From assembly GCA_022510665.1 (NCBI GenBank), contig JAFLSZ010000008.1, positions 1 through 40,422 of the forward strand: 40,422 bases of DNA, written 5' to 3'. The translations under genes and the position numbers were made by a program. This stretch comes from Lachnospiraceae bacterium. GTDB taxonomy: Bacteria; Bacillota; Clostridia; Lachnospirales; Lachnospiraceae. The notes below the pieces were generated by a model. The model saw nothing but the letters and a program-made list of their open reading frames with translations, ran no database searches and was not told where the DNA came from. Below are positions 1 to 40,422 of the stretch, in pieces (position 1 is the first letter of the stretch; each line of letters starts with the position of its first letter).

Positions 1-260
1 TTTTTCAGAATGGCACAGCGATAGCAGGCATCCTCAAAGTTAAGATCCTTGGGGATATAATCCTCATAAGGAGAATTCGGAATGAATTTATTCTTAAGCA
101 TCTGCGTTGATGAAATAATATCTTTATTCTCGATTGACTTGATATATGCCTCATTCCCTGTGACAAGGCGAATATTTCCATAATGGCCGTCAGAAAATTT
201 TTCAACGGATATAATACAGGCCATTGATTCAAATTTATCAACAAAGCTTTGAAAATCCAT
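1..260 (-). CDS. N-terminal part of a probable GGDEF-type signalling protein (truncated by window edge)
   Basis: An open frame runs from an ATG at 260 off the left edge (86 codons, no stop). An AGGAG ribosome site lies about 5 bases upstream of the ATG. The protein begins MDFQSFVDKFESMAC and later reads PKDLNFEDACYRCAIL. I recall this layout (short sensor-like N-terminus with a PKD..FEDFCYRCA-type motif) from diguanylate cyclase-type GGDEF proteins of Lachnospiraceae, but the catalytic domain is outside the window, so the function is inferred. The gene is co-directional with the glycosidase block upstream of it but separated by about 150 bases of AT-rich DNA, so it may have its own promoter. 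Confidence 0.6.
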   Translation of the reverse strand, partial: MDFQSFVDKFESMACIISVEKFSDGHYGNIRLVTGNEAYIKSIENKDIISSTQMLKNKFIPNSPYEDYIPKDLNFEDACYRCAILK

Positions 261-410
261 ACTATCTCCTTTTCGCCCAACAGCGGCAATGTTATACTAT
301 ATGATATATTATAATATCACAAAATGCTGTAATTGTATAGAATAAATGTTCTTCCGCAACATTATCCATCGGGTGTTTGCGCATACAGTCGATGATGATT
401 ATATTAAAAA

Positions 411-2384
411 CTATAAGTTGCTAAATCCCTCTATTATGCTTGCCGCGGCCCAAGGCATCAACGCAAACCAAGTACCTGACGGTGTTCCGTCCGGGTACTT
501 CTCAACCACAAGTCCCTGACAAAAACAGAATCTTTCCGACATCCACCCCACCAGACCATAACCGTATTCTTTATCGGTGGTATTAAATGTCTGCATACCC
601 CAATAGATAGTATCCTGCAAACGACTTCTCATATATGAATCATCCGTATTCTCTACGAGATATATCATCTCATCAATTATAGTGCTTGACATGGGATGAA
701 TATGAGGATTGGCAACAGAGGTAATGCTTCCGCCGCAGCTTGACCAACCTATATCACATAATGGTTTTACCTTTACGGGCGTATTATACCCAAGTTTAAA
801 TGTAACCTCATAATATAATCCGTCCCGCAAATGGTCAAGATACAGAGGTTCACGGGTTATTTCATGCAATATGCGCACGGCTCTGACGTAAGCCAGGATT
901 CCTTCATTATCAACTGCCTTGTCTGTATCCAGCGGACCTCCGTAACATACACATTTTTTTATAAATGCATCATAATAATGCTGTTCAGACTTCTTTAGTC
1001 CGTCAATATACGAATCCTCTCCCGTTATCCGGCAATAAAGAGCCGTGGCCGCCAGACACCATGCGCCTCCCAGAGAGTCATACTCCAGACCTGCTCCTGT
1101 GGTTTCTGACATAGAAAACGGATATTCATCATCCGTATTTTTAATCTGATTTATCTTGGCAATTATCGGCTGCACAAAACGTATCCAATCAACGTGTTCA
1201 ACATTCATCTTAATTTTTTCGGACATATAAGCTTTCAAAATATAATATAACGCTTGTCCGTTAATATAGGAACTGTGTCCTCCGCTGTGCATACCGGAAT
1301 ACCACCAGCCCTTAACATTCCACACTCCATCGCTCACAGCATCATACATTAAGTGTGAAGACGGATTATAGCTGTGTGCTATTACTTCTTCTATGAAAGA
1401 CAGCGCCTGCTGCCTCATCTTGCTGTCTTTCAACTGATTTGCCGCAAGAAGCATCGGCGTTGCCACAGACATACCGTTTGTCCAGCTAAGCGAGCCGATT
1501 TTGTTATATGCATATCCGTCCGGTCTGTCATATACAAACCCCGTATACATTTTATCTTCTTCAATCCATGCATAATCTCTGATTGCAGCAGAAAGCAGCT
1601 CTAACGCCTTCCGGGCATCCATTCCGTCTATTTTACGGGGCGGCTGATGATATGCCTTGTACACATCTTTTATTGCTTCGTGTATTCCAAGTTCATTATC
1701 AGCCTCGTATTCATAAACCCTGATTAAAAAGGAAATCTTTTCATTTGCACGTAACAAAAAACTGTTTTCTTCTGTCAGCGGCGTTCGCTCTTTCACTGTA
1801 GCAGTCTGAATAAATAACCACGGAGCATTCTCATATCCTAATGTATATCCAACACTTGCATTTCCATTTTCACCTATTCTGCAGGTAAAACCACCGTATT
1901 GATAAAAAGGTTTCTCACTTTTATTCTGAAAATCAACCGCCTCTTTATCCGAATTGCCGCCGATCCAATATGGAGACGCGGCGATTCCTGCCACTGTTCC
2001 CTCATCATATATAAGACTTACAGGTTCAGCCAGGCGATCGCTTCTTGTCATCCAGTAAGACGACTCCGGTCTTTGGGCTGCTCCTTCCACAATGCGCGGA
2101 AATTCTTTTCTTCCGTGATTTGGCATATCGGCGGTATTATTTCCGTACATATATCCCGGCATGAAAAACTGCGGATGATTCTGTCTGAGTAAAAGCCTGA
2201 CATGAATAACGCCGAGAAAATCATGATCTGATACATTTTTAATACTAACCTCTACTATCTTACCGTTAGGGATGGTTTCTACGTCACGGAGCGTATAAGT
2301 AAGTCCTTCCTCCGTAAGGTCGTTATATATAATGCTGTCACTATACGCTCTTCTCGCTTCACATGTGATTCTATATTTGCTCAT
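411..2384 (-). CDS. Large cytoplasmic protein of unrecognised family, possible alpha/alpha-barrel glycoside hydrolase
   Basis: 657 aa, no signal peptide or membrane segment. I cannot assign a family by eye. The first ~230 residues look like a beta-sandwich (many short strands, motifs FFMPGYMYGNNTADMP and YWMTRSDR). The C-terminal ~400 residues carry helical blocks with Trp/Tyr/Gly-rich turns (WWYSGMHSGGHSSYING, GAWCLAATALYCRITG) typical of six-hairpin (alpha/alpha)6 glycosidases. The start ATG is preceded by AAGGGATGATG. It lies 20 bases after the GH42 stop on the same strand, so co-transcription and a joint role in glycan breakdown are likely. Base composition is AT-rich like the GH42 gene and unlike the rest of the window. 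Other uronidase- or rhamnosidase-like roles are possible. Confidence 0.7.
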   Translation of the reverse strand: MSKYRITCEARRAYSDSIIYNDLTEEGLTYTLRDVETIPNGKIVEVSIKNVSDHDFLGVIHVRLLLRQNHPQFFMPGYMYGNNTADMPNHGRKEFPRIVEGAAQRPESSYWMTRSDRLAEPVSLIYDEGTVAGIAASPYWIGGNSDKEAVDFQNKSEKPFYQYGGFTCRIGENGNASVGYTLGYENAPWLFIQTATVKERTPLTEENSFLLRANEKISFLIRVYEYEADNELGIHEAIKDVYKAYHQPPRKIDGMDARKALELLSAAIRDYAWIEEDKMYTGFVYDRPDGYAYNKIGSLSWTNGMSVATPMLLAANQLKDSKMRQQALSFIEEVIAHSYNPSSHLMYDAVSDGVWNVKGWWYSGMHSGGHSSYINGQALYYILKAYMSEKIKMNVEHVDWIRFVQPIIAKINQIKNTDDEYPFSMSETTGAGLEYDSLGGAWCLAATALYCRITGEDSYIDGLKKSEQHYYDAFIKKCVCYGGPLDTDKAVDNEGILAYVRAVRILHEITREPLYLDHLRDGLYYEVTFKLGYNTPVKVKPLCDIGWSSCGGSITSVANPHIHPMSSTIIDEMIYLVENTDDSYMRSRLQDTIYWGMQTFNTTDKEYGYGLVGWMSERFCFCQGLVVEKYPDGTPSGTWFALMPWAAASIIEGFSNL

Positions 2385-2404
2385 GATTCATCATCCCTTT
2401 TTGT

Positions 2405-4450
2405 TTATTTTTCAATAACAATACTCTTCCTGGCCGGTAATACGGTGTCACTTCGCACTGCCGTGCCCTTAATCAAATCTATTCCGGTCAAATTTTGCAA
2501 TGAGATGTCTTCATCTGAAGTATTCAGATAAAACTCATATACACTATTTTCTCCGTACCTCCTATGATATTCCAGTCCTTTTGGATGCTTATGGAACTCT
2601 ATCTCTGCTTCTCCCAGCAGCTTTTCGAAAAACATATCCATGCCATCCATAACGCATCTTGCGGCCTGATAGTATGCCTTTCCCCGTCCGCTTACTTTGC
2701 ATGTAAGCGCCGCCATTCCCTTATAGAAGTCCTCTTTATATGTACCAAGAATTTCCGCATCACTTACACGAAGCAGTTCTGCATAATCACAAACCTCCCA
2801 GCCATCTTTCGAAACGTCACTTCCAGTCATTTGAACTGCATTTCTGTCTGACGGATATAAGGTATCAATTTCTTCAACCGTTAGGCCAAAGAGCTCCTTC
2901 AGCCCATCCCCCGGAAATCCGCCCTGATAACATAGACAGTTTTCATTAACATACCCTGTTACATAAGTTCCAAGAAGGATACCGCCATTTTCTACAAATC
3001 TTTTCAGCTTATCAGCTATATCATCCTTCAGCATATACAGCATCGGAGCGATAATAAGACGATAACCGTCTAACGAATCTCCGGTTGAAATAACATCCGG
3101 CTCAACACCGTATTCCATCAACTTTGTCCAATAATCCTGACAGGTTTTATCGTATTTCTTCGTATATCTGCTAAGCCCCCCGGCATTTTCAAGTGCCCAC
3201 CAGTTGTCCCATTCAAAGATAATCGCGGCTTTGCTGCGCATGACAGAACCCTCTACACAGGCAAGTCTCTTCAGGGTGTCTCCCGTTGCTGCGACTTCTT
3301 TAAAAACTCTCGTATCATTTGTTCCCAAATGATCTATAACCGCTCCATGATACTGCTCTGCCGCTCCACGAGACTTTCTCCACTGAAAATACTGTACCGT
3401 ATCCGAGCCACAGGCAACCGCCTGCAAAGCAAACTGCTCATTGACTCCGGGTCTCTTAAGCTTATTATATTCCATCCAGTTCACCTGCCCCGGTGCGCTT
3501 TCCATAAGCATAAATGGCTGTTCCTTCTTCATGCCTCTCATAAGTGCATGGTCAAATGCACTCTCCATCATAGTATCAGAGTAGCTTTCCTTATCATTAT
3601 GAAATGCCGGATAACTGTCCCATGAGATGACATCTATTTTATCCGCCAGCACACGATAGTCGATATCCCAAAAACGCTTCATAAAATTTGTTGTAACCGG
3701 CACAGTTTTATTCTTAGAATACTTTCTGACGGTATCAATCTCGACTGTCATATACTCGGTAAAGTTCCTGCTCGTAAATCTCCTCCACTCGAGATTAAGA
3801 CCCATAATTGCAGTTTCTCCATTCTCATACGGCGGTTCTATCTGACTAAAATCAATATATCTCTTACTCCAGAATGCAGTCCACCACTCATGATTCAGTT
3901 CATCGATATTATTGTGAAAACGCGCTCTCAGATAATCCTGAAACTTCACCTTACATGTATCACAGTAACATTCTCCGCCGAATTCATTTGAAATGTGCCA
4001 CATCAGAAGCCCCGGATGATCCCCCACCGCTTCAGCCAGCTTTCTGTCAATTATGCTTACCTTTTCACGATATAATTCAGAGGACATGCAATGATTATGC
4101 CTGAATCCATGCCGGTTACGAATTCCCTTTGAATCTACCCGCATCACTTCCGGATATTTCTGATCCAGCCATACCGGTCTTGCTCCGGATGGTGTGGCAA
4201 GAATGGTATATATACCATTCTCATACAGATTATCCATAATCTGCTTAAGCCAGTCCAGATGAAACTCGCCTTCTCTTGGTTCATACATTGCCCAGGAAAA
4301 TACTCCGAGAGTAGCTTCATTTATCCCCGCCTGCTTCATATACTCAATATCTTTTTTCAGAATGTCCGGATATTCCAGCCACTGCTCCGGATTGTAATCT
4401 CCGCCATGTACTATAGCGCCCAATTTTTTCCCAAATATATATTTTTTCAC
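2405..4450 (-). CDS. GH42 beta-galactosidase
   Basis: 681 aa from a GTG start at 4450. The GTG has GGAGG six bases upstream and gives the family-typical N-terminus (GGDYNPEQW near residue 14); the ATG of the longer frame at 4567 would place 39 extra codons with no visible ribosome site over the end of the upstream gene. Family GH42 hydrolyses terminal beta-galactosides. The TIM barrel shows the acid/base Glu in HISNEFGGE and the nucleophile Glu in MLMESAPGQ. Cysteines in HNHCMSS and CYCDTC match the structural zinc site known in this family. A trimerisation/Rossmann-like domain and a small beta domain follow. No signal peptide: the enzyme should act on imported galacto-oligosaccharides. It follows the GH31 gene by 35 bases and precedes the unrecognised 657-aa gene, suggesting one degradation operon. 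AT-rich compared with the GH31 gene. Confidence 0.95.
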   Translation of the reverse strand: MKKYIFGKKLGAIVHGGDYNPEQWLEYPDILKKDIEYMKQAGINEATLGVFSWAMYEPREGEFHLDWLKQIMDNLYENGIYTILATPSGARPVWLDQKYPEVMRVDSKGIRNRHGFRHNHCMSSELYREKVSIIDRKLAEAVGDHPGLLMWHISNEFGGECYCDTCKVKFQDYLRARFHNNIDELNHEWWTAFWSKRYIDFSQIEPPYENGETAIMGLNLEWRRFTSRNFTEYMTVEIDTVRKYSKNKTVPVTTNFMKRFWDIDYRVLADKIDVISWDSYPAFHNDKESYSDTMMESAFDHALMRGMKKEQPFMLMESAPGQVNWMEYNKLKRPGVNEQFALQAVACGSDTVQYFQWRKSRGAAEQYHGAVIDHLGTNDTRVFKEVAATGDTLKRLACVEGSVMRSKAAIIFEWDNWWALENAGGLSRYTKKYDKTCQDYWTKLMEYGVEPDVISTGDSLDGYRLIIAPMLYMLKDDIADKLKRFVENGGILLGTYVTGYVNENCLCYQGGFPGDGLKELFGLTVEEIDTLYPSDRNAVQMTGSDVSKDGWEVCDYAELLRVSDAEILGTYKEDFYKGMAALTCKVSGRGKAYYQAARCVMDGMDMFFEKLLGEAEIEFHKHPKGLEYHRRYGENSVYEFYLNTSDEDISLQNLTGIDLIKGTAVRSDTVLPARKSIVIEK

Positions 4451-4485
4451 TTCATACCTCCGCCAACTCCGATGTACATTTGATT

Positions 4486-6843
4486 TTAAGGAATCAAATT
4501 CACCTGTATCTCCCTGTCTTTTTCCAAGTCCTCCTCTATGTAAAACCTCCGTTCTTTCTCTCTCCATGACAGCGTAAACGTCCGGTATTCGCCTTTTTCG
4601 TAGCCGTAGCCGTCGCCCGCATCCTCATAAAGTACAAACTCGCCGTCCCTGCCCGTATAAACATCCAGAAACAGAACATCCGACAGCTCCGCGGTCGATT
4701 GTGCCGGAAGCGTCCTCGGAATAATGCTTCCTTCCCTTACAAACAACGGAATTTTCTCTATCGTCGCTTCGCAGGTAATCCACTGTCCTCCTTCATAATA
4801 CTCATGGCTCCAATAATCATACCAGCCGGTCTGTTCCGGCAGATATATCTTTCTGGATTTCGGCACGTTCTCTAACTTTTGCGAATCTTTCTCATAGTAC
4901 ATCGGCTGTGTTACCGGGCATACCATAAGAGCGTCGCCGAACAAATACTGATCCCTTATTTCAAGCGCGGTTTTGTCTTTCGGAAACGCAAACGCAAGCG
5001 GCTTCATTATTGTTCCGTTTTTCAGCCATACCATTCCCGCCAGAGAATAGATATAAGGCATCAGCTCATAGCGAAGGCGGTTTGCCGCAAGCAGCGCGTC
5101 ATAAAATGCCTCACCCTCGTTTCCGAAGTTCCACAATTCTCTGCGGCAGTCCGTTCCGTGCCCCCGAAATACAGGAAGGAAACACGCCCACTGATACCAG
5201 CGCACAAACAACTCCCGGTATCCCATATCCTGCGTACCGTCCGGATAGTTTCCTTTCCAATACCATAAGCCGCCTGTTTTTACAAAAAAGCCGCCGATGT
5301 CTACACTCCAATACGGCATACCGCCGGAACAAAATCCCAGTCCCGCCGCAATCTGCTTTCGCAGCGTTTCCCAGCTCGCGGCGATATCCCCCGACCACAG
5401 AATCGTACCGTAACGCTGCTGTCCCGTATATCCGCTTCTTGTCAGGTTTACCACCCGTTTTTCATTTCCGTTTTCCGTGCCTCTCTGCCCTTCATAAAGC
5501 GCCTGCGCGTGATACAGCGAATACGCGTTTCCCTGCTCCGCAGGCAGATGAAACGACGCCGTGCGGCAGTATTCCTCATACATCTTCGCGGGCTCTACCG
5601 ATTCCACATGATTCCATTCCGGCGTAAACGGCTCGCTGCTGTCACACCACCACGCGTCTACACCGTGGGTAAACAGCCCCTTTTGAACCTGTTCCCAGTA
5701 CAGCTTCCGCCCTTCCGGCAGCAGCGCGTTATAGACGCTGCTCCCCGGCAAAAGAAGATTTTTCTCCTGAAACTCTTTATAATTTTCCGATTTCTCCGAC
5801 ATATTAGGCCAAATGGAAATCATAAAGTGTACATTTTTCTCATGGAGTTCCCGAATCATCCCCGCGGGATTTTTAAAACGGGCTTTGTCCAATGTTTTCT
5901 GCCCCCATAAATCTCCTTCCCACGAACACCAGTCCAATACAATTCCGTCCAGTCCTATTTTTCTGTCGCGATACTCCTGCGCCACGGAAAGAATCTCGTC
6001 TTCGGTTTCATAACGCTCCTGCGACTGAATATAGCCGTATACCCATTTCGGCAGCATCGCAGCCTTTCCGGTTAGTTCACGATATTCCCCTATTACTCCG
6101 TCCATCGTTTCACCGGCCATAAAATAGTAATCCAGTTCCGCGTCGGCTTCCGTATAAATATAAGAACCATACGCCGTATCCTGAAAAATAAGCGGACTGT
6201 ATGTATCAATCAAAAGCCCATATCCTTTATTGGAGACGAGTACCGGAACCGCGATTTTTTTGTTTGCCTGATGTACATAAACGCACTGTCCGCGCAGATT
6301 CAAAAAGCCTTCTTCATGCTGTCCCAGCCCGTAGAGTGCTTCGTCTTCCTGCCATTCAAAATACATTCTGGTGTGATATAAAGAACCGCTCCTTTTACGC
6401 TCCGCCTCTTTAACAACCTCTTTCGTTCCGTCCGGAGTAACAACCTTCTCCACACGCATCCCGTCTCCCGTCGGTTCATACACCGGAAATTCCTCCAGTG
6501 TCTTGCTCTCCTGCTCCCTTTCCTTTAACAACAAGGTCCCGTTCGCGTCAAAATACCGGAAAGAAGCCGTCTTTCTGTCGATACGGATGCGGACTGCCTC
6601 CGTACAAAACATAATACAATCCCCGTTTTCCGTATAATCCCAGCCGCCCCACGGCTTCGTCTGAATAACGCCGGGCTTTTCCTTTTCGGAAAACGCCTCC
6701 CTCTGCGTATATGTAATCCGAACCGTCCGCGCCGTTTTCGCCTCCAGTCTGTAACACCCTGCGTCCGAATACAGGTACAGCCGGTCCTCCTTTCGTACCA
6801 CGTCTTTCACTTCTCTGTTTCTTCCTTTTACCACAGCCAGCAT
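4486..6843 (-). CDS. GH31 alpha-glycosidase (alpha-xylosidase or alpha-glucosidase)
   Basis: 785 aa from the ATG at 6843, chosen because AAAGGAG lies nine bases upstream; an ATG at 6870 nine codons earlier has no ribosome site. GH31 enzymes retain configuration while cleaving alpha-linked glucose or xylose. The N-terminal beta-sandwich (YGLGQHEEGF) is followed by the barrel with DGIVLDWCSW, the nucleophile Asp in DAWWCDSSEP and the acid/base Asp in WSGDIAASW; GMPYWSVDIGGF and FRGHGTD also match the family. The WWCDSSEP form is closer to alpha-xylosidase-type members than to maltase-type ones, but the substrate is not settled. No signal peptide, so intracellular. It starts 30 bases after pyrD on the same strand, so it may be read from the pyrimidine operon. 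GC content (~50-55% in hand-counted lines) is well above that of the two genes downstream. Confidence 0.93.
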   Translation of the reverse strand: MLAVVKGRNREVKDVVRKEDRLYLYSDAGCYRLEAKTARTVRITYTQREAFSEKEKPGVIQTKPWGGWDYTENGDCIMFCTEAVRIRIDRKTASFRYFDANGTLLLKEREQESKTLEEFPVYEPTGDGMRVEKVVTPDGTKEVVKEAERKRSGSLYHTRMYFEWQEDEALYGLGQHEEGFLNLRGQCVYVHQANKKIAVPVLVSNKGYGLLIDTYSPLIFQDTAYGSYIYTEADAELDYYFMAGETMDGVIGEYRELTGKAAMLPKWVYGYIQSQERYETEDEILSVAQEYRDRKIGLDGIVLDWCSWEGDLWGQKTLDKARFKNPAGMIRELHEKNVHFMISIWPNMSEKSENYKEFQEKNLLLPGSSVYNALLPEGRKLYWEQVQKGLFTHGVDAWWCDSSEPFTPEWNHVESVEPAKMYEEYCRTASFHLPAEQGNAYSLYHAQALYEGQRGTENGNEKRVVNLTRSGYTGQQRYGTILWSGDIAASWETLRKQIAAGLGFCSGGMPYWSVDIGGFFVKTGGLWYWKGNYPDGTQDMGYRELFVRWYQWACFLPVFRGHGTDCRRELWNFGNEGEAFYDALLAANRLRYELMPYIYSLAGMVWLKNGTIMKPLAFAFPKDKTALEIRDQYLFGDALMVCPVTQPMYYEKDSQKLENVPKSRKIYLPEQTGWYDYWSHEYYEGGQWITCEATIEKIPLFVREGSIIPRTLPAQSTAELSDVLFLDVYTGRDGEFVLYEDAGDGYGYEKGEYRTFTLSWREKERRFYIEEDLEKDREIQVNLIP

Positions 6844-6873
6844 AACACACTTCTCCTTTATGTTCCGCAAAAT

Positions 6874-7776
6874 TTATTTTACACACCCAATCAATTCCCG
6901 CACATCTTCCACTCCATGCCGTTCCATATAAGCCGCAATTCCGTCAATCACTTCGAGCGTCGCATACGGATTTACAAAATTCGCGGTGCCGACTGCCACC
7001 GCAGTCGCGCCTGCCATAATAAATTCCAGCGCGTCCTGTGCCGTGCGGATGCCGCCCATACCGATAATCGGCAGTTTGACCGCGTTGGCGGTCTGATACA
7101 CCATGCGTACCGCCACAGGTTTTACTGCCGGACCGGACAGACCGCCTGTTTTATTGGCTACCGCAAACGTCCTGCGCTCAATATCGATTTTCATACCGGT
7201 CAAAGTATTAATTAATGAAATCGCATCTGCGCCGCCTGCTTCAACCGCGCGCGCCATTTCCGTAATATCCGTTACATTCGGGGACAATTTCATAATCACC
7301 GGCTGCTTCGCGTGCTTCTTTACCGCCGCCGTAATTTCCTCCGCCATCTTAGGATTCTGTCCAAACGCAATACCGCCTTCTTTGACGTTCGGGCAGGAAA
7401 TATTGATTTCCAGTAAATCGGCGTTGGTATCCGCAAGCTGCTGTACCGCGTCTATATAGTCCTCTTTGGAACGCCCGCAGACATTGACGATAATCTTTGT
7501 ATCATAACCTGCAAGAAACGCCAAATCACGCTCTTTAAACGTAGCAAGTCCGGGATTCTGCAAGCCGATGGCGTTTAACATACCCCCATACGTCTCGGCA
7601 ATGCGCGGCACCGCGTTTCCTTCCCACGGCACGTTTGCAACACCTTTTGTCGTTACCGCCCCCAAGCGGTTCAAATCTACAAATTCCCCGTATTCCATGC
7701 CGGAACCGAATGTTCCGGACGCTGTCGTAACCGGATTTTTCAAAGTAACACCTGCGATATCTACCGAAAGATTCAT
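6874..7776 (-). CDS. pyrD: Dihydroorotate dehydrogenase, class 1B catalytic subunit
   Basis: 300 aa, full length. Oxidises dihydroorotate to orotate in de novo pyrimidine synthesis using FMN; class 1B enzymes pass electrons to NAD through PyrK. The sequence shows the FMN barrel with [10 protein letters not shown] near the N-terminus, the catalytic cysteine in [11 protein letters not shown], the lysine/asparagine sites in MKLSPNVTD and the phosphate-binding [16 protein letters not shown]. The adjacent pyrK gene (29 bases upstream, same strand) confirms class 1B. An AAGGAACGG / AAGGG stretch precedes the ATG. Cytoplasmic heterotetramer with PyrK is expected. Confidence 0.97.
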
Positions 7777-7805
7777 ATCCCTTACCGTTCCTTTCTCTGG
7801 CTCTT

Positions 7806-8588
7806 TTAGAGTTCAATTTCCTCCGCGTAAAAAACCGGCCCCTCTTTGCAGACTCTGGCGTTCTTTACCTGCGAATGTCCGTCCGTCTCTGTAGTCTTGC
7901 AGACACAGGCAAGACAGGCTCCGATACCGCACGCCATACGTTCCTCCAGAGAAAGCTGGGCGCGGAGCCCCTGCTCCTTTGCATACTCCTTGATTCCGCG
8001 AAGCATCGGCTTCGGACCGCAGGCAAACAGCATATCGCCCTTTATACCCTCTTTTCTCAGCGCGTCAAGTACGGTTCCTTTTACGCCTGCGCTGCCGTTA
8101 TCGGAGGCAAGTACCACCCTGCCGTAAGGTTCAAATTCCTTTGCCAAAAAGGTATCCGCGTCCCGATATCCGAGCACAATCGTTTTTTCGCCCGGAAGCG
8201 CCTTCGCAAGCTCTAACATCGGCGGAATCCCGATACCGCCGCCAAGCAAGACCGCGTGCATCCCTTCCGTACAATCCTCCGTCATAAAACCGTTTCCGAG
8301 CGGCCCGGTTACAACAATATGTTCACCCGCGGCAAGCGAGGAAAACTCTTTGGTTCCGGCACCGACAATCCGATATACAAAACGAAGCTCTCCTTTTTCT
8401 CTGTCGATTTCACAAATACTGATCGGGCGCGGCAGAAGCCTTCCGCCTTCCTTACAATACAGGGAAACAAACTGTCCCGCCTTTGCCTGCGCCGCAATAC
8501 GTTCTGCCTTTATCCTCATCTGGTAAATATCACCTGTCATACAAACCTGTTCCGTAATTACGGCTGTCATCTGCTCTTTCTTCCCCAT
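7806..8588 (-). CDS. pyrK: Dihydroorotate dehydrogenase electron-transfer subunit
   Basis: 260 aa. FAD and 2Fe-2S subunit that carries electrons from PyrD to NAD. An N-terminal FAD-binding barrel contains [11 protein letters not shown], an NAD-binding domain has [13 protein letters not shown], and the C-terminal cluster cysteines are in [11 protein letters not shown] plus a later Cys in [14 protein letters not shown] lies seven bases before the ATG. First gene of the pyrK-pyrD(-GH31...) transcript. The region just upstream contains one copy of a GC-rich dispersed repeat (8624-8712), which the promoter must abut or overlap; no clear consensus promoter was seen. Confidence 0.96.
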
Positions 8589-8623
8589 TTGAATCCTCCT
8601 GTGTCTTTATGTATATAGTAACA

Positions 8624-8712
8624 AAAAGTTCCGCCTGCAGAATTTTCGCGCCGCCGGGCGCAGCCGCGTCTGCGGCAATTTCCGTGTACGCGCCCGTGCA
8701 CATTCTGCCCGG
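8624..8712 (-). repeat. GC-rich dispersed repeat, copy 1
   Basis: Read on the minus strand, this non-coding stretch shares with 17372-17446 the ordered blocks CCGG-C-GAATG, GCACGGG-GCG, GCCGCAG, GC-GCGCCCG, AATTC-GCAGGC and AACTTTT, with small gaps. A central GC-rich inverted repeat (GCCGC...GCGGC) can form a hairpin. It sits between pyrK and the tRNA pair. Homology is seen directly by eye; function is unknown. Confidence 0.6.
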
Positions 8713-8757
8713 AAAGCTTTTGTGGCATAGGAACTACGGGATAATTTACTATGACAC

Positions 8758-8802
8758 AAAAAAGCCTGATCCCTTTTCCTTCACGAAAGGATATCAGACT
8801 TT
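8758..8802 (-). terminator. Terminator after the tRNA pair
   Basis: On the minus strand, AAGTCTGAT and ATCAGGCTT form a stem (with G-U pairs) around a loop of about 21 bases, followed by a run of T. It starts six bases after the 3' end of tRNA-Thr and ends the tRNA transcript. Confidence 0.75.
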
Positions 8803-8807
8803 ACTAG

Positions 8808-8880
8808 AGCTGGAAATCAGACTTGAACTGACGACCCCTTCATTACGAGTGAAGTGCTCTACCGACTGAGCTATTCCAGC
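8808..8880 (-). tRNA. tRNA-Thr (anticodon CGT)
   Basis: A 73-base cloverleaf: acceptor GCTGGAA / TTCCAGC with discriminator T, D-arm AGCTCAGTCGGTAGAGC, anticodon stem CTTCA / TGAAG with loop CTCGTAA (anticodon CGT, reads ACG), and T-arm with GTTCAAGTC. The 3' CCA is not encoded. Follows tRNA-Pro by 27 bases in the same transcript. Confidence 0.95.
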
Positions 8881-8907
8881 AATCAACCAAAAAAGGTGAA
8901 AATAAAA

Positions 8908-8981
8908 TCGAGGCGACAAGATTCGAACTTGCGGCCTCTGCGTCCCGAACGCAGCGCTCTACCAAACTGAGCCACGCCTCG
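8908..8981 (-). tRNA. tRNA-Pro (anticodon CGG)
   Basis: A 74-base cloverleaf: acceptor CGAGGCG / CGCCTCG with discriminator A, D-arm GGCTCAGTTTGGTAGAGC, anticodon stem CTGCG / CGCAG with loop TTCGGGA (anticodon CGG, reads CCG), and T-arm GTTCGAATC. No encoded CCA. First member of the tRNA-Pro/tRNA-Thr transcript. Confidence 0.95.
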
Positions 8982-9016
8982 ATGTTTTATTTGTATCGGT
9001 TAAACCCGACTTTGAT

Positions 9017-9045
9017 ATTATGCAACATTTTCAGAAAAATGTCAA
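9017..9045 (-). promoter_or_regulatory. Promoter of the tRNA-Pro/tRNA-Thr transcript
   Basis: On the minus strand TTGACA (9040-9045) and CATAAT (9017-9022) are separated by 17 bases, placed about 36 bases before the tRNA-Pro 5' end. Close match to the sigma-A consensus. Confidence 0.8.
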
Positions 9046-9086
9046 TACCTTTTTTTAATTTTTTTGCTTTCCGCTCTTTGAGTCAC

Positions 9087-9115
9087 GGGCGGCATACGTT
9101 TACCGCATACCGCCC
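9087..9115. other. GC-rich hairpin downstream of the DegV gene
   Basis: GGGCGGCATACG and the near-complementary CGCATACCGCCC form a roughly 10-bp stem with a short loop. On the minus strand it is not followed directly by a T-run, so it is not a standard intrinsic terminator, but it lies about 60 bases beyond the DegV stop and could stabilise the transcript end. The rest of 9046-9177 shows no gene. Confidence 0.4.
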
Positions 9116-9177
9116 CACAGAAAACCGAACCAATCTTCAAACAGCCGTTTTGTTTTTCCTCTTTTTGCGGCCTGTCG

Positions 9178-10008
9178 TCAGTACGCGACAATAATTCCGC
9201 CTTCGTTGGCGTACATTGTACTTAATCCGCCGGTATTTACTATCATACACTCACAAAACGGAACCTTACTCATAATCATCTGCCGGACTGCCTCCGCACG
9301 CGCCGGATGGTTACAGTGGGCAATCGCAAGCGTTCTTGTTGTTGCCTCCTTTGCGTCCGCTGCAACGGCCTCCGCAAGTTTTTTCAAAGTACGGTCTACC
9401 CCTCTTGCCTGATCCAGCTTCACAATCACGCCATCATCCCCTCCGAGCAAAGGCTTGATATTCAAAGCATTGCAAAGAATCGCCTGTATATGCGACAGCC
9501 GGCCGTTTTTTATGAAAACTTCCAAATCTTCCAGCACAAACTTTGTCTGCACACTATTCCGGAACGCCGCAATCCTTTTTGCCGTTTCTTCAAAATTATA
9601 TTTTTCGAGTAATTTACGCAGTTTTAAAATCAGTAAAGACTCTCCTACCGAAGCAGACTTGGAATCCACAATCTCAATCTTTACCTCCGGATGCTCCTCC
9701 TGATATAACTGCTTTGCAAGCACCGCGCTCTGATAAGAACCGCTCAAATGCCTGGAAAGCGTAACGACAAACACTTCGTCAGCCCCTTCAAATTCACGCA
9801 TATAGCGCTCCGGAGCCGGACAGGCAGAACGCGGACACTCCTCAGCCGCCCGCATTTTACTTAGGAAAGTCCGTTGACAAAAACTCTCGTCATCAATAAT
9901 ATTCTCATTTCCGACCGTCAAAGTGAGCGGTACTAACCGGACTCCTGTCCATTCCTTTTTCTCCGCCGTAAAATCGGCACAACTGTCCGCAATCAACCTT
10001 CTAACCAT
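9178..10008 (-). CDS. DegV family fatty-acid-binding protein
   Basis: 276 aa, full length for the family. DegV proteins bind a single fatty acid; in Firmicutes the FakB members present it to the FakA kinase. Seen here: the N-terminal IADSCADFT strand-turn, LVPLTLTVG, the ligand-site motif SRHLSGSYQSA near residue 85, VDSKSASVGESLL, and the C-terminal half with IKPLLGGDDGVI and the final GGLSTMYANEGGIIVAY. No FakA gene is adjacent. Single gene with its own promoter (10068-10096), divergent from the PadR gene. Confidence 0.93.
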   Translation of the reverse strand: MVRRLIADSCADFTAEKKEWTGVRLVPLTLTVGNENIIDDESFCQRTFLSKMRAAEECPRSACPAPERYMREFEGADEVFVVTLSRHLSGSYQSAVLAKQLYQEEHPEVKIEIVDSKSASVGESLLILKLRKLLEKYNFEETAKRIAAFRNSVQTKFVLEDLEVFIKNGRLSHIQAILCNALNIKPLLGGDDGVIVKLDQARGVDRTLKKLAEAVAADAKEATTRTLAIAHCNHPARAEAVRQMIMSKVPFCECMIVNTGGLSTMYANEGGIIVAY

Positions 10009-10067
10009 AGTTCCGCCTTCTTTCTGTCACTTCTTATTACGTCATATAGTTTTCATCTCTACGTTTC

Positions 10068-10096
10068 ATCATATCACAACAACATAATTTTGTCTA
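10068..10096 (-). promoter_or_regulatory. Promoter of the DegV gene
   Basis: On the minus strand TAGACA (10091-10096) and TATGAT (10068-10073), 17 bases apart, about 60 bases before the DegV start. Confidence 0.65.
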
Positions 10097-10166
10097 TATC
10101 CTTATGAAAAATTCATCAAAAGATTGCGGGCATAAAAAATTTTTTGTATTTTCTGTAATAAAGCAC

Positions 10167-10195
10167 TTGACACATATATCGAACCACGATATAAT
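10167..10195 (+). promoter_or_regulatory. Promoter of the PadR-DUF2812 operon
   Basis: Consensus TTGACA (10167-10172), exact 17-base spacer and TATAAT (10190-10195). The spacer and -10 box are covered by the first inverted repeat described in the next entry, so binding there would block RNA polymerase. Confidence 0.88.
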
Positions 10196-10212
10196 AGTAT
10201 CGAACTTCGATA
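10176..10212 (+). promoter_or_regulatory. Tandem operator, probable PadR binding sites
   Basis: Two inverted repeats of one design: ATATCG-AACCA-CGATAT (10176-10192) and TATCG-AACTT-CGATA (10198-10212). Their centres are 21 bases apart, about two helical turns. The first spans the spacer and -10 box, the second lies at the start-site region of the PadR operon. PadR proteins commonly bind such dyads and repress their own operon; assignment to this PadR is inference from position. Confidence 0.75.
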
Positions 10213-10240
10213 TATCGTAATGTTATATAAGGAGACTGAA

Positions 10241-10573
10241 ATGGAGAATAAACTAAAACGAATCTACATTCCCATGACCGAAACAGGCTTTTATATTCTG
10301 TTCTGTCTTCAAAAAGAAAATCACGGATACAACATCGGCCAGCAGGTAAAACGGATGACCGGCGGAGAGCTCTCCATCAGTCCCGGCACCATGTACGGAA
10401 CTCTTTCCAAAATGGAAAAAGACGGACTGATTCAATTTGTGAAAGAAGAAGACAAACGAAAGTTTTACCGGATTACGGAACTGGGAAACGAAATTCTGGA
10501 ACTGGAACTAAAACGCATTGAACGCCTGTATAAAAACAGCAGGGGCGAAATCACAGGAGGTATCGACGAATGA
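10241..10573 (+). CDS. PadR family transcriptional regulator
   Basis: 110 aa from the ATG at 10241, which has AAGGAG six bases upstream (an upstream TTG/ATG at 10220 lacks one). Winged-helix repressor: TETGFYILFCLQKENHGYNIGQ is the first helix region, GELSISPGTMYGTLSKME the recognition helix and RKFYRITELG the wing. A C-terminal helix for dimerisation follows. The next gene overlaps by four bases (ATGA), so the two are translationally coupled. PadR regulators paired with DUF2812 membrane proteins are a recurrent arrangement in Firmicutes, usually controlling a stress-related membrane function. The operator pair upstream indicates autoregulation. Confidence 0.93.
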   Translation: MENKLKRIYIPMTETGFYILFCLQKENHGYNIGQQVKRMTGGELSISPGTMYGTLSKMEKDGLIQFVKEEDKRKFYRITELGNEILELELKRIERLYKNSRGEITGGIDE

Positions 10574-11151
10574 AAGAAGACGCAAACATTTTGGTAGAAA
10601 AGCAAAAATTTTACATCGCGGAGTTTGAACAGGAGGCCGCATGGCTCTCGTTTATGCACAAAGAGGGCTGGAAATTCCTCTCCACCGACGGTTTTCATTA
10701 TCGCTTTGAGGCTGCCGAAAAAGAGGACTGGTGCTATCAGCTTGATTACAAACAAAACGGCGCCGCCGAAGACGACTATTTACAGCTCTACCGGGACTTC
10801 GGCTGGGAATTTGCCGGACAGTATCAGAACTGGTTCTACTTCCGTAAAAAGTGCGCGGAGGGAGAAGCTCCAGACCTGTCCGTATTCAGCGACCGGGAAT
10901 CCAGACTGGAGCTGTGCAGACGCATTATCAACGGGCAGTTTCTCCGTATGCTTCCGGTCTGCTTTCTGCTAATGCTTTACAGCTATCTGGTGTTTTTTAC
11001 CGGCTTTTTGGACTTGAAAGGCTTTATGGGAGGCTTACTGAACGGAATTGCCTACGGCGCCGTAATTGTATTTCTCTTCATTTTCGGTCTCTATATAAAC
11101 CAAATATCCCGCTTAAATAAGATGATGAAAAATTTAGGCGATACCAAATGA
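10570..11151 (+). CDS. DUF2812 domain membrane protein
   Basis: 193 aa. The N-terminal ~110 residues form the cytoplasmic DUF2812 domain (FEQEAAWLSFMHKEGWKF, YRDFGWEFAGQYQNWFYFRK). Two membrane segments follow (about 134-152 and 158-178), then a short charged tail. GGAGG lies nine bases before the ATG, inside the end of the PadR gene, and the four-base overlap points to coupled translation. Function unknown; partner of the PadR regulator. Confidence 0.88.
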   Translation: MKEDANILVEKQKFYIAEFEQEAAWLSFMHKEGWKFLSTDGFHYRFEAAEKEDWCYQLDYKQNGAAEDDYLQLYRDFGWEFAGQYQNWFYFRKKCAEGEAPDLSVFSDRESRLELCRRIINGQFLRMLPVCFLLMLYSYLVFFTGFLDLKGFMGGLLNGIAYGAVIVFLFIFGLYINQISRLNKMMKNLGDTK

Positions 11152-11174
11152 TATTACAGGCAACAAACGGTTGC

Positions 11175-11203
11175 TTGCTTTCGGCACTCTGCTATGGTAA
11201 GAT
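11175..11203 (+). promoter_or_regulatory. Possible promoter of the XRE/zinc-ribbon gene
   Basis: TTGCTT (11175-11180), 17-base spacer, TAAGAT (11198-11203), 43 bases before the ATG at 11247. Fair match only. Confidence 0.45.
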
Positions 11204-11246
11204 GATTACGGCTTAAATACCAATGTTTTTATCGGAGGTGACCTTT

Positions 11247-11696
11247 ATGGAATTGAAAGATGTTTTATTGGAACTTCGAAACAAGAATCATCTAACCCAA
11301 GACGGACTTGCGGAAAAACTGTTTGTTACGCGGCAGGCTGTTTCAAGATGGGAATCGGGGGAAACAACTCCAAACGTAGAAACTTTGAAATCGCTTTCAA
11401 AGCTATTTGACGTTTCCATTAACACTCTGCTGGGCTCCCCCCGTAAATTAGTCTGCCAATGCTGCGGTATGCCGTTAGATGATACCTCAATAAGCAAAGA
11501 GCCTGACGGCTCATTTAATGAGGAATACTGTAAATGGTGTTATGCCGACGGAAATTATATCTACACCCATCTTGATGATTTAATTGACTTTCTTGTCGGG
11601 CACATGACTAACGAAAACTTTCCCGCCGAACGGGCAAGAGCATTTCTTGAAGAACAGTTACCAAAGCTGAACTATTGGAGCAAAAAAGCGCAGTAA
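11247..11696 (+). CDS. XRE-family helix-turn-helix protein with zinc ribbon
   Basis: 149 aa from the ATG at 11247, which follows GGAGGTGA by five bases; the in-frame upstream ATG at 11223 has no ribosome site. Residues ~1-60 are a Cro/C1-type HTH (NHLTQDGLAEKLFVTRQAVS, then ESGETTPNVETL). Residues ~68-145 form a zinc-ribbon-like domain with C-x2-C (CQCCGMPL) and a second C-x2-C (YCKWC), matching the 'putative zinc ribbon' domain found alone or fused to HTHs in Clostridia. Likely a DNA-binding regulator sensing metal or redox state; target unknown. Confidence 0.88.
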   Translation: MELKDVLLELRNKNHLTQDGLAEKLFVTRQAVSRWESGETTPNVETLKSLSKLFDVSINTLLGSPRKLVCQCCGMPLDDTSISKEPDGSFNEEYCKWCYADGNYIYTHLDDLIDFLVGHMTNENFPAERARAFLEEQLPKLNYWSKKAQ

Positions 11697-11823
11697 TCAA
11701 GCGAAACGTAAGTTATCACAAAACACTTACAATAGCGCAAAGCTCAACAGAGGAACATGCAGATCTTCAAACAGTTTTTACTTGATCATGGCAACCATGA
11801 TTACCGCATGGAAAATGTATAGA

Positions 11824-11857
11824 AAAATTCTCTCCACCTATTGATGGAGAGAATTTT
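11824..11857. terminator. Bidirectional terminator
   Basis: Perfect 13-bp inverted repeat AAAATTCTCTCCA / TGGAGAGAATTTT with an 8-base loop, flanked by A-runs on the left and T-runs on the right. It separates the convergent XRE gene (plus) and lipoprotein gene (minus). The 125 bases between the XRE stop and this hairpin show no recognisable gene. Confidence 0.85.
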
Positions 11858-11924
11858 AGTTTATTAATTTCCCTATGAAACACCTTTTTCAAAGCGTTTT
11901 ATTTTATGAAACATTTCCTTTTCT

Positions 11925-12581
11925 TTACCCCAAAACATCATAAGAAACAGAAAGAAGATACTCATACCTCTCGTCTGTCCGTTTTCCTTCTTCATCCAAA
12001 ACGGTAAAATCAACAATGCCGGCAATCATTCCGTAACCTGCCGCGGTTGTCTTTTTCGAATATTCATCGTACTCCTTTGTAAAGGAAATCTCCTCTCCCT
12101 TTTTTAATGTATGATGAACTTCTATATCATACGAGCCGCCGCTTTCCCAATTCCGGTTACTGTCCGCCGCCATAAGGCCCGCAAACGGCATATCTCTGGA
12201 AGAAATCACAACGCTCTCTTTCTCCCCGACATACCGGAGAATTAACGTTGTTTGAATACTATCCGTTCCGTTCTGCAGTTCGGAAAGGCGGTAAATTGTT
12301 TTCGGCGCCGTTATACTGAACTCAAAGTCCCCCAAACGTACGGTCTTACATACGCTGACCGGTTTCACAAAGTACTTTTCCTCTTCCGAAGATTCGGTCA
12401 TATCCTGACTGAGGTTCTGTTGAATCACTTTTGCCCACCAGTCTTCCGTTGCCGGCGTCTCGGTTGGAGTCGGACTTTCTTTGCTGCTCTCCTTCCCGCA
12501 GGCGATGCAAGAAACTGCCATGCAAAGCAAAATAAGGGATACTGCCTTTTTGAAATTTCTATCTTGAAAAATATTTCTCAT
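11925..12581 (-). CDS. Putative lipoprotein of unknown function
   Basis: 218 aa. A basic N-terminus (RNFKKAV) and hydrophobic stretch end in AVSCIACGKE, a lipoprotein signal with either cysteine as possible lipid site. A Ser/Thr/Pro/Glu linker (ESPTPTETPATED) leads to a ~160-residue domain rich in beta-strands, with RLGDFEFSITAPKTIYRLSEL and EEISFTKEYDEYSKKTTAAG. Not recognised beyond that. GGGAGGG precedes the ATG by six bases. Part of its 3' coding end (bases 11970-12076) is present again at 14117-14223 upstream of the chemoreceptor gene. Confidence 0.8.
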   Translation of the reverse strand: MRNIFQDRNFKKAVSLILLCMAVSCIACGKESSKESPTPTETPATEDWWAKVIQQNLSQDMTESSEEEKYFVKPVSVCKTVRLGDFEFSITAPKTIYRLSELQNGTDSIQTTLILRYVGEKESVVISSRDMPFAGLMAADSNRNWESGGSYDIEVHHTLKKGEEISFTKEYDEYSKKTTAAGYGMIAGIVDFTVLDEEGKRTDERYEYLLSVSYDVLG

Positions 12582-12618
12582 AGTTCTCCCTCCCTTTTAA
12601 GATGTCAGGTACTTAGTT

Positions 12619-14067
12619 CTATTTCAATTTCTGAGCAAGCAAAGAAATCTTTTCCAATACCGCTTTACAGTCGTTCATGTTTTCTACTGCGTTTTCGGAA
12701 GTACGCAGCCCTTCTGTTGACGATGCTGCTACCTCCTCGCTTGTTGCAGACAACTGAGAAATATTTTCGAATATGGTATCGGTGGAAGAAAGGATAGAAA
12801 CCATACCCTGTTCTGTATGTCTGATTTTATCCGACAATTCTTTCATTTCATTATCAATATCTGTAAAGCGCTGTAAAGTACTGTCTATCATTTCATTCTG
12901 CTTATTAACGGAAGCTACCGAGTTTTCAATACTCTCGTTAGCAAGCTGTGTATCGGAATTCAAAGCTTTAATTATACTTGTAATATTATTGGAAGCTTGC
13001 TGTGTCTGTTCGGAAAGCTGGCGGATTTCCTCTGCTACAACGGCAAATCCTCTCCCGGCTTCTCCGGCTCTTGCCGCCTCAATGGAAGCATTAAGCGCAA
13101 GCAGATTGGTTTGGCTCGCAATATTGAGAATCGTACCGATGAATTGCTGTACTTCATTAACCTGATCGGTCAGACGGCTGATTACCTGTACGGTAACATC
13201 ACTTGCCTGTGCAACATTGCCTGCCTGAGTCTTCAGTTCCTGTATCTCTTTGGAGCCCTCCGAAATGGTCTTGGTCGTTCTGTCAGAAGCATCTAACATA
13301 GCCTTAATTTCTTTTTCGGCCGTATCGGAAGCCTGTTGAATTTCCACACACATGGATGCCTGAGCCTGAATCGCCTCTGCGGTGCTTTCCGTACTTTCTG
13401 CAATATTGCCCATAGCAAAGTTATTGGTATCGACACACTGTTTCAACTGAGTTACCATCTTCATTGCCTCTTCAAAATTGGTTGCAATACTGTCGGCAAT
13501 TTCAGACATCTTCTGTACGGTTTCCTCCTGTTCGGAAGCGGCTTCTTTAATGGATTGCATATTTTCTTCATTAAAACGAATCAACAGTCCGGTTACACTG
13601 ACGGAAGCAATAGCCACCAGAGTCAATGTAAACATCCTGATAAAGGAATCGGTTATATATTCATCCATTCCGTTATAGTTAATGATGATTCGAAGCACAT
13701 TTGCAATGAGTGCTATGGCATTTCCCAAAAGAGTTATTCGTTTATTTAAAAATGCCATGGAAATAATTATAATCGGAAATGCATACATGAAACAGTTGTC
13801 CTGACTGTTCAAAAGTACAATGGCTACATATGCTGTCGCACAGGAAGCCATCATGACAACGCAGCATTTTTTAGTATCGCGTGCCTGGATAAAAAATATG
13901 GTATTGAGAACAACCGCAGCAGAAACGAAAATAATCTGAATCATTACCGGTACGGTTAGCTGCACGAAAAGTGCGGAAGCGATAAAGGATATCAGAAAAT
14001 ATCCCAAAATAAGCGTAATAATAGGGTACATTTTTCCATTGGTGGCTTTATACTGTTGTTCTGTCAT
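12619..14067 (-). CDS. Methyl-accepting chemotaxis protein
   Basis: 482 aa. About six closely spaced membrane segments occupy residues 15-165 with almost no extracellular domain. No clear HAMP domain is seen; a coiled coil ([16 protein letters not shown]) leads directly to the cytoplasmic signalling domain. The conserved hairpin tip [21 protein letters not shown] is intact (positions ~305-330), followed by [14 protein letters not shown]. Such receptors relay signals to CheA/CheW and are methylated on glutamates along the coiled coil; a membrane-embedded sensor suggests sensing of membrane state or a small hydrophobic cue, which is inference. It lies between the lipoprotein gene and a broken copy of that gene's 3' end, and its composition is more AT-rich than the flanks, so it may have arrived as an insertion. 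Confidence 0.93.
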
Positions 14068-14089
14068 GAGAAAACACTTCCTTTTCTGG

Positions 14090-14230
14090 TATTTTTATAA
14101 TGAAAAGCGGATAGGTCTCGTTTGTCTGTTTCCCTTCTTCATCCAAAACGGTAAACTCAACAATGCCGGCAATCACGCCATAACCTGCCGCGGTTGTCTT
14201 CTTCGAATATTCATCGTGCTCCTCATTTAT
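14090..14230 (-). pseudogene. Fragment of a lipoprotein gene (copy of the 3' part of 11925-12581)
   Basis: Bases 14117-14223 align without gaps to 11970-12076 with 9 mismatches in 107 (about 92% identity by hand count). The encoded peptide DEYSKKTTAAGYGVIAG...DEEGKQT matches the lipoprotein C-terminal part, but signal peptide and main domain are missing and the reading frame then runs on into unrelated sequence overlapping the chemoreceptor start. Clearly a remnant of a duplication or of recombination. Confidence 0.8.
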
Positions 14231-14237
14231 ATCATAT

Positions 14238-14266
14238 ATACTATCACAGGGTAACAATATTGTCAA
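14238..14266 (-). promoter_or_regulatory. Promoter upstream of the gene fragment and chemoreceptor
   Basis: On the minus strand TTGACA (14261-14266) and TAGTAT (14238-14243), 17-base spacer. It would drive transcription through the gene fragment into the chemoreceptor gene, giving a leader of about 170 bases. Confidence 0.65.
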
Positions 14267-14277
14267 TTCTCTCCGTT

Positions 14278-14434
14278 CCCGAGTCTCTGCACTTTTTAAT
14301 CACTTTAAAAAATTCCGCAGATTGCACGCTGTCTTATTTTTGCATTTGTCCGAAGGCGGGCTGCGCATGCAAAAATAAGATAGCGTGAATCTACGGAATA
14401 TAAAAAGTATACAAAATGCGGAAATTCAGGTTTC
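14278..14434 (-). repeat. MITE-like palindromic repeat, full copy 1
   Basis: Non-coding. Ends resemble each other as inverted repeats (GAGTCTCTGCA-TTTTT at left; TGCGGAAATTC at right). The core is a long imperfect inverted repeat, arms 14313-14345 and 14367-14398, around a GC-rich loop. Read on the minus strand it aligns over its whole length with 29031-29185, including GCATTTTGTATA, TTCCGTAGATT, TCTTATTTTTGC and TTTTTAAAGTGATTAAAAA. It ends two bases from the htpG stop and may serve as the htpG terminator. Confidence 0.75.
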
Positions 14435-14436
14435 CT

Positions 14437-16437
14437 TTACTTTGTCAGCAGCAGCATAATTTCATTGCTGCGCTCAATAAACTTTGTCATTTCTTCCGGT
14501 GCCAGCGGCTTATGGGAAAGCATTGCCAAATCATACAGCTGTTCGCAGATAACGGAAGCATTTTTGCTCTTTTTGTGCTCAAACACATACTTTACCAGCG
14601 GATGGTTTCCGTTTAATACAAGCGTCTCGCCGTCGCCGCCGAACATCGACGGATCCGTGCCGTACATATTGTACATCTTCATCATATCCTGCATTCTGCG
14701 GCTGTCCTCGGAAAGCGTAATCATGGAAGCTACCTTCTCGTTCTTTAACTTCTCCACTTTTACGGTGAGTTTTTCCTTGCCGAGGGTTTTCTTCACCATC
14801 TCCGTCACAGTTTCGGTCAGCTTCTTCCAGTCTTCTTCACTCTCCGCCACATCTTCCTTAAATGCTTCGGTAAGGTCCGCGTCAATACGCTGAAAACGGA
14901 TTTCCTTATTCTCGTATTCCAGTTTCGAAATATACGGCTGGTCGATGTTATGGGTAAGCAGAACCGCATCCAGTCCCGCTTCCTTAAACATATTGATATA
15001 CTGGCTCTGCTGTCTTTCGTCCGTTACATAATAAACAATCTGTTTCTTTTCCCCGGAATCCTCGTCGTCTCCGCCGCCCGCCAGACTGCCGTCCGCGTTC
15101 TCTACCTCTACGGCAGGTGTTTCCGTCGAATCCTCTCCTGCGGCTTCCTTCGCTGCCTTTATATAGTCCTCTAAGGTAAGATATTTACCCTCTAAGTTCT
15201 TAAAGAGCATATATTCTTTCATCTTCTCGCAGAACTTGTCGTCCTTTAAGCAGCCGTACTTAATAAACGGGCTGATATCGTCCCAGTATTTCTCGTAAGA
15301 TTCCCGCTCTACCTTACACATACCGGAAAGCTTATCCGCTACCTTCTTTGTAATGTAATCCGAAATCTTCTTGACAAAACCGTCGTTTTGCAGCGCGCTT
15401 CTGGACACGTTAAGCGGCAGGTCCGGACAGTCAATAACGCCCTTTAACAAAAGCAGAAACTCCGGAATGACTTCCTTGATATTATCCGCGATAAATACCT
15501 GATTGCTGTAAAGTTTAATCGTACCCTCTAAATTCTCGTACTCCATATTAACTTTAGGGAAGTACAAAATACCCTTTAAATTAAACGGATAGTCCATATT
15601 TAAGTGAATCCAGAACAACGGCTCCTTATAATCATGGAACACATCACGGAAAAACTGCTTATACTCCTCCTCGGTACACTCGTTCGGATGCTTTGTCCAA
15701 AGCGGATTCGGATTATTTAACGGCTGCGGCTTCTTCTCCTCTTCCGTCTTTTCTTCACCGTCTTCCGCCTTCGGTTCTTCTTCCTTTTTCGGCGCATCTA
15801 CATTTTCAAAGTAAATCGGCGTCGGCATAAAGTAACAATACTTTTCAATAACTTCCTTCGCACGGTATTCGTTGGAAAACTCATAGCTGTCCTCATTTAA
15901 ATACAATGTAATTTCCGTACCGCGCTCCGTGCGGCTTCCTTCGGACATCACAAAATCCACACCTTCCTCGGACTCCCAGTAAACGGAAGGCTCGTCCTCT
16001 TTGTAAGACTTGGTATTAATAGTTACTTTGTGGGCTACCATAAACGCGGAATAAAATCCAAGACCGAAGTGACCGATAATACAATCCTCGTTGGCCTTGT
16101 CCTTATACTTCTCCACAAACGCCTGTGCCCCGGAAAACGCAATCTGGTTAATGTACTGCTTTACTTCTTCCGCAGTCATACCGATACCGTTATCGATAAT
16201 GGTAATTGTACTCTCCTCCGGACTTACCTTTACCGTAACTTTCCATTCATTGTCTTCCGGCAGGGAAACCTCTCCCATAATTTCCAACTTCTTCATTTTT
16301 GTAATTGCGTCACACCCGTTGGAAATTAACTCACGGAAAAAGATGTCGTGATCCGAATACAGCCATTTTTTAATAATCGGAAATATATTTTCCGAATTGA
16401 TAGACAAGCTTCCCTTTTCTTCCATAACATTGCTCAT
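14437..16437 (-). CDS. htpG: Chaperone HtpG (Hsp90)
   Basis: 666 aa from the ATG at 16437, which has AAAGGAG eight bases upstream; a longer frame to 16497 would run across the -10 box. Dimeric ATP-driven chaperone. The GHKL ATPase domain shows FFRELISNGCDAI, IIDNGIGMT, GHFGLGFYSAFMV and TEITLYL; the middle domain has PLFWIHLNMDYPFNLKGILYFPK and LNVSRSALQND with the catalytic Arg; a C-terminal dimerisation domain ends the protein. An acidic insert (KKEEEPKAEDGEEKTEEEKK) lies between N and middle domains, resembling the charged linker of eukaryotic Hsp90, and a second acidic patch (GGDDEDSGEKK) sits in the middle-to-C junction. Regulation: a perfect CIRCE lies just upstream of the promoter. Confidence 0.97.
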   Translation of the reverse strand: MSNVMEEKGSLSINSENIFPIIKKWLYSDHDIFFRELISNGCDAITKMKKLEIMGEVSLPEDNEWKVTVKVSPEESTITIIDNGIGMTAEEVKQYINQIAFSGAQAFVEKYKDKANEDCIIGHFGLGFYSAFMVAHKVTINTKSYKEDEPSVYWESEEGVDFVMSEGSRTERGTEITLYLNEDSYEFSNEYRAKEVIEKYCYFMPTPIYFENVDAPKKEEEPKAEDGEEKTEEEKKPQPLNNPNPLWTKHPNECTEEEYKQFFRDVFHDYKEPLFWIHLNMDYPFNLKGILYFPKVNMEYENLEGTIKLYSNQVFIADNIKEVIPEFLLLLKGVIDCPDLPLNVSRSALQNDGFVKKISDYITKKVADKLSGMCKVERESYEKYWDDISPFIKYGCLKDDKFCEKMKEYMLFKNLEGKYLTLEDYIKAAKEAAGEDSTETPAVEVENADGSLAGGGDDEDSGEKKQIVYYVTDERQQSQYINMFKEAGLDAVLLTHNIDQPYISKLEYENKEIRFQRIDADLTEAFKEDVAESEEDWKKLTETVTEMVKKTLGKEKLTVKVEKLKNEKVASMITLSEDSRRMQDMMKMYNMYGTDPSMFGGDGETLVLNGNHPLVKYVFEHKKSKNASVICEQLYDLAMLSHKPLAPEEMTKFIERSNEIMLLLTK

Positions 16438-16476
16438 AAATAACTCTCCTTTCGCGGATAATTTCGCTATGCTTCT

Positions 16477-16505
16477 ACTATAATACCGAATCTGCAAAAT
16501 GTCAA
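16477..16505 (-). promoter_or_regulatory. htpG promoter
   Basis: On the minus strand TTGACA (16500-16505), 17-base spacer, TATAGT (16477-16482), about 40 bases before the htpG start. The CIRCE operator lies seven bases upstream of the -35 box. Confidence 0.85.
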
Positions 16506-16512
16506 GAAAAAT

Positions 16513-16539
16513 TTAGCACTCATTCAAGATGAGTGCTAA
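16513..16539. promoter_or_regulatory. CIRCE operator (HrcA binding site)
   Basis: TTAGCACTC - nine bases - GAGTGCTAA, an exact match to the CIRCE consensus bound by the heat-shock repressor HrcA. Positioned immediately upstream of the htpG -35 box. Its right part also encodes the last residues and stop codon of the DUF5721 gene (stop at 16520-16522). Confidence 0.95.
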
Positions 16540-17011
16540 CAGTAATTCCTTTTTCCTTTAAAAAATCCTGCAATGCCTTATCCCATGCGTATTCCAACGT
16601 TTTTTCCATCGTAAAGCCCACATGGGAAACACCGCTTACCAGCCTGCATTTACCCGCCGTATATCGGATATTCAGATACAATACGGCGCCGGCTTCCTCT
16701 TTTTCCTTGCCGCATTCCCTTAAAATCCTTTCCGTCCATTCCTTCTTTGCGGCAAGCACCACGAAAAACATCCCCGGCAGGCGCTTCCCTTTTACCGTCT
16801 GAAAAAAAATTTCTTTTACTTCGCCCCAGAGCGCAAACTCTCTTGTAATATTCTCCGGTTCTTCAAAAAAATCCTTTTTCAGCCTTCCGTTTACGGATAA
16901 TTCAAAAAAAGTTTCTACCTTGGCTTCCTTTACTTCCCAGTCATCAAACAATTCACCTTTAAGCAAAACCGCCATAAACGGTTTTAATTCTTCCACATTT
17001 CCCGAAAACAT
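16520..17011 (-). CDS. DUF5721 family protein
   Basis: 163 aa, soluble, no signal peptide. The pattern ELKPFMAVLLKGELFDDWEVKEA, VNGRLKKDFF, FFQTVKGKRLPGMFFVVL matches what I recall of DUF5721, a family largely confined to Lachnospiraceae; function unknown. AAGGAG precedes the ATG. Its last codons (VSTHLE and stop) fall inside the CIRCE site that controls htpG, so there is no terminator between the two genes; some readthrough from this gene into htpG is possible when HrcA is absent. Confidence 0.7.
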   Translation of the reverse strand: MFSGNVEELKPFMAVLLKGELFDDWEVKEAKVETFFELSVNGRLKKDFFEEPENITREFALWGEVKEIFFQTVKGKRLPGMFFVVLAAKKEWTERILRECGKEKEEAGAVLYLNIRYTAGKCRLVSGVSHVGFTMEKTLEYAWDKALQDFLKEKGITVSTHLE

Positions 17012-17153
17012 AAAGTCGGTCTCCTTCCTGTACTAATTTCCTCTCATAATTCCCGCAGATAATGTCCAAACTAACCTTGTAACCAAACAAAACGCCATAC
17101 TTTGTATATGGTACTTTTCATGTTTTCATGTAATTTATGAAAGGAGAATACCC

Positions 17154-17354
17154 ATGCGTGCAAGTTTTGACACTTATCGTAAGGTAGCAAAAGCATGCAG
17201 TGCTTATGAACCGATGAGCAAAGAAAGAATAAGCAACAGCTGCTGCGATACAAACGACATTTCCTGCACCAACTGCAGGCACTTTGACGAGGAAAAATAC
17301 TGCCGTCTTGATTTGTATGACCAGATTGTAGAAAACCATAACTTCGAAGATTAA
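17154..17354 (+). CDS. Small cysteine-rich protein, unknown function
   Basis: 66 aa. AAAGGAG lies about eight bases before the ATG. Seven cysteines, including a CC pair and C-x2-C (CTNCRHF) with a later C (EKYCRLD), suggest a small metal-binding or redox-sensitive protein. Acidic C-terminus. It stands alone between the DUF5721 gene (divergent) and the GH13-like gene (convergent). The frame on the opposite strand is a shadow. Family not recognised. Confidence 0.7.
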   Translation: MRASFDTYRKVAKACSAYEPMSKERISNSCCDTNDISCTNCRHFDEEKYCRLDLYDQIVENHNFED

Positions 17355-17371
17355 TTACGGTGCAGACTGCT

Positions 17372-17446
17372 CCGGACGGAATGCGCACGGGTGCGGCTGC
17401 CGCAGGGCGGCAGCGCCCGCGCAGAATTCCGCAGGCAAAACTTTTC
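17372..17446 (+). repeat. GC-rich dispersed repeat, copy 2
   Basis: Shares ordered blocks with the minus-strand reading of 8624-8712 (CCGG-C-GAATG, GCACGGG-GCG, CCGCAG, GCGCCCG, AATTC-GCAGGC, AACTTTT). Contains a perfect 7-bp hairpin GCTGCCG / CGGCAGC. It occupies nearly the whole gap between the small cysteine-rich gene and the 3' end of the GH13-like gene. Confidence 0.6.
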
Positions 17447-17451
17447 TTCTC

Positions 17452-19452
17452 TTACAAAACTTCTTCCGAAGATTCGGAAGTTTCCGAACCTTCCTCACTG
17501 CGGGTCAGCACAACGACAGAACGCGCAGGTACTTTACAGAATAGTTCCCGGGCGGAACTATCGGCAGTAACCGCATATCTCTTTCCTTCCTGTTCACAGA
17601 TAATCTCACAGCCTGCCGAAGTATCCAACACCACTTCCCAGTCTTTCATTTTCTTATAACTCCCGGTTTCTTTCGGCAGTGCAAAAGAAAGCGGCTCCCA
17701 AAGCATATTGAACAAAAGGTAGATATCGTCTTCTTTCTCTTTTCCCTCTGCGGTATACTCGCCGCACAGCAGCACCGATACCGTGCGGCTGCACGGTGCA
17801 AAATCCGGCTGCCACAGCATCACACCGTGATAGGAAATATCAGGCACCCCGACTCCTTTCCAATCACTTTCCCTAAGACTTCTCGCCCCGCAGAGAATAC
17901 TGTGGGCTTTACGAAACGCAATCAGCTCTTTTACAAAAGCCAATTCCTCCCTACGCACTTTATTTAACCGCCAGTTTAACCATGAAACCTCGTTATCCTG
18001 ACAATACGCATTATTGTTCCCCTTTTTGGTATGCGCAAACTCGTCCCCCGCAAACAAAAGCGGTACGGACTGTGACAAAAAGACCGTGCAAAGTGCGTTC
18101 TTTTGCAGTCTTGCACGCAGCATATTGATTTTTTTCTTGGCAGTTTCCCCCTCAACCCCGCAGTTCCAGCTATGATTGTAATTCTCGCCGTCTTTGTTTT
18201 CTTCGCCGTTTTCTTCATTATGCTTACGGTCATACGCATATAAATCATACAAAGAAAAACCGTTCTGGTCCGCGATATATTGAACCTGTGCAAACTCGGG
18301 AACATCCGAACGCAGGCGGGACAAAAACTCCCCTACCATATTTTCGTCTCCCTTGACAAAGCGGCGCATTACGTTTCTGAATCCGTCATTATATACCGCG
18401 ACGCGCCTGTTCTCAAAGTCTTCACACAGTTTTTGCATACCGTCGTCATAATCCGTTACCAAAAACTTTACTCCCGACAGATACGCGTCCTCTAACAAAA
18501 GCCGCAGCGGAGTACGCGAACCGATTAACCGAAATCCGTCTGCGCCGTAAGCATACGTCCAGTACCGCAGGCAGTCCAAAACCATTCCCTGCTTTACTTT
18601 ATCGCCAAAGAAAAACTCAAAAAACACGGCAATCCCCGCTTTATGAAGCGCCGCAACACAATGACGCAGTTCCTCATCCGCGTGCGCGGTATCCGCCGCA
18701 TATGACGCTTTCGGGGCAAAATAAAAATTATTTTCGGTATACCCCCAATAGTTTACCTTCTCTACCGTCTTTATTTCTTCATGATCCTGTTCATACGCCT
18801 GCTGCGCCTTGACAAACTCGCTTCCGTAACGTTCCTCATACTGCGCCAGCTGCTTTGCGGACAAAATCCCCCGGCCTCTGCTCACCTGCATACATTCATT
18901 AAACTCATACACCGGCATCAGAAGCACCGCGTTAATACCAAGTTCCTGTAAATACGGTATTTTCTCCTCTAATCCGGCAAACGTTCCTTTATGCTTCACG
19001 CCGGAACTCGGATGCTTTGTAAATCCTCTTATATGCAGCTTATAAAATATCAACGAGGAAAAAGCGGGACAGACAAACTCTGACTCCGATTCACTTTCAT
19101 TTTCCGAGCGCGGCAGAAACGGCCGTACTTCCCTTCCGAAAGTCCCGAACACTTCCCTGCCGCATACTTTCTTCGCATACGCGTCAAAAAAAACTCCTCC
19201 GTCATTTTCAAACAAATACGTTTCGTATAAATCGGCTGTTCTTTTGGAAATCTCCGTGTAAAACACCGAACCGTTTCCGATACGGCGCATCCGGAGCCGC
19301 TTTTTTGCCGTATCCTCCGCCTTTCGAAACAACAGAAGATAACAGTCTCCTTCGCCCTCCGAAACAGCCCAAAAAATCACTTTTCCTGAATGATAACAGG
19401 CTCCCGGCATTCTGCCGTACATTCCCTGTCTGAGTTGCTCTGTGTATCCCAC
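17452..19452 (-). CDS. GH13 isoamylase/GlgX-like protein without catalytic residues (probable pseudoenzyme)
   Basis: 666 aa from a GTG at 19452 that has GGAGG five bases upstream; an ATG eight codons earlier (19476) has no ribosome site but remains possible. Overall like glycogen debranching enzymes: an N-terminal CBM48-like domain, barrel with FYKLHIRGFTKH and YWGYTENNFYFAP, the debranching-enzyme loop RKHNEENGEENKDGEN + SWNCGVEG, LLFAGDEFAHTKKGNNNAYCQ, and a C-terminal beta domain. All four catalytic regions are altered: region I reads EFFFGD where DVVYNH is usual; region II GFRLIGS lacks the nucleophile Asp (Ile310); region III FLVTDYDDG lacks the acid Glu; region IV ADQNG replaces AHDG. 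The frame is otherwise intact over its full length, arguing against simple decay. Likely a carbohydrate-binding or regulatory relative. It starts 41 bases after the ABC-F gene on the same strand. Confidence 0.88.
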   Translation of the reverse strand: MGYTEQLRQGMYGRMPGACYHSGKVIFWAVSEGEGDCYLLLFRKAEDTAKKRLRMRRIGNGSVFYTEISKRTADLYETYLFENDGGVFFDAYAKKVCGREVFGTFGREVRPFLPRSENESESESEFVCPAFSSLIFYKLHIRGFTKHPSSGVKHKGTFAGLEEKIPYLQELGINAVLLMPVYEFNECMQVSRGRGILSAKQLAQYEERYGSEFVKAQQAYEQDHEEIKTVEKVNYWGYTENNFYFAPKASYAADTAHADEELRHCVAALHKAGIAVFFEFFFGDKVKQGMVLDCLRYWTYAYGADGFRLIGSRTPLRLLLEDAYLSGVKFLVTDYDDGMQKLCEDFENRRVAVYNDGFRNVMRRFVKGDENMVGEFLSRLRSDVPEFAQVQYIADQNGFSLYDLYAYDRKHNEENGEENKDGENYNHSWNCGVEGETAKKKINMLRARLQKNALCTVFLSQSVPLLFAGDEFAHTKKGNNNAYCQDNEVSWLNWRLNKVRREELAFVKELIAFRKAHSILCGARSLRESDWKGVGVPDISYHGVMLWQPDFAPCSRTVSVLLCGEYTAEGKEKEDDIYLLFNMLWEPLSFALPKETGSYKKMKDWEVVLDTSAGCEIICEQEGKRYAVTADSSARELFCKVPARSVVVLTRSEEGSETSESSEEVL

Positions 19453-19493
19453 AGCATCCTCCGTTCTCCGCTTCATATTTTTATGGCAGTTTA

Positions 19494-21140
19494 TTATTCT
19501 TCGTCCACCGTTTCTTCTTCCGGCTTTACCTGAAGTGCCTGACGCTTTCTTGCCATTTCGTCACTGTCTAAATACTCGTCATAGGTCGAAACTTTATCAA
19601 TCATACTGCCGTTCGGAAGAATTTCAATGATACGGTTCGCGATTGTCTGAATAAACTGGTGGTCCTGAGACGCGAAAATAATTACGCCGGGGAACTTAAT
19701 CAAACCGTTATTCAGCGCGGTAATGGATTCCATATCCAAATGGTTTGTCGGCTCGTCCATCAACAGGACATTGGAGGCCATTAACATCATCTTTGAAAGC
19801 ATAACACGCACACGCTCGCCTCCGGAAAGCACGTTTACCTTTTTTACGCCCTCCTCGCCGGCAAACAGCATACGCCCCATAAAACCGCGGACATAGGTGA
19901 CATCCTTTTCCGGGGAATACGGCATCAGCCAGTCTACAATGGAAAGCTCCGAAGCAAAATCCTTCGTGTTATCCTTAGGGAAATACGCCTGACTGGTGGT
20001 AATACCCCACTTACAGCTCCCCTCATCCGGCTCCATTTCGCCCGCCAGAATCTTAAACAACGTGGTAATCGCAAGGGTATTGGCACCTACCAGCGCGATT
20101 TTATCCTCTCTGCCTACGATAAAGGAAAGATTGTCCAGTACCTTTACTCCGTCAATCGTCTTGCTTAAATTCGTAACCGTCAGTACCTCATTTCCGATTT
20201 CACGGCTCGGTCTGAAATCAATATACGGATATTTTCTGGACGAAGGACGGATTTCATCCAGTTCAATCTTTTCCAACGCACGCTTACGGGACGTTGCCTG
20301 CTTGGACTTGGACGCGTTTGCGGAGAAACGCTGGATAAACTCCTGCAGTTCCTTAATCTTTTCTTCCTTCTTCTTATTTGCTTCCTTCATCTGCTTAATC
20401 ATAAGCTGGGAAGACTCATACCAGAAATCGTAATTGCCCGCATATAACTGAATCTTCGCGTAATCAATATCTGCGATATGCGTACAAACCTTATTCAAAA
20501 AGTAACGGTCATGGGAAACCACAATTACCGTATTGTCGAAGTTAATCAAAAACTCCTCCAGCCACCGGATTGCTTCCAAATCCAGATGGTTTGTCGGCTC
20601 GTCCAATAAAAGAATATCCGGATTTCCGAACAATGCCTGCGCAAGCAGCACCTTTACCTTTTCGCTTGCCTTTAACTCGCTCATCATCTTATAATGAAGC
20701 TCCGTCTCAATTCCGAGGCCGTTTAACAGAGTCGCCGCGTCGGACTCGGCTTCCCAGCCGTTTAAAGTTGCAAACTCGGCTTCCAGTTCGCTTGCCTTAA
20801 TACCGTCTTCCTCGGTAAAGTCTTCCTTCGCGTAAATCGCGTCCTTCTCTTTCATAATATCGTACAGACGCTGATTTCCCATAATCACGGTATCCAATAC
20901 CGGATACGCGTCATACTTGAAGTGATCCTGCTGTAAAAAGGAAAGACGCTGTCCCGGCGTAATAATAATCTCTCCCTTTGACGGCTCCAGCTGTCCGGTC
21001 AGAATTTTTAAAAAGGTGGACTTGCCTGCTCCGTTTGCGCCAATCAAACCATAGCAGTTCCCCTCCGTAAACTTAATATTCACATCTTCAAACAATGCTC
21101 TTTTTCCTAAGCGTAACGTAACATTACTTGCCTGTATCAT
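19494..21140 (-). CDS. ABC-F family ATPase, YkpA/YbiT type
   Basis: 548 aa from the ATG at 21140 (AAAGGA eight bases upstream; the frame to 21305 would start inside the neighbouring promoter region). Two ATPase domains in one chain without membrane segments, joined by a charged linker (residues ~245-300, KKKEEKIKELQEF): ABC-F proteins act on the ribosome. Domain 1: Walker A GANGAGKST (34-42), a signature reduced to LKASE (156-160), Walker B DILLLDEPTNHLD. Domain 2: Walker A changed to GANTLAITT without Lys (352-360), signature LSGGE, Walker B VLLMDEPTNHLD, and SQDH where SHDH is usual. No known resistance-type extension; a housekeeping translation factor is most likely. Confidence 0.93.
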   Translation of the reverse strand: MIQASNVTLRLGKRALFEDVNIKFTEGNCYGLIGANGAGKSTFLKILTGQLEPSKGEIIITPGQRLSFLQQDHFKYDAYPVLDTVIMGNQRLYDIMKEKDAIYAKEDFTEEDGIKASELEAEFATLNGWEAESDAATLLNGLGIETELHYKMMSELKASEKVKVLLAQALFGNPDILLLDEPTNHLDLEAIRWLEEFLINFDNTVIVVSHDRYFLNKVCTHIADIDYAKIQLYAGNYDFWYESSQLMIKQMKEANKKKEEKIKELQEFIQRFSANASKSKQATSRKRALEKIELDEIRPSSRKYPYIDFRPSREIGNEVLTVTNLSKTIDGVKVLDNLSFIVGREDKIALVGANTLAITTLFKILAGEMEPDEGSCKWGITTSQAYFPKDNTKDFASELSIVDWLMPYSPEKDVTYVRGFMGRMLFAGEEGVKKVNVLSGGERVRVMLSKMMLMASNVLLMDEPTNHLDMESITALNNGLIKFPGVIIFASQDHQFIQTIANRIIEILPNGSMIDKVSTYDEYLDSDEMARKRQALQVKPEEETVDEE

Positions 21141-21189
21141 ACTTGTAATCCTTTCCTCTATTCCTGTTTGCGAAAATACTCTATTATAT

Positions 21190-21217
21190 ATTGTAACGTA
21201 TATAGAAAAAATTGCAA
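21190..21217 (-). promoter_or_regulatory. Promoter of the ABC-F gene
   Basis: On the minus strand TTGCAA (21212-21217), 16-base spacer, TACAAT (21190-21195), 50 bases before the ABC-F start. Directly abuts the short MITE-like copy. Confidence 0.6.
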
Positions 21218-21284
21218 GCAGTTTTTCCGCAAAATTCAAATTTATACACTTTTTAAAGCGATTAAAAAACTGCGGAAACTCGGG
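21218..21284 (+). repeat. MITE-like repeat, short copy 3
   Basis: Inverted ends AGTTTTTCCGCA (21220-21231) and TGCGGAAACTCG (21271-21282). The right half, TTTTTAAAGCGATTAAAAA then CTGCGGAAACT, matches the right end of 29031-29185. The internal palindrome of the full copies is absent. It lies between the divergent promoters of the ABC-F and PutP genes. Confidence 0.65.
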
Positions 21285-21299
21285 CAAAACTTGTAAACC

Positions 21300-21328
21300 T
21301 TGCACCGATTGTCTTTTTATGGTATAAT
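21300..21328 (+). promoter_or_regulatory. Promoter of the putP-like gene
   Basis: TTGCAC (21300-21305), 17-base spacer, TATAAT (21323-21328), leaving a leader of about 80 bases before the ATG at 21413. Confidence 0.7.
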
Positions 21329-21412
21329 CTTCGGCGAAGGCAGAACAAGTACGATTATGCCCTAATAAACAACTGTCTGTGTGCGGACAGTACGAAGGAG
21401 GACATTTTTTTT

Positions 21413-22951
21413 ATGACAACAGCACAGGTCTGTATTATGATTTCCATTATTCTTTATATTGGAATCGTCATCACCATCGGTCTTCTTTTTTCCAAAAAGA
21501 ACCAATCGACCGATGATTTTTATCTCGGAGGACGTAAACTCGGCCCTCTTGTTACCGCAATGAGCGCAGAAGCATCCGACATGAGCAGCTGGCTTTTAAT
21601 GGGACTGCCGGGCGTCGCTTACTTTTCCGGTATCGCGGAAGCAAGCTGGACCGCTATCGGCCTTGCCATCGGTACTTATTTCAACTGGCTTATCGTGGCA
21701 AAACGGATTCGCCGCTACTCCCAGAAAGCGAACAACGCCATTACGCTTCCGGATTTCTTTGCCAACCGTTACCGTGATAAAAGCAAACTGCTTTTACTCA
21801 TCTCCGCCGTGGTAATCGTTATTTTCTTTATCCCGTATACCGCGTCGGGTTTTGTTGCCTGCGGCAAATTATTCTCCAACCTGTTCGGTGTGGACTATTT
21901 TCCGGCAATGTTGGTCAGCGCACTGGTTATTGCAGCCTATACCGCACTGGGCGGTTTCCTCGCGGCTTCCACTACGGACTTTATCCAAAGTATCGTAATG
22001 TCGATTGCGCTTATCATCGTTCTCGGATTTGGCATATCCGTTGCCGGCGGGTTTGATGCCGTTATCGCAAACGCAAAAGAAATGACAGGATACCTTTCTC
22101 TCACCGCGACACATAATGTTCATACCGGTGAAGTCGGCTCCTACAACGCGCTGACGATTGCTTCTACGCTGGCATGGGGACTCGGATACTTCGGTATGCC
22201 GCATATCCTTCTGCGCTTCATGGCAATCAATGACGACAAAAAAATAAAACTTTCCCGCCGTGTTGCTACCGTTTGGGTTGTTATTTCCCTTGGTATTGCC
22301 GTGTTAATCGGCATTATCGGTTACAGCATGAGTCTGGAAGGCGCTATCCCAATGTTTGAAAGCAATTCCGCTGCGGAAAATATTATCGTGCAGATTTCCC
22401 GTACGTTAAGTGATTACGGCGTCATTTTTGCTTTCATCGCAGGTATTATCCTCGCGGGTATCCTTGCCTGCACGATGTCTACCGCAGATTCCCAGCTGCT
22501 TGCGGCATCTTCCTCAATCTCGCATAACATCGTATCCGGTGTTTTCGGTAAAAAGAGTTCTCCGAAAACTTCCGTTATTATTGCCCGTATAACCTTGGTC
22601 GTTATTTCAATTATCGGCATTTTTCTGGCAGGTAATCCGGACAGTTCCGTATTTGATATCGTTTCCTTTGCATGGGCGGGATTCGGCGCCGCATTCGGCC
22701 CGGTTGTACTTTTCGCCCTGTTCTGGCGGCGTTCCAACCGTTACGGTGCTCTTGCCGGCATGATTTCCGGCGGTGTTATGGTCTTCGTATGGAAATACCT
22801 TATTGCACCGATTGGCGGAATCTGGGCTATCTACGAACTGCTGCCGGCATTTATCGTAGCCTGCATCGCCATCGTTGCGGTAAGTCTCTTAACTCCGGCA
22901 CCGTCCAAGGAAATTACGGACGAATTTGACGAAGTAAAGGCAATGAAATAG
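21413..22951 (+). CDS. putP: Sodium/proline symporter (PutP-like, SSS family)
   Basis: 512 aa with about 13 membrane segments, the usual length for PutP. Imports proline with sodium across the cytoplasmic membrane. Seen: DDFYLGGRKLGPLVTAMSAEASDMSSW (sodium-site region, TM2 loop), NAITLPDFFANRY, YTALGGFLAASTTDFIQ, the late SSS motif GILACTMSTADSQLLAASSS. The AEASDMSSWLLMGLPG stretch is characteristic of PutP rather than of glucose or pantothenate symporters. GGAGG precedes the ATG by about ten bases. Monocistronic, with a strong terminator downstream. Confidence 0.92.
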   Translation: MTTAQVCIMISIILYIGIVITIGLLFSKKNQSTDDFYLGGRKLGPLVTAMSAEASDMSSWLLMGLPGVAYFSGIAEASWTAIGLAIGTYFNWLIVAKRIRRYSQKANNAITLPDFFANRYRDKSKLLLLISAVVIVIFFIPYTASGFVACGKLFSNLFGVDYFPAMLVSALVIAAYTALGGFLAASTTDFIQSIVMSIALIIVLGFGISVAGGFDAVIANAKEMTGYLSLTATHNVHTGEVGSYNALTIASTLAWGLGYFGMPHILLRFMAINDDKKIKLSRRVATVWVVISLGIAVLIGIIGYSMSLEGAIPMFESNSAAENIIVQISRTLSDYGVIFAFIAGIILAGILACTMSTADSQLLAASSSISHNIVSGVFGKKSSPKTSVIIARITLVVISIIGIFLAGNPDSSVFDIVSFAWAGFGAAFGPVVLFALFWRRSNRYGALAGMISGGVMVFVWKYLIAPIGGIWAIYELLPAFIVACIAIVAVSLLTPAPSKEITDEFDEVKAMK

Positions 22952-22978
22952 TATTCTATAATTTTTCTATGGTATAAA

Positions 22979-23023
22979 AAAACTGCATGGAACTGTCTGT
23001 CCGGCAATTCCATGCAGCTTTTT
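22979..23023. terminator. Bidirectional terminator between putP and the amidase gene
   Basis: Perfect 10-bp stem CTGCATGGAA / TTCCATGCAG with a 15-base loop, A-run on the left and T-run on the right, between convergent genes. Confidence 0.88.
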
Positions 23024-23074
23024 ATAGCCTGTTTTCGGGAGTTCTATTTTGCTGCGCTTCCTTAAGCTTCTGCC

Positions 23075-24010
23075 TTACCTCTGCGTCTTCAGCCATTCCC
23101 ATACCGCCTCTGCCATCTTTTCGACATAGGCTTTTCCGTATTCGTCATAGGCGTCGTTGTCTATCGAACTTGTAATAAATCCGAATTCCACAATCATACT
23201 GGTCATTTTTGCATTACGGTTAATCGCGTAATCCTCGCTCGGACTTGACATGGAGCCCTGCTTTACTCCGCGGCTCTGCATACCTCCCACCGAGATAATA
23301 GCATCTAACAGACCGCTTGCCAGCTTCCTTGAAGCCTCCGGCACACTGCTGTGAATCCAAATTTCCACACCGTTTACTTCAACTTCACCGTTAAAAGAGT
23401 TCCGGTGAAGGGAAATCAAAGCGTCCGCGTCCGCCGCGTTGGCAATATCCGTCCGCTCGGTAAGTTCCAAAAACGTATCGTCTTCTCTTGTCATAATAAC
23501 CTTGATTCCGTAGGCTTCCAACGCCTCCTTAAATAGGTTCGACATCCGAAGGTTATCATTCTTTTCGGCGCGTATTTCAAGTCCGTTCTCTCTTACCACC
23601 GCACCGCCGTCCCAGCCACCGTGTCCGGCATCCACACAGATTGTGTAAGGTTTCGGTGTTGGTGTCGGTGCCGGCGTCGGTATCTCTGTCGCGGTCGGTT
23701 CCTTTGTCGGCATCGGACTTGGAGCTTTGCCCGGACCTTCGCCTTCCCCTGGCGCTCCCTGCTTGTCCGAAGCGTTCTGCGCCTGCTGCAGTTCTTCCTG
23801 TAAACCTGCCGCCATTACCTGAACCGATTCTAATTCATCGGATACCCCGTGCAGACGTACCGAAAGAACAATGACCGCAAAAAGCAACAAAACACAGACT
23901 GTCGATAACATCGACAACCAGTGTTTTGTCTCTATTTTTTTCACTATTTTTACGGTTTCATGTACCGCTTTTTTTGCTTTTTCTTTCCATTTGTTAATAT
24001 CAAAGCTCAT
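23075..24010 (-). CDS. N-acetylmuramoyl-L-alanine amidase (Amidase_3), membrane-anchored
   Basis: 311 aa. Cleaves the bond between N-acetylmuramic acid and the peptide stem of peptidoglycan outside the cell. A cytoplasmic basic N-terminus and one membrane segment (about 34-50) anchor the protein; a coiled region and a Pro/Thr spacer (MPTKEPTATEIPTPAP) lead to the zinc amidase domain. Zinc-site and catalytic residues are visible in VDAGHGGWDGG (His), LEIRAEKN (Glu), LISLHRNS (His) and MIVEFGFITS (Glu). Such enzymes serve cell separation or spore-related remodelling. Own promoter at 24076-24104. Confidence 0.93.
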   Translation of the reverse strand: MSFDINKWKEKAKKAVHETVKIVKKIETKHWLSMLSTVCVLLLFAVIVLSVRLHGVSDELESVQVMAAGLQEELQQAQNASDKQGAPGEGEGPGKAPSPMPTKEPTATEIPTPAPTPTPKPYTICVDAGHGGWDGGAVVRENGLEIRAEKNDNLRMSNLFKEALEAYGIKVIMTREDDTFLELTERTDIANAADADALISLHRNSFNGEVEVNGVEIWIHSSVPEASRKLASGLLDAIISVGGMQSRGVKQGSMSSPSEDYAINRNAKMTSMIVEFGFITSSIDNDAYDEYGKAYVEKMAEAVWEWLKTQR

Positions 24011-24075
24011 AACACACGTCTTTTCGCAAACCGAGTCTTCACTCTAGGCCCTTTCTCTTAAATTTACTTATCTCC

Positions 24076-24104
24076 AGTTTACCTCTTTCGACGTTATTTT
24101 GCAA
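24076..24104 (-). promoter_or_regulatory. Promoter of the amidase gene
   Basis: On the minus strand TTGCAA (24099-24104), 17-base spacer, TAAACT (24076-24081), about 65 bases before the start. It lies just beyond the stop of the upstream symporter gene. Confidence 0.5.
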
Positions 24105-24121
24105 GCTATTTTGACATTTCC

Positions 24122-25672
24122 CTACATTTTACTCTCTATATTTTCTTCTTTCGGCAGCGCTACTTTATTTTCCACGGTTACTTTTTGTTCGTAACAACTG
24201 AAATACTTGTCAACCTCTTCTTTTTTCATCTTCGGCGTAACCAGACTAACCACCGGCACTACGACAAGTCCCGTTACCATTGCAATCGCACCCGCGTTAA
24301 TCGGGGATTTGATAAAGGAAAAGAACATATTTGCCACGGTAATTCCTACTCCGGTAATAAAGCTCGCCCAGACCGCGGCTTTTGTCACACCCTTCCAGTA
24401 CAGTCCGTATAAGAACGGTGCTATAAAAGCTCCTGCAAGCGCGCCCCATGAGATTCCCATAAGCTGCGCGATAAACGTCGGCGGGTCCAACGCAATAACC
24501 ACCGAGATTACAATAAAGAACAACAGCAATAACCGCATACAGATAAGCTGCTTTTTCTCACTCATTTTCTTAATAAAGTTTCCTTTTATTACATCCAGAG
24601 TCAGCGTGGAGCTGGACGTAAGCACAAGCGAAGAAAGCGTGGACATGGATGCCGAAAGTACAAGCACAATTACAATGCCAAGCAGAATATCCGGCAGCCT
24701 TGAAAGCATCGTCGGAATAACCGCATCATAAATAATGCTGCCGCTTTCGGAATAAATCTCTTTGGAATCAAACAAGCGGCCGAATCCGCCGAGAAAATAG
24801 CAGCCGCAGGAAACAACTACCGCAAACAACGTAGAAATTAACGTACCGGTACGAACCGATTTTTCATCTTTAATCGCGTAAAACTTATGTACCATCTGCG
24901 GCAGTCCCCATGTTCCGAGAGACGTAAGCACAACCACGCCAAGGAGATTTAACGGGTCCGGCCCGAAGAAAGAAGTAAACGCGCCTTTTTGTCCGGCCGT
25001 AACCGCCACATCGCTCTCAAACTCCGCCAGATTCTTTACCGCTTCCAAAAAACCGCCCTGTCCGTTTAACACCGCGGCAATAACGGCAATAATACCAAAC
25101 AGCATAACGATTCCCTGAATAAAATCATTAATCGCGGTTGCCATGTAACCGCCGAGAATTACATAAACCCCTGTTAAAACAGCCATAACGATAACACATA
25201 CCGCATACGGGATATCAAACGCCATGCCAAACAGACGGGATAAGCCGTTATAGACCGAAGCCGTGTACGGAATCAGGAAAATAAAGGAAATAACGGACGC
25301 CGCAATCCGGATTTTGTTGCTGTCGTAACGCTTTCCGAAGAAATCCGGCATTGTCGTCGCCGAAAAATACTTACTCATGATACGGGTACGTCTTCCGAGT
25401 ACGACCCATGCAAGCAGCGAGCCGATTAACGCATTGCCGATTCCGATCCATGTGGCAGACATTCCGTATTTCCAACCGAACTGTCCCGCATAGCCTACAA
25501 ATACAACCGCGGAAAAATACGACGTTCCGTAAGCGAACGCGGTCAGCCACGGTCCTACGCTTCTGCCGCCGAGTACAAAGCCGCTTACGTCCGTAGCGTG
25601 ACGTCTGGAATAAACTCCGACGCCGATCATCGCACCAAAAAAGATAATCAATAACAGTATCTTTGCTAACAT
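24122..25672 (-). CDS. Sodium:solute symporter (SSS family), substrate unknown
   Basis: 516 aa from the ATG at 25672, which has AAGGAG six bases upstream; the longer frame to 25882 would overlap the end of the amidohydrolase gene and its promoter. About 13 membrane segments. Family features: VSGFVLGGRSVGPWLTAFAYGTSYFSA near the N-terminus, TTMPDFFGKRYDSNKIR, YVILGGYMATAINDFIQG, LSASMSTLSSLVLTSSSTL. It lacks the AEASDMSSW form of PutP; the substrate could be a carboxylate or amino acid. Nearest upstream neighbours are the iorAB/amidohydrolase genes, but it has its own promoter. Confidence 0.9.
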   Translation of the reverse strand: MLAKILLLIIFFGAMIGVGVYSRRHATDVSGFVLGGRSVGPWLTAFAYGTSYFSAVVFVGYAGQFGWKYGMSATWIGIGNALIGSLLAWVVLGRRTRIMSKYFSATTMPDFFGKRYDSNKIRIAASVISFIFLIPYTASVYNGLSRLFGMAFDIPYAVCVIVMAVLTGVYVILGGYMATAINDFIQGIVMLFGIIAVIAAVLNGQGGFLEAVKNLAEFESDVAVTAGQKGAFTSFFGPDPLNLLGVVVLTSLGTWGLPQMVHKFYAIKDEKSVRTGTLISTLFAVVVSCGCYFLGGFGRLFDSKEIYSESGSIIYDAVIPTMLSRLPDILLGIVIVLVLSASMSTLSSLVLTSSSTLTLDVIKGNFIKKMSEKKQLICMRLLLLFFIVISVVIALDPPTFIAQLMGISWGALAGAFIAPFLYGLYWKGVTKAAVWASFITGVGITVANMFFSFIKSPINAGAIAMVTGLVVVPVVSLVTPKMKKEEVDKYFSCYEQKVTVENKVALPKEENIESKM

Positions 25673-25729
25673 AATACTCTCCTTCCGCTTTAAACCGTTA
25701 CGCTTTAAAGCAATAAAGTCAATGACTAA

Positions 25730-25758
25730 ATTATACCTGTCCGAAACAGAAATGTCAA
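25730..25758 (-). promoter_or_regulatory. Promoter of the SSS symporter gene, overlapping the upstream stop codon
   Basis: On the minus strand TTGACA (25753-25758), 17-base spacer, TATAAT (25730-25735): a perfect sigma-A consensus. The TGA inside the -35 box is the stop codon of the amidohydrolase gene. Confidence 0.85.
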
Positions 25759-26585
25759 GCCATTCCAAGCAGCTTTTCCGCCGTCCGATACAAAATACAA
25801 TCCTGCTCCGCTTTCGTAAGCGGCACGGAACAAAACGTTTCCAAATCCTTTTTCGGATTCCCCCACGGGCAGTCCGTCGCAAACAGCAGTTTCTCCGTTC
25901 CGTGTGTCCGGAAGAGCTTCATAAAAAGCTCTTCCGAAATATGTCCCATGGAATACGCCGTATCCATATAAACCGACTCTCCTGCAAGGGTTTCAATAAC
26001 TTCTTCCCAAAGCCCCCAGCCACCGCAGTGGGCCAGCACCAGCTTATCCGGTTTTATCTCCCGCAGCACGCGCTTTACATGCTTCGGAGTACAGCGCACC
26101 GGTTCGGGAACCCCGATATCAATCCCGGCATGCGTTATAATAATAAGCCCCAGTTCCGCCGCATACTCGATAATCCGCAGATAACGGATATCGTCAAAAA
26201 ACACGCCCTGATAGTCCGGGTGGAGCTTGATTCCCAAAAAACCAAGCTCCGACAGCTCCTTTAACTCTTTCTTATAATCCGCCGTATCCGGATGAATCCC
26301 TCCGAACGAAAGCAGTTTTGTGCCGCCCTCCGCGTTCCGCCGTGCTTCTGTTTCGTTTAACTGTGACGCAAACCGTGTCACGGAGGCAAACTGCTCCGGC
26401 CTTGTCACTACCGGAAGTACAACGCCCAAAGAAATTCCCGCTTCAAAAAGCGTCCGGCGAAGCCCCTCCACACTTCCGTCGGAGTGCGGAGGAATCCCTG
26501 CTTTCTGTGACAACATCTCTATGGTTTTCCCGGCAATTTTATCCGGAAACGCGTGCGTATGAAAATCAATCACTTTATAACTCAT
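25755..26585 (-). CDS. Amidohydrolase family protein (Amidohydro_2 type)
   Basis: 276 aa. Metal-dependent TIM-barrel hydrolase or decarboxylase. Motifs: the N-terminal metal site IDFHTHAFPDKI, GIKLHPDYQG, IITHAGIDIG (His), LVLAHCGGWGLWEE (His) and the C-terminal Asp in LLFATDCPWGNPKKDL. This is the layout of the ACMSD/TatD-like branch. The ATG lies inside the last codons of iorB (11-base overlap), so it is translationally coupled to the indolepyruvate oxidoreductase genes; a role in aromatic or aryl-acid metabolism is a reasonable but unproven guess. Confidence 0.9.
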   Translation of the reverse strand: MSYKVIDFHTHAFPDKIAGKTIEMLSQKAGIPPHSDGSVEGLRRTLFEAGISLGVVLPVVTRPEQFASVTRFASQLNETEARRNAEGGTKLLSFGGIHPDTADYKKELKELSELGFLGIKLHPDYQGVFFDDIRYLRIIEYAAELGLIIITHAGIDIGVPEPVRCTPKHVKRVLREIKPDKLVLAHCGGWGLWEEVIETLAGESVYMDTAYSMGHISEELFMKLFRTHGTEKLLFATDCPWGNPKKDLETFCSVPLTKAEQDCILYRTAEKLLGMA

Positions 26586-27141
26586 AACCGGTTAAAAACG
26601 CTTTCTTGTTTAATTCCACCGTTTTCGGAGGCACGGTCGCCTGAATTGCCGCAAGCCACTGCTCTTTCGAAAAATCCATATGCTTCGCCGCCACGCCCAG
26701 TACGATTACGTTAAACACCTTGGAATTTCCTAATTTTAACGCTTCTTCCTGCGCGTTTACCGTATACACCCGATGCTCTGCGGAAAGCGTCTCAATAATC
26801 CCTTCCGGATACTGCGCCGCCCCCGTCACCACCGTAATCGGGTCGATTCTGCGGTCATTGATTACCATCGCGCCGTCCTTTTTTAAAAAATGCGCATAAC
26901 GGAGCGCTTCCAGACGCTCAAACGCAATCAGCACATCCGCCTGCCCTTCCTCTACAATCGGCTCCGCGACCTTCTCTCCGTAGCGGACAAAAGTAACTAC
27001 GCTTCCGCCGCGCTGCGCCATGCCGTGTACCTCGGAAAGCTTAACGTCATACCCCGCCTCCACGGTAATATTTCCTAAAATGCGGCTGGTAAGAAGTGTT
27101 CCCTGACCGCCTACACCGACAATCATAATGTTCTTTGTCAT
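26575..27141 (-). CDS. iorB: Indolepyruvate:ferredoxin oxidoreductase beta subunit
   Basis: 188 aa from the ATG at 27141 (GGAGG eight bases upstream); the longer frame to 27240 lies within iorA. Small gamma/beta-type subunit of the 2-oxoacid:ferredoxin oxidoreductase family that, with IorA, converts aryl pyruvates (from Trp, Phe, Tyr) to aryl-acetyl-CoA, CO2 and reduced ferredoxin. Motifs: IMIVGVGGQGTLL at the N-terminus, LSEVHGMAQRGGSVVTFVRYG. Follows iorA after 13 bases. Confidence 0.95.
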   Translation of the reverse strand: MTKNIMIVGVGGQGTLLTSRILGNITVEAGYDVKLSEVHGMAQRGGSVVTFVRYGEKVAEPIVEEGQADVLIAFERLEALRYAHFLKKDGAMVINDRRIDPITVVTGAAQYPEGIIETLSAEHRVYTVNAQEEALKLGNSKVFNVIVLGVAAKHMDFSKEQWLAAIQATVPPKTVELNKKAFLTGYEL

Positions 27142-27154
27142 ATCAAAATCCTCC

Positions 27155-28891
27155 TTACCTTGCCTTTTTCTCAATTGCGTCAAACTTACAAAGTTGCATA
27201 CAGAGCCCGCAGCCGTTACACATGGTCGTATCAATCGCAACGGTGCCGTCTTTTGTCTTTGTCAGGGCAGGACAGCCCGGACGCAGACACATTCCGCATT
27301 TTTTACACTTACTGCTGTCCGGAACGCACACATCCGGGAACACGTTTCCTTTCAAAAGTACGCACGGAGATTTGGTAATAATTACGGAAACGTCGTCCCT
27401 CGCGGTTTCTTCCTTTACAATACGCTCCAGCTCCCCGGTATCAAACGCGTTTACTTCCACGACATGTTCAACGCCGACGGCTTTGCAAAGCTGTACAAGA
27501 TTTACCGCCTTTGTGGTTTCGCCCATCAGCGTCTTACCGGTTGCCGCGTGGTCCTGATGCCCCGTCATGCCGGTGGTGGAATTATCCAGAATCATAACCG
27601 TACCGGTACTTTTGTTATATACCATGTTAATAAGAGAGTTAATTCCCGTGTGCAGAAACGTGGAATCGCCGATTACCGCTACCCAGTTCTTTATATATTC
27701 TTTGCCTTTCGCCTTTTCCATGCCGTGTAAGGTAGAAATGCTCGCACCCATGCAGACCGTAGTATCCACCACATTTAACGGCGCTACCGCGCCTAACGTA
27801 TAACAGCCGATATCGCCCGCCGCATGAATCTTTAACTTGTTCAATACCGAATAAACGCTCCGGTGCGGACAGCCCGGACAAAGAATCGGCGGTCTCGCCG
27901 GAACCTGCGCCGGCGTCTGTAAATCCGCTGTCTCGCCTAAAACCGCACGGCGCAGCATATTTGCGCTGTACTCGCCCTGTACGGTAAAAATCTCTTTTCC
28001 GATACAGTGAATCCCCCACGACTTTACCTGTTCTTCGATAACCGGCTCCAACTCCTCAAAAATATAGAGTTTATCCACCTTGGAAGCAAACTCCTCAATC
28101 AGCTTTTTCGGAAGCGGATGCACCATGCCGAGCTTTAACACGGAAGCGTTCGGACAGGCTTCCTTTACATACTGGTACGGAATACCGCCGGTAATAAAAC
28201 CGACGGAAGTATCGTTATATTCCGCGCGGTTTATCGAAAACGCCGCGCCGTCCTCTGCCATTTTCTTTAAACGCTGCTCCACGAAAATGTGACGCTGCTT
28301 TGCCATGCCCGGCATCATTACAAACTTTGCGGTATTTCTTTCATACGGCTTATCCGGCACCTCCTGCCGCTCGCAAAGCTCCACCAGTCCCTGAGAATGT
28401 GCCAGACGGGTCGTGGTACGCACAATCACCGGCGTATCATATTGTTCACTTAAATTAAATGCAAATTTAACAAATTCTTTTGCCTCTTCGCTGTCCGACG
28501 GCTCCAGCACCGGAACCTGTGCCGCTCTTGCGACGCAGCGGGTATCCTGTTCGTTCTGTGAACTGTAAAGTCCCGGGTCGTCCGCCGCCACCATCACCAA
28601 GCCGCCGTTTACTCCTCCGTAGGAAATCGTATACAGCGGGTCGCTTGCCACGTTCACGCCGACATGCTTCATAGAAACCAGAGCGCGCACGCCGGAAATA
28701 GATGCGCCGATTGCCACTTCCGTGGCTACCTTTTCATTCGGCGACCACTCCGAATAAATCTCCTTATATTGTACAATATTTTCGCTTATCTCCGTACTCG
28801 GAGTTCCCGGATACGCAGCCGATACCTTGACGCCGGCTTCGTATGCGCCGCGGGCAATCGCTTCATTTCCAAGCATAATCTTTTTTGCCAT
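27155..28891 (-). CDS. iorA: Indolepyruvate:ferredoxin oxidoreductase alpha subunit
   Basis: 578 aa, usual length. N-terminal pyrimidine-binding domain (GNEAIARGAYEAGV, YPGTPSTEI), a middle domain, a thiamine diphosphate domain with CPGCPHRS, GDIGCYTLG and IGDSTFLHTGINSL, and a C-terminal ferredoxin domain with two 4Fe-4S motifs: CKKCGMCLRPGCP and CNGCGLCMQLC. Oxygen-sensitive, cytoplasmic, acts with IorB in aromatic amino acid breakdown under anaerobic conditions. AAAGGA precedes the ATG. Upstream lies a MITE-like repeat and then the divergent acyl-CoA synthetase. Confidence 0.97.
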   Translation of the reverse strand: MAKKIMLGNEAIARGAYEAGVKVSAAYPGTPSTEISENIVQYKEIYSEWSPNEKVATEVAIGASISGVRALVSMKHVGVNVASDPLYTISYGGVNGGLVMVAADDPGLYSSQNEQDTRCVARAAQVPVLEPSDSEEAKEFVKFAFNLSEQYDTPVIVRTTTRLAHSQGLVELCERQEVPDKPYERNTAKFVMMPGMAKQRHIFVEQRLKKMAEDGAAFSINRAEYNDTSVGFITGGIPYQYVKEACPNASVLKLGMVHPLPKKLIEEFASKVDKLYIFEELEPVIEEQVKSWGIHCIGKEIFTVQGEYSANMLRRAVLGETADLQTPAQVPARPPILCPGCPHRSVYSVLNKLKIHAAGDIGCYTLGAVAPLNVVDTTVCMGASISTLHGMEKAKGKEYIKNWVAVIGDSTFLHTGINSLINMVYNKSTGTVMILDNSTTGMTGHQDHAATGKTLMGETTKAVNLVQLCKAVGVEHVVEVNAFDTGELERIVKEETARDDVSVIITKSPCVLLKGNVFPDVCVPDSSKCKKCGMCLRPGCPALTKTKDGTVAIDTTMCNGCGLCMQLCKFDAIEKKAR

Positions 28892-29030
28892 AATCTGTTA
28901 TCCTTTCCTGTTTTATATCGCATATCTCAAACTTCAAACCCTCAAATCCCAACCCCATCGTTTCCAGTGTATCATATTTTAGCTCCCCGGAAAAGACTTT
29001 TTTCAATCTTTTCTGTCAATCCATACTTTT

Positions 29031-29185
29031 CCGGCTTTCATGAGTTTTCGCATTTTGCATTTTGTATATTTTCTTATATTCGGTAGATTGCATGCTGTCT
29101 TATTTTTGCGCATGCAAAAATAAGACAGCATGCAATCTACGGAACTTTTAAAGTGATTAAAAAAACGCGGAAACTCAAGTTCCGG
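29031..29185 (+). repeat. MITE-like palindromic repeat, full copy 2
   Basis: About 155 bp. Outer inverted ends GAGTTTTCGCATTTT (29042-29056) and AAAACGCGGAAACTC (29162-29176, 13 of 15 paired). The centre is a perfect 27-bp inverted repeat, arms 29083-29109 and 29114-29140, with a 4-base GCAT loop. It matches the minus strand of 14278-14434 along its length, and its right end matches 21218-21284. It lies between iorA and the acyl-CoA synthetase, ending eight bases before the latter's -35 box. Confidence 0.85.
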
Positions 29186-29192
29186 CTTTCCA

Positions 29193-29221
29193 TTGACATT
29201 TTTGCAAAAATCCCTTATACT
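29193..29221 (+). promoter_or_regulatory. Promoter of the acyl-CoA synthetase/DUF853 transcript
   Basis: TTGACA (29193-29198), 17-base spacer, TATACT (29216-29221), about 70 bases before the ATG at 29294. Confidence 0.8.
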
Positions 29222-29293
29222 TTATTGGTGGAAAGCGTAAAAGCAATCTTTGCCGCAGCGCTTCCGAAATTTACGGAATTTGAGGAAATGATT

Positions 29294-30928
29294 ATGCCGA
29301 TTACAAACATACTGGAAAAGAACTGCAACTTATACGGAGATGAAATCTGCCTTGTGGAAATCAATCCGCATCTGCCGGAGACGCGCCGTATTACATGGAA
29401 AGAATACGAATTGATTGAACCGACGAAAAGCTCTTACTACCGCCGCGAAATCACATGGAATGTTTTTAACGAAAAAGCAAACCGTTTCGCGAATTTCTTA
29501 CTCTCCCGCGGCGTAAAAAAGGGAGATAAGGTCGCTATTCTTTTGATGAACTGTCTGGAATGGCTGCCGATTTATTTCGGTATTTTAAAAACCGGCGCGC
29601 TGGCTGTTCCGTTAAACTTCCGTTATTCTTCCGACGAAATCGACTACTGCGTAAACTTAGCCGACGTGGATATTTTGGTGTTCGGCCCGGAATTTATCGG
29701 CCGTGTGGAAGAAATCGCGGATACTTTGAGTAAGAACCGTCTGCTCATTTTTGTCGGCGACGCCTGTCCGACCTTTGCCGAGGATTACATTTCTTTAACC
29801 GCGGACTGCTCGAGCCAGAGTCCCGACATCCCGCTTACGGATGACGACGATGCCGCAATTTATTTTTCTTCGGGAACGACCGGGTTTCCGAAAGCGATTT
29901 TACATAAACACAGAAGTCTGATGCACTCCTGCATGGTGGAACAAAACCATCATGAAACTACGCACGAAGACGTATTTCTTTGCATCCCGCCGCTCTACCA
30001 TACCGGAGCAAAAATGCACTGGTTCGGAAGCTTTCTGGTCGGCGGAAAGGCAGTACTGTTAAAGGGGACAAAACCGGAATTTATTTTAGACGCCGCCTCC
30101 AAAGAACACTGCACCATCGTCTGGCTTTTGGTGCCGTGGGCGCAGGATATTTTGGATGCCATTGACCGCGGCGAAATAAACCTTGCCGATTATGAACTCT
30201 CCGGGTGGCGTTTGATGCACATCGGCGCGCAGCCGGTTCCGCCAAGCCTTATTACACGCTGGAAAAGTCTGTTTCCGCACCACAAATACGACACCAATTA
30301 CGGACTTTCCGAATCAATCGGTCCGGGCTGCGTTCATCTTGGTATGGAAAACATCCACAAAGTCGGCGCCATCGGCATTCCGGGCTACGGCTGGGAAGCT
30401 AAAATTGTGGACGAACACCGCAATCCGGTAACACAGGGCGAAGTCGGCGAACTTGCCGTAAAAGGCCCGGGTGTTATGACATGCTACTACAAGGATGAAA
30501 AAGCAACCAAAGAAGTGCTTGAGGACGGCTGGCTCTTTACCGGCGATATGGCACAGCAGGACGAGGACGGCTTCATCTTCCTTGTTGACCGTAAAAAAGA
30601 TGTAATTATCAGCGGCGGCGAAAACATTTACCCGGTACAGATTGAAGATTTCTTACGAAAGCACGAGGCAATTAAGGACGTCGCGGTAATCGGCCTGCCG
30701 GACAAACGCTTAGGCGAAGTTACCGGCGCTGTTATTGAGGTAAAACCGGGGTATACGCTGACGGAAGAAGAAGTCAACGAGTTCTGCCATTCCCTGCCGC
30801 GTTACAAACGCCCGCATACCGTTATTTTTGCCGATGTTCCGCGTAACCCGACCGGAAAAATCGAGAAACCAAAACTTCGTGAAATGTACGGTAGCAAAAA
30901 CCTGGTTGCCGCCCAGAACGAAATATAA
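29294..30928 (+). CDS. Acyl-CoA synthetase (AMP-forming, class I adenylate-forming enzyme)
   Basis: 544 aa from the ATG at 29294, seven bases after GAGGA; the frame open to 29153 runs through the promoter. Activates a carboxylic acid to the acyl-AMP and then the CoA thioester. Motifs: P-loop YFSSGTTGFPKAI (~residue 195), NYGLSESIGPG, GWLFTGDMAQQDEDGFIF, the hinge DRKKDVIISGGENIYP and the catalytic Lys in NPTGKIEKPK near the end. Similar in length to benzoate/medium-chain-type ligases; the substrate cannot be read from the sequence. Divergent from iorAB, which makes aryl-acetyl-CoA, so an aryl acid is one candidate. Confidence 0.92.
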   Translation: MPITNILEKNCNLYGDEICLVEINPHLPETRRITWKEYELIEPTKSSYYRREITWNVFNEKANRFANFLLSRGVKKGDKVAILLMNCLEWLPIYFGILKTGALAVPLNFRYSSDEIDYCVNLADVDILVFGPEFIGRVEEIADTLSKNRLLIFVGDACPTFAEDYISLTADCSSQSPDIPLTDDDDAAIYFSSGTTGFPKAILHKHRSLMHSCMVEQNHHETTHEDVFLCIPPLYHTGAKMHWFGSFLVGGKAVLLKGTKPEFILDAASKEHCTIVWLLVPWAQDILDAIDRGEINLADYELSGWRLMHIGAQPVPPSLITRWKSLFPHHKYDTNYGLSESIGPGCVHLGMENIHKVGAIGIPGYGWEAKIVDEHRNPVTQGEVGELAVKGPGVMTCYYKDEKATKEVLEDGWLFTGDMAQQDEDGFIFLVDRKKDVIISGGENIYPVQIEDFLRKHEAIKDVAVIGLPDKRLGEVTGAVIEVKPGYTLTEEEVNEFCHSLPRYKRPHTVIFADVPRNPTGKIEKPKLREMYGSKNLVAAQNEI

Positions 30929-30964
30929 AACAAATCAGAACATCAGAAAGGATTGGTATACAGC

Positions 30965-32491
30965 ATGGTAAAAGACGGAAAAATTTGGATGTCAAAAAAT
31001 GAAAACCCGCAGTTTTTATACCCGAACATGGCAAACCGCCACGGCCTGATTGCGGGCGCCACCGGTACGGGTAAAACCGTCACGCTGAAAGTAATGGCAG
31101 AAGCGTTCTCCGCTCTGGGCGTTCCGGTCTTTCTTGCCGATATTAAAGGCGACCTTTCCGGTATGTGCCGGCCGGGCAACGAAAGCGAAGATATGTCAAA
31201 ACGTATCGCGAAGTTCGGAATCGACGACTGGAGCTATACTTCTTTCCCTACCCGCTTTTTTGATATTTTCGGAAAAAACGGTCATCCGGTACGTACTACC
31301 GTTTCCGAGATGGGACCGATTCTTCTCTCCCGCCTGCTCGGACTCACCGCGGCGCAGGAGGGCGTCCTGAATATCGTATTCCGCGCGGCGGACGACAACG
31401 GTCTTCTGCTCATTGATTTAAAAGATTTAAAGGCAATGCTCCAATATGTCACCGAACACCGCGCAGAGTATACACTCTCCTACGGCACCGTCAATCCGCA
31501 GAGTGCCGGCGCTATCCAGCGCGCACTTCTCTCCTTAGAAAGTCAGGGCGGCGATTTGTTCTTCGGCGAGCCTGCTCTTGACATTATGGACTGGATTGCC
31601 ACGGACGAATCCGGCAGAGGGATGATAAACATATTAGACAGTACGGAGCTTGTACAGTCTCCGATTCTTTACGCGACATTTTTACTCTGGCTTTTAACGG
31701 AGCTTTTTGAGCGGCTCCCTGAAATCGGCGACGCAGACAAACCGAGACTCGTCTTCTTCTTTGACGAGGCCCATCTTTTATTCCGTGATATGCCAAAGGC
31801 ACTGACGGAGAAAATTGAACAGGTCGTAAAGCTGATTCGTTCCAAAGGCGTCGGCGTTTATTTTATTTCGCAGAGTCCGAGCGACATCCCGGACGCGGTA
31901 CTTGCACAGCTCGGCAACCGCATTCAGCACGCGCTGCGCGCTTATACCCCGGCAGAACAGAAAGCCGTCCGTACCGCTGCACAGACTTTCCGTCAGAATC
32001 CGGCTTTTGACACCTCTGCCGCTATTATGGAACTGGGCGTCGGCGAAGCACTGGTTTCTTTTCTCGACGAAAAAGGCATTCCGACGATGGTGGAGCGCAC
32101 CTTTATCCTTCCGCCGCAAAGTCTGATGGGGCCGGTAGATGCTTTTACAAGAAATTCTGTCATCACCAACAGTCCGTTGGACGAAAAATACGGCACCGCG
32201 GTAGATAACCGCTCCGCTTATGAAGACCTGACCGAACAAAACGCAAAAGAGGATGAAGAAAAACAAAGAGCCAAGGAAGAAGCCGCTGCCGCGAAGCAAA
32301 AGGCAAAAGAAGAAGCCGCCGCTTTAAAACAGAAAGAAAAAGAAGCGGCCGCACTGAAAAAGAAAAAAGAGAAAACCACCGAGAAAATCCTTAACAAAAC
32401 TATCGGACGCGCCACTTCCAGCGCATTCAGTGCAATCGGACGCCAAATCGGAAACTCGGTTATCCGAGGACTGTTCGGAAATTCAAAGTAA
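30965..32491 (+). CDS. HerA-like ATPase, DUF853 (YjgR) family
   Basis: 508 aa from the ATG at 30965 (AAAGGA 12 bases upstream; a TTG at 30953 is the alternative but sits on the ribosome site). FtsK/HerA-type P-loop ATPase: Walker [15 protein letters not shown] (~residue 28-41), [11 protein letters not shown], Walker [14 protein letters not shown], sensor region [13 protein letters not shown] in the form YFISQSP, and [20 protein letters not shown]. The last ~90 residues are a long Lys/Glu/Ala coiled coil followed by a Gly-rich tail ([15 protein letters not shown]), typical of the family. Function poorly known; DNA-linked motor proposed for HerA relatives. Lies 36 bases after the acyl-CoA synthetase and ends in a strong terminator. 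Confidence 0.9.
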
Positions 32492-32498
32492 CAAACAT

Positions 32499-32539
32499 AA
32501 AAAGCCGTCCTTTGCTTTACGGGCTTAGGACGGCTTTTT
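32499..32539. terminator. Terminator between the DUF853 gene and the lipoprotein gene
   Basis: AAAAAGCCGTCC pairs with GGACGGCTTTTT (17-base loop), ending in a T-run on the plus strand and, because of the A-run, also able to act on the minus strand. A second small hairpin (GCCTGCG / CGCAGGC, 32562-32586) lies just before the stop of the minus-strand lipoprotein gene. Confidence 0.88.
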
Positions 32540-32588
32540 ATATCATAAGAAATGCTCTGCATCCGCCTGCGGGCGAAAAGTCGCAGGC

Positions 32589-33206
32589 TTAATTCGTAGT
32601 TTTCGTAATCCAGAAGTAAACATCTACACCCCAAATATCCCCCATGTTTGATTCATAAGCATCCTGTACGGCTTCCGCCAAACCTTCCGTATCGGTATAG
32701 TACCCGACAGGAGTCGCCGTAATATTCACACCTTCCATGTCTTTGAAATAAAGGCGGAGCTGTCCGCCGCTGAACAGATATAATTCACCGGCCTTCACAT
32801 CGGCAATCGCAGTCTCACCGTCTCTGGTATAAGTCCCTCGTACGCTTTGTGCGACAAATCCCTGTTTTTCATCATAGGTATAAGTCGGAAACAACAATGC
32901 GGAACCTGACAGGTAATTCAACATTGTTGCTGCGGCACTGTTGTCATACATATTTACGGACCATTCCTTCCGTCCGTCTCTGCCGATACGGACGGATACA
33001 GCGTTTTCCAGAACATTTCCCTCATAGTCGCCTACACTGTTTCCGTCTTGCGTATTATCGTCTGTACCGCCGTCGTCGGAATTATCCGGGTTAATTACAT
33101 TAGACGGCGGAGGTCCCGGATCTTCCGTCTGTGAACCGCATCCTGTGAGTGCCGCCATGCCGGCGGTAAGCAGTAAAATCATAATCAACGAAGTAATTTT
33201 TTTCAT
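32589..33206 (-). CDS. Lipoprotein with cyclophilin-like domain
   Basis: 205 aa from the ATG at 33206, with AAAGGAGG seven bases upstream (the eight-codon longer frame overlaps the permease gene end). Signal peptide with lipobox LTGC (Cys23), an Asp/Asn/Pro linker, then a ~130-residue domain. Landmarks NMYDNSAAATML, GELYLFSGGQLRLYF and YYTDTEGLAEAV line up with LYDNEAAKAL, GDIMLYGRNCLVLFY and HIDDPAGLAEAL of the lipoprotein at 38898-39695. That domain resembles the cyclophilin-like fold family (PF18050-type) of gut Firmicutes. It directly follows the ABC permease, so it is probably the extracytoplasmic partner of that transporter or its cargo. Confidence 0.8.
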   Translation of the reverse strand: MKKITSLIMILLLTAGMAALTGCGSQTEDPGPPPSNVINPDNSDDGGTDDNTQDGNSVGDYEGNVLENAVSVRIGRDGRKEWSVNMYDNSAAATMLNYLSGSALLFPTYTYDEKQGFVAQSVRGTYTRDGETAIADVKAGELYLFSGGQLRLYFKDMEGVNITATPVGYYTDTEGLAEAVQDAYESNMGDIWGVDVYFWITKTTN

Positions 33207-33219
33207 ATTTATGCCTCCT

Positions 33220-35556
33220 TTACTCTTCATTTTCAGAAATTAAATTTACTATATTTATTTGTTTTAATTTTGCGGAGAAAATAAGTGCCGCTCCAAAAAA
33301 CAAAAGCGGAATTGCAAGCAGCGGAAGAACCGTACCTAAAACGCTGAATCCGGAATTAAATTCTCCGATCCCAAACATCTTAAAAATTCTGCCTATCGCG
33401 TAATCGGCCCAGAATGCGGAAAGACACAGTCCGCTTCCCGTTCCGAACATAACCACAACGAAAAACCTGAACGCAAACGAAAGACGCAGTCTGCCGGATG
33501 ACAGTCCCATAGTTTTGTAGACTGCCATTTTCCCGCTCTCCGATTGCAGCAGCTTATTTGCGGTAAGCGCCACGGAAACCAGAACAAACAGGGCGGCAAC
33601 CAGATAAATAACACCAATCAGCGCGTGCATCACAAACACGATACCGTCAAGTCCCGACCAACTGTTAGTGTGGACGTCAATCCCACGGTAATGCTCCTGT
33701 AAATATGCCATCGCATATTCCCGCATCAAACCGTTCTCCAAAATGTAATGGTGACACCAGATATATCCGGTAATATCGCCGATTTTGGAATAGCCCGTGA
33801 GACTCATGCCAATGTTGTCTCCCATGCCGTTGGCACATTGATAAATACCGGATACCGTATATGTTTCCATCCGCCCGTTCGCCGTCACACGGACGGTATC
33901 ACCGATTACCAGCCCCAATTCTCCCGCTACCGTGTCCGTAATCAGAATACTGCCGCCGTCACAGACACTGCCGGAGAGTACATGAAACCACTTGCTATCG
34001 TTCAGCACATTAGCCGTATACTCCTGCCCGTTTACAATAACGCTCTGCATTGCCAGCTCATAAGTTTCCTGTATAGGGGAATACCAGTTGATAATTCGTT
34101 CAATTTCATCCATAGGAACAGATGCATTGAACGGCTGTACTCCCAAATCATGTCCGGCCACACTGAACGTATTCATCAATCCTTCACCGTTTGCTCCAAG
34201 CCATGTCCCCATACGGCCAATCACGGATAAAAACATGGAAAGAAATGCCGAAATTATACAAACCGCTATATATTTGGAACTTCCCGACCGAATTTCCCGC
34301 AAGGCAATATCCAAACCGAGAAAATGCTTGCGTAAGGCAGATGTAACCTTTTTCCCACCCCCCGTTTCCCGAATCGTCTGCATCGGCGAAATCCGCAGAA
34401 TCTTTCTTGTCCGCACGAATAAAAATACTGCAAACAAAAACAGAATACCCGACAGAACCGGTAATATAATATCTGCCGGAAAAGACAGTTCAATCAGCAT
34501 TCCGGTAGAGGATACCATTGCTTTGGCCAGCAGTCCGGCTATTCCGAAAGCAGGGAGAAGCCCGAAAAGAAAGCCCAGTAAAATTGTCCCTCCGTAAAGT
34601 ATAAGATAGAACCGCCGTATGCCGCTGCCGGAAAAACCCATCGATTTTAAAACGGCCATGTCCCGTTTTTCCTGTTCCACCACCACGGATAAGCTGTGTC
34701 CGATGATAATCAGACAGATTAACAAAAGCACCGCGGAAAAAGCAATCAGGAATCCGGACAGAATATTTTGCAAAAGCAGCATATAATTCAGGATGGAATC
34801 TAACCGATAGGAAAACTCCGTATATAGAGAAACGTCCGTGGACTCATAAATCTGTCTGTGAAATTCCGGTTCGGTCAGGTCGCTGCCCTCTCTCCGAAAA
34901 ACATGAAACATTGCTCCGGTTCTGCCCAGAACATCCACATCCGCCGCCTCGGAAAGTTCTTCCCGCATTTCCTCCCAATCGTCGATATGAATTAAAAAAC
35001 TTTTCATGTCAATCATGGAGCTTCCCATAAACGCATCGGCAAAGTAACCGGCAATCGTAAAGCTTTTTATTCCGTTTGACCGGGTCAGTTCAAACCGGAT
35101 CGTATCTCCGACCTGTACATCAAAACCGGAACAAAGAGCCGGAGAAATATAAACCGTTCCCCGCATAATCTCCGGCTCCGGCTGCTCTGTTCCGTCTGCC
35201 GACAAAAAACGGTATGGCACCGAACCGTCATAAACAAGAAGCTGTCCCTCGTTGTCGGAATAATCGCCGTTTATCTCATAGTCCGCGAAAATAAGCGGCT
35301 GACTAAGAACATAATCCACATCCGGTACGTTTTCAATTTCCGTTTTCAGATTCTCCGGCTGTCCGCTGACCCATATTGTAAAATCCCCGAATCCCAGGCG
35401 GTGCATCTCATTTTTCACGGAATTTATACCGCTGATATATACGATTACCGCGGAAAAGAGACAAAGCGCAAGAACAAACACCAGCAAAAATATTCCGATT
35501 ATGCTTCCTTTTTGTTTCTTTATTGCTGCTTTTAGCAGCATCCGATATTTTCCCAT
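33220..35556 (-). CDS. ABC transporter permease, FtsX/MacB-like, two-repeat type
   Basis: 778 aa with about eight membrane segments: one at 14-36, three between ~255 and 385, one near 425-445, and three between ~650 and 770. Two large extracytoplasmic loops lie between TM1-TM2 and TM5-TM6. FtsX-type motif VVVEQEKRDMAVLKSMGFSG and, in the second half, SGKMAVYKTMGLSSGRLR. This layout is that of FtsX-like permeases of lipoprotein or peptide exporters (often with bacitracin/antimicrobial peptide response), but the substrate is unknown. The ATG is one base after the stop of the ATPase gene. Downstream lipoprotein starts 13 bases after its stop. Confidence 0.92.
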   Translation of the reverse strand: MGKYRMLLKAAIKKQKGSIIGIFLLVFVLALCLFSAVIVYISGINSVKNEMHRLGFGDFTIWVSGQPENLKTEIENVPDVDYVLSQPLIFADYEINGDYSDNEGQLLVYDGSVPYRFLSADGTEQPEPEIMRGTVYISPALCSGFDVQVGDTIRFELTRSNGIKSFTIAGYFADAFMGSSMIDMKSFLIHIDDWEEMREELSEAADVDVLGRTGAMFHVFRREGSDLTEPEFHRQIYESTDVSLYTEFSYRLDSILNYMLLLQNILSGFLIAFSAVLLLICLIIIGHSLSVVVEQEKRDMAVLKSMGFSGSGIRRFYLILYGGTILLGFLFGLLPAFGIAGLLAKAMVSSTGMLIELSFPADIILPVLSGILFLFAVFLFVRTRKILRISPMQTIRETGGGKKVTSALRKHFLGLDIALREIRSGSSKYIAVCIISAFLSMFLSVIGRMGTWLGANGEGLMNTFSVAGHDLGVQPFNASVPMDEIERIINWYSPIQETYELAMQSVIVNGQEYTANVLNDSKWFHVLSGSVCDGGSILITDTVAGELGLVIGDTVRVTANGRMETYTVSGIYQCANGMGDNIGMSLTGYSKIGDITGYIWCHHYILENGLMREYAMAYLQEHYRGIDVHTNSWSGLDGIVFVMHALIGVIYLVAALFVLVSVALTANKLLQSESGKMAVYKTMGLSSGRLRLSFAFRFFVVVMFGTGSGLCLSAFWADYAIGRIFKMFGIGEFNSGFSVLGTVLPLLAIPLLFFGAALIFSAKLKQINIVNLISENEE

Positions 35557-35557
35557 A

Positions 35558-36301
35558 CTACCACCCGAACCCTTCCAGCCAATGGGATATTTTTTCCTCC
35601 CGCGAACGGTCTTTTCCCGTATAAACCGACAGTGTCAGCTCACCTATAATTACGCCGTCCTCCAAATACAAAATACGGTTTCCCCGCGAAGCCGCTTCTT
35701 TGTCGTGTGTAACGAGCAGAACCGACTGGCTTTCCGCATGAAGCGAGGATAAAAGATTCAGAACTTCCTCCGTATTTGCCTTATTCAACGCACCGGTAGG
35801 TTCATCGGCAAAAAGAATCGCAGGCTTATTGATTACCGCTCTCGCAACGGCTGCCCGCTGTGCTTCACCGCCCGACACCTGCGACGGCAGTCTGTCTTTT
35901 GCCCCTTCAAGATTCATCCGCCCGATAAGATTCCCGGTACGCAGTCCGGTCTCTTTTTCCGACAAATTGCCGATAAGACCCGCCATCCGTATATTTTCAT
36001 AAAGCGTTAAATTACTAATTAAATGGGTACGCTGGAACACAAAACCGAACTCCTTTGCCCGAAGCCGCGTCAATTCCTTTTCCGAAGCATTTGTTATATC
36101 CCGCTGCCGGTAAAAAAGCCGGCCGCCGCTCAGACGCTCCATACCGCTTAAAGTATAGAGCAGTGTGGATTTCCCCGAACCGGAAGAACCCATGATTACC
36201 GTAAAATCCCCCTCATAGATTTCCACATCAATTCCGTGCAGAACGGTATTTTCACCAAAGGTTTTTATTATGTTTTTCCCCGATAATATTACCTCTTTCA
36301 T
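35558..36301 (-). CDS. ABC transporter ATP-binding protein (MacB/LolD-like)
   Basis: 247 aa. Walker A GSSGSGKSTL, Q-loop FVFQRTHLISNLT, signature VSGGEAQRAAVARA, Walker B ILFADEPTGALNKA and H-loop LLVTHDKEA are all intact. The sequence class fits the LolD/MacB group that pairs with FtsX-type permeases, which is exactly the next gene. AAAGGAG precedes the ATG by six bases. Energises export or mechanotransmission rather than import. Confidence 0.95.
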   Translation of the reverse strand: MKEVILSGKNIIKTFGENTVLHGIDVEIYEGDFTVIMGSSGSGKSTLLYTLSGMERLSGGRLFYRQRDITNASEKELTRLRAKEFGFVFQRTHLISNLTLYENIRMAGLIGNLSEKETGLRTGNLIGRMNLEGAKDRLPSQVSGGEAQRAAVARAVINKPAILFADEPTGALNKANTEEVLNLLSSLHAESQSVLLVTHDKEAASRGNRILYLEDGVIIGELTLSVYTGKDRSREEKISHWLEGFGW

Positions 36302-36374
36302 GCCAACTCCTTTACTCCTTAAAACAGGGAATCCGCTCTGTATTCACTCATAAAAGCACTTTTTTACAGAGATT

Positions 36375-36590
36375 CTAAATTTCTTCTATTCTTGTTATCA
36401 TGTAATCGAGCCAAGCTAATTTTTCTCTGTTTGATTCCAATTTTTTATTCTGCATTCCGTGGAATCGGCACAGTAACCGTTTCTGCCCCTGCCTGTTCCC
36501 TGAATCCAGATAACGCTGATACATCGCAAGCATTTCATCCGTAGCACCCGCCTCTTGTAATTTTAGGCGAACCGTTAAATCCTCTTCCAT
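36375..36590 (-). CDS. Small helical protein, paralogue of the 77-aa protein at 38663-38896
   Basis: 71 aa, soluble, no cysteine pattern apart from one Cys. LQEAGATDEMLAMYQRYLDSGN aligns with LVDAGCTEEMIAGFLSCLKNGN of the other small protein, and the C-terminal helix (WLDYMITRIEEI vs FLEAAIKEI) also matches. AAAGGAG lies before the ATG. First gene of the ABC exporter module, 73 bases before the ATPase, and divergent from the LysR gene. Family not named with certainty; function unknown. Confidence 0.8.
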   Translation of the reverse strand: MEEDLTVRLKLQEAGATDEMLAMYQRYLDSGNRQGQKRLLCRFHGMQNKKLESNREKLAWLDYMITRIEEI

Positions 36591-36760
36591 TTTACTTTCT
36601 CCTTTAAGGTTATAAAAACCCCGGAATGATATTTTATTTCATAACAATTATACTCTGTCCTCTTGACGAATAGCAAATAGTTATATAGAATATAATTGTA
36701 TAGTTTTTAGGAATGATTGTACGCATTTCTTCCGCAGCATAAACAATAGGAGTATGTATT

Positions 36761-37648
36761 ATGATTGAAACCAGACTATTGCAATATTTCCTGGCAATCG
36801 CAGAGGAACAGAGTATTACCCGTGCCGCCGAATATCTTCATATAACCCAGCCGACTTTATCCAAGCAGATAATGGATTTGGAAGAAAGTCTAGGAAAGCA
36901 GCTATTAATCCGCGGCAAGAAAAAAGTAACGCTGACAGAGGACGGCGCCTATCTTCGTAATCGGGCGCAGGAAATTATTTCCCTTATGGAAAAAACGGAA
37001 GCGTCCTTTCGCGGAAACGAATATGCCATCACCGGCGACGTATTCATCGGCTGCGGAGAACACCGCAGTTCCTACACTATTATGCAAATGATTTATTCAA
37101 TTCAGGAAGAATACCCCGATATTCATTTCCATTTTTTCAGCAGCAACGCCGACGCTATTATCGAAAGGCTCGACAAGGGACTGTTGGATATGGGATTTTT
37201 ACTGGAGCCGGAGATCAATCCCCGATATGATTATCAAAAACTGCCGTTTTATGAAACATGGGGAGTTCTTATGCGAAAGGATTCTCCGCTTGCCGGCCGG
37301 GATTCCCTCACGTTCAGGGAACTTTCCGCTCTGCCGCTGATTATGCCGAGCCAGACCTCTAACAGTAACCGGATTACAACCTTTTGGGCGGATGCCATGA
37401 CATCGCCCCGTGTGGTCGCTACTTATAATTTAATTTACAATGCCGGACTCATGGTAGAAGCCGGAATAGGATATGCTCTTTGCATTGATGATCTGATTAA
37501 CACCAACGGGGAGCATCCTCTGACTTTTGTGCCGCTTAACCCGGTATTACAGTCAAATGTATATCTTTTTACAAAGAAATATCAGGTCTTTTCCAAAGCA
37601 GCCAAACTGTTTTTAGACAGACTTCAGGAAGAATTTATAAATAATTGA
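36761..37648 (+). CDS. LysR family transcriptional regulator
   Basis: 295 aa, normal length. N-terminal winged HTH: LLQYFLAIAEEQSITRAAEYLHITQPTLSKQIMDLEESLGKQLL. A linker helix leads to the two-lobed periplasmic-binding-like effector domain (GDVFIGCGEHRS, LDKGLLDMGFLLEP, GVLMRKDSPL). AGGAG precedes the ATG. It is divergent from the small-protein/ABC module, so that module is the natural target; the 170-base gap is AT-rich with imperfect dyads (near 36679-36702) that could be its binding site. Convergent with the LysE-fusion gene (four bases apart). Effector unknown. Confidence 0.94.
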   Translation: MIETRLLQYFLAIAEEQSITRAAEYLHITQPTLSKQIMDLEESLGKQLLIRGKKKVTLTEDGAYLRNRAQEIISLMEKTEASFRGNEYAITGDVFIGCGEHRSSYTIMQMIYSIQEEYPDIHFHFFSSNADAIIERLDKGLLDMGFLLEPEINPRYDYQKLPFYETWGVLMRKDSPLAGRDSLTFRELSALPLIMPSQTSNSNRITTFWADAMTSPRVVATYNLIYNAGLMVEAGIGYALCIDDLINTNGEHPLTFVPLNPVLQSNVYLFTKKYQVFSKAAKLFLDRLQEEFINN

Positions 37649-37652
37649 TTTT

Positions 37653-38666
37653 TTATTCCATATCCGTGGAAAGAGAAAATACCGCTGTAATGCTACCGCT
37701 TCCAAGCGCTTCTTCCCAGCCGGACAGGTCATCGATTCTGCCGATTCTGGTATAGCTCCACGAATTGGAACCATAGAACATTACAATCTGATTTCCGTTA
37801 TATAGTACGATATCTCCGGCCGAAGTCGTGGTCTTATGATTATCGGCGGTAAGACTTTTCCCAAGTGGCCCGACCTTTTCAAATCCGGAGTAATCACTCA
37901 TATTAATCGAAACCGGTCCGTCTTCCATCATTTCGATAAATTCATGAACTGCGGCGTTATCTTCCAGAGTAGCGGTAAAGAACACTTCACCGATTTGCAC
38001 ATTCATTTTCGTCACCTCCATATCTGTCGGAGTCCGTTCAGTGTCCGCAGAACCGCAGGCTGCAAGCATTATCATAACGAACCCAAACAGCAGCATAAAA
38101 CATCCCAAGATACGGTTCAGCCATTTGTAGATATAATCCGTAACCTTTTTACGGAAATATGCAGCCACACCGCTCAGCGCCGACCACCAGCAAAGTGTTC
38201 CCGTCAGAATCCCTGAAATCAGGGCTAATCCCTGACCGGCTGCCAAGCCACCGCCGATTCCGAATGCAGCAAAGGCAACCATAAAAGATAACACCGTAGC
38301 CGGATTTAAAATCGCCGTCGTAAAAGCAGACAAAAAATAATACACCAATGTCCCTTTTGAATCCTGCGGCACAACGGATAATTCCTTTTTCCGCAAAATT
38401 GCAATACCGAGAACCAATATTAAAGTTCCGCCGATTATACGGATAATAACCTGTTGTTCCGTTAAAAAATCCGAAATAATCGTAATGCCAAATACCCCTA
38501 CGCAGGAATAAAATAAATCCGCCGCAGATGAGCCTGCACCTGTCACCAATCCCGCCAGAAAACCTTTTTCCAAAGTACGCCGGATAGTCAGTGCCCCAAT
38601 GGCTCCCGCAGGAACTCCAAACACCAAAGCAATCAACAAGCCTTTGAAAAAATATTCCACAATCAT
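37653..38666 (-). CDS. LysE-type exporter fused to a cyclophilin-like domain
   Basis: 337 aa. Residues 1-203 are a LysE/RhtB-like translocator with six membrane segments (GVPAGAIGALTIRRTLEKGFLAG, LNPATVLSFMVAF). The last membrane segment runs into LAACGSADTE, which looks exactly like a lipoprotein signal, and residues ~219-332 form a cyclophilin-like domain (ATLEDNAAVHEFIEMM, AGDIVLYNGNQIVMFYG, IGRIDDLSGWEEALGSG). So an exporter and a former lipoprotein appear joined in one frame. An internal ATG (residue 191) could still start a separate lipoprotein, but only a weak ribosome site is seen. The ATG overlaps the stop of the small 77-aa gene (ATGA). Confidence 0.85.
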   Translation of the reverse strand: MIVEYFFKGLLIALVFGVPAGAIGALTIRRTLEKGFLAGLVTGAGSSAADLFYSCVGVFGITIISDFLTEQQVIIRIIGGTLILVLGIAILRKKELSVVPQDSKGTLVYYFLSAFTTAILNPATVLSFMVAFAAFGIGGGLAAGQGLALISGILTGTLCWWSALSGVAAYFRKKVTDYIYKWLNRILGCFMLLFGFVMIMLAACGSADTERTPTDMEVTKMNVQIGEVFFTATLEDNAAVHEFIEMMEDGPVSINMSDYSGFEKVGPLGKSLTADNHKTTTSAGDIVLYNGNQIVMFYGSNSWSYTRIGRIDDLSGWEEALGSGSITAVFSLSTDME

Positions 38667-38896
38667 TTTTTCACCCTTCCAATCTCTTTTATGGCTGCCT
38701 CCAAAAATTCAATACAGGATTGCTCTTTATGAATCTCCTGCAGAAGCTCGGCACGCCATTTTTCCAACAGACAAAGTCCTTCTGTTTTATTACCGTTTTT
38801 CAAACAGGATAAAAAACCGGCGATCATTTCCTCAGTACATCCGGCATCTACCAGACTTTGAGTCAATTCTTCCGTATTTTGACCGCCTCCAAACAT
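38663..38896 (-). CDS. Small helical protein, paralogue of the 71-aa protein at 36375-36590
   Basis: 77 aa. AAAGGAG lies before the ATG, within the last codons of the upstream lipoprotein gene (ATG two bases after its stop). LVDAGCTEEMIAGFLSCLKNGN and the C-terminal helical half match the 71-aa protein. Stop overlaps the LysE-fusion start by four bases, so the three genes are translationally linked. Function unknown; may be a cytoplasmic partner or regulator of the neighbouring transport protein. Confidence 0.8.
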   Translation of the reverse strand: MFGGGQNTEELTQSLVDAGCTEEMIAGFLSCLKNGNKTEGLCLLEKWRAELLQEIHKEQSCIEFLEAAIKEIGRVKK

Positions 38897-38897
38897 A

Positions 38898-39695
38898 TCA
38901 AATGTCTCCTTTCCTGAAAGTCACACGCACACTGCCGCTGCCAAGCGCCTCTGCAAGTCCCGCCGGATCATCTATATGTCCCAGAGGCGTATAGCTGTAT
39001 GAAGTCGAAAAACTCTTATAAAACAGTACCAGACAGTTCCTGCCGTACAGCATAATATCTCCTGTGTTAATTCCGGACGGTCTGCCGGAGTTTGTCGGTA
39101 AATTATTTTCGAGATAATAATACTTCTCATTACCGTTCAATTCACTCATATTCAATGTCATAGGAAGCTGCTCTGTCAAGGCTTTTGCCGCTTCGTTATC
39201 GTATAAAGCCGCGGAGAATATTTTATCTCCAACAACAATCTCAATATTAAACATATCATCTTCCTCCTTAAAAGTCTGTGGTCCGGACGGTGTCATCGAT
39301 GGTGTTGGACCCGGCGCTTCCGTCGGCGTTGGGCTCGGCGCTTCCGTCGGCGTTGGAGTCGGTGCTTCCGTCGGTCTTGGAGTCGGCGTTCCCGTCGGCA
39401 TTGGGGTCGGCGCTTCTGTCGGTCTTGGAGTCGGTGCTTCCGTTGGTCTTGGAGTCGGTGCTTCCGTCGGTCTTGGAGTCGGCGCTTCCGTCGGTCTTGG
39501 AGTCGGTGCTTCCGTTGGGGTATTGTTTTCATCAGGTACCTTAATAGTCGGGGTAGTACCGGAATTATCACCCGTCAGAGACGGAATCCGCGTAACCGCG
39601 CCGCTTCCGTCTTGTTTTTCCTTCGTATTGCCGCCGCAGGCGGCAACAAATAAGAAAAGAAGAATCGCACATAGCATCATTAATATTTTTTTCAT
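38898..39695 (-). CDS. Lipoprotein with Pro/Thr repeat stalk and cyclophilin-like domain
   Basis: 265 aa. Signal peptide with lipobox VAAC (Cys20). Residues ~59-138 are an extended stalk of near-perfect 8-residue repeats (PTEAPTPR with variants PTPTPTEA, SPTPTEAP), likely spanning the cell wall. Residues ~149-263 form the cyclophilin-like domain (FSAALYDNEAAKALTEQLPM, SELNGNEKYYYL, TGDIMLYGRNCLVLFY, GHIDDPAGLAEALGSG). This matches the 'cyclophilin-like fold' proteins common in gut Clostridia and the C-terminal part of the downstream LysE fusion. GAGGAG lies before the ATG. First of a three-gene coupled unit. Confidence 0.88.
   Translation of the reverse strand: MKKILMMLCAILLFLFVAACGGNTKEKQDGSGAVTRIPSLTGDNSGTTPTIKVPDENNTPTEAPTPRPTEAPTPRPTEAPTPRPTEAPTPRPTEAPTPMPTGTPTPRPTEAPTPTPTEAPSPTPTEAPGPTPSMTPSGPQTFKEEDDMFNIEIVVGDKIFSAALYDNEAAKALTEQLPMTLNMSELNGNEKYYYLENNLPTNSGRPSGINTGDIMLYGRNCLVLFYKSFSTSYSYTPLGHIDDPAGLAEALGSGSVRVTFRKGDI
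39348..39521. repeat. 24-bp tandem repeat inside the lipoprotein gene
   Basis: About seven copies of a 24-base unit that encodes PTEAPTPR on the minus strand; units differ mainly at third positions (for example GCTTCCGTCGGT versus GCTTCCGTTGGT on the plus strand). Copy number may change by slippage or recombination, changing stalk length without shifting frame. Confidence 0.85.
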
Positions 39696-39766
39696 ATTGT
39701 TATTCTCCTCGTGTTATTGTGACTGTTGATGTATGTCGTCCACGTTTATTTTTGATACGTTAGATT

Positions 39767-40422
39767 TCAAACCACAAAATTTATGATAATTCCTGTGACA
39801 AATGAAAATAGCATCACATATGCGAGATATAACAGGAAACGCTTCATTCCGAGCACAATTTTTAACGCACCGAGATTCGTGATTTTCGTGGAAGGACCGG
39901 TCAGCATAAACGCCGCCGCGCTGCCCATACTCATGCCATCATAAAGCCATGCCTGCAATAAAGGAATCGTTCCGCCGCCGCAGGCATAGAGCGGCACGCC
40001 AATCGTTGCAGCCATCAATACGCCAAAGCCTTCGTTTGCCTTGCCGAACAACGCCGCAAAAGAATCTGCCGGTACATATCGCTGAAATAACGCCGATAAT
40101 ACAATACCCAGCAGAAACCATAATCCTGTTACCTTTATGTTGCGGCCGATATTTTTCAGCAGTCGCAGGAACAGATTCGGATCGGTATCGCGGGATTTCG
40201 GCTCATCGAATCCATTGAAGTTAAAGAACGGCCTATTCTTATAAAAAACTCGTATCAGCAATCCTGCCACAATCCCACAGAGAAAGCAGGATACAATGCG
40301 AACAGTCAGCGCCACACCGCCAAGTGCCGTACTGTAAAGAATCAACTGCGGATTAAGCAGGATGGAACTCATCATAAACGCCGCCAGCCAGTCATCCCGA
40401 ATACCGCTTCGTGAAAAGGAAG
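39767..40422 (-). CDS. Permease of the YraQ/DUF318 (ArsP-like) family, C-terminal part (truncated by window edge)
   Basis: The frame stays open from the stop at 39767 to the window end; an ATG at 40375 is internal because codons upstream of it (SRSGIRDDWLAAF) continue family-like sequence. About 218 residues are present. Membrane segments flank the signature LYACGGGTIPLLQAWLYDGMSMGSAAAFMLTGPSTKITNLGAL in pieces such as GVPLYACGGGTIPL and FMLTGPSTKITN, typical of this predicted permease family, some members of which export organoarsenicals. Usual length is 300-350 residues, so the first third is missing here. Same strand as the lipoprotein gene, 71 bases upstream of it. Confidence 0.88.
   Translation of the reverse strand, partial: SFSRSGIRDDWLAAFMMSSILLNPQLILYSTALGGVALTVRIVSCFLCGIVAGLLIRVFYKNRPFFNFNGFDEPKSRDTDPNLFLRLLKNIGRNIKVTGLWFLLGIVLSALFQRYVPADSFAALFGKANEGFGVLMAATIGVPLYACGGGTIPLLQAWLYDGMSMGSAAAFMLTGPSTKITNLGALKIVLGMKRFLLYLAYVMLFSFVTGIIINFVV

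Follow-up and report, generated by a model that had tools for sequence, protein, structure and literature searches.

A GlgX-like protein conserved in Lachnospiraceae without the catalytic triad is a candidate glycogen-binding pseudoenzyme

Introduction

GlgD is a degenerate partner in the Firmicutes. It is the regulatory paralogue of GlgC in the bacterial glycogen pathway (PMC10395257). The closest precedent for the protein described here is plant ISA2, a non-catalytic GH13_11 protein of ancient, single origin that has lost its nucleophile and is under selection (PMC12510319). ISA2 has been non-catalytic since the green-plant ancestor and affects soluble versus insoluble glucan (PMC12510319). 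Among GlgX proteins, that of Streptomyces venezuelae (SvGlgX), which is regulated by c-di-GMP and has D342/E378/D450 as catalytic residues, has been described with acarbose bound: Trp222, Tyr224, His271, Asp342, Glu378, Trp380, and His449 surround the -1 sugar, Arg212, Glu470, Asn534, and Tyr536 contact other sugars, and c-di-GMP is contacted by E47, R49, R56, R438, and R579 (PMC9530166). Two glgX homologues are listed for Blautia obeum in a review of gut commensals (PMC10395257). In the open-access literature that we searched, no paper on an inactive GlgX in bacteria was found. Here we describe a GlgX-like protein encoded in a 40,422-nucleotide stretch of a Lachnospiraceae genome (hereafter the window), together with its relatives across the family.

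Results and discussion

The gene and its replaced catalytic site

The GlgX-like gene lies at 17452..19476 on the minus strand; read on the plus strand, 17452-19452 is a stop-rich frame. The open reading frame is uninterrupted and encodes 674 amino acids from an ATG at 19476 or 666 from a GTG at 19452. The GTG is the likely start, with a GGAGG ribosome-binding site at 5-nt spacing that is better than that of the in-frame ATG, and from there to 17452 the frame is intact over 666 codons, as the initial annotation had stated. Residue numbers used here count from the ATG. The protein matches TIGR02100 (GlgX, NCBIfam) at E 3.5e-87 and 293.1 bits, below half of the equivalog cut-off of 640.9 bits, and the best stretch of the Pfam Alpha-amylase model covers the barrel start only (residues 161-191). 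The E-value, the intact frame, and the 103 relatives described below rule out a chance match or mis-framing.

The protein shares with GlgX and isoamylase (GH13_11) the motifs WGY, NGExNxDG, WNCGxEG, GDE, and GNNNxYCQD, and its framework motifs RKHNEENGEENKDG, SWNCGVEG, and FAGDEFAHTKKG are intact. The four catalytic regions, which the initial annotation had read as replaced, all carry the quoted substitutions when aligned with canonical GlgX (all on the minus strand). Region I reads EFFFGD in place of DVVFNH (residues 287-292; 18601..18618), region II reads GFRLIGS with Ile318 at the nucleophile position (residues 314-320; 18517..18537), region III reads FLVTDYDDG with Thr341 where the acid Glu belongs (residues 338-346; 18439..18465), and region IV reads ADQNG with Gln404-Asn405 for His-Asp (residues 402-406; 18259..18273). 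The triad sites are therefore Ile/Thr/Asn in place of Asp-Glu-Asp. Also absent, and unseen in that first reading, are approximately 44 residues between regions I and II, which leave a gap in the alignment after EFFFGD. We considered catalytic residues supplied from other positions and rejected them: the alignment shows no nearby conserved Asp or Glu in their place, and variation at the barrel-end positions is unconstrained.

Relatives and single origin

We searched 250 genomes of the family (249 genera, the window's own included) and obtained matches at E<=1e-20 in 202. Sequences from the family matches and from named genomes were sorted by motif into 103 inactive and 73 canonical proteins, and two HMMs built for these types cleanly part the sequences fetched later (inactive proteins, 428-849 bits with the inactive-type model versus 244-512 with the canonical model; canonical proteins, 566-573 versus 1011-1103 bits). 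The nucleophile Asp, the acid Glu, and the region I His are present in all 73 canonical proteins and the stabilizing Asp of region IV in 72. Among the 103 inactive proteins, the three triad residues are found in 1, 13, and 16, respectively, and His is outside the seven commonest residues at the region I site. The full triad occurs in none of the 103, the nucleophile Asp is missing from 102, and 76 have no triad residue; Glu and/or Asp remain at one or two sites in 26 proteins without the nucleophile, and the single protein with Asp at the nucleophile site (L021) has lost the other two. Because these counts extend across 103 inactive and 73 canonical proteins, the catalytic loss is not a quirk of a single gene. 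Every inactive protein has a spacing of 21-23 from region I to region II, versus a median and minimum of 66 in the canonical set, and 43-45 residues are gone from all 103.

We built a maximum-likelihood tree from 68 inactive and 73 canonical proteins with three pullulanases as outgroup (144 in all), leaving out the catalytic columns; all 68 inactive proteins fall in one clade with an SH-aLRT of 100. As judged from these sequences, the triad and the region I-II stretch were lost once, in a Lachnospiraceae ancestor. A class-wide search of 245 genomes found the inactive type in seven of nine genomes from the window's family and in none of 236 others, and three matches outside the family were all canonical. 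Within the class, the inactive type is confined to the Lachnospiraceae, most of whose members carry the gene: approximately 195 of the 250 family genomes have it, an estimate for which under half were read individually and the others by search score. Among the 52 weakest family matches, five genomes have canonical GlgX only and one match is fragmentary. The window protein thus differs from GlgX (TIGR02100) in its missing triad, its missing stretch of approximately 44 residues, its score (293 versus 641 bits), and its separate clade, and its database listing as a debranching enzyme is probably wrong.

Fold and glucan contacts

An AF2 model from a 68-row alignment (pLDDT 88.7, pTM 0.89) has the full-length GlgX/isoamylase fold. 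Among PDB entries it matches ISA1 and GlgX best (Z 45-50, rmsd 2.0-2.4 Å, approximately 535-557 residues), with rice ISA1 at the top (Z 50). Model and PDB comparison place the three-domain fold of GH13_11, namely a CBM48-like domain, a barrel, and a C-terminal beta-sandwich, in the window protein as a full-length structural match (Z 46-50). The N-terminal CBM48-like beta-sandwich spans approximately residues 22-130 (19087..19413, minus strand), with modeled strands at 25-96 and PDB alignments starting from residue 21-22. The model shows a fold kept despite the loss of the triad and, with the intact motifs, bears out the well-kept debranching framework of the initial annotation.

We mapped the SvGlgX contacts by alignment to 7u39, where the chain index was taken as the published number plus 3 from the motifs. 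The equivalents of Trp222 and Tyr224 lie in Trp244-Gly-Tyr246 (18739..18747, minus strand); Trp is present in 103/103 inactive proteins and Tyr in 94/103, with Phe in the remaining nine. Glu470 corresponds to Glu425 in the conserved NEENGEENKDGENYNHSWNCGVEG loop (residues 420-443; 18148..18219, minus strand), which lies in the lowest-dN region, and is Glu in 102/103 inactive but only 44/73 canonical proteins. Asn534 and Tyr536 correspond to Asn489 and Tyr491 in the GDEF...GNNNAYCQD segment (residues 477-494; 17995..18048, minus strand), with Asn in 101/101 and Tyr in 97/101 filled inactive rows (2 of 103 gapped). Leaving aside the catalytic residues and Trp380, SvGlgX has six listed glucan contacts: five show 91-100% identity in the inactive proteins, and the sixth, Arg212, is unalignable. 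The equivalents of His271, Asp342, and Glu378, in contrast, are lost from the inactive proteins, and those of Trp380 and His449 remain in 35/103 and 33/103. This combination of a dead center and a live rim of kept outer contacts is the chief reason for which we propose glucan binding, although the kept residues could be structural. We found no support for c-di-GMP sensing as in Streptomyces GlgX: the segment of contact R438 is a gap in the alignment of the window protein, and the N-terminal contacts are unalignable.

Glycogen genes and proposed function

We favor, with moderate confidence, the reading that this is an ancient, Lachnospiraceae-specific GlgX paralogue, a GH13_11 pseudoenzyme that would bind glycogen as a regulator or scaffold without catalysis; from its sequence, binding or regulation of glycogen is the more likely role. 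The initial annotation had suggested glycogen binding, sensing, or scaffolding, roles that are plausible and agree with the retention of the outer subsites. The protein would be cytosolic, and its outer subsites may grip branched alpha-1,4/1,6-glucan without cutting it. As a regulator it could report branch or chain state to another protein; alternatively, as a scaffold it could position glycogen enzymes. Either role would resemble that of plant ISA2 and would accord with GlgD as the regulatory partner of GlgC. GlgD offers the precedent of a regulatory paralogue in the glycogen pathway but differs in enzyme, fold, and step.

The genomic context of glycogen metabolism gives some indication in the same direction. 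GlgC scored over the cut-off in 240/250 and GlgA in 242/250 family genomes. The four genomes in which both are absent (G020, G154, G186, G216) also have no GlgX-like gene (P about 0.001-0.002), with three of the four only 67-87% complete, and this co-absence is suggestive of a link to glycogen. GlgC alone is clearly absent in eight genomes, two of them with a match (Fisher P 8e-4, any GlgX-family match counted). Against the glycogen reading, G033 and G168 keep the gene without GlgC, and the set of glycogen-null genomes is small, with some of them incomplete. In the window's genome we found GlgC, GlgA, two GlgB, and GlgP.

Gene neighborhood

A second reading holds that the protein is non-catalytic, has lost glucan binding, and performs a protein-protein job outside glycogen, for example with ABC-F, DUF5662, TraX, DUF5721, or HtpG. 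Its appeal comes from the tight linkage to such genes. Directly upstream of the GlgX-like gene, the window has an ABC-F ATPase (PRK15064/YbiT-like; 19494..21305, minus strand; 677 bits to NF011646), which is co-directional and ends 41 bases from the GTG, as first noted, or 17 from the ATG. The window's clade has the order ABC-F, GlgX-like gene, DUF5721, HtpG. We surveyed 68 loci. A co-directional ABC-F immediately precedes the GlgX-like gene at 25 of them, with 11 copies of the window type and 14 from a second subfamily; at seven the adjacent upstream ABC-F is divergent, and the others have different neighbors. The proposed link to ABC-F is therefore weak: it stands in the window's clade, but across the family a conserved ABC-F operon is only partial. 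Directly downstream, DUF5662 is found in 21 loci (with three more behind TraX, approximately 24/68 in all), TraX in 17, and DUF5721 in six. No GlgA, GlgB, GlgP, or pullulanase gene was recognized beside the gene at the 68 loci, and L157, with a canonical-type GlgX 1.6 kb away, is the sole locus at which the survey, covering GlgA, GlgB, GlgP, GlgX, and pullulanase, found another glycogen gene nearby, which favors a role outside glycogen and weighs against our preferred reading. The neighbors, however, vary by clade, whereas the glucan-contact residues are almost invariant, and the gene is missing from all four glycogen-null genomes. We therefore regard a role outside glycogen as unlikely.

Several features of these loci deserve mention in their own right. 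DUF5721 and then HtpG lie downstream of the GlgX-like gene (window 14437-17011, minus strand), an order that recurs in L010, L030, L039, and L149. Between DUF5721 and the GlgX-like gene is a 66-aa Cys-rich ORF (MRASFDTYRKVAKACSAYEPMSKERISNSCCD...; window 17154-17354, plus strand) with AAAGGAG 7 nt upstream, and two tRNA genes (Rfam) are located at window 8808-8981 on the minus strand. The second ABC-F, approximately 30% identical, replaces the window type upstream in L013, L014, L017, L040, L160, L164, L165, and L168; L040 has both types, which suggests an ancestral order of ABC-F/ABC-F/GlgX-like. DUF5662 (PF18907), with an HD-like 'HDLSKYSW' motif, is downstream in L151, L163, L157, and approximately 21 other loci; in many Lachnospiraceae the gap to the inactive GlgX is -46 to +43 nt, and DUF5662 is a possible functional partner. 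TraX-family genes (PF05857) lie directly behind the inactive GlgX in L012, L022, L057, and 14 other loci, often overlapping or a few bases apart. No paper on DUF5721 or DUF5662 was found in the open-access literature searched.

A more speculative version of the glycogen reading, to which we give a low probability, is that of a dead-debrancher-derived glycogen sensor that signals branch or chain state via a clade-varying partner (DUF5662, TraX, ABC-F, or DUF5721). If true, this would be a glycogen control layer not known in bacteria.

Alternative activities and selection

It is improbable that the protein gained a new enzymatic activity by moving its active site to Lys256, Asp538, His550, and Trp555. 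The 68 inactive sequences, unlike canonical GlgX, conserve Lys256 (98.5%), Asp538 (100%), and Trp555 (98.5%), and the Asp538 region is a gap in most canonical rows. Yet the four residues form no recognizable new motif and could be structural, and free variation at the barrel-end catalytic positions is as expected without chemistry.

An ISA2-type subunit, functional only in complex with a catalytic GlgX or pullulanase, has even less in its favor and we consider it very unlikely. The fold and the ISA1/ISA2 heterocomplex provide precedent (PMC12510319), and ISA2, which partners ISA1, shares the ancient loss of the nucleophile and most other catalytic residues in a protein that was kept. Of 30 genomes that carry the inactive protein, 11 also have a canonical GlgX, and pullulanase-like matches occur in several of the rest. 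The Lachnospiraceae protein, however, is bacterial and often found in genomes without an active GlgX: 19 of the 30 have no canonical GlgX match, including the window's own 86%-complete draft, where searches found neither canonical GlgX nor pullulanase, and G115, G171, G127, G177, and G134, which are 97-100% complete. The protein is therefore not just a silent subunit of a GlgX heteromer, and an obligate partnership with canonical GlgX is rejected for most genomes. The extra N-terminal beta-sandwich of ISA2 (PMC12510319) is absent from the 674-aa protein, in which residues 21-664 correspond to the three GlgX domains. The Lachnospiraceae family profile scores ISA1 at 437 bits versus 230 for ISA2; as judged by these profile scores, the greater nearness to ISA1 points to an apparently independent origin.

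Decay under relaxed selection, for which the faster evolution than the neighboring genes (67% identity to the same-genus copy versus 97% for ABC-F) and the variable N terminus might speak, has almost nothing left to recommend it: nearly all of the 150 top family matches have open frames, 31 columns are invariant among the 68 inactive sequences, and dN/dS is approximately 0.1. Rough estimates for the window gene, with dS near or at saturation, are 0.09 versus the same-genus copy L010 (67% identity) and 0.14 versus L039 (65%). Constraint is strongest at residues 396-505 (dN 0.06-0.09), and the N terminus evolves fastest (dN 0.46-0.48); both ABC-F and HtpG evolve far more slowly than the GlgX-like gene. 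These comparisons show that purifying selection has kept the gene in the majority of family members. The suggestion that selection favors a non-catalytic job is strongly backed by the single clade, the 103 relatives, the open frames, the low dN/dS, and the kept contacts.

Implications for glycogen metabolism in Lachnospiraceae

Because proteins of this type score as GlgX-like, counting glgX by homology in gut bacteria may give too high an estimate of debranching capacity; the window's genome and others like it have GlgC, GlgA, GlgB, and GlgP, yet no recognizable active GlgX. Plant ISA2 helps decide between starch and soluble glucan, and a second, apparently independent origin of such a protein is now seen in a dominant gut family. 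With no obligate active partner, the Lachnospiraceae protein would offer a simpler system for asking what a dead debranching enzyme does.
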